Origin: Platerodrilus igneus | Lineage: Eukaryota > Arthropoda > Insecta > Coleoptera > Lycidae | Length of the DNA stretch: 64,000 nucleotides | NCBI GenBank assembly: GCA_036346225.1 | Contig: JARFIW010001480.1 | Span: forward strand, 12,493,001-12,557,000 | Direction: 5' to 3' | Shown: piece after piece, positions 1-64,000 of the stretch | How positions within the stretch are numbered: the stretch's first letter is position 1 | Layout: every line of letters begins with the position of its first letter | Notes under the pieces: model-generated | Databases searched by the model: none | What the model saw: only the letters and a program-made list of their open reading frames with translations | What the model was told of the DNA's origin: nothing | Made by a program: the position numbers and the translations under genes

Positions 1-264
1 CTGATACATGCCTGTAAAGTTGGCATAACATTTTTAAAATTTTTAAAAAGTTATAGCTCCAGTAGCGCTTTTTATAGTTTTGGGGTTCCTGATAGCAAAT
101 AAAAAGAGTTCCGCACTCTTAATATCAAAGATGAAATTGAAAATATATTGTGCGAACGCCGCCATGCTAGCCAGAACATTCCCCTCTAAACTAAAGAAAA
201 CAATAAATATTACAACTTCTAACTAGGGTTCCCATCAGCTCTATTACAGTTCCATATTCGAATA
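1..264. other. Flanking DNA, nothing recognised
   Basis: AT-rich sequence upstream of the mariner element. I see no supported gene, RNA or repeat here. Confidence 0.5.
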
Positions 265-266
265 TA

Positions 267-1185
267 CGAGGGCCATTTTTTTCAACCTCCGATCGCTCCG
301 TGCAGACGCTACGCGGGTAGCAAACAGCGGGCATGCGCTGAAGACGACTGCGCAGCTCTTGCACTACACACTTCGCCATTGTTGACATTCAGGCGTCAGT
401 CGGCATTGTGCTACAGCCACGTAAACATGTCCGCTATTATTGATGCTCCCGCCAAGTGTTAAGTGCGAAGTGTGATTCGTTTTCTACAGGCTGAAGTCCA
501 TAGTGCTGCAGAAATCCATTGAAAAATGAGCCGTGTGTCTGGGGAAAACTTCATGAGTGATGGTGTCGTGCGTGAATGGTGTCAAAACCAAAGAAATTCA
601 AACAAACCTTCAACAACAGAAAGACCATGGCTACTGTGTTTTGGGACCAACAAGGTATGTTGCTTGTGGAGTTTATGGAGCCCGGAACCAAAATCACTGC
701 AGCTGTTTATTGTGAAACTTTACGACGGTTGCGTAGAGCCAATCAGAACAAACGAAGAGGAAAGCTGACCGCTGGAGTTGTTCTGATTCACGACAATGCC
801 CGTCCACACACTGCTGGAGCAACTCAACGGCTTCTCGAACAATTTGGATGGAACATTTTCGATCATCCGCCATACAGTCCTGACTTAGCACCAAGCGATT
901 TTCATCTTTTTCCTGACCTGAAAACGTGGCTTGGTGGGAAGCGCTTTCAAACCAATGAAGACCTTCAAACCAACGTCAAGCACTACTTGAATTCATTGGC
1001 GGCAACTTTCTTTGAACAGGGTATTGAAAAGCTTGTCCACATATATGACAAATGTCTTAATCTCTTCGGTGATTATGTCGAATAGTAACCGTAAGTGTAC
1101 CAATCTTTTGGTAGTAAAATTATTGTTTTATATGAACTTGTCTTTTATTTATAGCCTATCGGAGGTTGAAAAAAAATGGCCTTCG
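267..1185 (+). mobile_element. mariner (DD34D) element, internally deleted
   Basis: The ends are near-perfect inverted repeats: the left end reads CGAGGGCCATTTTTTTCAAC and the right end is its complement with one or two changes, covering about 28 bp. TA dinucleotides at 265-266 and 1186-1187 fit the TA target duplication of the Tc1/mariner group. The element is about 920 bp, against roughly 1.3 kb for a complete mariner, and the missing part is internal (see the transposase entry). It may still have been mobilised in trans because both ends survive. Confidence 0.93.
427..1085 (+). pseudogene. mariner transposase, 5' end fused to C-terminal half by internal deletion
   Basis: An ATG at 427 opens a frame resembling the mariner N-terminal helix-turn-helix, beginning MSAIIDAPAK, but it meets in-frame stops at about 460 and 520. 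From about 576 a second frame of 169 residues gives the C-terminal catalytic part: KPKKFKQT, MATVFWDQQG, VLIHDNARPH and YSPDLAPSDFHLF. The Asp of HDN and the Asp of APSD are separated by 34 residues, as in the DD34D family, and the frame ends normally near GDYVE. The section with the first catalytic Asp (usually GDETW) and most of the DNA-binding region is missing, so no active enzyme can be made. Transposase cuts and joins DNA at the inverted repeats in the nucleus. Confidence 0.9.
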
Positions 1186-1235
1186 TATTTAAAATAAAGA
1201 AATTGCAAGAATTGTGTTATTTATATGAACAACGT

Positions 1236-1490
1236 ATTTTGTACCTAGCACGACACTCGGTGAAAAAGTGTTCTTTTAATACGTTCTCACATTATTTGCG
1301 GGGTGGGTCGCGGTTTTTAATGAATGCTTAATAAGCACAGTCACTTTAGGCAGAATTTCGACGGCTTTTATTAAATTATTTTTTACTTTTGACGCCAACA
1401 GGGCACTCAATAAATGTCGTCTTGCTGATCATTTCCCGCATTTTTTTGCGAAGTGCATAGATAATTCCCGATAAGTTCTAATACGTGCTA
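1236..1490 (-). repeat. Fragment of a BEL-associated LTR-like repeat
   Basis: The complement of this stretch matches the plus strand at about 17740-18000, next to the BEL/Pao remnant. Shared blocks include CTTATCGGGAATTATC versus CTTACCGAGAATTATC, a GCAAAAAATGCGGGAAAT type block, and TTTTCACCGAGTGTCGTGCT versus TTTTCACCGAGTGCCGTGCT. It has no coding capacity. It is either a decayed solo LTR or a piece of one. Confidence 0.6.
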
Positions 1491-1546
1491 TCGTTTTTAA
1501 GCAGATTTTGGACGACTACCTGTTATTGTTTGTATGTAACGCGCGT

Positions 1547-2080
1547 TACGTTTCGAGTCTTGGGAGCGGTGTTTTTAAAAACTTCTTTCAAAACTTTGAA
1601 ACAAAATTTATTTATTAAACAGATGTTAATATGGAATTTTGACAAACTTAATTTAAAATACTCTAAGTCGAAAATTAATTAATATTTGAACTAATATGAG
1701 TGAGTAGCCTAAGCAAACTGCCATGTTAAAGCTGAAATACTTAAGACTGACTGTCTTAGGGCTTCCGGGGTATTTATTTTGTCCCTGCCCTTCACATGTC
1801 TGTGGAAACTTGCAAAGCTCATGTCTGCTTATTTCTTAATTATATCCATTATACAATATAACAATCTTAATTTTTAAGTAATCGCGGTTTCTTAACCGTC
1901 TGTGACCTTCTACCTGCAGTATCACGTACTGTCTGGAATACAATGTATTGCATCCGTTCTCACAACTTGCTTGTGACTTTTAATAACCTTTCTGTATTTA
2001 TCCTTGAATTGCATTGTTGCATTTGACTTAATAATTTCTTTAACAATTTCTAATAATTTCTATTTTGTTATACATACATA
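1547..2080 (-). mobile_element. Solo LTR of the errantivirus-like family, inverted
   Basis: The complement matches both LTRs of the element at 46314-55241 over almost the whole length. It shares the TATGTAT start, the block around GATACTGCAGGT and CACAGACGGTTAAGAAA, a TATA-like AAATAAATACCCC, a TCAGTC initiator-like motif, AATAAATAAA and the end CGAAACGTA. No internal sequence adjoins it, so it is a solo LTR left by LTR-LTR recombination. It directly abuts the start of RTE copy A at 2081, so it may have inserted in the 5' part of that RTE. A clear target duplication is not visible. Confidence 0.9.
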
Positions 2081-2386
2081 GATTGGCCATTTCAAATGTA
2101 CCTACACATTTCCGAAGTTCTAAATTACTAGAACAGGTGAAATGGCTTGCGGATTCTAATGAGCTAAAGAGCCAAACTACAGGTCCAACCAAAGTAGTAG
2201 GGTCGTTAGTGAGAAACCAGACTAAGACAGTTCCCCGAAAGAGGGCAGCGGCTCTTTCGGTACTTAGATTGGCAGAGACCATAGGGGTCGGTATGGCAGT
2301 CTAAGACACACTACCGCGATGTGGAAGGCAACGGGAAACCACCACATTATCTTCCAAGTACACAGCGTACTTAAATTGTTACATAC

Positions 2387-3283
2387 ATGATGGCATTCTC
2401 TGGGGTAAAAGATTCCGGAGTTAAAATAGTCCCCCATTCGGATCTCCGGGAAGGTACTACTTCGGAGGATGCGATCGGAAAGTTAAAAATAAGAGTAGGG
2501 AACATTCTGCAAGTCGGAGCGTGGAATGTTAGAAGTATGAAGCAAGTAGGTAAGCTAGAGAACCTAAAAATCGAAATGAATAGGTTATCACTAGACATAG
2601 TAGGGATCAGCGAAGTTCGGTGGCCAGAGGCGGGGGATTTTTGGAGTGGAGACTTTAGGGTAATTCATACAGAAGCAGAGGAAGGAAATCTGGGTGTGGG
2701 AATAGTTATGCGGAAAAAGATAGGATACTGTGTAGAAAATTACTTACAAAGGAACGAAAGAGTACTCATGGTTAGATTAGAATCTAAACCGGTAAACACA
2801 GTAATAATACAAGTATGCATGCCCACCTCTAGCTACAGTGACGAAGAGGTAGAAGCCATCTACAAAGATATCGAAGACATATTAAGATACGTAAAACGAC
2901 ATGAAAGTTTAATAATTACGGGGGATTTTAATGCCGTGGTAGGTGAGGGTAGGGAAGTAGCGGTAGTAGGTTTATTTAGTTTAGGCACAAGAAACGACAG
3001 GGGAAATAAGCTGGTAGAATTTTGCGACAAGAACAATTTAATCATCACAAACACATTATTTCAACATCATGCTAGAAGACTATATAAGTGGAAGATGTCA
3101 GGAGATATAGAAAGATATCAAATAGATTACATTCTTGTTAGACAACGGTTTAGGAATCAAATAAAAAACTGTAGAAGCTACCCAGAAGCTGATATAGATA
3201 CTGACCTCAACAACGTACTTATAAAGGCCGCACTTAAATTTAAGAATGTGAAAAAAAGAAACGGAAAAGGCACTTGGACTTAG
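2387..3283 (+). pseudogene. RTE endonuclease domain
   Basis: The 298-residue frame contains an exonuclease/endonuclease/phosphatase (AP-like) fold as in RTE elements: GAWNVRSMKQVGKLENL at the start, catalytic Glu in GISEVRWPE, ITGDFNAVVG with Asp and Asn, RNDRGNKLVEF, and IDYILV. This enzyme nicks target DNA to prime reverse transcription. Near the end, where the family usually has a Ser/Thr-Asp-His motif, the frame reads DTDLNNVL, so the catalytic His seems lost to a small change. The frame ends at 3283 in KGTWT and the reading continues in other frames, so the polyprotein is broken here. Confidence 0.88.
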
Positions 3284-5353
3284 AGAAACTAAAAGATAAA
3301 GATATTCAAGAAAGATTCGAAAAAAGGTCAAATGAATTGCTCAAAGATATCGGGAAAATATCTGATACTAAGGAAGTAGAAACAGAATGGAATAACATTA
3401 AAGCCAGCCTAGACATGGTGGTCAGAGATATTTTGGGGTATACACAAAAAGAGAATAAGGAACCATGAATAACAAAGGATATCCTGAAGTTAATACAAGA
3501 AAGACAAGAATACAAAAATAAATCAGACGAAACGGGAAAACAAAAGTACAAAGCTATAAAATGGGAAATTATTAGAAAATGCAGGAAAACTAAAGAACAA
3601 TGGATTGATGAAAAGTGCAAAGAGGTACAAACGAAGATGGAAATAGGAAAAACAGACGGAGCATACAAATTAATTAGAATGAATTTTAGGGATATAAAAC
3701 CGTATAGCAAAAATATAAGAAACGCACAAGGAAACGTCATCGTAGAAAACGTAGAGAAAGTGGGTAGATGGCAAGAATGTTTAGGGAATTTTTATGCAGG
3801 AGAGGAACTAACTGCCTTAGAACAGGAATCAGACATTGAAAATGATGACTTGGGATATCCTGTACTTAGAGCTCATCTCTGAATTAGCATTAAAGAGTCT
3901 GAAAAATGGTAAGGCGCCGGGTACAGATAAGGTGCAAGCACAAACTCTAAAAGCCGCTGGACAAGCAGTAACAGAACGTCTCTTCCAACTTGTAAGCTAT
4001 ATGTATGAGACAGGCGAGATACCCAAAGATTTCAAACGTAGCATCATAGTAACTATACCAAAAAAGAAAAGCGCGGATTGTTGTGAAAATTTTCGAACAA
4101 TAAGTTTGACAACACACGTGTCAAAAATATTAACTAGAATTGTACAAAGACGAATGGAAAAACGAGCTGAAGAAATACTAGGAGAAGATCAATTTGGGTT
4201 TAGGCGAAACAAAGGAACACGGAAGGCTATTTTAGCTCTGAGAGTGATAACGGAGAAAACGATAGAAAAGGAGAAAGCTTGTATATAGGGTTTGTAGATC
4301 TGGAAAAAGCATTCGACAATGTAAAATGGAAAAAAATGTTTAAAATACTCAAAAAGATTGGAATGAGTTATAGGGATAAACGAATAGTACATAGCTTATA
4401 CAAAGAGCAAACAGTAGTAATAAAATTAGAGCAGGAACGTAGAAAAGTAAACATTAGGAAAGGGGTGAGACAGGGATGTTCCCTATCCCCATTAATTTTT
4501 AACTTGTACATAGAAGAGGCAATGAATACTCTCAAATGCAGGAAGACATTTGGAATTACTATGCAGGGACAAAAAATTGATATGCTTAGATTTGTAGATG
4601 ATATAGCTGTATTAGCGTCTAGCAAAGACGAGTTAGAAACTGCTCTTAATAAAATGGAAACGGTTCTAACAGAGAGATACGGTGTGAAAATTAACAAAAC
4701 TAAAACTAAAGTTCTAGTATGCCAAGTTGGGGATAATAAATCAAAACAAGGATACAAGTATGTAACACGAACTTACAAGAGGTTAAGTTTTTCTGCTACC
4801 GAGGAAGCCAAATAACGCAAGATGGGAAAAGCACAAAAGATATAAAACAAAGATTAGCACAAAGTCGTGCTACATTTAACAAGAAAAAGCAACTACTGTG
4901 CTTAAAGACCACAAACATAGAAACAAGAAAAAGATTGCTTAAAACATATGTGTGGAGCACAGCACTGTACGGCTGTGAAACCTGGACAGTAGGAGAAGCA
5001 GACAAGAAAAAGGTAGAAGCCTTTGAAATGTGGTGCTACAGACGTATGATGAAGATATTATAGACGAACTTAAGAACGAAAAGGTACTAAAAATAGTAGA
5101 GGAAGAAAGAAATATGTGGAAAACGGCAAAAAAGAGGAGAGATAGGATGATAGACCACATACTACGGCATGAGCGAATAGTGCGGAATATATTAGGAGCA
5201 GAGATAGGAAAAAAGAGAAGAAGATGCAGACCTAGGTTAGACCACTGCACACAGATAGTAAAAGATGTAGGCTGTAGGGGTTTCAGGAAAATGTGTAGGC
5301 TAGCCCAGAATAGAAATCAATGGAGATACGCATCCAACCAATCCCAAGATGCA
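3274..5353 (+). pseudogene. RTE reverse transcriptase and C-terminal region, frameshifted
   Basis: Pieces in several frames together cover the RTE polymerase. Visible motifs in order: SLKNGKAPGTDKVQAQ (about 3900), FGFRRNKGTRKAI (about 4195), DLEKAFDNVKW with the first catalytic Asp (about 4300), RQGCSLSPLIFNLY (about 4470), and FVDDIAVLASS (about 4590), where the usual FADD catalytic box is FVDD. A one-base shift separates the frames near 4270. The C-terminal part carries a CETWT-type block (about 4980), DRMIDHILRHERIVRNIL and a CRLAQNRNQWRYASNQ block ending at 5353. The enzyme copied its own RNA at the nicked target; this copy cannot. Confidence 0.88.
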
Positions 5354-5379
5354 TAAGCTAATGATGAAAAAATAACTAT

Positions 5380-6420
5380 GCTTAAACATGATGATTATTA
5401 TAAGTAACTACAAGAATTGGTTGAGCAATATTCTCGAATAATATTAAGTGTGTAAAAGGATTTACTGGAAAACCATTATTTCGGCAAATGTCTAAGTGTT
5501 GGGGGATCTTAGTAGCCACAGGTTGCTTAACCCCCTTTACTAAATCTCGGTGAAATAGGGCAAAAAATTAGAAAACAATAGAAGGGGAACGAGCTGTATA
5601 CACATGCTGTGTGAGAATTTCACGGAACTATGCAGGCTAGCTCAGAATATAAATAAGTGCAGGTACGTGTCCAACCAGTTTTGAGACGGAAAACCGAATG
5701 ATGAAAAGTAGGCGCAGATAAATCTGATGATTAGTATAAACAACTAGTTGTTGGTTGCGAAATATCTGCAACTAATGTTGACTGTGCAAAAAGATATATT
5801 GGAAAATATATTAAATCGGTAAATGGTTAAGTGTTGGGGGAACTTGGCAGCCACAGGTTGCTTACCTCCCTTCACAACCACTGGAGGTCGGAGAAATAGG
5901 GTATATAATTGTAAAACAATAGAAGGTGACCGAACGGCATCTAACAAGAAGGAACAGCGCCTATGAGGAAAAACAACATAGAACAAGAAGAAAATTTGTG
6001 AAATCATATGTGTGGAGCACGGCACAGTATGCCTATGAAATACGGTCAGTCTGAAACGCAGACAGAAAAACGGTAGCAGCCTTTTGAAATGCTGTGCTTC
6101 AGATGTATGAGGACGATAGCATGGGCATACAAAGATAATAACAAATAGGTTATAGAAATAGTAAGGGAACAAGGATATCTGGGGAAAAAGATAAGAGAAA
6201 TAGAAGGGCAGAATACGTTCTAAGGGATTTTTTGGGAATCGTATGGGATATATTACAAACAGAGATAGGAAAAAAGAGGTTGATGTTGACCTAGATCAGA
6301 TAGTGATAGATGCAGACTGTGCAAATTTCAGGGAAATCTATAGGTTAGTTCAGAATAGGAAACAATGATGGTACCTGTCTAACCAGTTCCAGGACTGAAG
6401 ACCTAATGATGACGACATAG
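5380..6420 (+). repeat. Tandem degenerate 3' units of RTE copy A
   Basis: Two 3'-UTR units follow the C-terminus. Each has a block like TAAGTGTTGGGGGA, then GCCACAGGTTGCTTA and ACAATAGAAGG (about 5490-5585 and 5830-5930). Between them (5600-5700) is a degenerate copy of the C-terminal coding sequence around CAGGCTAGCTCAGAAT. A longer degenerate C-terminal piece follows (about 5936-6420), containing TATGTGTGGAGCACGGCACA and GTTCCAGGACTGAAGACC. The same order occurs inverted at 57115-58520, so this arrangement probably existed in a source copy. Confidence 0.75.
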
Positions 6421-8183
6421 ATTGGGAGATAAATAGCTCGCGTTATGTTACGCTAACAAAAAATTAGAATGAAATGGACAAACTTGTTGTTGAAGAATTT
6501 TGTATAATTTAAATCTTCATGTAGAAAGTGTTCTAAACAGGACTTGCAATCAAATCCGTATTCGTATTCGAATCATAAACTAAAAAGTACAATGTATTAT
6601 TTCTGTTAGATACATGTTGGAACTCAAATCAACAGTTGTAAATTATTTTTCCCACGACTATTCAGTAATGCATTTATTAGGCATTTAAGAATGGGTTAAT
6701 AATGTGACTTATTATTCTGTAACTGCTTATGAATTCATAATCCAGCACTTTTAACCAATCAGGAATATCCGGGTCGTGGATTATAATCATAATCCACACG
6801 TCTGACCAATCAGTAGAAACCATCATTTTTCATGATCCGCGAGATGTAGTTTTCGTTATCATGCAAAGAAGACTGTTTCACTTTGACAATTAAATTTTTA
6901 ATTGCCAGTGTTTGCGATATTAGTTAAAACGTTTAAAAAATATCTGATATTAAAGATTTGTGTAGTCGTGGAAAAATTATAGTATTCTACTCGCGAGTTA
7001 TGGTTATTACTCAATGTATGAAATTATATGGCTTCAGATAAAGAAACAAAAAAATACACCTACATAAGTTACACGGTATGATGTACTTTTCGCGTGTCAT
7101 TTGACATATAGTTAACAGCAAAATGGTGCAATAACATGATAGTCACCAACAACATGCGAAGTAGAGAGGGAATTAAAGGACAATAATTACATCCGACTGA
7201 GTTATAACAAGGATTAATTGTGAACCATCAATATAGTAACATTAAGATGTAGAGATACGCATAAACAGAACAGGAGCTTCGGGGTTATTTCAATGAGAGT
7301 TTTTATATGAGTGTTTGAAATAATGTTCGTTTCGAAGTATGACTAAAGGTACAGACGCTCTAAGAAAGATTTGATGGCGATTCCGAAGGGAAATGACGCG
7401 ACATGTAAAACGAAAAATACATCTGCAAATGGCAGTGTGATTTCATAAACACGCGTGCGGATATAATATCGTAAAAATCATTTAAAATCAAAGGGTAAGA
7501 CCTGGTAAGTCGGTTCTCCATTAAATTGGAATTTTGTGGCTTGTATAGTGCAAGGTGGCATTCTGTGTTAGAAAATTGAAAGTATGATTGTAAACAACAT
7601 TGGTGTTCTAGAATATCCTCAAATTACGCGGCGAGTAGATAGCTTGTACGTTTAAAAATTTTAATTATGAATTTATGACTTAAAATGCTTAATGGTTGCT
7701 ATTTATGTTGTAACGTAAAACAAATCCATAACTTGCTATACAATGCAAATTTTTAACATTTGATAATTATTGAAACATTGCAAAAAAAAATTAAAAGTAT
7801 AAGCTGTCATTACAACAATTTTCAGTTTTGTAATAAAATGCTATAACACTCTAAAGGTGCATAATACAACAATTAATTAAATATTTGTATGCATCAATTA
7901 ATTGATTAAATAAAACATCCAATAGATAAAGTAATATACGATGAAAAATTTTATGAAACTTTTGCCTGAGATAGTTTAACCTTGTATTTTAATTTTACTA
8001 ACATTTAAGAGATTCAATAAATGTAGCTTAGATAATGGCGTTATTATAATTATGCATTTTTAATTATATTTTTTTATCAGCAGTTTAATAAAACAAACTA
8101 TAATTTAAAGAGAATTTTTAACTTCTTTGACAAGTCTGTCAAACTAGAACAGAAATAGAACATACCTGTGTGTATAGGATAAT
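6421..8183. other. Non-coding interval with one hairpin
   Basis: No gene is seen. It holds a hairpin near 6758-6822, with perfect arms GTGGATTAT and ATAATCCAC around four bases and outer CCAATCAG repeats. It also holds a block at about 7160-7195 (GACAATAATTACATCCGACT) resembling one at 36727-36755. The rest is AT-rich and unassigned. Confidence 0.5.
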
Positions 8184-10021
8184 TGTTATGTACGTAATTC
8201 GTGGCAGTCCCTGTTCGGGCGCCAAAGTTATGCTACGTTGGCTCGTAGCCGTGCGTAACACAAAGATAGTCAAGGAATGACCCGGGCTCAATCGGAGATT
8301 AGGGGGGTTGTAGAAAGCAGACTAACATATAATTTATACGGCGGTAAGGAGTTAGTGACAATACCTGCAAGAAAAATAGTTAAGCAAACCTGAAAAAAAA
8401 AGAATAAGCATAGCAGCAGTGATAAGTCTAAATTATTCAGTACTTAGTAGAATGTAAATAAAACTGTCTAGATAAACTATATAATATAACAACGGTAAAA
8501 GCAATATAAAATTTTTTAGTACAAAGTGAGATACTATTGGGGAGTAGCAGAAACGTTTCCTCACACACCAATTAAACATAAATCAGACAAAATGTTAACA
8601 AAAGATAAATAGATTAGACACAATTGGTATGAGTAATTCAGTAGTATTGACTGTTCTTTCTTTCTTTTTTTTCTTATGTTTTAAAATAGCATGCAAGTCT
8701 ACTGTAATAGGTATCAGAACGACAAAGATATGGCAAAGCAACGGATAGATATTTAAAGTAATGACAAATAGAAAATAGTTCAACTTACAAAATGTCCTTC
8801 AGTAACGCTTCCTTACAATTGAAGTGTGGGATTCACGATGTCCTGCACTAACGAAGCACTTCACCCTTGACTGTGGGGGTGTTGATGGAATTTCTTACAC
8901 TTTACACTAATCACTAATCGCTGGTGTTAGCAGCAGACCTTATCACGCGTCGGAACTATGTAGCCGTGATAAATTTCTTGGTAATTCTATTTCCTAAGAC
9001 AATAAGTTCGAAATATTCTGTAGCACTAGTTTACTTTCAACTGGGACCAAATGTATGTTATTTTCGTAAACATCCCAAAAAACAGTGAGAAACTTCAACC
9101 ACTACCTTTGTAAACCGGTAATCTGTTATATTCCGCAAATAACGAAATTTGCGCAAGCAATGATCTATTTTAGATTCTTTGTTGTTAGAAAATTCAGAAA
9201 CTACAATATCACTGTATTTAAATAATCCAAAGTATGCACTAATCTGATGAAACAAAGGGACACTAGACTAGATCGCACACACATTAATCCTAAAGAAAGA
9301 ATCGGTCAGTTTAGCAAGTTCTACGACTATTATTTCACAAGACAAACAACTAAAAACCACAAATTAGTAAAGTACGCGTATTACTCAGTCAATGTTCCGT
9401 AAAACGCACGACAAGTTCCACTACCCTTATCTCCCACATAAAAGCAACAAAAAAGACAGTTAGCAATGCAACGCGTATCAATAAAACCATCCGTCACTGA
9501 CCTTACCACAACACTTGTGGTCAACCAAACACGTTACATATAAAACATACTTCCTTCAAATGTAATCAGAACTACACTGCTACAGTTAATATACGACTTC
9601 CAATTCACAAGAAAACAACTAAAATCGCGCCGTGCTTGTACATGAACAATTCGAAAAATTTATACCTCATTAATTCTCACTATTGTCAAAGCAAAGAGCA
9701 ACAGTACTTTCCAACGTAATTAATTTATCGGAACCAAGAGCAAACTAGAACTCTGCCCTCTAATCTGTTTATTTAAACTCGTTGTTATTACCGCTTATCG
9801 CCTATTATCTAGACTTGTATATTCACATAAGGAACAAAATTTATACGACGGCCAGACAAGAACAATGCAATCTATAATTAATGAAAATCAAGCTTCAATT
9901 AATCTACTTTTAATTAATACACGCGAGTTAAATTGCATACAAATCTGAAAACTATTCGGAAGTATTTACTAATTGGTTAAAAAAAGCGTAATATGTTAAG
10001 CTATTAAAAATGCCCGTTACA
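8184..10021 (-). mobile_element. Long solo-LTR-like element, copy 1
   Basis: The 1838-bp unit has TG...CA ends (plus-strand TGTTATGTACG to CCCGTTACA) and is flanked by TAAT at 8180-8183 and 10022-10025, a 4-bp target duplication. It is homologous over most of its length to 59174-61084, for example around GGGGAGTAGCAGAAACG and CACTTCACCCTTGACTGTG. It has no coding capacity. I place it on the minus strand because a primer-binding-site-like sequence near its low-coordinate end reads correctly on that strand. The retroelement family is not certain; gypsy-type elements using tRNA-Lys are one possibility. Confidence 0.75.
8207..8224 (-). promoter_or_regulatory. tRNA-Lys(UUU)-type primer binding site
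   Basis: The minus strand reads TGGCGCCCGAACAGGGAC, complementary to the 18 terminal bases (with CCA) of tRNA-Lys(UUU) as I know that tRNA. In LTR retroelements this site follows the 5' LTR and primes minus-strand DNA. Here only about 23 bp follow it before the element's end, so it lies inside the inserted unit. Confidence 0.8.
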
Positions 10022-10025
10022 TAAT

Positions 10026-11429
10026 GATTTGGTAATATAAGTTATATTTTCTTACTTTTTATCAGGTAACAAACAACGGAGTTCTTGAAGTAGAAACACG
10101 TGATCTTCTAACCAAAAAATATCAGCTGATAGAATTGGTTGTTCCTTCATCATTTGTTTAAAAGTAAAGAAACGTACACCAAGATTGCATTCCAAATTAT
10201 AGATATAAAACTTCTTTGCAGGTATTTGATCCAAGAAAATTTAGGTATAAAGTAAAAGTAGATTTATGAATTTAGATAATTACGCCGGCACTTTGAATTG
10301 TATACTTAATTTAATTATTAAATCAGGTATCCCTAAAATCGACCCAAAAATAATTAGTATTAGGTATATAATGGCGGCGTGTTTCAACGAAAACAGAAAT
10401 TAAATCTGTTTGCATCTTACCATCTTTTCAATTAAAATGGGTTCCTGCAGCACGGTGTGAAGAAAATGTTTCATAGAGAAATCCTATGAACTTATTTTGT
10501 AAGGAACTATTAAATACATTTTAGAAAACACATACCTTAAATTGGTCCATAATTGGAAATTTACGACAGACAAAATTACTGCTGGATCATTGAAAATCAG
10601 AGAATCAAATGGACAATTTAACAGCCGGTCAACAAACAGGTGAATGACAAGATAATGCCAAAAGCGATAAATAAGACTGGAGTTATAAATTGAAGAGACA
10701 GGATTCGAATTTACACAAGTTATGCAAATGGTAACATAACTTCTAATGAACAAAAGTAACACTTTATAAATACGTATTTATATGCGATTTATGTATTTTA
10801 AAGAGAAAGAAAATTATTCAAAATTGTTAAATAAACCATAAATTGTTTTAGAAAAATAAGACTTGTTTATTTTAAAACATTACAAATGTATGTAATAAAA
10901 TAAACTCAAATCAGAAGTAAATAACCATAGTGAAACTGATAGGTTATTTAGCTGAAACATGGAAATATGCCTCAGCCAAAGTAACATGTTACAATGTAAT
11001 GAGGAATTGATTTAAAGGTAAAAATAACGGAAGGAGTGAATAGTCACTTGAAACGCCAGATTTATTAGTGAAATTTAGGCTAGTAACAGTATAAAAACTA
11101 AGCAATCTTGGGATGGACAATAAAAAGATACAAAAGAAGTTGGGACTTAACTGTTTTTTCTTTATTATAAACATTTCCAATAATTGGGAATTATGAATGT
11201 CTTATAATCAAATAGGAAAGTAGGAAAAAATTTGGGGTGGAGAATAGTTTTGTCAATTGCTTAGATTTAAGTATTTTAAAATTTGTTTTAAGATTTATTT
11301 TAGCAATACCAGGCCAGATTTGAGATTAGGAATTTACTTTTAAGAAAGTATATTTGTATGTGTCTCGAAATAAATTGTGTTAATTGACCTTAAGTTCAGG
11401 TAGATTTTCTTTTAATTTATTTATGAGAA
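10026..11429. other. Non-coding interval, nothing recognised
   Basis: AT-rich sequence with only short chance open frames. I see no element ends, RNA gene or conserved protein block. Confidence 0.4.
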
Positions 11430-11449
11430 AGGCACTTTGACTTTGAGAA

Positions 11450-13321
11450 ACCAAAAATAAAAATATCCAAAAAAGATTTGAGAAAAAGTCAAAGGAAATA
11501 CTAAAAGAAATCCGAAAAATTCCAATACTGACGAAGCAGAAACAGAATTAACATTAAATCCAGCTTAGATATTACGGCCAGAGATATTTTGGGGTATAAA
11601 CAACAAGAAAATAAGAAACTATGGAAACAAAGGATATTCTAAATTTAATAGAAAATGGCGAAAATACAAAAACAGACCAGTCAAAGCAGGAAAACAGTGA
11701 TACAAAACCATAAAATAGGAAACTATACCGAAATGTAGAAAAGTTAAAGGACAATGGATTAATGAAAAGTGTAAAGATTCACAAACTAAGATGGAAATAG
11801 GAAAGACAGACAAAGCATATATTCTAGTTATAATGAACTTTGGGGATATAAAACCGTGTAGCAAAAATATAAGAGACGCAGTAGGAACCGTCATTATAGA
11901 AAATGTAGAGAAAGCGATTAGATGACAAGAATAGCTAAAGGAATTTATATACAGGGGAGGAACTAGCAGCATTAAAACAGGAATCAGACATTGAAAAGGA
12001 TGACTTGGGATATTCCATACTGAGAGATAAGTTTGAATGGGCATTAAAGGGTCTGAAAAATGGTAAGGCACCGGGTACAGATATGTTGCAAGCAGAAACT
12101 CTAAAAGCCGCTGAACAAGCAGTAACAAAACGTCTCTTCCAACTTGTAAGTTACATGTAGGAGACAGCCAATATACCCAAAGATTTCACAAGTAACACCA
12201 TAGTTACTATACCAAAAAAGAAAGGTGCAAATAGATGTGTAAATTTGCGAACAATATGTTAAACAACTCACGTGCCAAAACAATAACTAAAATTGTACAA
12301 AGACCGATGGAAAAACAAGTTGATAAAGTACCAGGAGAAAATTAATTTAGGTTTAGGCGAGACAGAGGAACACGGGAGATCATTTTAGCATTAAGAGTGT
12401 TAATGGAGACAACAATAGAAAGTGGAGAAAGCGTGTATATAGGGTTCATAGATTTGGAAAAACATTTGACAATGTAGAACGGGAGAAAATGTTCGAAATA
12501 CTCAAAAAGATTGGAGTGTGTTATAGGGATAGACGAATGGTACATAACTTATACAAAAAGCAAACAACGGTATAGAATTAGAGCCGGAATATAGAGAACT
12601 AAATATTAGAAAAGGGTGACAGAGGGATATACCCTATCCCAATTAATTTTTAACTTATATATCAAAGAGGCAATGAATGCTGTTAAATGCAGAAAGACAT
12701 TTGGAATTACTACGCAGGGCCCAACGATTAATATGCTTAGATTTTCAGATGATATAGCGGTATTAGTATCTACCAAGGAAGAGTTAGAAGATGCTCTTAA
12801 TGAAATAGAAACAGTTTTAACAGAGAAATGCGGTATGGAAATTAACAAAAATAAAACTAAAGTACTAGTATGTAAACGTGTGGTAAATAAGTCAAAAACT
12901 AGAATTCAAATAGGAAATGAGAACTTACAAAAGGTTAAAGATTTCTGTTAACTAGGAAGTCAAATAACACAAGATTGGAAGAGTACAAAAGATATAACGC
13001 AAAGATTAGCGCAAGGCCGTGCTATATTTAATAAGAAAACCAACTACTACTGTGTTGAATACAACAAACATAAAAACAACAAAAAGATTGCTAAAAACAT
13101 ATGTGTGGAGCACAGCACGGTACGACTGTGAAACGTGGACAGTGGTAGAAGCGAAGAGGAAAAAGGTGCCTTTGAAACGTCGTGCTACATACGTATGATG
13201 AAAATATAATGGGCAAAGTTACGAACAAAAAGGTTTTCGGAATGATAGGAGAAGAAAGAAATATGTGGAAAACAGTAAAAAATACGAAAGATAGGATGAT
13301 AGGGCACATGCTAAGACATAG
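11450..13321 (+). pseudogene. RTE reverse transcriptase of copy B, heavily mutated
   Basis: Fragments in several frames match copy A: an NGKAPGTDMLQ block (about 12060), DLEKHLTM-type remains near 12450, and a 111-residue frame at 12616-12951 with LSQLIFNLYIKEAMN and FSDDIAVLVS, where the catalytic box reads FSDD. Many stops and shifts lie between. It is more decayed than copy A and non-functional. The C-terminal coding remainder lies beyond the insertion at 14789-14970. Confidence 0.82.
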
Positions 13322-14788
13322 TGTTGCTACGTGCATCGATGTAGCATAAAAAAAGAACAAGGAAAGAAGAACGAAAATGACCGGGCTCAATCGGCGAGTA
13401 GGCGGGGTTGTACTAATACCAAAAATAGAGGCGGGCCTGAAAAATAAAATAAAAAAATGCACTCACTCATTCACAACTTACAACAAAACATACAAAAAAA
13501 AGAAATTTTTAATTAAAACAAAATATGTACATAGCGCAGTATTCCTCAAACCCCAACAAAAAAATTCAATAACCCCAATATACATATATCCGGCAGAACA
13601 ACCAAATTACTTCAAAAATGGCGAGCTGCAATGTTTAGGTCGCTACCTTTCTGAAATAACAATCAAAAAAAAGGAAGAAAAACACCAATTTAACCCTAAA
13701 AACAACAGCTCGTAATTCCCACAGTAAACCTAAAATTACATACTTAAAATCTTTAAATAATTATAGAGTACCAACCCATATCCCTTAATTAACCCAAAGT
13801 TACAAATTTAAAAAGACAGTTTGAAATCCCTCCCCGTAAACATACAATTAACCTATTCAATTGTCCCACAAAAGAAGAAAACCCAGTTCTTAATTAGTTA
13901 TAGAGTACCAACCCATAACCCTTAATTAAAAATAATCATTTTGCCACTACCACTCTGAGTCATTCAGCACAAAAAGCAATGCCTCCGTATGGTGGCCATA
14001 AATCCTAACATCGTTCAGTAATGTTCATAGAGATATATACAAACCAATGTGGTAACTGCCTGGAACCATGCCACCTGCCACCTGTGCACCTTCCTACAAC
14101 AAAAAGGGGCGGCAACTCATCAGACCGTCATGTCCAACGGCGAAGACACACAGTTGTGTCCTTCCATAACAAAAAAGGAGGTAATTCCACGGGTAGTTAG
14201 GTCCACCGAAGGAAGAAGTTACAATAATTACGAAAAAGATTAATTTATTTACGCGGAAAAGTGCAGGCTTATATAACCATCATTACTTACAACGCTGTAG
14301 GGCGTGCGCGAAATTATCATAAAGAAAAACGGAAACAACCAAGAATTCAACAGGTGTTTTCGTTGTGTAAATCGAAAAGAAAGTGAATATTCATTTCGTT
14401 TAACTAATGGCCAGAGCTCAATGTAATATTGTTATCAAGACGCGATTAAGAAGCTGGAAAACACTGTTTTATCGTATTGTGCGCGACCATAGTTCGACGA
14501 GTCTGTAAACCGGAACAACAGAGAAAACCATTATACGTTATCGGAATGTTTATCAAATAAAAGAATACCTAAAACAGGGTATTGACTTATTTAAGGTTTA
14601 TCATAAACTTGTCGTTTCCAAGCAAGTAGATTTGTTTTAAAAATTATTGTACAGCGGGCTTATTCTGAACGGGTAAAATATATAAGATGTTAATGAAGAA
14701 TTTTAAGAATAGAAGCGGAATTTATTTGAACGGGTAATGAATTAACAAGGGGAAAAGGGGTATTTAATTTGTCCTGAAAATAAACGTA
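13322..14788. mobile_element. LTR-like insertion inside RTE copy B
   Basis: This 1467-bp piece splits RTE copy B and is flanked by ATAG at 13318-13321 and 14789-14792. It starts TGTTGCTACGTGC and ends AAACGTA. Near its start it shares CCGGGCTCAATCGG followed by a G-rich GGCGGGGTTGTA block with the elements at 8184 and 59174, so it is a distant relative. Unlike those two it has no tRNA-Lys sequence at this end. It carries no recognisable coding sequence. Confidence 0.65.
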
Positions 14789-15284
14789 ATAGTGTGTAAT
14801 ATATTAGAAGCCGAGAAAGGACAAGCAGAGGTAGAGGTATACCTAGATTAGACTATTGCATACAGACAGTGAAAGATGTAGGCTGTTGGAATTTCAGGGA
14901 AATGTGTAGGTTAGCTCAGAATAGGAATCAATGGAGATACGCATCCAACCAGTCCCAAGATGAATAAATTAATGACGAGGCAAGTAACTGTACTACGTCC
15001 AGCCAGTTCTGGGACTGAAAACCTATTGATGATGATTATTTAGAAGATAGGTAAAGTCCGTGATTTGTAAAAGATCCAGCTACCCCAGTACTAGTATTAT
15101 TTGAAAAAAACATTTTATTTTGAAAAATTTCCTTAATTATGACCAAGTTTAAAATACCAAACCAAGGTTGTTTTAAGCGATATAACCGTCTTCCATTTAA
15201 AAACGACACCCTAAAGAGTTGTTGGGATAGACGGTTTGGCGCCTCTCGATTTTGACAGTAGGAAAAAATAAGTGTTAACATAAT

Positions 15285-15540
15285 GTAGAATTTTATTTAT
15301 TTTTTTATTTATTTCTTTATTCCTTTTTATTTTCTTTTCACATTTATCCATAAGAACCCACTCCCGCACCACTACAGTTAACCGACGCACCCTTATGTTG
15401 TTACGGAGTCTTCGCTTTTTCAGGGCAATTCTAAATTTATTTCATGTAACGCTTATTTTACCTGTAACATGTAGTACCAGCGCCAAAGGTAAAAAATTGT
15501 TTTAATAATAGTTAATCGTCGGAACTGTGTCTTAAAATAA
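15285..15540 (-). repeat. LTR-like segment at the 3' side of the BEL remnant
   Basis: The block from about 15285 to 15480 (T-rich, then CACCACTACAGTTAACCGAC, TTATGTTGTTACGGAGTC and TTTTACCTGTAACA) is repeated at 42605-42810. The block at about 15490-15540 resembles 17855-17890 upstream of the BEL gag. Lying just after the truncated pol on the minus strand, it is probably 3' LTR material. Exact LTR ends cannot be set. Confidence 0.5.
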
Positions 15541-17466
15541 TTGTACAGAGTTTTAGCGGAAGCGTTGAAAACAATTTGTAATTTCGTACTTACGCTTTCC
15601 GATTTCACAACGCAATGATGCGGGATGTAATAAGAAAAGTCCGAATGATACCCAATAATAACAGATTGCATATGTTGAGAATCAAGATATTCACGCATGA
15701 ACGAAACGTACTGTTTGCGAACACGAGATTGCTTACGTAGACGATTTTCTAAAGAAACAAATCGTTGTAAGGCAAGATCACGACTACCTGGAAAAAATGG
15801 TTCCTGATCTCTAAACGGCAGTGAAACGACACATCGACCTTATTCATTGCGGCGAAACGTATCGACAAAATGTTTTTCAACAAGAGTTTCTTCAGGCGTG
15901 AAAGGTTGAGCGGTGGGGACAGCTTCGACTTCACAGAACTTAGCGATAATATCTTCTAATGGGGAAGTAAAATCTGTCATACAAAACAAGCTAGTTATAT
16001 CAGCAGCGGGCGGGGGAGGTATGTTTCCCATTAAAACATATCTGAAAATGGTATTAATAGCAACAGGTTGATCGCAATCACCCTGGATGCGACCGTTTAA
16101 TAACACTTGGGGGAAAATATCCGCGCCAAGTAAGAAATCAATGGGCCAGATTGAGCAAAGAGCGGATCAGCTAGCTTGAGGTTAGCCAGATGATTGAAAT
16201 GTTGTAAAGAAATATTAGAAGTAGGTAAATTTTCACAAATTTTGGGAAGTACTACAGCTTGAAAATTAAAAATCGGTGAAGAAACACCTATTGGTTTGAG
16301 CGAAACGGCGACAGTGCCATGCTGAGCAGCAGAGCGCATGAAACCTAAACCACTAAGGTAAGAGAATGTGGAGTAGTACGAAAACCTAAACGTTTCACAC
16401 CACTTTTCGAAATTAAAGGAAGTCATGCTGCCCGAATCAAGTAAACCGCGAAATTGCTGGAAAGAACCAGAGCAATCAGCAATTTCCACTTGAACGCTGA
16501 AAAGTGAAACAACTGAAGGTTTAGCTAAAGAATTAAATAAAACGACATTCGAAGTAGACGAACTTGACGAAGTCGATGATTCCTCAGAGACACGAGGAAC
16601 GGAAGGCTTGAAGCGGTCTTGAATAGCGGGAATAGTGCGAGGTGATACCTTAGAGGCGGCGGTGTCCGGACTCAAGCGAGCCTGGTTACTACCAGCGAAA
16701 GCGGGTTTAGACGAAAAGCGATCGAAGTGCAATAACGAATGATGACGTTAATTGCATTGGCGGCATGAAAAAGTAGACTGGCATTTATTTAAAATGTGAG
16801 ATTTACGAAGGCAATTAATACAAAGATGTTGGTTTTTTGCAAAGTTGTAGCGATTTTGCGACGAGAGTTTAACGAAATCATTACAGCGATAAAGATTGTG
16901 ATCTTGGTTGCAAAGCGGACATTTATTAACACTAGATTTTGTCTGTATTAACTTGGAAACGGCGGATCAAGGTTTAGACGGGTTGCTGGAATGAATAACT
17001 TTGTGTAAATCAGTTTTATGATTTAACGACAAATTCGATAAAGATTTAGACTGTCAAATAAACGACTTTCCCCATCAAACGTAGGCAGCGACAGCGGAGG
17101 GAGTGATACTTTCGACTTTAAGTTATCTAGCAACGGGGACACCTCAGCGTAAGGCGAAGATTGGCTGATAAACAGCTTAAAATAGAGCGCTTTTATTTTA
17201 AAGTAGTTATTATCAAAACGTTTACGTACAACGTCTTCCAATTTAAATTTTTCATCACCGTCACCGGCGGAAGAAATTGCCCATACTATCCAATTATGAT
17301 GTGTAAAGAAATTTTCTTTAACGGTTTCCAAAGATTCATACTTAGCGCGAAATAAATCTAAAAAAGCGGTTTCAACTGTACATTTTTTAGCAATTTCAAA
17401 CATTTCCTCTAGAGAATTGATGGCGATGTTCCGTAGAAAAGAATTACGTTTTAACTTTTCTGCCAT
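15541..17466 (-). pseudogene. BEL/Pao gag-protease with truncated pol
   Basis: On the minus strand, ATG at 17466 starts MAEKLKRN and a gag-like frame to 17023 with LPPLSLPTFDGE, typical of BEL/Pao gag. The next part (about 16940-16750) encodes zinc-knuckle-like CPLCNQDHNLYRCNDF and a second Cys/His cluster. A 211-residue frame at 16732-16097 holds GLLDSGSMTSF, a retropepsin-type Asp-Ser-Gly active site. Then 16106-15840 (YVLMGNIPPPP) and 15698-15540 (YYIPHHCVVKSES, VFNASAK) reach the start of the RT-proximal region. Reverse transcriptase, RNase H and integrase are absent. Stops and shifts interrupt the frame. Confidence 0.82.
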
Positions 17467-17639
17467 AGTTAAATATAAATTGAATACAAACGCGGATGAG
17501 ATAAGAACAAAATATTGACAATTTATAAATAGCCTAGTGGCGATAACAAACACGAATGCCTATTGCACGGCAGATAAGAAATGCTCGTAAACAAATCAAC
17601 GATACAAAGTATTCTAATTAACTGTCAATGCTTTGACGA

Positions 17640-18010
17640 GCAGTATAATTAATTATCTGAGTTTGTTGTTTACTCAAAGTCTGGCGAGAAGCTTACCAAG
17701 TGTAAGATAATTGCGATAAATGTAAAATGATAATTTAACAAATAACGAATTAGAACTTATTGAGAACTATCGATCCACGCAGCAAAAATGAGAGAAACCA
17801 TCAGCAGTGTAACCGAGTGGCATCCTTGCGTCGAAAGCTAAAAAATTATTTATTAATAGTGAGTTGTCGGAACTTTGCCTAAAAAATGATTGTATTTATT
17901 AAAACTTACCGAGAATTATCGATTCATTCCGCAAAAATGCGAGAAATCATCGGCAGGATACTTTTCACCGAGTGCCGTGCTAGTTATAATATAAGTTGTT
18001 TATATAATAA
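17640..18010 (-). repeat. BEL leader/LTR-like region with an internal tandem duplication
   Basis: Upstream of the BEL gag on its strand. Two similar units, at about 17750 and 17905, contain GAGAACTATCGATC or GAGAATTATCGATT, then GCAAAAATGAGAGAAA or GCAAAAATGCGAGAAA and CATCGGCAG-like blocks. Related sequence occurs at 1236-1490 and partly at 15490-15540. I read it as 5' LTR or leader of the BEL remnant. Confidence 0.5.
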
Positions 18011-20239
18011 CGAATTGCTGCAATTTTTTATTTTAATTAGATTCAGAAATGGAACCGAATAGAACTAACGGGAACTAGCTAAAAGCAGTAATATTTATTG
18101 TCTTCTAGTTTAAACGGAAAAGTGCCGTGTTGGTTTTGCGAAGTTAGTACGATACTCATTTTCATTTTTTGGTATTAGAGTGCGAAACTCGTTTCATTTT
18201 CTACCAAAAACTCTAGAACTATGAAAAATCCGAGAAGGGGTTTCGGCAATTTAGAGCATGCGTTCTCGCTCTCGTAAGTCGTCGAACCTGAATGTTAAGA
18301 GTAAAGTAGAAATTTGTTATCGTTTCGTCTGTAATAGTAAGAATTGTAGTAAATATTTCTTATCATTGTATGTTCAATAGTGGTTTTCATTCTGGCTCCT
18401 ACTCTGTAATTTATAAAGCGACCTGTTCCTATTGAATGAATTACAAATTATACAAAAAGAAAACAGCTACTAAATAATGAAATTGCGAGTATAACATCGC
18501 AATTTTGTACAAAAGTCATTCTTTAATTTTAAACCGTTTATCTTCCTCTAGCACCAAGTTTAGGAACAGCCTTCGTACTCACCAATAAATTCTATGGTGG
18601 CATTTGACATAAAAATATAGTGTTTGAAAAAACTTATCGTCAGGGTTCAAAACCATTGGAAACTTAAACGCAGAGGCAGAACTAGATGGGAAAATTTTAG
18701 AACCTTCTTAGAAGAAGTTTTCCACTTAATATTGTTTTAGTTTGGTGTACTCCTTCACACCACTAAATAAGATAAGATCTTAAAATTATTTTGTTTTCGT
18801 TAGCTGGAATTACAGGTCTGTAATGAATGAAAACTTGTTAGTATTTGCAAACCCTGGAAAATTAAACTTTTAGATTTGTACATTCATACAAAATGTTACG
18901 ACCTTTTTCAAATTTATTCCGAAAAGAGCGAGGATATTACGCAGCGTTAGGAACTACTTACAGTGTGCTTATGACGTATCAACATTGATCCAGAGGAAGT
19001 TCTATTTTCTATTATTATTAATATACGAGCTCCAATGTGTACGTAAATTACGGTGCTATCTAGAAGCAAAGCCGGCTTCATAAAGCAGTCATTACGAAGC
19101 TTCTATACCTCTTATACTATTCACTTGCCTGCTATCTCGTCTCTCTTTATTATGAACATACATCAAGGTTCTAGATCTAAATTTCACAATGTTTGCTGAA
19201 ATTCTTCGTCCTAAATTTCAAAACATTAATTACGCTGAACATAACTTTAACAGAAGAGTACATAAAGCTTTTGTTAACAAGACTGCAATATTACGCTAAT
19301 CGGGAGAGCTTAATTTTTTATGAAAATTCCCGTTCAACTTATTTTAGTTGTTTTCATACAAGATTATCCGTCGTTCGAGAAAATTAAACAGAGTTTAAAG
19401 CTCATAAGATAAAATGTATAATTAAAAGGAATATTGTCGATAAAATAAGCTACACCAGATATCTGACAATACTCTTACCTAACGCAATCTCACTTAGTGT
19501 ATCTTAATAGTGTGCAACGGTAGAAGTGCTGCTGTGTAGAAATTCAATGTGAATTCACATAACAATTGTATATTGTATATTAATTAGAACAAGAAGACAG
19601 GTTAGACTGCATACAGCTTTGCAGCTGCCACTTCCATAACGACAGAAGCGATACAGCCTGGAAGGACAGCTTCTCACAGATCTACCCTGGTATCTGCAAC
19701 TTTTGCTTACCGACAATCCGTATACGTGTGTATTATTTTAGGTAAAAGATCAGAGAGTCTTTTGTTATTCGTCGCTCTACTCCTACCTCATTTGCCTATC
19801 ATTTAATAAAACAGAGTCGTGTAGTATTAATGTACATAGAATATTTGTAACGTTCCTTAAGAAATATTACAATTACGGTTCAAATCAACCACTTCTAATT
19901 TGTTTAATTCTTAAAACTAGCTTGTTTTTTTTTTGAGAAGAATCTCTTGATTAACCAAAGCATTATTTAACTTAGAAAATCTTTTGTTCTTAAATAAGTT
20001 ATACTAAAGCAGTTGGTCTAGGTTCAAGGATATATTTTAACTATGAAGTTGATTACATACAAAAAATTAATACATTATTTATAATTTTCGGAATTAGTAC
20101 TATTCTAATCAATTACTTTGCAGATTTAGTATCTGCTATTGGCACTGATTGCATAGTGCCATGCATTTAAATAATTTACACAAATCCTACTCCTATTTAT
20201 TGCTGATGTAAACATAATTTTTATATGGCGTATCAATCA
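18011..20239. other. Non-coding interval, nothing recognised
   Basis: AT-rich sequence without supported genes. A short imperfect inverted pair (TTTTTTGGTATTAGAG and CTACCAAAAACTCTAG) lies near 18164-18215. Small open frames are isolated and carry no conserved block. Confidence 0.4.
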
Positions 20240-20241
20240 TA

Positions 20242-22892
20242 TAGTCTTTGCAATTTCTAAATAGACCTGCGTCATTACCGTTTGTGACGTCAAATTGTAG
20301 CGACGATGCCGCTACCAATATCCTATTGCCACATGACTATATTAGCGCCATCGGTAGAATACAGAGATTGAAAATGTTTAATAGCAGATGATGAATGTGA
20401 TTTGTTAGTTTTAAAAAGTACTTTTAGGATAAATTTTATCGACAATATTACAGGTTAAAGTCATTAATTAACAATATATTTTATTTACTTCTATATTTTT
20501 ACCACTGAGCATGTTTTAAATATAGTTGCGTATTTCTAATGCTCATAATTTTATGGCCATTAGTATATTATACCAGAGGCGCAATAATAACCACAGTTAT
20601 TCAAGAGGTTATGTCATTGGAATTATAATTTAAACGTTTTGATTACACAAATCGAAAAAGAAAAGAAACAGAAATTACAATTCCATTTGTAAGTAAAATT
20701 CTCATTAACTTTGAATAATTAAGATATGTCACTTTAAAATAATCTTTTAGATTTCCCTGAAACCATCTACAAAGACTAAAGTTATGTTATGTACAATGCA
20801 AACGAAGGATTTAACACTTTCAAATCACCCTAAAATTTGTGATCATTTTACTTGTTTATTAGTATGCAACTAGATTGAATACGGCATGTTTTGAAAGCAT
20901 TTCCAACAACTAAAACAATACATACGGATAAAGACTTTAAATGAACCAACTTTGAATTCTGTTGTTGAAATATGCCATTATTCAAGAAAAGAATAACTGT
21001 TACAGGATTATTACTGTTCCCAGTAAAAATCCAAAATTGCAAGTTATCTCCAGTCGGTGTCGTAAGCTAAAAATGAAAACTTTATAACCAAAAGGTTCAA
21101 CGACTAATCATTTCGATAGAATTCTTAAAGATATAAACAGTAGTTTGTTAAATATACAAAAGCATGAAGGGGCAAAAATCTTCCAAAAAATAGGCATTTA
21201 CTTTATTACTCTTCGAGGCCATATAATTGTTGCAGGTAATTGAGTAGTTTGAAACAAATAATTCAATATACAATTTACCATTTTTTGTAGATTGGTGTAA
21301 TATAAAGACTTTGACCTTACTTGTATTTAGCACCTCCAAAATTTAAGCTAGTGTAGTATTGGCCAGTTCATCACCAGTGTGTTTCTTACATCCATTAAAA
21401 TTGAACGCTGTAGAAGCTGTTAGGATGCCAAAAATCCAATATCCTGAAGATGAATTTGCAACCCATATTTTAAAAACAAGTCGCTCAAGAGTTTAACGAG
21501 TATTAAAAGCTTGTAATTGAACAATAAAATATATATGGTTGTACTTGTTTATTATACATAAAGTTTAAGATAGTTGTAATTAATAAAAGTACATCGTACA
21601 TCGCAAAAAATTTTCAATTGCATTGAATATGCAGTGATACGGAGGCAATCTTAACACCTTATGTCCATATTGTTCGGCCAGCAAATCCGCTTTAAAAATC
21701 TTTGGCGGTTTATACCTAAAATTTTTAATTAATACTGATATGTTATAAAGCACATAATTAAGACTTACATCGTCACAAGTTAAATAAGCTTTGCTTAAAA
21801 TAATTAGTTCCATAAGAAATTGCTTATTCAGTGTCGCTCTACAATGTTACTTTTTTTCTAGAAACTGTTAGATGTTTTATTTAACAAGTATAATAATACG
21901 TCATGTTGTCCAAAATTATTGCAAATAATTTTTCCAAATTCTTTAATAATTAATTTTCAAATTTTGCTCATTCACTTCTCTGTAGTAACTTAGGGTTTTT
22001 TTGTGGAAGACGAGAAAAATCAATTTCAGCCACATTTAGTAATTCATTTACATTTCGTGCATATAATGTACCTAAAAGACTAATTACATTATACTGTATT
22101 AAGGATAAGTAGATGACACCAACCTTTTTCGATCAATTTGTGTGCTCTAATTGTTCTTATTGCACGCTTTGCTAGATACGGCACCATTCTGAAAAAGCCA
22201 TGTTTTGTCTAAAAACACAAAAATGCTACAGATTCTCTTCTTTTATTTTCATATATGTTCCGGAATCGAATTCTATTTATTCATAATATTTAACAGTTTA
22301 ATTAAACCTATTCTTGGATTATCTTTCAGCCATTTAAATCCAAGACTGTATTTAGGGATCGTGCACTAACTTTAAAAAACTCCACATGTTTCAAATTCAA
22401 CCATCAAGTATCAACAGAAACGTGATAAATCGAAAATAATTACATGTTGCACTATAAATGTAACTGGAAAACAAATACTAGCGATTTTCACGCAGCCTAT
22501 AAAGGTGATCAAACTAGCAACAAGTAGCTTAGTTCTGGGTCTAAATGAATCTCGTTCATCGTCTTTGGTTATTAGAGTTCAGTTTAATACTAATATGAGT
22601 TGTGAATAGCACTGTTTGAGGCAAAACCAGCCAAATATCAATATATAAAAACGGAAAAATTTAAGAGGTCGTTGACACCAACAAAACAAGGAATGGAATA
22701 TAACCTAAAATTTAAACGTCAAAATTTAATATTTGGCTTTAAAATTATTGGCAACGTCGTAAATTGCTATTATTCAAACCAAAACTATAACATTAATATT
22801 GTAGGGTATTAGGTTGACAAACATCTACATAAATAGTTAGTACTTGTGTGACGTCACGGATGACGAGGTCTATTTAGAAATTGCAAAGACTA
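20242..22892 (-). mobile_element. IS630-like DNA transposon with terminal inverted repeats
   Basis: The left end TAGTCTTTGCAATTTCTAAA is repeated exactly in inverted form at the right end, and perfect pairing runs 26 bp through TAGACC. Weaker similarity continues through a GTGACGTCA block for about 50 bp. TA dinucleotides flank both ends (20240-20241 and 22893-22894), fitting the TA target of the IS630/Tc1 group. Inside, transposase remnants lie in order on the minus strand. Length is about 2.65 kb; the coding part is badly decayed. Confidence 0.8.
21580..22215 (-). pseudogene. IS630-type (DDE_3) transposase remnant
   Basis: On the minus strand near 22205 a short frame reads FLDKTWLFQNG, like the first catalytic Asp motif (LDETWV) of IS630-type transposases. 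Downstream, the frame at 21813-21580 holds KIFKADLLAEQYGHKVLRLP followed by PYHCIFNAIENF, matching the usual GHEVLRLPPYHC-NPIE block with the last acidic residue. The section between is full of stops. DNA-binding sequence expected further upstream was not clearly found. The inverted repeats at the element ends support the assignment. Confidence 0.75.
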
Positions 22893-22894
22893 TA

Positions 22895-25192
22895 GTATTA
22901 TTATCTTGTAATGTGCAAGAAAGAAATAAATAAAGTAGAGGGAATTTCATTTGCCCTGTTTAGTTTAATCCATGCTGGAGGTGAACAGGTTCATCAGTAC
23001 GAGATCTTTGAAAAACGTCATGTTAACAGCACTTCGGTTTAGTCCTTTAAGTATACAAATTGTATAATCAACGTCAATGAAAAAATCCCCCAAGGCAAAG
23101 AACCTTGAACCTAGTGGTTGGATCATATTTAAGAGTATGCTTAATTTATTACTTGTAAGAAAAGCATTGATTCCGCTAGGATATCGATGTTTTTGTCTGA
23201 AAAATAAACAGCATGTTGAATGTATGAGCCGAACATTCTGATGGAGAAAAATTATTTTATTGAAACATAAATACCAGAAGCTAAACGAAACAGTGAAATG
23301 CCACTCTTCGAAATGCTAACTAGTTAACGGAGTTTCAAGTACTCTAACAACTGCTTAGTATGGGAAACTTTAATTCTTGAATATATAAAGTGGCTTTTAA
23401 TGTAGTGGGTTTTAAAAGTTTCAACTAGTGAATTCTTAAGCTATACTAAGAACTAAGGTAATAACTTTAAGTAGAAGTAATTTTGTTAACTCTTAGCTTT
23501 TCCAATCAGAACAGCATGCCTGTGTTGAGCAAACTAATTGTTATTAATATATATTTCAAACAATCTATTTTGAATTATAAATTAAAATTATGCCATAATG
23601 TACAAAAATGGTACTTATCTGCCTTAGATATATATTGCTGTAATTATAGAGTTAATTTAGGGGTAGGTTAAGTCATTGGAGTCATAGAATAAACAAGGGA
23701 AACTCCCAAGTGGCAGAAACATATAATTACAGATATTGGAAGAGTAAATGGGTTATTATGAATATCATTAGTTGCGAGCACACTGTGTGTAGCAGTACAA
23801 ACGATTAAAGCACATATCCAAGAGTAGCTACTAGCAATGAGTAGAATTTAAAAATGTAACGAAACGCATTAAAATTAAATCATTGAAAAACCTGCATGAA
23901 TTGGCTAGATAAACATTCAAAAAGTGTGTTAAGATATTATCGCAAACGCACGCAGAAATTGAGCGTTATTTGAAAAACGTACGTGATCTAAAAGAATCAC
24001 AGTTGTTTAAAAATCCAATTTATTAGGAAATAAACAAACACCAAATTTATTCGATTTAGATTAGAATAAGGCCAACAAACAATATTACGTGATCGATATG
24101 AACAAAAATTCCTGGGTTTTCTGAAGTAGATGTAAGGTATAACATTTAAATTACGTGACTTAGAGCACCGCGTCAAGCAATTAAAATACATACAATTGGT
24201 AAACTTTCCAAAATAACAAGTGATAATACGCTTGGCCTCGCCTAGCACATAAAGCCAACGAATCACAAACAAAATGGGGACGATCCTATAAATATCTTGA
24301 AAATTGACTATCGAGTTAGTATACTTTAAGACTGGGCAGTTACTATATTTGAAAGTGCTAAATATTTACGTGAATAATAAATTAAATTAACAGTGAAATT
24401 CTAGAGTGTATAATTGTGCAAAAAGTGCCGTACTTCTGAGATGGCTCGCAATTATCATCTCATTACCATCTCAATTACCCTCTGAACTACTATCTCAATT
24501 ACCATCTGAATAACATCCGGAAACCACCATTACAATCTTAAATTACAATCAAAATAATGTTACGATTCCTGTTAGAACTTTAAATAACGAGCCATTACGA
24601 TCAGCAATACAATTTTGGAGAATGCTGCCTGTTCAAGCAAATTGATGGTAATTGCGGAAATGAAAAACCTTTCATCGGAAAAAACGCACCAATAACGATT
24701 TGGATATCGACTTCAATCCTTAGGAGCACCTATGAAATCACTTCAGGTTAGAGATTTTTGATATGACTTATTTTTAAAACTGTTTTATCTCAAATATTTT
24801 GGATATAATTTATTTTTTAAACTGTTTATCTCAATAATAATTTAAAGTGTAAGAGCCGACAAATTGGGGTTTCTTGTGTAAATTTATGAAAAGCATAGAC
24901 ATTTTGAAACATTTCAATAGGTCTTTAAAGGTAATAAAAAAACTCGTTTAGCTGGCTTGATTTTCTAAAAATTTGACAAATGCATATGATTTTAAAAGGG
25001 AGACGATATTTAAAAGGGTTGTAAATATGCAATCATTATACTGTGTATTGTAGAAGTGCTTTATTCAATTGAATCAGCTAGTCGAGGCAAAAGAAAATTA
25101 TAAATTAACATTTCCACAAGTGCTTAAGTGGTATAATAGTATAACACAACATTTTATTGCACCCAATCGTAGGGGCTGAGCGAGTAACACAG

Positions 25193-25194
<2 letters not shown>
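22895..25194. other. Non-coding interval with weak short repeats
   Basis: No gene is seen. At about 24447-24535 a degenerate run repeats ATTACCATCTCA-like units. At about 24755-24835 two 40-bp units (ACTTATTTTTAAAACTG and ATTTATTTTTTAAACTG, each followed by TTTATCTCAA) form a direct repeat. The rest is unassigned AT-rich sequence. Confidence 0.45.

Positions 25195-25228
<34 letters not shown>
25195..25228. repeat. (TA)n microsatellite
   Basis: Uninterrupted alternating TA of about 34 bp, directly before the left arm of the long inverted repeat. Confidence 0.97.
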
Positions 25229-25234
<6 letters not shown>

Positions 25235-25535
25235 AAACTTTCTCTGCAATCTGCAGTTACAATTAAACCAATTACATGAGATGTATCTGTAAATACACAT
25301 TGTATTTACCTATACAAATCAACTGGTATTTGCATAGCCATTACAAAACAATTACTTGATCATTTTGTAGGAAAACTGGTCAATGGATGTTTTTCCTACA
25401 AAATGATCAAGTAATTGTTTTGTAATGGCTATGCAAATACCAGTTCATTTGCTATAGGTAAATACAATTTACAGACATCCATGTAATTGGATTTAATTGT
25501 AACTGCAGATTGCAGAAAAGTTTGCTTTATATATT
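25224..25535. repeat. Long inverted repeat, about 150-bp arms
   Basis: The left arm (about 25224-25375) and right arm (about 25391-25535) are near-perfect complements. Matching blocks include CTGCAATCTGCAGTTAC with GTAACTGCAGATTGCAG, and ATTACTTGATCATTTTGTAG with its exact complement. The loop of about 15 nt reads CTGGTCAATGGATGT. The right arm has lost a short piece relative to the left. A third copy, in the orientation of the right arm, lies at 25852-25973. Confidence 0.93.
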
Positions 25536-25814
25536 TTAGTGTGCCTTAAAGGCAAGAATTGGACGCCGCCACGGGAAATAATGTTACTATTGCATTAAAT
25601 ATATGCATGTACATTGTTAATATCCCAAAGGCAGAACGTATTTGTGATAGCCATCTATAGAACACAGTATAGTTTCGAATCAACTTCTGTACAGTTTCAG
25701 CCTTAGTGCTAGTTCTAGCCAACTGATGGCGCTCTATCTTCCTTTCGCCAACGTACAGAGGTTTCTTCGTGCCTATACTTTGAGGTTTCTTGATATTTTG
25801 TTAGGTTAAGACTA
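25536..25814. other. Unassigned sequence between the repeat arms and the ribozyme motif
   Basis: About 280 bp with higher GC than its surroundings and no open frame of note. Because it lies between copies of one repeat and leads directly into the hammerhead motif, it is probably part of the same element, of unknown family. Confidence 0.4.
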
Positions 25815-25859
25815 GTCCATTCTGACGAGACCCAAGAGGTCGAAACCTGGTCAATGGAT
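25815..25859 (+). ncRNA. Hammerhead ribozyme motif
   Basis: All invariant core positions of a hammerhead ribozyme are present. CTGACGA (25822-25828) matches CUGANGA. It is followed by stem II GACC (25829-25832) and GGTC (25838-25841) around loop CAAGA, then GAA (25842-25844). A very short stem III follows (ACC with GGT around a single T), with the cleavage triplet GTC ending at 25852. Stem I pairs TCCATT (25816-25821) with AATGGA (25853-25858), extended by a possible G-T pair. Predicted self-cleavage is after C25852. The tiny stem III resembles the minimal hammerheads known from retroelements such as Penelope-like elements, which often need two copies to cleave well. Activity is inferred. Confidence 0.82.
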
Positions 25860-25969
25860 GTTTTCCCTACAAAATGATCAAGTAATTGTTTTGTTATGGC
25901 TATGCAAATACCAGTTCGATTTGTATAGGTAAATACAATGTGTATTTACAGATACATCTCATGTAATTG

Positions 25970-25973
<4 letters not shown>
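25852..25973 (+). repeat. Third copy of the inverted-repeat arm, directly after the ribozyme
   Basis: Starting at the predicted cleavage site, AATGGATG is followed by CTACAAAATGATCAAGTAAT and TATGCAAATACCAGTT, the same sequence as the right arm of the inverted repeat. It continues through CAGATACATCTCATGTAATT, the complement of the left arm, and runs into a TA microsatellite. This copy matches the left arm more fully than the right arm does. Confidence 0.9.

Positions 25974-26007
<34 letters not shown>
25974..26007. repeat. (TA)n microsatellite
   Basis: Uninterrupted TA run of about 34 bp at the far end of the third repeat copy. Confidence 0.97.
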
Positions 26008-26009
<2 letters not shown>

Positions 26010-26038
26010 CTTCACGTTTTATTTGCTGAATATTAATT

Positions 26039-26085
26039 TAAAATAATTCAATTTATTGGGGATTGCAATCCCCAATAAATTGAAT

Positions 26086-26092
<7 letters not shown>
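26039..26092. repeat. Perfect 54-nt palindrome
   Basis: Two 27-nt arms are exact complements with no spacer; the centre GGGGATTG/CAATCCCC lies at 26065/26066. It runs straight into the next TA microsatellite. An uninterrupted spacer-free palindrome like this would form a cruciform or hairpin. Confidence 0.95.

Positions 26093-26124
<32 letters not shown>
26091..26124. repeat. (TA)n microsatellite
   Basis: TA run of about 34 bp directly after the perfect palindrome. Confidence 0.97.
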
Positions 26125-26128
<4 letters not shown>

Positions 26129-27389
26129 GATAATAAATACAACCTAAATATTTGTAATTCAAAATTGCTTTGTGGGTTTGAATTACTTTGTCTTTGTGAC
26201 AAACTGAACTAACTAGGAAAATATTGTATTTATGATAAAACATTTGTGATTTCTAAGTGCTTATATGAAAGATTCTAGACTTAAATTTTGGAATTTTACG
26301 TATGTCGATAAAGTGGACTTTTGCATTTTGGATTACCCTAAACCAATCATAAACTATTTTAGATGTCTACGTGATTTTTAGCATAATTGATGTTTTTTGA
26401 GAATTCTAAAATTGTTTAACAAAGTTATGTTTTTTTAATTTGGGGTGAAGTGATAAATAGGACTTGTAGTTTTAAGGGATATTATTTTTGATATTCTGAA
26501 AAGAAACGACGATACTAAAAGTTGTACAGTGAGTCGTAAAACTCAGAACAAATATTATTGAGCATCAGCAATTATTTTCAATCATTTAAGTTTTATTAAT
26601 TTTGGAATATTTTAAGTAGACCTCCATTTTGTTAAATAGTTTGACTAATATGGGATTATTTTTAGGGCCTTTGTTTTAGTTCTTGTAAAAGTCTAGTGTA
26701 GTTCTATTAGAATCATACAATCACGTCTTAACTCAAGTTCTATTATTGATTTATATGAAGATGTGACCCTTATTCATAGATTATTAATATGTGAATTTTG
26801 AACTCCTTTGCATTGATTGGACCTTAAATTACTGGAGAGCTTGCGGACATGAAATTCCTTCGAGATACATGAGGGTAAAGGATAGAATAGCAGCTAAGCT
26901 TTGCTTTTAATAAACCAGATTTTATTATAAGCTAGCTTAAGAAGATAAGCTTTGGATACATAAGCAAATTGTTAAATAATCAGAAATTTACTTGTTTTGA
27001 ATAGCACTTTAGAAATTTAATAATTTTATAAGACTCTCATTGCGAGGGTAGCAATTTTTGTGACTAATCAATTTTAACATGAATCTTGCGCTTTCATTTA
27101 GAAAATTAATTAATCGTGTTCAACAAACGACAATTTATACATGTTGGAGAAAATTGATAGTTTTGAAAGGAAAACTAAAAAGCAAAAACGGTTATACTAT
27201 TATACTCATGTGAGAGGAACGTAAAATTATTTGTAGGTAAGTCGAAACTTTGACATTTTTATTTGAACTTAAACTGTAAAAATTTTGATTTTTCATTATT
27301 AATTGTCTGTGAATATTTGTGATTTAAAATCTTAGAAAAAAGTTTAAAACACTAATTTATCAGATTTGGTGACTCTTTTTAATACTCTA
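26125..27389. other. Non-coding interval, nothing recognised
   Basis: AT-rich, with no supported coding or repeat structure. Confidence 0.4.
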
Positions 27390-27890
27390 CCAACTAAGCT
27401 AGTTTAGGAAGCCCAAATAACGCAAGATGAAAAAGTGCAAAAAATATAAAACAAAGAGTAGCACAAGAAGGTGTTGTATTTAACAAGAACTAGCAACTGC
27501 TGCGTTCAGAGACAACAAACATGAAACAAGCAAAAATGCTGAAAGCATATGTGTTGAGCGCAGCACTCTATCTACGGTTGTGAAACGTTGACAGTAGGAG
27601 AAGCACACTGGAAAATAATAGAAACCTTTGAAATATGGTGCTATACACATATTAATAAAATGACATGCACAGACAAAGTTAAGAAAAAAAGGTGTTATAA
27701 ATGGCAGAAAAAGAAAGAAATATGTAGAAAATAGTAACAATAGTTCTAAGGCATGACAGAATAGTGCGGGTTATATCAAAAACAGCGAAAGGAAAAAGAG
27801 ATGGAGGTGGACCTAGATTAGACTATTGCAAACATATAACGAAAGGTCCAGGCAGTGGAAATTACAGGAAAATGTGTGGGTAGATATGAA
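27390..27890 (+). pseudogene. RTE C-terminal fragment, copy E
   Basis: The sequence matches the C-terminal coding part of RTE copy A: GGAAGCCCAAATAACGCAAG, ACATATGTG-like AGCATATGTGTTGAGC, GAAATATGGTGCTA, and GGTGGACCTAGATTAGACTA. Stops and shifts prevent translation. It ends near GGAAAATGTGTGGG, short of the normal 3' end, so it is truncated at both ends. Confidence 0.82.
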
Positions 27891-30800
27891 AACTACTTGT
27901 AGAGGTTGTGGAATTACAAGGTTTAAGGTTGTACGATTAAAATCTGAAGCGAAATCGAATAGTTTTAGTTAAAGCGACATGTGTCCTATTGTTTTAAGCG
28001 TTACATTGATTAGACCGGTTATCTTTAATAAATAATTTTGAAAAGCGCCAATTTAATATAAAAGAAAGTAATTTAACTACGCTATCAACTTAATTTTTAT
28101 CCTTTAAATAATGCAAGTGTCATAAGGTTTGAATTATTAAACTAATTATTTTTACACAGTGGCTTAAAAATTTGCCATATTTTGACTTTAGTTAATGAAC
28201 TGGATTTGTTGGCGCACAAAAATCTCCATAAAAATAGTATTAAAAGGTTCTACTTTCAAATACGTGTAAATTTCATCTTACATAACTTTGCTAATATTCA
28301 TAATATAAGAATGAGTACCCAATATCACCATAAAATGTTTATGATCATTAGCATTAATATAGAGAAAATTTCTGACCTCGTGTATCGAATGTGAAACTCT
28401 AGGTTGTTGTCTTTGGTACCTCAACAAACAAAAGATTTTTCGCTTGGATTTGTTCCGTACTTTCGGACATACTCAAAAGCTACTTGAATTACCAAAATTT
28501 ATTTTCATTAATTAATTTAGATTAAATTTTTGTCCTTTCTTTAAAATACCACATATTCTGATCATTATTTAAAAATACAAAATTTTCTGGCCATCATTTA
28601 AAGCTTTAAAAATTTTGTATAACTTCAAGTTAAATAAATTTTGACCTCTTAAGTTTGACAAAAAGCTTTCTGTATTATATTGAAAATTTCGTTAAGTTTG
28701 TTTATTAAATTTTTAACTAATTTTACTATATGCAAGTACATTGACGAGTGACCTGTGCTTCATTGGATCAAATCCTTCTTTCTATATTTTATCTGATATT
28801 ATATATATTATATACTACATATCAGTTCCATTCATTAATAAGGGATGGGAAACATTATGATCATAATGAATTTAAACCGACAGCTCATTGAAGAGATAAG
28901 CAAGTGAAATAGTGGTTAATTGTTGCATTATCAGGATGACTCATCTTCAAGAATGAAATCGAAATTCGAAGAGCGATGACGAATTCGGTTGTTTTATTAT
29001 ATAAAAGTAAAATGTAATAATGAGCGGTATTCATTGATTCATTCGGCATTCAAGATTTAACATTGAAGTTTTGAACATATGTTATGAAACATTCGATCAT
29101 TGATAGATAATTATTTTTTGGAGTGCATCAACGATTTATTGCTCTAATATAAATAATAAATTATCTTGGTGCAAGGTCACACGCCACTTTAATCTAATGA
29201 AGTGCTTTTAATCTGATAATTCGACGTATGGAAATTGAGTAAAATCGAGATCTATAAATTTGAAAACCTGGAGTTTTTTAATGCAATTATTTCCAGTAAA
29301 AGGGTCGTTTAGGTATCAATTACAAGCAAAGGCAGACGGTCTTAAAAATAAAAATATCAGCAAGAATTTGATGATTCAAACCACAAGTATAAATTTGTTT
29401 TAAACCTAAAAAGACAATTTGTGTATTAATAAATAGATTAGGTTAGTATAAGTTTTTATTTTGCGTATACAGATTATTTGTAAATAGATAGTTTTCTAGC
29501 AATTTTGAGGTCAGATCCCGAGAAGAATTGACCCTTACAAAAATTTCTGCACAAGGTTGTTGATCTACTACACGGAAACGGGGTAATACAAGAATATTTA
29601 AATTATCCGTGTAAATTATAAAGAAAATTGAATAAAAGTGACCGAGTTATTAGAGTTCACCCTTTGTATCATAATATTACAGATTGTTTGAATTCGGTAG
29701 ATGCACTGCCAGACGATCTGTATTGTGATTTAAATAGAAGAATTATTGAAGCTAAAAAGCGTTTTACTGTATAAGTCGTACGCGGTACCAAACGAGAAGT
29801 TGCTGTTGCTGGGAGCAAACCCCGAGTTTCAAATTTAAAAAGAGAACTGACACCGTGGAACCAGAAGCGGACAAGGAAGGTTTAGCTTATAAGTATTTGT
29901 GTCGCGCCAGTAGTTGTATTATCAAATATTCCTTTTAACATTGTTTGAACCATTTTCGCTTAGTATGACGCCCTGCCACTGAGTTTTATGTTGGTATAAG
30001 ATAGTATTAGCATACAATGCGTAGAACAGGGCAGTAACCTGTTTTAAACGAGTCCCAAAAGCTCTGCGAGTATTGATAGGTAATATAAAAGGACGACGAA
30101 GCGTGTCCTCCGGTTGGCAGTATAGTGAGTGAAGCACGACTAAAAAGTAAACAAGTGCGTTGGGAACAATGCAAGTGCAAACGGGATTGTGTCTAACGAT
30201 CCAGTCTAGTGGTAAAGCTTCCCGAAATTTTCCCCGAAGAACAGTTTGTCTACGATATGAGGTAGGATCGATCCTAATTATTATTTTCGATGTTGTAAGT
30301 GCATGTCGGCGTCGATCAAAATATTAAGGTTACCTAACCGGACTCATAGATATCTGAGGTTTGTGTGAAGTAGACATCCACCGCGCGCTCAGGTCGTATG
30401 ACTAGCCGAGCTTTTAACATTCCATAGAGTTCACATTTGCAAGGAAAGAAATGAACCCGTTGTAGCGCTAGTATATTTTAATACAGGAATTTACTTACGT
30501 TGTTTAGACATTTGGACTTAGGTTATTTAAGGACAACAATAATTAATATTTACCATTTCTCTATAACCTATAATTAGTTTTCTTAAGTATTGTAGGGTTG
30601 ATTTAGTAATTAGTTATAAAAGTTTGTTTCATTATTTCTTTTATACTTTTATTAAAAATTATTACATTAAACGATTATACAGAAGCTCAACTGTTATTAT
30701 TCACTATATTTCCACAACGTAAGAGAACCCTTGTTAGAGGGGTGTCTTAAGTTGTACACAGCCGCAAGTATCTTAACTATCATTGCTTTGCATAATCTAA

Positions 30801-31037
30801 GCTACCATATCATCTTATTAACTAATATGCGTTAGAAAACGATTCACCTTGTTGAATTGCTAAGATTTCTAATTAATAGTTGGCTTATAGTCGTGAATTT
30901 GAGCGTCGCTTCCTGTATGTATCTTTATATGAGTCAAAAACTTAATACTGTCAGATATGATTGACAAAAATACCTAACGTAGTTGAAAGATATGATAACA
31001 TACATGATTTAGGTTAGTATATCTTTCCAATTGTAAT
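27891..31037. other. Non-coding interval with one short unassigned open frame
   Basis: Mostly AT-rich and unassigned. At about 29620-29774 on the plus strand an ATG-less frame of about 50 codons reads DRVIRVHPLYHNITDC and ends RRIIEAKKRFTV. It looks coding-like, but I do not recognise it. A GC-richer stretch at about 29780-30440 could be the leader of a decayed retroelement; nothing confirms this. Confidence 0.35.
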
Positions 31038-31090
31038 CACCCGTCAGAGTGGTGCAATTGGTTAAAGCATCGGCGATTATAGTCTAGAAA
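31038..31090 (+). repeat. tRNA-derived SINE head, fragment
   Basis: The stretch with GAGTGGTGCAATTGGTTAAA then GCATCGGCGATTATAGTC resembles a tRNA 5' half with an A-box-like element, as at the head of tRNA-derived SINEs. The B box is missing, so it is a truncated remnant and not a tRNA gene. Confidence 0.45.
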
Positions 31091-31819
31091 CTTTATAAAA
31101 CAACAAGTTTTTATATCTAAAACAACCTATTCCTGCTATGTTTTACAGGCCACATCGTGATTTTAATAACAACTGTACTAAAATTAATTTCTGTTCTACA
31201 CACTGCCTACATTAAATTGGAAAGGAAGCAATTAAACGAACAAATTAACTTTGAACAAAGAACAATTTAATACGAGTTTGCTTTTCTTACAACTTTCCAT
31301 TCAAAGCCGAATTTTCTTAATTATTTATGACTTAAGCTTCAAGCTTCATTGGCGTTCATTTATATTAAAAATTAAAAGATATTTATGTAGAAAGTCAATC
31401 AAAAACTGATAATACCGTAAATGAAAGTTGGCAAACAAAATTTGAGAAACGAATGAAAGATTTTGTGTAAAGTGAGCCAATTAAAGGTCCTTAAGATTTA
31501 TTGGGAAATAAAATATTTAAGCTTAAAACTTTTATATTTGAAGTAATTGCCGAGTAAACAATATATTGAAGCCAATTCAGTTATTTACTATTAATCTTCT
31601 CATCAATATTTCTAAATAAGCTGCTGTATTGCAAGCGCTAAATCTGACGAGACGGGACTTTGTATATCGAATACATCAATATGTCACAGCAAAATTCAAT
31701 GAAATAGGATTTTAACGCATTTTGATTTTTCTAGTTATGTACTGAATCATGTCTGTAGATGCTCTATTACGTCAAATGTATAACCTAAGTGAATTTGATT
31801 TATCAGAGCGTGTTGACCC
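31091..31819. other. Non-coding interval, nothing recognised
   Basis: AT-rich with no supported gene or repeat. Confidence 0.4.
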
Positions 31820-32350
31820 ATCAGAAAACGAAGGACGGGAAAAGTGCAAATAACAAAACGAAGATTAGCACGATGTCGTGCTGCATTTAACAATAAAGAT
31901 TAACTACAAGTTCAAAGACAACAAATGAGTAAACAATGAGACGATTGCTGAAAGCATATGTGTGGAGCACAGCACTGTACGGCTGTAAAACGCGGACAGT
32001 AGGAGAAGCAAACAGGAAAAGGTCTTTGAAATGTGGTGCTACAGACATATGATGAAGATATCATGGACAGACAAAAACGGTACTAGAAATGGTAGGTAAT
32101 GGGAAAAATAAGTGAAAAACAGTAAGATATATGAGTGATAGGAAGATAGGGCACGTTCTAAGAGAAAGGACAAAGAGAAGTATATGTATACTTAGATTAG
32201 ACTATTGCACACAGATAGTAAAAGATGTGGATTGTGGGAATTACGGGAAAGATGTGGACCAGCTCAGAATAGAATACAGTGGAGATACGTGTCCAACTAG
32301 ATCCAAGGCTGAAAACCTAATGATAATGACAGCGAAACAAAAGTTCTAAT
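31820..32350 (+). pseudogene. RTE C-terminal fragment, copy F
   Basis: It matches the RTE 3' coding end: AGCATATGTGTGGAGCACAG then CACTGTACGGCTGT, GAAATGTGGTGCTACAGAC, CTTAGATTAGACTATTGCAC and GGAGATACGTGTCCAACTAG. It ends at CTGAAAACCTAATGATAATGACAG, matching the normal RTE tail. A 72-residue frame at 32131-32349 covers LDYCTQIVKDVDC. Stops upstream make it non-functional. It is a 5'-truncated insertion. Confidence 0.83.
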
Positions 32351-35300
32351 ACGTAGTTAGACCATGTCGCAAAATCAAGCATTATTCTGCACTTACTGTT
32401 AATAGTTCTTTATATTTGAAAAATAAATACGGAGTAAGACGCTATTTATACGAGCAACAAACAGCATACAATGTACACAATACTAGAGAAGAAGATAGAA
32501 AAAGCAAAAAGTTGTATTTTAATGCCCTCTAACGGGTGCATTTGATTTACTGACCACAAAACACCCATTTAATTTTTTTAAGCTAACGAGAGCACAACAT
32601 GTAATAATGACTCACTTTAAACAATAGAAAGTTCAAAGTATTTTATTTTCTGAATTGCAATGTTATATAAAACATTAACAAGTAGTATGCTACAGAAGCA
32701 ATCAGACGAAAAACTAAACCTGTCATTACAGAACTCTTATATTGAGCAAATTGAGAATGCCCCTCCCCGTCCATTTTCTCGTACCCCTGCCCTCGTTTTT
32801 TCTTGCTATCTTTCGTTCCCTTTTTTTCACGTAAACCTAACCTCAAAATGTCAGCTTTTACTATTCTCAATCCTAAGCAAGCCCTTTTAGTGTTCTGTAA
32901 CCATCATTGCTAACATCTTTCTAAACTAAATCTGGTTTACACACTAGAGCCAGTGTATTCTTTTAGTAATCTTACCATGTTGTCTGTCATTAATCACAGT
33001 TTCTCTATTTATTATCTCGCTAAACATGATCTACCACTATCATCGATTTGAACCAGCAATTTTTGTGGATTATTTCTAGGCATTTCGTCACAAAACCTTA
33101 TCAACCCAGCCGATTTTAACCCGCATCTCAAATACTCTCGATTTCCAAGTTCATCTGTATAGTGTCTGCAGTCGCTTAGGAGAGTGCACAATAAATAAAT
33201 GTTAGCAGCCCTTTCTTAAAGTCAGAAATGCCATAAGTTTGATTATTGTTTCCATGCAATATTCTTCTTTATTCATACCCCTTTTTGAATTTAGCGACAT
33301 TCAAGTTAGTAGAGAATTATTTATTTCTAATTTTTATGATCATAGATATACCATCACCTCCTATCGTTATTACTACTATATTATTACTTGTATATGGTCC
33401 AAGCAACGGTTTTTGCTACCGCATGGTCTATTGTGTATGATACGGTGTCTTATGATCATGATTTCCAAATCGTTAAATGAGTTGCTCTTTGGTAGGATCT
33501 TCGTTGCTGATTCGAGGCCAATGATGACACAATCCTTCTTTATTGCGCAGAACTTAAATTACGTACTCACATTGTTACCCTTACACACCGCATTAAGAGT
33601 TAAATATCATATTTAAAGGGGGTTTTAAAGGGGATTAAATCCCCAAGGCGACGAAATACGTCGATAGTTAATAAAGATAGCAGTTACTCCGGTATTTTTT
33701 TCTTGTTCCGCGACGTCATAGGTCGTTAGGTGGGGTTTCGTATTGGCTTCCTGTTGCTGGTGGTGTTGTTTTGCTGTAGCCCTCATGGACGAGGTGTCGA
33801 TACGATATAAGGAAAGGTAAGGAAAGAGAGAACACTTGAACGATAAAATCGAAGCACTCTCACAAGTCGGCACTCAACGGAATTAAGCAACTTCCGAGTT
33901 ATGATGCTTTTTTTCCCTCGTACATGTCTATCCCCTTCATAAGAGGTTAAAGTACTCTGACGCACGTTGGTGGGAACAACGCCGTTAAAACAGTAAGAAG
34001 TGCTTAGCATAATCTTGGACCACAAAGATAAGTTAATGTCGGACCGTCCGTATGAACAACAACTTTATGTGGTTTCCACACACGTCGGCGTTAGAATATT
34101 TATCTGTTGAGAATTTCCCAATGCAAAGTTTTAAAAAGTCCCCTAAACCTAATTAATACAATAATATGTTAAAGTTTTATAAAATAAAACGTAACAATAT
34201 GAGCCCAGGATTTGCTGTAATATGTAGAGCACCTGCGATGGTGGTCAGAACATTTCTATCTAGATTTTTCAGGTGAAAAATTGTTATATTAGGGATTCGT
34301 TCTATAGACTAATAGGGTTGTAGCGTTTTCTTGGTAATTGCAATCTCGGTTGAGAACAAAATAGGTTGGCGGTGGTTGAATTTTGTAATATAATATCCGT
34401 CGGTGAATAGCTATCGTTGTTTTTCCGCTCATGTGTGTTTCCTGTGCTATGTTAAGTTTTTATGGTATGTTGCTAGGGATTTTTAGTTTCAAATGGAATA
34501 TTAGTCATGTTTTGCACCTATGTCGTAATCGGTCATATAGTTATGGGTTCTGCTTTCTTCTTCGTTGTTCTATTTGCGTCTAACAAGGGTATTTTTAAAT
34601 TTTGTTAAAGCCGTTTATCAATTAATCAGTTGAAGAGTGCAAATTATAACCTGACGATTTATTACTCATTTGCTATGTGCTATGTTCACTTGTGTATTTT
34701 TAGACTCTTGGCAGTATCTTATCAAAATTTTCATTCAGTTAGATTCCACTTCGTTTACGTCTTACTGTTTTAATCAATTTCTGGTTGTGCAATGTCCATT
34801 GTAACGGACTTAGTAGTGCGTTGTAATTGGAGCTAGCTGCTGTATAGTAGGAATTTCTTGGTCTTGTTCAGAAATTAATATTTTACTTACCTTTAGTTAT
34901 TTGTATCATGTTTCGGGCTTTCTGTGTCTTAGTTTACATTACGGTTTGTTTACTTGCGGGTTGTGCCTCAAATCACATACATGTGTGAAGCTGGCTTAGT
35001 CAATGTCTGATCCTCCAGGTCGGTTGATTGGCATATGTGGACAAAGTGTTGAGATGTCTGCCTATTTGAGCTAGCATGTGTTGATTTTCAGTCAAATTCC
35101 TATCGCTGCCGGAGCGATGTTAATGGTTAGTTCATGTCGCGTCGTCTTTTCTGCATCTGTCAAATTCTCATGTTTGCGACTGTTTTCTACACATGACATG
35201 TGAAATTGAAGTCACGTCTCTAAGTGAACTAGACAAAGCGTTGAAAAGAAACAATAAAACCTATAGTTAATGAGAAAGAAACGACTTTACTCGGTTGCAG

Positions 35301-37713
35301 TGCACTAAAATGGCGGTGTCCTGCGTATGCAGTAATGCATGGCTGCTAACAATAGCCAACAGAAACATGATGTAGAATTTTCTGGTATTACTTTGAGGTT
35401 TCATGACGCGGTAAACTTAATATGCAAGCTGAGTTCATATTTCAAATCTGCTCCGATGTTGAATGCTATTTTTTTAACAAGTATCTTTAGACTCCTCAAA
35501 AACTTGAACGAGAATTTGCAAATTATGTTTTGTTTTTTTATAAAGCCATAAAAGAAACGGATTTAGGTTGCGTATGCTGCATATGTTCTTGTAGCGGCTC
35601 TAGAGATTACTTATGTTGACTGCTAAACTCAAGGTTCTTGGTTCGAAATATTACACGAACAGCTTGAAAAATATTGGACGAGTATTTATAAAAAAAGCAC
35701 GAATTTTTTAAGTTGAGAAACTATGTTGAAGATTCCTTTCTTGCTTGATATGGCTAGAGCTCGAGTGAATTCTAATTCTAATTCACTGCATATATCCTCG
35801 CTTTTTGGCCGAAGGGCGCAATTCAATGCGGTTACTGAGATACTTCGTGATTGCTTTTGCATTCTACAGGAGATTTAAAGTTTATTTACAAAAAATAAAA
35901 AAACTTTGTAACGCGTGGTAAGGTAAGTGTGGTAAATTTGAATGAAAAAATTAAATATGATTCACCTTGTGTGATAGATTCCGCAAATAATTATTCCTAA
36001 TTAAGAGTGATATTTTGATTCTTCTGGTTTGGAAAAAATAATTTCAAATTATGACAGTCAGTATAACTAGGCCAGTGAAAACATTTTCTTATAATAAATT
36101 GGTATAATTTAATACAATATTGAAATAACGTATTAGGATAAAGGTTGCGACAATATAAATCGATGAAATCAAGGTTTTCATAAATCATACATGTAATAAA
36201 TATGTATTGCATGTAGGGTTTCATGCAGTAAGCTAAAACCACGATATTAAAAAATTATTTATGGTAAAATACATATTAGGGCGGAACTGAGATTCATAAA
36301 TTATTTTAAAACTACAAACAGAGAAACAAGATTTAATGTAATGCATTCCTCATCTAAAATTAACAAAGATTTAGTAAATTGATCAATAAAAATATTTACA
36401 CCGAAATAATTACCGATATAGCTTGAAATGTATCTAGTTAAGAATAAAATAAGGTTATTATAATAGTGGTTAATTCAAAGAAAGTGTCAATGTGTTAGTG
36501 AAATCTACAGATTTAGATTATAAACCAGACATCGTCAGAAAATATAGTGATACGATGTATTTAAATAATATTGCCGATAACAGAAGCAAACACGACCGTT
36601 AACCTAAGTAAATACATGATACTACAACTACCTTCCCGGAATTCATTTCACAAATTTAATAAGAAGATTGATTGTACCGAAACAAAATCGCCAGATTGAA
36701 CATAAGAGAAAGGGGAATTAGATGACAATAACTACATCCGACTAAGAAAAGAATGAATTATTCACTATCCGGTAATAACAACAGGTCAAAATATAATTAT
36801 TCGAGCGGTAAGTTAACGCGCTAGGGTGTCGGAGGGAGTCGGCAGAGCGGAATGTTGAAAGTGAAAGAAAATATGAGGCAAGCGACGTGAAAGTGAAATA
36901 TGCTTGCAGGTGTAGGGTACATTCACGTACGCGGGGTTAGATATAAAGGTGCGATGACCTAGGGTGTAAGGGGTTAGGATCTGGAGAGTATTCCCCTGCA
37001 TTAGTTTTGAATTTAGGGGTATGTTGTGTTATGGAAGTTACGTCAAAAAGACAACCGTGTTTTTTGAAAGGATCCAAGATGAAAATTACTTATTGGTTGC
37101 GGGAATTCTTAACTTTTTTTAAATGATAAAACTTAAAACATTGAGTAATATTATGGGCCTTTATGTTTATATTTTCTGATAATGTGCAAGTGAGTTTTAA
37201 ATGTAAATTAGTTGGTATTTATGTAGCATGAAATAAATCAAACGCAAAAGTTTACTTGTTTTGTTAATCAATAAATTTGCGACGAAATTAGTGTTTGCTA
37301 AATTTAACCATGATATTATCGTGTAAGGAAGTCTGAATAGTTTAAAATATTTTAAAATTTTAAAAAATTCGTACGTAGGAAAATTTAAATGTAACTATTA
37401 TTGGAAGAATTGGTAGAATATAACGAAAAGTTGGTGTTTAACCGTTTTCTATGCTGGTTAGTGAAGACATTTTGAGAAAAAGGTATTTATAAATGTGAAG
37501 TAATTTAGTATGGGAAAGAGGATAATTTAGAATGACGATTGGAATATTGATAAATGAGATTTAAGGTCTTTTGAGGATTTTTTTAGCAATATTTGGCCAC
37601 AGTTAGGTTTAGAAACTAAGTATTTTATTCTACTTGAGTGTACATTGCAATTATTTTATATTAATAAAGCATAAGTATAGGTTGAATTTTATTTGAATTT
37701 ATTTAAAGACTAA

Positions 37714-37714
<1 letters not shown>
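32351..37714. other. Long non-coding interval
   Basis: No gene or complete element is recognised. Small open frames at 32660-32890, 33239-33616 and 33625-34025 have no conserved blocks. Two GC-richer patches (about 33620-34030 and 36810-37010) may be old elements or regulatory DNA. A block at 36727-36755 (GACAATAACTACATCCGACT) resembles one near 7165. Confidence 0.35.

Positions 37715-37755
<41 letters not shown>
37715..37755. repeat. (TA)n microsatellite
   Basis: TA run of about 41 bp. Confidence 0.97.
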
Positions 37756-37758
<3 letters not shown>

Positions 37759-39090
37759 AACCCATTAAATTCCTCAAAAAGAAAATAACATGTCTACTCT
37801 ACCATACAGGCGGCAGAGCCTCGATAGATTACGAGGGGTTCCTGTTTGACGGTCAAGTCCAGGGTAAAAAGGATGTTGAATGGCTTTGAGAAAAAAGAGG
37901 TCCCTCTAAAGAGATCTTCCAGCAGGCTAAGCTTCTTAATCTTAGGGCAGAGCTATGAGCTAGGGTCGTAAAATGGTATACGATAAACTAAAAGAAATTT
38001 TATTGGACGCCACCGTATCTTAATAAGTGTTTGATAAGAAACTATCCGAAGATCAAATACGGAAATCTTCGAAAAAAAAAAATTTAAGACGAGCCACATA
38101 AACAAAAATACTTACTTTGATCTCTGCAATCTGGAATGGGAACGCCGATGTCGTGCTATCTGAAAATTTAACCACACCTAAACATGTTCAAACTAGGGCT
38201 TCGTTAGAGCCTAGTTACTTTATCACAAAAAAATTATAAGTAAATCCACAAGTCAAAATTATACTTTAAAAAAAAACTTTTAACTTTAACACCAATGATA
38301 CCTTTCTTTGATACTAAAATTTAATATTTGTAAACTGTTTGCTTCTGTAGGACAATTACTGTTGACTTCAAAGAAAGAAAATTTTGAGACAACTTAATAT
38401 TTTTTCTATTGATTTTTTTATAAAAATATGTATAAATACATCGTTTATACAAACTTATCTATAGGGAGACTTTAGAAACAGTTCTGTTATTACTATTTAA
38501 TATTAGTCTCTAAGCATTCTTAGAATATTTTTTCTTTATTGCATCAATTACTTCAAATCTCTTTAAGAAATATATGACTTTCATTTTATGTTACAGTGAC
38601 TTCATGCTATTTGAATAGGATCCTGTTCAGTGTACAAGAAACAAGGTACATATTCAACAAAAAAAAATTCGCTGGTTATGGCTCTATATTTTAATAGCTA
38701 TCTTTAATAAAATCAAAGGTCAAAGAAAAATACTTACTGTCGATATTGAACTATGCTTCAGGTGTATTATCACAATGTGTTATACACAATAAGTCGGCAA
38801 ACAATTCTTATCATATCACATGTTTAGTAAAGCGAATCTTTTAATACAATTTTGTAATTTCAAACATAATCTTACACAAATACTTTGAAAATATTAAGGT
38901 CAAATATGCCTTATCCAAATACTAAATTTTCAAACTAAATTTTACGTGAAACAAATTAATTGATCTATGAACTTTAGCAAAATTTCGAGAATTAATTTTA
39001 AACAAACTTACGTATAGCTTCTTCAAAAAATTTTTAATCATTTTAAATGAAAGTTGCTTGGAAAGAATATTAGTATAAAAATGGAAGATG
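37756..39090. other. Unassigned interval after the TA repeat
   Basis: GC-richer sequence at 37756-38000 (TGTAACCCATTAAATTCC, GGCGGCAGAGCCTCG) is followed by AT-rich DNA. It could be a degraded retroelement end, but no coding sequence or matching second end is seen. Confidence 0.3.
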
Positions 39091-39096
39091 ACTCAC

Positions 39097-39211
39097 CGCT
39101 GGCTATCTGTTTGACGGCCGGTTTTCCTTCTTTTAAATTTTTTTTAAACATCTGCGTCCTTACTATTATAGTTGAGCGTGGCTGACGCAGGGGTCCGGAT
39201 TTGACCTTCAT
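39097..39211 (-). CDS. Possible first coding exon of a host gene
   Basis: On the minus strand an ATG (39211-39209) starts MKVKSGPLRQPRSTIIVRTQ, and the frame continues MFKKNLKEGKPAVKQIAS to a strong donor: the exon would end at 39097 in AGCG, followed by GTGAGT. It gives 38 codons plus one base. The composition is basic and hydrophilic, unlike the AT-driven chance frames around it. I do not recognise the protein. It may belong to a gene whose other exons lie at lower coordinates or outside the window, or be chance. Confidence 0.25.
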
Positions 39212-39903
39212 ACAACCAATCACATGTGGTGGTTTCCACTTTCCTGCCTAGCAACAATTGAAGCTGCTTCTCAGTCTCGTGCTTGCGTTATGGTTAACGA
39301 TTGTTTTTTAATAATACTTCATTTCCATTGCTTCATTACGTGTAACTTGAATTTAATATTTTTAAAACTCGGAATTAAATTATCTTCATATACAATAATT
39401 GGTAGTTTAATCCTTAAAACTCTAAACTAAAAAAAAGAAGAGCTTGCGCTGAAATCAAACGAGAGAATAGAATTTTGGGATAAGCTTGCGAAATATTTTC
39501 TTACCGTAAAAATATATCTACAACCATTTTTAGGTCGATGCTGCCATCAAAACTAAACTTATGGTACATGTTGACTCCACTTAACTAATTGTTGGGACGG
39601 TATGTTTAATTAAAAACTTGCAGGCCCTGAATAATACTCGTATTCGGATTACATCTGATATCAAAATGGCTTATTCCACGATGCAATCTTAGCTATACAA
39701 GCATGCGCCGGGAAGGGAGATATTGAATCAAGATACAAACAACTAGAAATTCACTTAAAGTTTACTTTTGCTATTCTAATGTAGATGGCGTACTATGTAT
39801 GAATTCATAATAAAAGGTTTCAATAGAATTTTAATATTTATTGACTAGGTGTATTGAATAAAATTGTATATTTGAATAACAGACAATCGTAATTGTTACA
39901 CAA

Positions 39904-39905
<2 letters not shown>
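39212..39905. other. Non-coding interval
   Basis: AT-rich sequence with no supported element; it could hold the upstream region of the exon candidate at 39097-39211. Confidence 0.35.

Positions 39906-39944
<39 letters not shown>
39906..39944. repeat. (TA)n microsatellite
   Basis: TA run of about 39 bp. Confidence 0.97.
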
Positions 39945-39947
<3 letters not shown>

Positions 39948-41129
39948 TAAAATTGTGTTAGAACGCCACTCTTAATTTCAATGTTATTTATTTTAAACAG
40001 TCAAGGTTTTGTTTTGCGATAAACCAGGCGGTCATGTATTAAAACAATATACATTTTTTGGTGTGTGCGTATCACTGTGCTTCTACATAATTCCGTCGGC
40101 GGAGATTTGTTCTGGTTTGGATGCTGCAAACCACTTCCGTAGAAGCCAACAGTATAAACATTAAGGTAAGTGCATGATCATTGTTTGATTTACCGCTAAG
40201 AGTATTTTATCGCAACACTACCCCCAAGTCACAGTCCACTTGCTCTAAGGAAATAATCTGTGGGTTTCACGCTTAAAGGGTTAAATTTGGGGTAAGTTAT
40301 GCAATTTTAAACACCCTGTATAAAGAAACAAACTAATTTAATTACGCACAAAATTTATTTTATTTATTTAATTTAAACGAACAAATATTGACATATTTGT
40401 ATAATTAATGATTGAAAAGTAATAAATTCATAAAAAAAAAACCAGTTTTAAAAACAAATAGAAACGCTTAATTAATTTATTTTATTTTAATTCAACGTGT
40501 TATAGCATTAAGAAACACACCAGGGTATAGAAAATCAATAATCCGAAGGCAAAAGGGTTCGTGGTAGCAGACAAGGACGTCAATTGTATCGAATACCGTG
40601 AAATATAAGCTCCTAGAATTGTTGTTTAAACGGTCGATAATTAGGAACACCTGCATGTTTGAAAAGGTTACCTTCGTCGAATTTATATGCATAATAACGC
40701 GGGCTTCAAAGAAAATAATTCCAAACGTCAGTTGCTTCGAATAAACAAGCTAACAAAGTTTCTTAAAGAGCGGAAGGGATGCACGATCAATAATATGCTA
40801 CAGATGAAGACGGATATAAAAGCATTAGTTTCAAAACGCACGTTCGTATCCACGTGGACGCGGTCAGCAATATCGATTTTATATAACTCAAATGGGGTTG
40901 GAACGCGACATCTAATATGCATAAGACAGAGATAAAAATATTACAGGCGCAGTTTTATGACGACACAGGACTGTATCATTGGTTGAAATAGATAGTTTTA
41001 CAACAAACGAATACGCGACAGGTGAAAGCGATTTTTTGGATTAAATTATGTATCTGAAGTAAATTTCTGGGAGCTTTAAGTCAGTTAGATTAAAATTTGC
41101 AGGAGTATTATTTTAAATTAAGTATTTCG
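39945..41129. other. Non-coding interval, nothing recognised
   Basis: No gene is supported. The overlapping open frames on both strands at 40687-40935 and 40728-40922 are mirror images of one region without conserved blocks. Confidence 0.35.
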
Positions 41130-42240
41130 CGTGAAGAGTGGCCTAAGTGATGGCATTTTAACAGTATAAATACTCGGAGAGAATGGGGCTCGTTCTCTTT
41201 TGATTCTTTTATTCTCTTTGTATTTTCATTGCTTTAGACTACGTATACTAATCAACCGAGGTTATAGTAGAGGTTTGTGAATATTGAAAATTTGTATAAT
41301 TCAGTAAAAATAGTATTACCACTTATAACGTGGTAAACTGAGGCTTTGTAGTTATTAACGTGTGTAGTGTCGAGTGAATTAAATTAATCGATGTCCAACT
41401 AATACCATAACAAGCTAATAAAGCAATAAACAAAAGTATAATATACGTGAATTTGAACGCTGGGATGGAATGGTAAACGGGTAGCAAGAAACTCGGCGTA
41501 TACTGACGTTAGCATCTACAAATATCTGGTGGATCAGAGCGCATAGTCACGAAGCTAAGGGGTTCTGGAGGATAGAGCATCATCGAAAGAGATGGAGACT
41601 TGGAGCATTTTCCAGGTAACTCATTTGAATTTGCTGTTATTTGATAAACTGTTGAAATTATTTGTGATGTGTAAGTGAACTTTGGGGGTTATTTATGGTT
41701 ATCTAACGTATTGGAAAAGATACGTGTACTTGACAATTATTAGGGTATTTTAAATATTGAAAAAAAAAGTGTATGTAAAGCTTACTAAATTTCATTACGA
41801 ATTTAAAATAGATTGTTAAGGGTACATGGGTTTATTAATTTTGTGGTAATTTTATGCAAGGTAAAAGGCATACATTAATAAACTGGGTTATTATGAGCTC
41901 ACCATACTCCAGTGTGCAATAAATATAGGGTATTATTTGGGGCCCATTTACTCCTGCTGTATTAAATGTGTTTGAAATTAAAAATTTAAAACAAGGACTT
42001 TACAAAAATAGCACTTATTGAGTGGTAATTAGTGTACCAAACTGTATCTATCGGTGAATAATTGTTTGTAAATAGCGGTAAATAAAGATTGTATAATTGT
42101 TGTATTATTTTGTGCTTTTATTGAATGATGTGTGAGTGGAAAGGGAGAATGATTGTAAATTTAGGTATCCGAGAAGAGGCACAGTTGAGCTAGCCAGGGA
42201 AGCTGCGGAAGATTGTTGCAGCAGAATAACCGGGTAAGAA
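41130..42240 (+). other. Possible non-coding transcription unit or retroelement leader
   Basis: A TATA-like AGTATAAATACTCGG at about 41162-41176 is followed by less AT-rich sequence. Donor-like CCAG|GTAACTC lies near 41610. Near 42195-42232 a short exon-like stretch runs from an AGCCAG acceptor-like site to CCGG|GTAAGAAT. No long open frame is present. It could be a host non-coding RNA, a 5' UTR, or LTR plus leader of an unrecognised retroelement. Confidence 0.25.
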
Positions 42241-42599
42241 TATTTTTATAAAATTTTTTATTGTTTTTTTGAAAATCAATGTTGACACGGTGATTAAAAG
42301 AATACGGAAAAATTTGAAATAAAAATAATCACCCCAGTGGTGGAATCTTATTTGGAAAAAGCATTTCTGTTCAATTTTATTTAATTTGACCGAAAATTTA
42401 ATAAGCATTTTAAGGTTTTCTAGAACTGTAAAGTATAATGGGGAAAGTTTAGGGAACCAAAGCAAACGTTATGCGAAATAAACGTCTTTCTAGGAATAAT
42501 ATAAAAACGGATGGCTGTAACTAGCCGATTTGACGCCACTCAATTACGACAAAAATGAAATAGCCTCTCAGAGTAAGTGATAGTGTAATGTAGTTTTTT

Positions 42600-42815
42600 G
42601 AATTTCAGCCATTTTATTTATTATTTTTATTCCCTATTATTTTTATTTCAAATTTTTCCGTATTCCTTTATAAGTTTTCCATAGGAAACCACTGCAGTTA
42701 GCCTACACACCCTTATATTGTTAGAGGGTCGCGGACCCTCCGAAGCAAACCAAAATTTATTAAAATAATGCTCGTTTTACCCGTAACACCTTTTTCCTCT
42801 ATGTGTCGGCGTTAG
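42600..42815 (-). repeat. LTR-like repeat shared with 15285-15480
   Basis: The T-rich block, CCACTGCAGTTAGCCTACAC, TTATATTGTTAGAGGGTCGC and GTTTTACCCGTAACA line up in order with the segment beside the BEL remnant at 15285-15480. It is an isolated copy, read as a BEL-type LTR fragment. Confidence 0.55.
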
Positions 42816-43249
42816 GTTGCCTACTGTTCGTATAGCGATAGTTCTAGGACTATGGCTTTTTGGATCATTGATTTCAGCGTAATTGTTGACATTAGTAGAA
42901 GCTCGAAGATGAATGTCAAACACAATGTCACGTAGGCAGTGTTTATGTCAGGCACATCAAGGCTAAAAGCACATCGGGTATCTTCTTTGAAACGATCTGA
43001 TGTAGGTTGCTGCATTTTCTGGTACTACAATTTTTTGTTGGAATCGTCTTCTGCAGTTTTGAGAGAAGGTCCTACATTATTTGCTTTTAGATAGTCTCTT
43101 GTGTTAGTTTTTCTCTCTGGCATTACTCTATCACTAGTATAACTAAATACGAATACACTGAGTGTCGAAACCCTAATTATTACCTAGCAATTCTTCTATA
43201 AACCATAAATGCGAAAAGGGTAGAGGAACGGAGAATAATCTAGAATACT

Positions 43250-46200
43250 GTTGGTAATTTGGAATACTCACACCTAGACAATATGAGTAACGCCATCTCG
43301 CTTATAATAGAATGTACCACCAAGAGCAACAATTATTCGCTACCTATAAGCGTTTTCAGAAATGTACTATTTGAATTTGATCACACGTGACAAGAACTGT
43401 GAGTGTACTGTAAACAAAACTTATTTATTAAGTATTTAATCTGATTTAATTGCACAAAGTTTCATTTGTAAAAAATATATTCATTGAGTGCTCCCATATT
43501 TTAATGTGTTGTGTATATGTTCCAAATGTTTTTTCGTTAAAGTTGTTTTCTGTTGGTTGAGGTTAGGTACTGCTATGTTGATAATTTGGAATACCAATAG
43601 GTGATGCTAATTTGGAATATTCTGTATTATATGCATATTGGTAACATATGAATTTCTCATTTATTCCAGTCATGTTTGCCAGGAAATCTTGCAAAAAAAA
43701 GGACAAAAATGGAACACGTAGGATATATTAGGCGCTTTGGTTTCAGTGTGGAAGAATTTGGGAAACCTCACGCGTTCATACACTATAAAGTACCAAAAAC
43801 AAATTTGTTTTCGATTGGTGGCTGAAAAACACACCCCAATAGAAAAGTTTGCCTGCACAAAAACGTCAACCAGTGTTTAATGAGTATTTTGGATCGCTTT
43901 TAGTCGATTATGCGCTTAAAATTGAAACGGAATTTTACAGATTGACTCATATGGACATATATAGATAGGCGTGCCAACTAACAGCAAGAAACAACATTGT
44001 ACATTCTTTTGGTGAAGGAACTGCTGGCCGATATTGTCTGAATGGTTTTCTGTTTCGAAACAAAGATAAGTTGTCTATGCGGAATCAAACAGGCACTTCA
44101 ATTCCGAGGGCATCTGGTTTTACAAAAGAACGTATGAATGAATTCTATGATCTCCTTGGAAAAGTTTACAACGAAAAAAAGTTTAAAGCTGGCCGTATTT
44201 TCAATGTAGATAGGACGGGCTTAACTATAGTGCTGAGTAAGTTTCCAACGATTGTTACTCGGTGGTGCAGAAAACAAATTAGTGCTATCACACCCGCTGA
44301 GAGAGTCTCTCCAGTCATTGTTGTTGCACGTATGAGCCCGACAGGAATCTTAGTGCCATCAATAATCATCGTTCCAAGAAAAATATGACCGAAACTCTAT
44401 GAGAGCACCCCTCTAAGATTGATCAGCAGAGCACATCCTTCTGGGTGGATAAAAACATATTTGTTTACAGAATAATTCGAACATTTCATTGAATGTATAA
44501 AACCATCAGAAAAGTCACCAGATCTGTTAATTTTTGACGGCCATTACAGCCACACCAAAAACATAGATCTCATTGATATAGCTAGGGATAGTCGTGTTAT
44601 GTTCTTGTCGTTACCACCATATTATACACATAAAGTTCATCTTATGAGCATGAGTCCGCTAAAAATTTATCACAGTGAAGAAATGAGGGCTTGGACTCGT
44701 GTAAATAATAAACCCTTGACTTTTTATTATATGGTTAAATTATTTGGAAAGTCGTATCACAATTGTCCAATCTGCAAAATAGTAGCCAGAGAAGTTAGCG
44801 TAGGGGAGGATATCTCCGTTCGACAGACATGGATGTCATCAATGAAGCTAATTATCTTACCGCTGGGCGTGAACAGTTAGAAGAATTAGAAGTCAATGCA
44901 TCCCAGTCTCTAAACGATCCTATCAAGTACTTAAAAGTTCCCCCTAAAAGCGATAACCAGATTACTTTGAAGTCAACGTAGTACAAGGACCGTCTTCGAG
45001 TAATTTTCACAAAAATACATCGGCAACTTAAAAAAAAAGGAACGAGATAACGCAGGCTTGTCTTCAGAAAACAGAGCACACGAAGTCAGTTTAAATGTAA
45101 CGCCGTTTGATATTTCACCACTACCACCGTCAAAGAAACGTACTCCTAATCGAAGCCGTAAACCAACGAATTCTACAATGGTATCGAGTTCTCCTTACAA
45201 AAGCGTGCTTTAAGAAACGAAAAAGAAGAAAGATGGAAAGTAAAAACCGATTTTAAAGCTAATTTTTGATAAATCAAAAGGACATTAAAAATGGCAATAA
45301 GAGAAGGGCAAACGAAAACACAAGTTGGCAAAGAAAGATGACTCATATTCGAAATCAAGCCTACGTTACAGTTCTAAATCATCAGAAAGTGGTCTACAGT
45401 GTAATTCGTTCAGTCAAATGATCGCTGGACGGTTTTTTTTTGTGAAGGAAATTTTAGCAATGACGTGAGTTATGAACGAATTGCAAATGTGCCGGATATG
45501 GATCTGGATCATATACATGCGATTCTCCCAAATAGTTTTTTATTTGTTACTTTCACGACAATTTGTACGCCATTATTTTCAGGCATTGCTAATAAATAAT
45601 TAACATTACTGTTTAATGCGCGGGGTGTCTTATAATTTTATATATCGAATTACCTCCGCGTTATTCTATTGTTCCTACTTTTCAGCGAAGTGGTCTGTAG
45701 GGCGATTTATTGGACGCGTTACGTTTGCAGTATCACTGTTTTTTTATTGGTCTATCAATAAATTCACATTCGGTGACACTATTGACTTAACTCACTTTAC
45801 CGAATACAACCATTTGTCTTCGATGTTCATGAGCAAGTGTCTATCACTACCCCTTTTTTCAACTTAATTTCACAGGCACGAAGAAGGTTTTATGACAGGA
45901 TATAACGGGGCAAGGAATGACAGCTTTACTATTTGGTTTAGAACTACGATTTTACAACGACTTAAAATTAACCACGAAAAGTACGACAAAAAGACCAAAC
46001 AATTATATACTAAAAGAGGTTTAAAGTTTGATGACATAACGTGCTGATATTTTGGAATATTCCAAATTAATTAAATTCTAAATTATCTGCAAGTTACCTT
46101 AATCGGGGTTTAAACCAGGTATTCCCTAAAGGTTGAAAAAACCAATTTAGTTTGTTTTAACTTTTTAATAATTTAGTATATGACAACATACATATTTTGC

Positions 46201-46290
46201 TAAAACTTGGCGTAAGTTTCAATTCCTCATTGCCGTTATTTATTTCTTTTATGTATTTTTTTACAACTTGTATTCCAAATTAGCCTTTGT
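43250..46290 (+). mobile_element. pogo/Tigger-like DNA transposon remnant
   Basis: The transposase remnant at 43670-45250 is bracketed by copies of a TAATTTGGAATA motif: 43252 and 43577 in one orientation, and TATTCCAAATTA near 46058 and 46270 in the other. This suggests inverted ends, but exact ends are not set. The right side touches the 5' LTR of the errantivirus-like element at 46314. Confidence 0.55.
43672..45250 (+). pseudogene. pogo/Tigger (CENP-B/jerky-like) transposase, broken
   Basis: Pieces in several frames show a DDE transposase of the pogo/Tigger type. At 44071-44388 the frame reads SGFTKERMNEFYDLLG then FNVDRTGLTIV (first Asp, usually DETG). Near 44520 the frame has SPDLLIFDGHYSHT (second Asp), and 44599-44880 gives FLSLPPYYTHKVHLMSMSPL then EEMRAWTRVNN. 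In relatives, THKLQPLD supplies the third acidic residue; here that position reads THKVHLMS, so it is lost. A Lys/Arg-rich tail with SSPYK-like remains follows near 45190. Stops and shifts make it non-functional. Confidence 0.82.
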
Positions 46291-46313
46291 TCTTCTACTG
46301 CCGTCACGTGAGG

Positions 46314-46864
46314 TATGTATCCCAGAACCTATATATGTACAAATATATAGGAATTATTAGAAAATTATAAAAAAAAATTTTACTGCAACATTGTATTTCA
46401 AGGATAAAATAAGAAAGGTTATTAAAAGTTCACAAGCAAGTTGTGAGAACGAATGTAATACATTATATTCCAGACGTAAGTGATACTGCAGGTGCAGGTC
46501 ACAGACGGTTAAGAAATCGCGACTACTTAGAAAGTAAGATTGTTACATTGTATAATGAAAAGAATTAAGAAATAAGCAAACATGAGCTCTGCAAGTTCTC
46601 ACAGACACGTGAGAGGCAGGGACAACATAAATACCCAGAGAGCCCCAAAACCATCAGTCAGTCTTGTGTATTTCAGCCTTAACATTGCCGTTTGCTTAGG
46701 CTACTCTCCCTCAATATAAATTTAATTATTATTTTATTTCAACTTAGTTTAAGTTATACAAGTTTGTCAAAATTCCATAATAATTTCTGTTTAATAAATA
46801 AAATTTGTTACAAGAAATTTTTGAAGAAGTTTTGAAAAAGACCGCTCTCAAGGCCCGAAACGTA
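46314..46864 (+). repeat. 5' LTR of the errantivirus-like element
   Basis: It begins TATGTATCCC and ends CGAAACGTA. Promoter features can be read inside: a TATA-like CATAAATACC at 46626-46635, about 28 bp before TCAGTCAGTC (46654-46663), which matches the arthropod initiator TCAGT. A polyadenylation signal AATAAATAAA lies at 46794-46803. The 3' copy has these elements too. Confidence 0.9.
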
Positions 46865-46866
46865 CC

Positions 46867-46884
46867 TGGCGCAGCCAATCGAAT
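46867..46884 (+). promoter_or_regulatory. Primer binding site, tRNA-Ser-like
   Basis: TGGCGCAGCCAATCGAAT follows the 5' LTR by two bases. The TGGCGCAG start matches the tRNA-Ser type primer sites used by several gypsy-group elements; the rest differs from the tRNA, so the site has decayed or the primer is a variant. Confidence 0.7.
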
Positions 46885-46967
46885 CCAGAAAGGCACTACC
46901 AATTTAAAAATCGGAGAAATGGTGACGAAGAATTTCAATTCCCAATCTGGAAGAACTCAAACAAAGT

Positions 46968-47065
46968 TGGACGAGGTACAAGAATCGACCGAATCCAACC
47001 AAACAAAGTTGGACGAGGCAGAAGAATCGACCGAACCCAACCAAACAAATTTGAACGAGATACAA
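46968..47065 (+). repeat. 42-bp minisatellite in the leader
   Basis: At least two full 42-bp units (AAACAAAGTTGGACGAGG start, then GAATCGACCGAA and CCAACC) are followed by degenerate units to about 47140. The open frame through it at 46805-47068 reads as 14-residue repeats such as TKLDEVQESTESNQ. It lies between the primer site and gag. Confidence 0.85.
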
Positions 47066-47144
47066 TGATTGCCCGAGCCCAAAGAGACAAAACGTGGACA
47101 AGGTACAAAAATCGACCAAACCCACAGCCAGAAAACAAAAAAGA

Positions 47145-48430
47145 ACGACCATGAAAATTATGTACGTTTATTTACCTAAACCAATTTAATCTTTACAAAT
47201 TCATTGATATTAGCTAGTAAGAGAAAATTTTAGTTTTCATATGTACAGATTTTTTTATTTATTGCAATTTATACCATTTTACGAAAATAACTTATCTATT
47301 AAGAAAAACTATTTGATTGTGAGAACTTATTTTTAAAACAAGGAAACCGAAACGGCGCTTTTACATACGGAATTATTAATACAAAACAAACCGAATTCAA
47401 TTCAGCAAGTCTGAAACAATAAAAATAGAACGCAACTAATTTTTACCATTTTATCACCAAAAACTTAACGTATAAAACGCAATTCTTATAAACAGATAAT
47501 AATCTAAACGATTATTCAAACTTAACTTTTAGCGAATTCTATAAATTAACCACTTTAGTGTCTAATTGTAGAAAGATCTTTGTAATTGTATTAACCCATC
47601 AGAAGTTGAAACAAAGCGTGCAAATTTAAAACGCAATTCTCATACCGGAAACCATCACTGAATAAAACCATTCACTCATCGCAACTTTATAAAAAGCAAT
47701 AATTAAATAACTACATTACTGAAAAGATTTATTCAAACGTGACATATTTTAGAATTAAATACTTCAGCACGATTAACTAAGTAATTAATTGTAAAAGACG
47801 CAGTTCATTTATCACCGAGACTAAAAATAAAACCTTTCAGGAGACTTAAAACTTATAATTTAGACAATTTTGTTGCATAAATTATAAAGGAAATATTGAT
47901 GCAACTACTGTAACAAAACGGTAGGCTGAAAACTTGCAACTCTGTAATTAAATATTCAAGGTAACGAGACAGTACAGTTGAAAGGAAGCATTTTATGCAC
48001 TTATTAATACAACGTCTACGGAGACAAAATAATTAAAGCTGACACTTAACTTAAATAATCAGCAGGACTGAAATAAAAACGTAAATGGACATAACTGGCG
48101 CAAGAAAACGTACAAATTGTAGCGCAATTATTACAATAGAATACTATCCACATAAAAAACCTTTTAGAAAACTAACATCCGCGACAACCATAACATCCGC
48201 AAAGTATAAAAATACAAATCCAAGGCTACAGCAATTAACCAGACAATACCAAACACAAATTCTTCAATTTAATTATAACACCGTATAACTACGTATAAAA
48301 TATAAGTAAAGCGATTCCTTAAATAACCCAACACAAACCAAACCGCGAAATAAATCTCAATTTATACAAATACTTAAAATTAATTAAAACCGAAAATAAC
48401 TATTAATTATTAGAACAACCCCTTACGATC
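47145..48430. other. Leader of the errantivirus-like element
   Basis: About 1.3 kb of A-rich, non-coding sequence before gag. Several segments repeat in loose form (for example AACGCAATTCT near 47480 and 47635). No protein block is recognised. Confidence 0.5.
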
Positions 48431-49560
48431 ATGAGTTCAGATATGAAAATTTACCTCAAAAGCATCCCTCAATTTAACGGAGACCAAGCTCTCTAAGTCA
48501 ACTTCATTACCGCGTGTGAAATATTTTTGAAAACCTTTTACTAGTTAAAAGATAACAAAACAAATGTTCTACTTTTACGCCTAATAATAAGTAAACTGAC
48601 CGGAGGGGCACTAACGCTAATAGCCAACCGAGACGATTTAGAATAGTGGGAAGACTTTAAACGCATATTGATAGCATATTTTGGAGATCAAAGAAACATC
48701 AAAAGTCTTATCTGCGATCTAATAAACCTAAGAATAGAAAGTAACCAATCCCCGTGTCAATTCGGAATGAAATGTTAGGACGTAAGAAGTTTAATTTTAA
48801 CAAAACTAAAAATTAAAAAACCCGATCAAAATATCCGTCTACTAAAGACATAAATGTATGACGAATTGGCACTGGACACCTACATAAACGCATTACCAAA
48901 ACGATTATCAATAAAATAAGATTCCAACTTCCCCAAAATTTAGAAGAAGCAATGAATATGATCATAGAAGAAGAATACGTCATGTATTATCGAAACAGAC
49001 TATAAAACCCTAACGCGAATAAAAGCTATTCACCAATAATGATCATACAAGCCGCAAGACAAACGACCACCCAACCAAAATTCACTCCATTTAACGCACA
49101 AACAAATCAACCGCGAATCAACAACCTGAATTTTAATAACACAAATTTCAATAATCAGTTTAGACAATTCCCGAAATTAACATTTAACCTCAAATTTTAC
49201 AAAACCAGCATTTCCACCGAGATTTAACCAGAACATAAACCAACAAAGGCAAACATTCGGCGCAAACTCCATTAGAAATACACCGATGATAAATAACAAT
49301 AATAACCTCAACAGTTATTATAAACCAACTCCTGCGTACACCTCATCTGGTAACACCAGACAAAATACAAAAATATCGCAAATCCGACCAAATCATAACC
49401 AAAAACGAAACTTTACCTCGTAAGAATAATTTCACCAAAAGTAAAAGAATCTAACGATAAATCAAACCACTTAGCAAATTATGAAAGCGACGAACCATGC
49501 GAAAATTACAAAGAGGACGACGAAGAAAATACGTCTCAAATTTTAAGATAGACCGATTTA
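48431..49560 (+). pseudogene. gag of the errantivirus-like element
   Basis: From ATG at 48431 the frame reads MKIYLKSIPQFNGDQ, and later LTGGALTLIANRDDLE and ILIAYFGDQRN, similar to gypsy-group capsid proteins (IPxFxG, LFGDQR). Gag forms the particle that packages the RNA. Many in-frame stops occur, most where Gln or Trp would be expected. The later part (49039-49230) is rich in Asn, Gln and Thr. No CCHC zinc knuckle is evident, as in many errantiviruses. Confidence 0.75.
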
Positions 49561-49599
49561 TAAACGACCAAACATAATTAATTTAAATACTATCAATCA

Positions 49600-50105
49600 A
49601 CAAATATTGCCATACATAGAAATACCCACGCAGAACTTAAATTATTAATCGATACCGGATCTTCAAAAACACTAGTTAGCCCCGAAACGTATAAAAATAC
49701 TATTTAGATTTTGTAGAAAGAGAACCTTTTAAAATTAAAACAGCCCATCAAACGACCCTACATCAATTCATAGCTAATATACCCCTGCCAAGAACCTTCA
49801 ACGTAAAAATGAAACATAAATTCGGCATTTTCGAATTCAACGATAAATACTACGGACTAATAGGAATGAATCTTCTAATAAAATTAGGAACCAATATTGA
49901 TATAAAAAACCGTTTATTAAGAACAAAACACGGACTAATCCCCATTAAATTCCAAAATACCCAAACCGAGCAAAATTACACCACAGAACCCCGTATCGAA
50001 AAACAAATAAAAATCCCAGTAAACTCAAAAAACGAAGTAGGAATCATAAACCACATAACATTTCAACAAAAAGTAGAAACCTACAGCCCTAGTACAAATA
50101 AATGA
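49600..50105 (+). pseudogene. Protease region of pol
   Basis: Near 49640-49680 the frame reads LKLLIDTGSSKTLVSP, a retropepsin Asp-Thr-Gly active site. A stop follows near 49706, and the frame resumes at 49809-50105 with FGIFEFNDKYYGLIGMNLL, typical of the flap-to-C-terminal part of errantivirus proteases. This enzyme would cleave Gag and Pol. Confidence 0.8.
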
Positions 50106-50329
50106 TAATTATGCCACTACAACAATTCTAAACTCAAATAACAACCATATTAACGTAGAAAATTGAACTTTAACAAAATGGAAATAGACGAAATTTAGAA
50201 AACGATTACAACCCCGTAGAGCACGACAAGATTTTAAGACAAAATTTAAATAACATTCACTTTAATACCGACATTAACAAGGAAGAGGTGAGAGCAATTA
50301 AAAACTCATGTGTTGAATACCGCGATATA

Positions 50330-51200
50330 TTCCATTGTGAAGAAATACCCTTAACCTTTACCAATACAGTCAAACACAATATAGAACTAAGAGTCAATAA
50401 GCCAATTTTTACAAAAGCATACAGACTACCTTAGGCAAGCCAGGAAGAAGCCTTTGACAAGTAGCAGATTTATTAGAACAAGATATAGTCCAACACTCCA
50501 ACTCACCATGAAGCAGCCCCGTATTAATAGTACCAAAGAAATTAGACGCCTCGGGCAAACGAAAATATTGAATAGTAATAAATTACAGAAAACTAAACGA
50601 AAAAACGGTAGAGGACAAGTACCCACTACCCAATATCGCCGAGATTTTGGACAAACTAGGAAAGTGTTACTATTTTTCAACATTAAACCTCGCATTAGGA
50701 TATCACCAAGTACAAATGAACGAGAAAGGCACAGCGAAAACCGCATTTAGTACACCTAGAGGACACTACGAATACAAACGAATGCCATTTGGACTGAAGA
50801 ACGCACCCACCACTCTTCAACGTGTCATGGATTACGAGGAATACATAATGAAAAAGTCTTGTGTACCTAGACGACATCATAGTATATTCAACATCACTGG
50901 TAGAACACATAGAAAGACTAAGAGAAGTATTTGAAAGACTAAAAAACGCACATTTTAAAGTACAACTAGACAAAAGTGAATTTTTACAGAAAGAAGTATC
51001 ATTTTTAGGAAATAATAAACCCTTAAGGAGTTATCTCAAACCTCGATAAAACGAACGCAGTACTAAATTACCCCCTACCCAAAACTAACAAAGAAATTAA
51101 AGAATTTTGAGGACTTAGTGGTTATTACCGCAAATTCATTAAATGATACGCTCAGATAACCAAGCCCCTGACAAATTGTTTTAAAAAAGGGAAATAAAAT
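50330..51200 (+). pseudogene. Reverse transcriptase region of pol
   Basis: Motifs appear in order: [40 protein letters not shown] (the first catalytic Asp, usually LDL, reads N), [20 protein letters not shown], and [15 protein letters not shown] at 50864, where the YLDD box is intact. GLSGYYRKFI follows near 51115. Stops at the expected Trp in the SPWSSP and KYWIVI blocks read TGA, and a shift lies near 50840. The first-motif Asp loss and stops make it inactive. Confidence 0.88.
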
Positions 51201-51228
51201 TGAACACACTCCAGAATTCATTAAAGCC

Positions 51229-51680
51229 GTGGACAAAATTAAATGTATACCCACGAATCACCCTGTATTAGAATACCCAGACTTTTCGAAACCATTAATA
51301 TTGACAACTGACGCATCAAATGTAGCACTAGGCGCAGTATTAAGCCAAGAAAAAGTAGGTAGCGATAAACCAATCAGCTACGCATCTAAAATCCTATATG
51401 AGACCGAACAGAAATACAGTACAATAGAAAAGGAATTATTAGCCATAATTTGGGAAACAAAATATTTTAGACCATACCTTTACGGACAAAAATTCTATAT
51501 ATACACCAACCATAAACCATTAGTATGGCTATGCAAACTTTAAGAAACAAACACAAAATTACAGAGATGGAGAATCAGACTAGAAGAGTACGATTACGGA
51601 ATTATATACAAAAAGGAATTTATAATAATAACGTAGACGCCTTAAGCAGAATACAGTTCAACGCACTAGAAACGGAATCA
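51229..51680 (+). pseudogene. RNase H region of pol
   Basis: The 104-residue frame at 51229-51543 contains PLILTTDASNVALGAVLSQ, ISYASKILYETEQKYSTIEK with catalytic Glu, and FYIYTNHKPLVWL with a further catalytic region. After a stop near 51541, a following frame carries LRNYIQKGIYNNNVDALSRI with the last conserved Asp block. RNase H removes the RNA template. Confidence 0.85.
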
Positions 51681-52079
51681 ATTATAGGTAACGTAGACGA
51701 GACAGAAGTAAAAGAAGACCCAGAAGAAATAAGCACCATACCTTCGACACAGAGCAGAGAGCCAAAAACTGCAAACGAAGCGATTGATATAAATCCAAAT
51801 CAATTTATAATTACCGAAGTTTTAACCAACCCCAATCCCGTAAAATATACAAAAATAGACAACAAGAAAATATACCAAATTCAAATAACCAAGGACGACA
51901 ACGAGGAACAAATAATTAAAATTCTAGAAGAATATACTCCCTTGAAAAAACGATTTTACTTTTATTTCAACGCCGAACATTTATATAAACGATTTTCATA
52001 GCTATACGTTAAATTATTCAATAACTGCGGCCCTGAACTTATCACTTGCACAAGAAATTTAATAACCTTAGACGACCCT

Positions 52080-53102
52080 GACAAGATAAACGACGTAATC
52101 AGAAATCAACACGAATGCAAAACCAACCATCGTGGAATCAAAGAAACGTTAAAGTAACTTATAAGACAATATTATTTAAAAGATATGAAAGAGTTAATCA
52201 CAGAGTTTATTAACCAATGTGAACTATGCGATAAAGCAAAATACGACAGAACACCCCCGAAAATACCCTTAATGTTAACCAAAACACGCGATAAACCTTT
52301 CAAAAAATGTGGTCGCTCTAGTAGTAGAAGCACAGAACTTTCTAACCATTTGAGAGCATTCACCAAAATTGGTCAAGCGATACCCATCATCACAAAAAAT
52401 TGCATTGACAAAATACAAAGCTTTACATTTTATGGCACACCCGAAATCATTACTTTAGATAATGCATTAAGTCCATAAAATAAAAATTCATTTTGTAATC
52501 GAAAACCACCCTGAATCGAACGGATTAATTGAAATACTACATTTAACCCTATTAGAACAGTTCAGATTACTAAGACTAACTCACAAGAAGAAGGACATCA
52601 CCAATTTAATGTCATACGCACTAATTGCTTACAACAATATGATCCACTCATCAACAAATTTTACACCCTGGAATTAACATTAGGACATTCAGATTCACGT
52701 AAACCCTACGAAATACACTACAACAAGGAAGTATACCAATAGTATGCTAAAGATCATAAAGAGAAACTAAATATAACTTACAATAAGGTAAAAGATAAAT
52801 TAGATAACGACAAGGAACGTATCACCACAACCCACAATAAGAATACCGACGCAAATAAATTTTCAATAGGACAAACCGTGTACGAGAAAAATTTCCAAAG
52901 TAAACGACACAAAACGGCACCCAGGAATTTAGGCCCGTTGAAAATTAAGAGAATATCAGACAAAAATGTAGCCGTAGTAGATAACGGCAAGATAATAAAA
53001 TACATTCATTTGAAAAACTTAAGACACCCTGTAATTTCAGATGGACAGCCATCACACTCACCGTCAACCTCCGCCCAGGTAGAACGGACAACGACGTATT
53101 AA
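52080..53102 (+). pseudogene. Integrase region of pol
   Basis: A zinc-binding HHCC region is visible: His residues near 52110-52130 (HRGIKETL), then LITEFINQCELCDKAKYD with CxxC at 52185-52250. The catalytic core is partly damaged: GTPEIITLDNA near 52432 (second Asp) and ENHPESNGLIEIL near 52500 (Glu) are present. The C-terminal frame at 52878-53102 reads RNLGPLKIKRISDKNVAVVD, then KYIHLKNLRHPVISDG. Stops and shifts separate the pieces. Integrase joins the DNA copy to the host chromosome. Confidence 0.82.
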
Positions 53103-54632
53103 TTGAAGACATAAAAAACAGCGCCTGTAAACTACCAATAAAATTGGGAAGTATGCAAAATAAAATAGACTATTGGGCATTCGCACAAAAATTCGATTTA
53201 ACGGAATTAAAACAAGAGTCTCCCATAATAAAAAAACAACTATCCTAGACTAAAACAATCAATGGACACGGCCAAATTCGGAAAAGAATACGCAATAGAA
53301 ATGATGAATTACAACAGCATAATAAAAAGCATTTTAAGGAACATAGAATATAAATTTAATAGATTAATACCCACAGAACAAATTGCAAAACGAAAAAGAG
53401 GACTAATTAACGGACTAGGTAACATTATAAGGGCTATCACAAGCAATCTAGATAACCAAAACGTAGAACATTAGGACAACACAATGCAGCAGCTAATTAA
53501 AAACCAAAACGATATAAAAACCATTGCTAACAACCACATATCTCTAACCCAATCAACTATGATAAAATTCAAGAATTTTAGCCACATTAGAAAACGCCGT
53601 AACATTCGGAAAATTAAACACATTACACTCTAGTATCATAGAATCAACTAACTTATTAAAGGAATTATTAAGAATTAAATCATTTATAACTAACAGTAAA
53701 TTACCCTGTAATGTAATAGAATAAAACATTCCAATATTTGAAAAAATAGTTATAGTGAAAAGCTATGTAAAGAATAACGAAATCACATTTTTAATAGAAA
53801 TTCCAATAGTAGAAAGTAACAATTATAATTATTATCACTTATTTGCTTTTCCAATGAAAATTACTAGCATGTATCAAGTTATCATCCCCAAAACCAAGTT
53901 TCTATCCTTAAATGAACACAGATATGGTTACACAAACGAAAAATGTAACAAAGTAACACCAAATCAATATTTATGTCAATCATTAACAACAACAACTATC
54001 CAAGAAGATAGCCCTTGCGAAGACAATCACTAAGATTTTCAAATCATTACGACAACTGTGAAGCCAAACCCGTACAAATCACCAATATGAAGATTCAAAA
54101 AGTTACAGAAAACAAATGGATTGCTGTATTTCCAATAGAAGTAATAGCAACCGCACATTGCAATCAAGACGAGAACAATTTAGCACTAATCGGAAGCAAA
54201 GTAGTCACTCTTAAAGAAGACTGTTATTTAAAACTAAAGAGCGAAATCATCAGAGTTTATCAAGACCCCACAGTAACCAAGAAATTCGCCAATTTACCGG
54301 AACTACAATTTGAAATAACACAACCCGAAGACGAAAAAATAATCAAGAAACCCATGCAAGTAGAACACCTAAACTTAGACTATCTCAACCATGCCATGAA
54401 ACTATTAGACAATTATAAAGAACACTTAAGTAAGTGAAAAGTGCCGAAATTACACTACGATAACGTTTGGGCAATTGTATTAATTATTTTAATCATTTTA
54501 TTAATCATGTATTTATTGTACAAAATGTATCTTAGATATAAAAATAAAGAAAGTAATTTTAGACATGAGAAATCAAAGGTAAATAAAGAAACAACATATG
54601 TACCCTTAGGGGCAATGACTTTTAAACAATAA
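53040..54632 (+). pseudogene. env (baculovirus F-like fusion protein) of the errantivirus-like element
   Basis: The gene overlaps the integrase end and lies in several frames: about 53040-53260, 53262-53474, 53755-54033, 54015-54437 and 54441-54632. A furin-type site KRKR (about 53388-53399) is followed by a Gly-rich hydrophobic stretch GLINGLGNIIRAI, the expected fusion peptide. Near 54471-54530 a membrane segment rich in Ile and Leu precedes a short basic tail. At least three stops and a shift break it, so no full envelope protein can be made. In insect errantiviruses env can allow transfer between cells. Confidence 0.85.
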
Positions 54633-54676
54633 ATTTTAAAAAATTAAACAAAGAAAACCTTTATTTTTCATTTACG

Positions 54677-54687
54677 TCGGGAGGAAT
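54677..54687 (+). promoter_or_regulatory. Polypurine tract
   Basis: A purine-rich CGGGAGGAA lies directly before the 3' LTR start (TATGTATT at 54688). It primes plus-strand DNA synthesis in LTR elements. Confidence 0.7.
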
Positions 54688-55241
54688 TATGTATTCCCCA
54701 ATCTATATATGTACAAATAAATAGGAATTATTAGAAAATTATAAGGAGGCTTAAGTTAAATGCAACATTGTATTTCAAGAACAAAATAAAAAAGGTTATT
54801 AAAAGTTCACAAGCAAGTTGTAAGAACGGATGTAATACATTGTGTTCCAGACGTAAGTGATACTGCAGGTGCAGGTCACAGACGGTTAAGAAACCGCGAT
54901 TACTTAGAAATTTAGATTGTTACATTGTATAATGAATAGAATTAAGAAATAAGCAGACATGAACTCTACAAGTGCCCACAGACATGTGAGGGGCAGGGAC
55001 AAGATAAATACCCCGGGAGCCCCAAGACCATCAGTCAGTCTTAAGTATTTCAGCTTTAACATTGCCGTTTGCTTAGACTACTCGCCCTCAATATAAATTC
55101 AATTATTATTTTATTTCGACTTAGTTTAAGCTATACACGTTTGTCAAAATTCCGTATTAATTTCTGTTTAATAAATAAAATTTGCTACAAGAAGTTTTGG
55201 AAGAAGTTTCTAAAAAGACCGCTCTCATGCCCCGAAACGTA
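54688..55241 (+). repeat. 3' LTR of the errantivirus-like element
   Basis: It matches the 5' LTR along its whole length, from TATGTATTCC to CGAAACGTA, with substitutions and a few small gaps. The flank after it reads AACTCGTGTTATATA, which resembles the flank after the solo LTR at 1547. A clean target duplication is not visible. Confidence 0.9.
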
Positions 55242-57114
55242 ACTCGTGTTATATAGAAATATACACATCAGCACGGTCTTTTATTTATACACAGAATGGT
55301 AATAAGCTACGAATCACAATGCTTATGTTTTGCTGTTCTCGACAGATTCTTATCCAAGCTCACAGTTAAAACATTAACCACGTCTTGAAAAATTCTAATG
55401 GCAATTTCCAATACCAAAGTATATATTTCCAAGCTATAATCCTTTTTCGAAACTCCCCTAAATTAGAAAAGGAAATTGTATTGGACGTTAAAAAGAAGAA
55501 TTTTCAGTTATTTAAGTTGAACATAAAGATATCTAATAAATTAGAGCTTTCCTATATGTTGAGCACGAAACTACAATAACAGAGTACTAAATAATCAAGG
55601 GGAAACTTCAGTTTAATATCCAATTAAGCTCATGATACTAAAACGACAGGAGGCGTATACTCTTATTTACCAATTTTGTTTGCTTAACTGAACGTTCAAC
55701 AACTATTGCGGTTTACATAATTAAGAATCATTTATTATTAACAGCCACAAACTTTGTGGTTTGCATTTACGTACATCTATGCTTGGATAACTTTGAGCCT
55801 TCATCAATAATTCCCAAGTTTGAGAAAGCTTTCTGTAATATCATGCGTCTTCATTTTCAACAGAAAGCTTACGCGAACAAGCTATTAATCAATATTTCAC
55901 TTATAAGTACAACCGCCTTGTCTTTCACTAATAATGACATATAGAGATGGAGGAAAATCCTGCTGCTAATTTTCCTCATATTTCTTATAAAAATCGTCTC
56001 GTTAAAGCGTCACACGATCTTATTTTTCGATCCAAATGGCGAAGGCTTTATTAATAATAAAAGAATAGGCAGTAAATTGATAACAAAGTCGAAACGAAGC
56101 TAATGTTTCCTCCTATTAGAATTTTTTCTCTTATTAAATTAAAAGTCCTTTAATTTTTTCGAACAGCGTAATCTCGAAATTACGAGGAATGAAAGAAGTT
56201 TAACAAGGAATCTACATAAAAAATTCAGGCTTTTCCGATTAGGTTAATATTGCAAATCTTGTTAACAAAAACGTTATTTACCTTCTGTGCTAATAACATT
56301 AAATTTTCAACGAAGAAATTCCGCTCGAACGAAGTCATTTATAAGTTGTGCTCTTTGATAAATTCAGAAATGATGTAGTATCTGCATGAGTGACGTAAGA
56401 ATGCCTACGAACACAACCACGTCAACTTCGTAAAGATTTGTTCCTCAACATAATCAGAAATTTACATGCCTAAAATGAATTTCTATTAATAACAACTGCC
56501 ACCGCTATTTTGAAATCTACGTAGGTTGCTTTACACACTTAAAATAGATGCGTAGGGAAAGCAACAAGCAGTTTCAAATTATACAAAATGAAGCGAAATT
56601 TAAACAGAATGAGACGTTGGGTTTTACTTACAAAATCATCGTACATTATTATTTCTCTTATCAGTACTCAAAATCATCCGTTTAAAAATATTATACATAA
56701 TTAATTTGAAGATAGACATATAGGCCTTTTGATGGTTAAAATTAAAGCTACTATAGGACGTTTCAAAACTCCTGATGGTTTCCAATGATATACAAGGTGG
56801 TCAAGATAAGGACGCACAGCATAGGAATCTTGGTAACAGAGAGATATACAAATTTGGTTAAATGGAGAAAAAGTTGCGAAACTATAGTGATAGTTATTTG
56901 GTCTTTACAGAGCTAAAAAAAAATTTCGTTATAAAGTTATTTTGAAAAGTAAATTTTCAGATTTAGAAAATATTTAATTTCTCGTGTAATAAATGCAAAC
57001 AGAATAAAACAAATACCACTTTCTTATAGCGCTTTCTGATTGGATATCGCCAGGCGCTATGAGTTTTGTCCTATGACGTTTCGTTTTCATTGGACCATCG
57101 TCAACTCTTCTTTT
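55242..57114. other. Non-coding interval
   Basis: AT-rich, no gene recognised. Small frames at 55385-55579 and 55756-55944 have no conserved blocks. A short hairpin with ATAGCGC and GCGCTAT arms lies at about 57026-57062, possibly part of a small non-autonomous element. Confidence 0.4.
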
Positions 57115-58520
57115 TAAATCATCATCATCATTAGGTCTTCAGTCCTAGAACTATTTAGTCGCGTGCCCTGATTATTTTTTAGTCTGAACCAACCTACACA
57201 TTTCCCTGAAATTTGCACAGTCTGCATCTATCACTATCTGTGTGCGAAAGTCTTATCTCGGTCTACCTTTACCTCTCTTTTCCTATCTCTGCTTGTAATA
57301 TATCCCGTACTATTCCCCAAAAATGCCTTAGAACGTATCCTGTCCTTCTATTTCCCCTATTTTCTTCTTTTTCAACAGATATCTTTATTCCTCTACTATT
57401 TCTACAATCAATTTGTTATTAACTTTATCTGTCCATGCTACCATCCTCATACATCTGAAGCACAACATTCCAGAAGACTTCAATCCTTTTGCCTGCTTTT
57501 CCTACTGCTCCTATTTCATAGATGTACTGTGCTGTGCTTCACATTATGCTTTGAACAGTTTTCTTCTCGTATCTATGTTCGTTGTCTTTGAACATATCTG
57601 TTGTTCTTTCTTGTTTGAAGCAGTTCGGTCACCTTCTTTTGTTTTACAGTTATATACCCTATTTTCCCGATATTCAGTGGTATGTGAAGGGGGGTAAGCA
57701 ACCTTTGGCTGCCAAGTTCCCCCAGAACCTGAACCTTTGTCAAATTAATACTTTTTCCAATTAATCTTTTCGCACAATCAACATTAGTTGAAAATATTTC
57801 ACAACCAACACCTGTAGTTGCTTATAATAATCATCAGGTTTAAGAGCACTTATTTTTTCGTCATTGGGTTTTACACCTTGAAACTGGTCTGATTTGTGCC
57901 TCAGCTTATTTATGTTCTGAGCTAGCCTACACCGTACCCTGCAATCCTCACAACAGTCTATATACAACTCGATTCCCTTCTATTGTTTTTTAATTATATG
58001 TCCTATTTCACCGAAATTCAGTGGTATGTGAAGGGGAGGCGGCTCCGTAGCTTAGAGGTATGTGTGTGACTACTACGCCCAAGGTCCCGGGTTCGAATCC
58101 CGATACGGTCCGCTTGAAAAATGTTTTTCACAAAAATACACCCTCGTTCGAATGAGAGGTAAAATAAAGGTCCCGTGTGTGAGTGTTGTCACGCACGTTA
58201 AAGATCCCTACCTTGCTTGGATCAGCAAGGGTTCGGCAAAATTCCAAATTTTACAGGTAAAAAAACTCGCTTCCTGGCCAATGTAGTACCTTCGGGTGGA
58301 GCATTGGAAAATCACATGTAAGGTATGTGAAGGTAGTTAAGCAGCTCGTGGCTGCCAAGGATCCCGCAAAACTTATACATTTGCCGTATTAATAGTTTTC
58401 AACTAAATCCTTTGGCACAATTAACATTAGTTGAGAGTATTGCAAAACCAATATCTGTAGTTGTTTATAATAATCACCATGTTCAAGTAGAGTTTTTATT
58501 TTTCTGATTAGTTTTTCCAT
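57115..58520 (-). repeat. Composite 3' end of RTE copy D
   Basis: On the minus strand, after the C-terminal coding block, the order is a UTR unit (58510-58334 and 58022-57985, split by a SINE), a degenerate C-terminal unit (about 57960-57840), a second UTR unit (57840-57690, with AACTTGGCAGCCAAAGG), then a longer degenerate C-terminal piece (57690-57130) ending in GACTGAAGACCTAATGATGA. This mirrors 5380-6420, including TGCAGACTGTGCAAATTTCA in the last unit. Confidence 0.78.
58035..58321 (+). mobile_element. tRNA-derived SINE inserted in an RTE 3' region
   Basis: The head GGCTCCGTAGCTTAGAGGTA contains a good A box (TAGCTTAGAGG), and GGTTCGAATCC about 35 bases later is a perfect B box, giving an internal RNA polymerase III promoter. 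The body follows with CACGTTAAAGATCCCTACC and ends near GGAAAATCACATGTA. GGTATGTGAAGG occurs at 58023-58034 and 58322-58333, a 12-bp target duplication in RTE UTR sequence. It does not fold as a complete tRNA, so it is a SINE of about 287 bp and not a tRNA gene. Confidence 0.82.
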
Positions 58521-58521
58521 C

Positions 58522-59173
58522 TTACGACTGGTTAGAAGCGTACTTCCATTGATTTCTATTCTGAGCTAGCCTAAACATTTCCCAGAAATTCTCAGAGCCT
58601 ACATCTTTCACTATCTGTGTGCAGTAGTCTAACCTAGATCTACCTCTACTTCTCTTTTTTCGTACCTCTGCTTCTAATATATTCCGCACTATTCCCTGAT
58701 GTCGTAGTATGTGGCCTATCATCCTGTTTCTCCTACTTTTTACTGTTTTCCACATAGTTCTTTCTTCCCCTACCATTTCTAGTACCTCTTTGTTTTTAAC
58801 TTTGTCTGTCCATGGTATCTTCATCATACGCATGTAGCATCACACTTCAAAAGCTTCTGCCTTTTTCTTGTCTGCTTCTCCTACTGTCCAGGCTTCACAA
58901 CCATACAGTGCTGTGCTCCATACATATGTTTTAGGCAATCTTTTCCTTGTTCCTATGTTTATGGCTTTTGAACACAGTAGTTGCTTTTTCTTGTTAAATG
59001 TAGCACGACCTAGTTCTAATTTTTGTTTTATTTTTTTTGCGCTTTTTTCATCTTGCGTTATTTGGCTTCCTTGGTAGCAGAAATCCTTAACCTCTTGTAA
59101 GTTGTAGTTACCTATTTGTATTCTAGCTTTTGATTTATTTTCCCCTCCTTTGCATACTTAGTTTTGTTAACTT
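58522..59173 (-). pseudogene. RTE C-terminal region of copy D
   Basis: The minus-strand continuation after the LTR-like insertion. A 103-residue frame at 58833-58522 reads PWTDKVKNKEVLEMVGEERT then RRNRMIGHILRHQGIVRNIL and MFRLAQNRNQWKYASNQS, the normal C-terminal end. Between 58834 and 59173 the frame covers the CETWT-type block near 58905-58890 (EAWTV here). Confidence 0.83.
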
Positions 59174-59190
59174 TGTGACGTAAATATCGT

Positions 59191-59210
59191 GGCAGCCACG
59201 TTGGGCGCCA
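59191..59210 (-). promoter_or_regulatory. tRNA-Lys(CUU)-type primer binding site
   Basis: The minus strand reads TGGCGCCCAACGTGGCTGCC; the first 14 bases are complementary to the 3' end of a tRNA-Lys(CUU), as I know that tRNA. Copy 1 has the tRNA-Lys(UUU) complement at the same place. Confidence 0.72.
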
Positions 59211-60257
59211 AACTTATGTTACGTAACACAAAGATATCACGGAAGTGACCGGGCTCAATCCGAGATTAGGGGGGGTTGTAGAAAGCAGACTGACATATAA
59301 TGTATGCGGCTGTAAGAAATTAGTGACAGTACCTGTAATAAAAAAAAATTAGAATAGCAAACCTGAAAAAAAAAAGATTAAGCATAAATTATTCAGTACT
59401 TTGTAGAATGTTAAAAAAAAGAAACTGTTTGAATAAGCCATATAATGTAACAACGGTAAAAGCAATACAGAAAAATGTTTAGTACAAAGTGAGGTAATAT
59501 TGGGGAGTAGCAGAAACGTTTCCTCACACACCAATTAAACATAAATCACACAAAATGTTGAAAAAAGATAAATAGATAAGACACAATTGGTATGAGTAAT
59601 TCAGTAGTATTGATTTTTCTTTCTTTCTTTTTTTTCTGTTTTAAAATAGCATGCAAGTCTATTGTAAAAGGTATCAGAACGACAAAAATATGGTAAAGCA
59701 GCGGATAGATATTTACAGTAATAACGAGTAGGAAGTAGTTCAACTTACAAAAGTCCTCCAGCAACGCTACCTTGCAACGGAAGGGTGGGATTCAACGAGG
59801 TCCTGCACTAACGAAGCACTTCACCCTTGACTGTGAGGGTGTTGATGGAACTTATCACACGTTACACTAATCACACCTACGTATTTTACTGGTGTTAGCA
59901 GCAGACATTATAATGCGTCGGAACTATGTAGCCTTGATAAATTTCTTGGTAATTCTATTTCCTAAGACAATAATTTCGAAATATTCTGTAGCACTAGTTT
60001 AATTTCAACTGGGACCAAGTGTATATTATTTTCATAAACATCCCAAAAAGCAGTGAGAAACTTCAACCAATACCTTTGTAAGCCGGTAATCTGTTATATT
60101 TCGCAAATAACGAAATTTGCGCAAGCAATGATCTATTTTAGATTCTTTGTGGTTCGAAAATTCAGAAACTACAGTATCACTGTATTTAAATAATCCGAAG
60201 TATGCGCTACTTTGAAAAGAAAAAAGACCGCGAAACTAGATTGCACACACAGTTTAA

Positions 60258-60560
60258 ATATCAAAAAGACAAAGCAACTAGGAAAACCACAATGAGTAAA
60301 GCACGTGTATCACTAAAGTACGTCCGTCAAAATGTTCCGTAAAACATTTATCTCACAAGACAAACAACTAAAAACACCATTAGTAAAGCGACGCGTAATC
60401 ACTAAGTCAATGTTCCGTAAAAAACTTTTATTTTACAAGAAAAACAACTACAAACAATTAGTAAAACACGCGTAAGCAATAAAAACCGTCCGTCACATGT
60501 TCCGTAAAGCACTTTCTAAAGTTAATATACAACTTTTATTTCACAAGACAAACAACTAAA
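60258..60560. repeat. Tandem repeat of about 80 bp inside LTR-like copy 2
   Basis: Three to four units share ACAAGACAAACAACTA, TTAGTAAA, CACGCGTA and ATGTTCCGTAAA. Copy 1 has one such unit at about 9340-9425. Variable tandem repeats of this kind are common in LTR U3 regions. Confidence 0.75.
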
Positions 60561-61084
60561 AACACGGCGTGCTTGTTCATGAACAATACGAGAATTGATA
60601 CCGCAGTAATTCACACTATTCTCAAAGCAGAAAGAAGCAGTATTTTCAACGTACTTAATACATCGGAACACAGAACAGAACTCAAAAACTGCTCGTCTGT
60701 TTATCAACTCGTCGCTATTATAACCGCTTATCGACTATTATCTCCCTCGCTATTAACATAAGGAACATCTAAAACGTGAATGTAACAATCGTATCTAATA
60801 ATTAATTACAGGCTGTTTATCGTTTTCAATAAGTTGGAATTTATTTATTAATGAGAATCAAGCTTCAATTTATCTATCTTTAATTAATACACGCGAGTTA
60901 AATTGCATACAATATGAAAACTATTCGAAAGTATTTACTTTATACAAACAGCGATCCACTTATTATAATACCATTTCGCCAACGAGTTAATAAATATAAA
61001 ATATGGAAATAGTAGTTGCAGAAAGGTATTTACTAATTTGAGAAAAAGCGTAAAAAGGTTGAACTATTAAAAATGCACGTTACA

Positions 61085-63216
61085 ACTTTCATACCGTATC
61101 CCTCTGTTAGACCCGTTGCCATTTCATTAAGAAGAGCTTCTAACTCTTCTTTGCTAGATGTTAATACCGCTATATCGTCTGCAAATCTAAGCATATCAAT
61201 CTTTTGTCCCTACATATTAATTTCAAATGTCTTCCTGCATTTGACAGTATTCATTGCCTCTTCTATGTACAAGTTAAAAATTAATGGGGATAAGGATATC
61301 CCTGTCTCACATCTTTCCTAATATTTACTTCTCTACTTTCTTGCTATAATTCTATTACCGTTGTTTGCCCTTTGTATAAGCTATGTACTATCCGTCTATC
61401 CTTAAACCTCACTCCAATCTTTTTGAGTTTTTCGAACATTTCTTTCCATTTTACATTATTGAATGCTTTTTCCAGATCTACAAACCCTATATATACGCTT
61501 TCCCCCTCTTCTATTGTTTTCTCCATTATACCATCAGAGCGAAAATAGCTTCCCGTGTTTCCCTGTTTCGCCTAAACCCTAATTGATCTCCCAGTATTTC
61601 TTCAGCTCGTTTTTCCATTCATCTCTGTATAATTCTAGTTAATATTTTTGAAGCGTGTGCTGTCAAGCTTATTGTTCGAAAATTTTTACATCTATCCGCG
61701 CCTCTTTTTTTTGTATAGTTACTATGATGTTATGTTTGAAATCTTTGAGTATCTCGCCTGTCTCAAACAAGCTTACAAGACGAAAGAGACGTTCTGTTAT
61801 TGCTTGTCCAATGGCTTTTAGAGTATCTGCTTGCACCTTATCTGTACCCGGCGCCTTACCATTTTTTAGACTCTTTAATGCTAATTCAAACTCACCTCTA
61901 AGTATAGGATATCCCAGGTCATCATTTTCAATGTCTGATTCATGTTCTAATGCTGTTAATTTCTCGCCTGAAGATACATTCCCTATATATTCCTGCCATC
62001 TAGCTACTTTCTCTACATTTTCTATAATGACGTTTCCTCCCGCGTCACTTATATTTTTGCTATATGGTTGTATATCCCTAAAATTCATTTTAATTGATTT
62101 GTATGCTTCGTCTATCTTTCCTATTTTCATTTTAGTTTGAACCTCGTTGCATTTTCATCAATCCATTGTTCTTTAGTTTTTCTGCATTTGCGAATAATTT
62201 CCAACTTTATGGCTTTGTATCTCTGTTTTCCCGTTTCGTCTAATCTATTTTTGTTTTTTGTCTTTTTTCTATTAAATTCTGGATATCCTTTGTTATCCAT
62301 GGTTTTTTATTTTCTTTTTGTGTATATCCCAGAATATCTCTGGCCGCCATGTCTAAGCTGGATTTCTACTTCCTTAGTTTCCGAAATTTTCCCGATATCT
62401 TTCAGCAATTCATTTGACTTTATTTCAAATCTTTTGTGGATATATTTATCCTTTAGCTTCTCAAAGTCAAAGTGCCTTTTTCCGTTCCTTTTTTTCAGAT
62501 TTTTAAATTTAAGTGCGGCTAACTTCTACAGTCTTTTACATGATTTCTAAACCGTTGTCTAACAATAATGTAATCTATTTGATATCTTCCTATATCTCCT
62601 GGCATCTTCCACGTGTATCGTCCTTTAGCATGATGTATTTGTGATAGTTAAGTTGTTCTTGTCGCCAAATTCTACCAGCCTATTTCCCCTGTCATTTCTC
62701 GTGCCTAAACCAAATAAACCTACTATCGCTCCTTCCCTACCCTTACCTACTACTGCATTAAAATCACCCGTAATTATTAAATTTTTATGTCCTTTTACGT
62801 ATCTTAGTTTGTCTTCGATATCTTTGTAGATCGCCTCTACCTCTTCCTCACTGTAGCTAGGGGTGGGCGTGTATACTTGTATTATTATTGTATTTACTGG
62901 TTTTGATTCAATTGTAACCATGAGTACTCTTTCGTTCTTTTGTTAGTAGTTTTTCACACGTCGACCTATCTTTCTTCGCATAACTATTCCCACACCCGAA
63001 CTTCCGTCCTCTACTCCTGTATGAATTACCCTGAAGTTTCCACTCCGAAAATCCCCCCTCTGGCCAGCGGACTTCGCTTATTCCTACTATGTCAAGTGCT
63101 AACCTATCCATTCCAAGTTTCAGGTTCTCTAGTTTACCTACTTGTTTCATACTTCTAACATACCACACTACGACTCGCAGAATGTTTACGGATCTTTTTC
63201 TATTCTTTCGGATCAC
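61085..63216 (-). pseudogene. RTE endonuclease and N-terminal RT of copy D
   Basis: Frames at 63216-62908 and 62921-62625 give the endonuclease: MKQVGKLENLKLGMDR, GISEVRWPEG and ITGDFNAVVGKGREGA. Frames at 62130-61669 (ALKSLKNGKAPGTDKVQ) and 61526-61344 (DLEKAFNNVKW) give the start of the polymerase up to motif A, where the second Asp position reads Asn-Asn. A CSLSP-like block and RT box follow before the insertion. Several shifts and stops are present. Confidence 0.82.
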
Positions 63217-63306
63217 ATCCCCGAAGTAGTCCCCTCCCGGAGATCCGAATGGGGGACTATTTTACCTCCGGAATTTTTTACCCCAGAGCAACTAAAAGTT
63301 TGTTCT

Positions 63307-63648
63307 TGGTGCCATAAAATTTTCTGTCGTAAGTACAAAAACAGATATAGTTGAACCGACGACTACTAGTAAATCGAAAGACAAGGAAAGTCCTGTCGAA
63401 GCTAGTAAATCAGTATCTATAACGCCTGTTGCTGTTTTTGAGGAAGCAAACCTTATTGTAGATGAAGTTTTACCTGATTCTGTTCCTTTATTTAACATTG
63501 ACACTTTTACAGCCCAGGCTAAAAATAAACAGGCTGCCATCAGGAATAATGACTTCCAAAGCCACAGCAATTACTACCATACTATCGGAACCATATCCTC
63601 AGCCATATGTTACAACATCAACAGTAGTTTCTGTTTCAATTAGAACTA
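63307..63648 (+). CDS. Unrecognised open frame near the window edge
   Basis: A plus-strand frame without an ATG near its start runs more than 100 codons, from about 63318 (KFSVVSTKTDIVEPTTTSKS) through VAVFEEANLIVDEVLPDSVP to a stop at 63646. The start is Ser/Thr/Lys-rich. Just before it, CHKIFCR is followed by a GTAAGTAC donor-like site at 63330. I do not recognise it; it may be part of another element or a host exon. An antisense frame at 63292-63570 overlaps it and is weaker. Confidence 0.3.
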
Positions 63649-64000
63649 AACTAACTAATGTTCATAACGGACATTTATATTTTATCCAATCATTTGAGAG
63701 CATACCGGAATATGCAAATAATATTTGAAATGTATCTATTGTAATATTAGTAGAGCTCGTAAATGGAAAACTCTTGTACCTGTCGATAAAGTCATCGCCA
63801 CCAGGGGCCTATTAATCATCTTTTGTGACAAACTCCTAACTCACATTCCAATATAATTATTCTGGCAAGAGGTACACTAGGCGACACTACAATAATTTTA
63901 TCACTGACAAGGAAGGAAAATATACAGAACATAATAATGTACTTTTCACTACAGCAAAACAGGTGACAATGACTGTCTAATATGATTCAATACCCCTGTA
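63649..64000. other. Right edge, nothing recognised
   Basis: AT-rich sequence with stops in all frames; no supported feature. Confidence 0.4.

Follow-up and report, generated by a model that had tools for sequence, protein, structure and literature searches.

The window, by which we mean the whole stretch of 64,000 nucleotides from the beetle Platerodrilus igneus analysed here, contains a hammerhead ribozyme motif within a two-armed insertion flanked on both sides by (TA)n microsatellite. The insertion is probably an animal-type retrozyme, a non-coding and non-autonomous hammerhead element mobilised in trans by an endonuclease-bearing Penelope-like element (PLE), a reading in which we infer circular RNA, self-cleavage and the partner PLE. 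The motif and the mobile unit belong to a known kind; what is new is the evidence from two families for PLE-type two-site, two-strand priming of retrozymes. The features of the insertion are as follows:

25195-25229, left (TA)n target flank (TRF, 17.5 copies of AT, 100%)
25221-25375, minus strand, inverted arm covering unit nt 12-168 (97.5% identity by blastn to the 486-nt reference unit)
25371-25381, head-to-head junction (from the sequence, the start of the direct repeat and inspection of the junction; placed by eye)
25382-25852, plus strand, full direct unit of 471 nt between successive cleavage points (blastn)
25816-25858, plus strand, type I hammerhead ribozyme (RF00163, 26.0 bits, and descriptor; predicted cleavage after C25852)
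25853-25976, plus strand, partial second copy, unit nt 1-126 (blastn, 96.8%)
25974-26007, right (TA)n target flank (TRF, 17 copies of TA, 100%)

The hammerhead comprises the elements already recognised in the first-pass annotation, including (i) CTGACGA, (ii) the stem II GACC/GGTC with a CAAGA loop, (iii) GAA, (iv) GTC, and (v) the six-pair stem I TCCATT/AATGGA, all present on the plus strand. Stem III is as short as that annotation stated, but its drawing as three pairs round one base fails: three pairs round one single base cannot form a closed hairpin, and within one molecule the stem of the window motif reduces to two pairs closing a 3-nt loop. Rfam model RF00163 (Hammerhead_1) aligns to 25816-25858 along its full length (model positions 1-45 of 45), with the conserved core and the three stems in order (E 9.8e-4 when 1301 bases are compared with 4227 families). 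The covariance-model match proposed earlier as a check is thus obtained, although its score lies under the gathering score of 34, and a search of the whole window at Rfam gathering thresholds returns no match. A strict descriptor, demanding the core and minimum stem lengths of 4 bp (stem I), 3 bp (stem II) and 2 bp (stem III), recovers a single place on both strands of the window, namely this motif, and none in 19.2 Mb of first-order Markov sequence; the window motif is confirmed as real. Two other candidates were rejected: 15864-15895 on the minus strand fits a loose hammerhead pattern and is not recovered by the stem-checking descriptor, and the microRNA-like Rfam matches at about 25300-25470, all under their own gathering scores, are read as the palindrome.

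The hammerhead fold of the isolated 43-mer amounts to -4.4 kcal/mol against a minimum free energy (MFE) of -11.0, and the folding energy of the 53-mer 25810-25862 is no better than that of shuffles (z -0.61), so that the lone window monomer may cut poorly. The stem III sequences, ACC(T)GGT in the window, ACGCGT in a second hammerhead family of this genome (family 2, see below) and ACTAGT in the resident PLEs, are palindromic or nearly so, and dimer hammerheads would therefore be favoured. A co-folded pair of family-2 motifs (MFE -39.9 kcal/mol) reads by eye as a double hammerhead, and the MFE structure of the corresponding dimer from the window family (family 1) is not a clean one. Minimal hammerheads of PLEs reportedly cut as dimers, as Lunse et al. 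are said to have found in 2017. A whole 486-nt unit from a relative is much more stable in folding than shuffled versions of it (z -7.07, 0/100 as good), and stable self-pairing has been reported for retrozyme RNAs (PMC7229834).

The two arms of the window insertion terminate at different points of the unit. The outer end of the inverted arm lies at the second of two reverse transcription start sites (site 2), thereby including a 44-nt tail, with its final bases merging into the (TA)n; the direct arm starts at about CTGGTC, slightly upstream of the cleavage point, and its partial second copy terminates at site 1, with no tail. The first-pass annotation had a repeat copy begin exactly at the cleavage site, a claim that has to be withdrawn, given that the direct repeat starts at 25371/25842, about 10 nt upstream (an early start that is partly overlap with the inverted arm), and that no sampled family-1 end falls at unit nt 1 or 486, the RNA-3' ends clustering at 124/168. 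Its assignment of the motif to a non-coding mobile unit is borne out by many genomic copies and by the lack of any ORF of at least 80 aa overlapping 25195-26007, such as the reverse transcriptase/GIY-YIG ORF of an autonomous PLE, and its pointer towards retroelements and Penelope was right.

Several further observations concern the surroundings of the insertion. The central unit of the window carries small deletions at 25430-25500 that are absent from both flanking arms. A second small head-to-head palindrome occupies 26008-26124 within the same (TA)n cluster, in which the left arm (26008-26065) exceeds the right arm, starting at 26066, by about 32 nt, a surplus resembling a tail; a longer copy of it in another sampled stretch (L014:379-740) seems to hold a PLE-type pLTR motif. 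Two more long (TA)n runs, at 37715-37755 and 39906-39944, are possible targets of the same machinery. In addition, CACNGCAA or close variants adjoin (TA)n runs at 25188-25195 and in L012, L020, L036, L037, L062, L064, L065, L076, L079 and L086, as though these runs had once ended an older repeat, possibly a SINE; 21 of 250 sides of (TA)n runs start with TGCT or TGCC.

In the genome, of 2.71 Gb in 1723 contigs, the query 25815-25975 occurs in at least 41 places at 97-100% identity, a lower bound for which 40 of 1443 candidates were scored. Twenty stretches round matched places were fetched, giving with the window 21 sampled family-1 stretches; the copies are those most like the query, the sampling is not random, and the classes were set partly by eye. 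Family 1 forms tandem arrays of units mostly 480-487 nt long (about 485), many of them 97-100% identical to the 486-nt reference, beside which stand less-alike copies at 70-95% identity. These features fit a retrozyme of the animal type, young, non-coding and present in many copies. Metazoan non-LTR retrozymes (Cervera and de la Pena 2020, PMC7229834) likewise have a type I hammerhead once per unit, in tandem non-coding copies of low GC and high number; a type I hammerhead in multicopy tandem units, non-coding at the window locus, is what family 1 displays. Its unit (471 nt in the window, mostly 480-487 elsewhere) slightly exceeds the reported 150-450 nt; two favoured RNA-3' ends, a (TA)n target and two-armed insertions set it apart from the retrozymes described in the main text of that paper.

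The sampled RNA-3' ends of family 1 are clustered. Among the 35 that are uncut by a locus edge, 27 fall at two unit positions 44 nt apart, 9/35 within 2 nt of unit nt 124 (site 1) and 18/35 within 2 nt of 168 (site 2), and all 27 border a TA run of at least 15 nt. The remaining eight lie at unit nt 107, 118, 161, 249, 349, 429, 469 and 472; three of them are still beside (TA)n (L010 at nt 107, L024 at nt 429, L025 at nt 118), and those closest to the cleavage point, 469 and 472, come from two less-alike stretches. The 5' ends of one-armed copies adjoin TA in 6/13 cases and the cleavage point in 0/13. Genome-wide pattern searches return 20 exact site-1 ends, and for site 2 they return 77 forward and 262 overlapping reverse rows, in which the reverse sites listed recur three or four times each; the reversed-pattern controls for both ends give 0 matches genome-wide.

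The units within one insertion appear to derive from one template. A test on 38 full units in 16 blocks, all with an identity of 96.5% or more, gives a median of 2 substitutions between units sharing a block and of 7 between units from different blocks (0/5000 permutations); a looser test of family 1, comprising 49 units with nested old copies joined, is not significant (203/2000), and the looser test of family 2 is (0/2000). At 10 SNP sites each block in the sample carries one haplotype, except at site 379 in L009, and a rare haplotype is common to both arms of L015. In L009, and in L011, neighbouring blocks share haplotypes, and the blocks are therefore not all independent. Minority alleles found in at least two units are never private to one block (0, versus 16 spread over several), which is evidence against new mutations having spread locally once an insertion was made.

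Copying of one circle explains one haplotype per insertion, and a homogeneous linear multimer would do so too. The template could accordingly be a linear, uncut multimer transcribed from a homogeneous tandem array, the hammerhead being a leftover or acting later, and we regard this as a serious contender that stops short of being probable. Homogeneous donor arrays would likewise yield one haplotype per insertion; donor arrays made in the same way would also look alike, which blunts the argument from alleles; hammerhead mutants insert normally in vitro (PMC11167929); and the isolated hammerhead fold is not the MFE structure. The lack of block-private minority alleles argues weakly against the linear multimer, fitting the copying of one standing monomer.

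A second, unrelated family displays a comparable architecture. The search of the genome with RF00163 gives at least 73 matches, with 74 out of 337,018 first-look candidates scored, and the strongest match reaches 40.2 bits, over the gathering score, and belongs to family 2; some match at E up to 10 occurs in 11/14 control genomes, and one over the cut-off in 0/14. The fetched matches belong to a unit of about 297 nt with another hammerhead, and blastn of family 1 against family 2 returns 0 rows. Long arrays of such units occur in L059 and L060 (contigs C1118 and C1094), one fetched stretch holding 24 units that are nearly full. The block ends number 36, of which 18 fall into two clusters (6 at nt 57-62, 12 at nt 97-100); the total rises to 21/36 if three ends at nt 43 in a subfamily are assigned by eye to site 1. 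Most of these 21 ends adjoin (TA)n, and head-to-head copies are frequent. Family 2 thus resembles family 1 in (i) the (TA)n target, (ii) the head-to-head copies, and (iii) two favoured 3' ends about 40 nt apart, whereas its sequence is unrelated, its best hammerheads exceed the gathering score and its 3' ends are less tidy. The earlier expectation of a kept core with varying stems holds between the families, family 2 pairing its stems with different letters, but not within family 2, where covariation is no better than in shuffled controls; a joint MAFFT alignment of both families misplaced stem II and was left out.

Head-to-head copies occur in 10 of the 21 sampled family-1 stretches (the window, L010, L013, L014, L015, L019, L024, L025, L026 and L027). 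In each, a left minus arm meets a right plus arm, and both outer ends are therefore RNA-3' ends. L1 twin priming also yields an inverted plus a direct segment, through two primers acting at one target, but both segments derive from a single linear RNA that has one poly(A) end, whereas in family 1 each outer end is an RNA-3' end. Junction overlaps, read by eye, are 0-3 nt. Leaving out L015, with its garbled centre, the arm starts lie more than 50 unit nt apart in 7/9 junctions (in L014 barely, at 51), which indicates two joined cDNAs.

The arms also differ in their outer ends. Six family-1 insertions are mixed, with one arm per site (the window, L013, L014, L015, L019 and L027), and L026 has both outer ends at site 2; two further mixed family-1 pairs are placed from coordinates alone (C427 and C559), and all five scoreable family-2 insertions are mixed (L036, L037, L061, L066 and L071). 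Arms at different sites therefore make up 13 of 14 scoreable head-to-head insertions of both families, with a probability of 0.0009 if arms chose independently at 50:50, the most favourable case, and 12 of 13 (0.0017) without L015. Ten head-to-head insertions (L010, L024, L025, L063, L064, L065, L067, L068, L070 and L072) were left out because one or both ends lie off the favoured sites or off (TA)n. Among the matches listed for contigs C3-C765, at least 45 distinct site-2 ends were counted by hand, 2/5 of the exact site-1 ends have a site-2 end as head-to-head partner, and no two site-2 ends stand head-to-head within 5 kb.

An unlikely account of the inverted arms is snap-back self-priming of one cDNA, with an antisense template, in place of priming on two strands, as proposed for rotifer Penelope (PMC3846280). 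The window junction, with a 15-nt loop between matched arms, and L024 would fit a snap-back loop, being the only two whose arms start close together (about 17 and 12 nt apart, respectively); the wide separation in the other seven junctions, and scoreable outer ends that each lie at a fixed 3' site beside (TA)n, speak against it.

The genome contains resident PLEs in which a similar anatomy can be followed. GIY-YIG (PF01541) has at least 149 genomic matches (150 scored of 6529 candidates), and pairs of them within 5 kb, oriented by eye, comprise 10 head-to-head, 0 tail-to-tail and 1 in the same direction (C170). L100 contains part of a PLE ORF (RVT_1, 43.9 bits; GIY-YIG, 31.3) with 993 homologues, the named ones among the best 120 of 993 being from a beetle and ants. 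In a comparison of 24 PLE 3' flanks (4 plus 20 fetched), 15 reach a (TA)n run that looks by eye like the element end, 4 lack such a run, and 5 have only runs in or near GT-rich stretches. The hammerhead core is present in L076-L078, in a sequence that differs from the retrozyme hammerhead. L076 and L077 are two arms of one PLE, both ending at (TA)n; one of them adjoins the run shortly past TTATTCAA and the other ends about 35 nt later, with a tail, and a similar difference in arm length is seen by eye in L094/L097, L088/L098, and L082 or L085/L093. Blastn of unit nt 1-170 against the 24 flanks detected no PLE terminus clearly resembling the retrozyme unit; apart from a retrozyme copy nested in L091, the matches were short and weak. 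L091 holds a PLE 3' end and a family-1 retrozyme in one (TA)n run. In summary of the anatomy, family 1, the unrelated family 2 and the resident PLEs show similar insertions.

These PLEs also bear on the quite improbable alternative that a LINE mobilises the retrozyme, a possibility left open in PMC7229834 and one that has in its favour the LINE-like endonuclease and reverse transcriptase found in the window. Against it, the resident PLEs and the lizard PLE (PMC11167929) offer the match for the pair of favoured 3' ends, the (TA)n targets and the head-to-head arms, and the 3' ends in the inspected family-1 stretches run into TA repeats, with no poly(A) tail. The window fragments in question, mariner-like transposase and LINE-like endonuclease/reverse transcriptase by Pfam, lie at 576-1085, 2375-4815 and 61669-62154, the last of which resembles ORF 3469-4288 by eye and has no Pfam match of its own. 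A DNA foldback or MITE-like palindrome with a chance hammerhead-like sequence, suggested by a palindrome flanked by TA repeats at the window locus, can be set aside as extremely improbable, being contradicted by tandem head-to-tail units, variable arm lengths and many one-armed insertions, and by the 0 descriptor matches in 19.2 Mb of Markov sequence.

In vitro and genomic work on endonuclease-bearing PLEs provides the frame for the retrozyme reading. The lizard PLE protein cleaves and extends both strands and prefers AT-rich DNA; reverse transcription starts at two adjacent internal RNA sites, which delimit the genomic 'tail', a strand difference in start site was not seen in vitro, and hammerhead cleavage is unnecessary for insertion (PMC11167929). 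In rotifer Penelopes the pLTR is found inverted, usually in head-to-head orientation, and one of the inverted pLTRs may carry a 31-bp tail (PMC3846280). Endonuclease-bearing PLEs with pLTR, tail and hammerhead therefore share with family 1 the hammerhead upstream of two alternative 3' ends about 30-44 nt apart, the AT-rich target, partial tandems, the head-to-head inverted arm and the tail on one arm (PMC3846280, PMC11167929). The window locus differs from them in lacking an ORF of at least 80 aa and any clear similarity to the sampled PLE ends. The reverse transcriptase that mobilises animal retrozymes has been left open, with PLEs as a strong, unproven candidate (PMC7229834). The main text of that paper contains 'inverted', 'orientation', 'microsatellite', 'target site', 'head-to-head' and 'TPRT' 0 times and 'target-primed' once, and no published report of the two-armed (TA)n anatomy for retrozymes was found in a search that placed supplements and most subscription papers outside its scope.

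According to the preferred mechanism, hammerheads would cut a multimeric transcript into monomers of about 485 nt, which would then be circularised, and a PLE protein would bind the stretch directly downstream of the cleavage point. The protein would nick one or, frequently, both strands of a (TA)n microsatellite, and reverse transcription would start inside the RNA at one of the two fixed sites 44 nt apart, usually with one start site per strand when both strands are primed. Each reverse transcriptase may circle the template more than once, giving tandem units, and the two cDNAs would be joined head-to-head with little or no microhomology. The dispensability of hammerhead cleavage for insertion (PMC11167929) means that a circle is not required. 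Mobilisation by a PLE is probable. Several observations count against it: no sampled PLE terminus is like the unit, the PLE hammerhead has another sequence, the lizard PLE showed no strand difference in start site, family 2 is less tidy, 8/35 family-1 ends lie elsewhere, 6/13 one-armed 5' ends and no more adjoin TA, and the Rfam score is under the gathering score.

A more tentative extension, plausible without being the expected outcome, is that a PLE acts as a dimer on a single RNA, in many cases a circle produced by the hammerhead, and makes one cDNA per target strand, each from its own site; the optional tail would be the trace of this fixed arrangement, the two-armed insertion would be a regular product, and retrozymes would parasitise PLEs as SINEs do LINEs. 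Two unrelated retrozyme families and the resident PLEs, in one genome, share the unusual anatomy that is expected from the in vitro work on the lizard PLE. This anatomy makes the question of the retrozyme mobiliser directly testable and suggests a role for the two PLE start sites.
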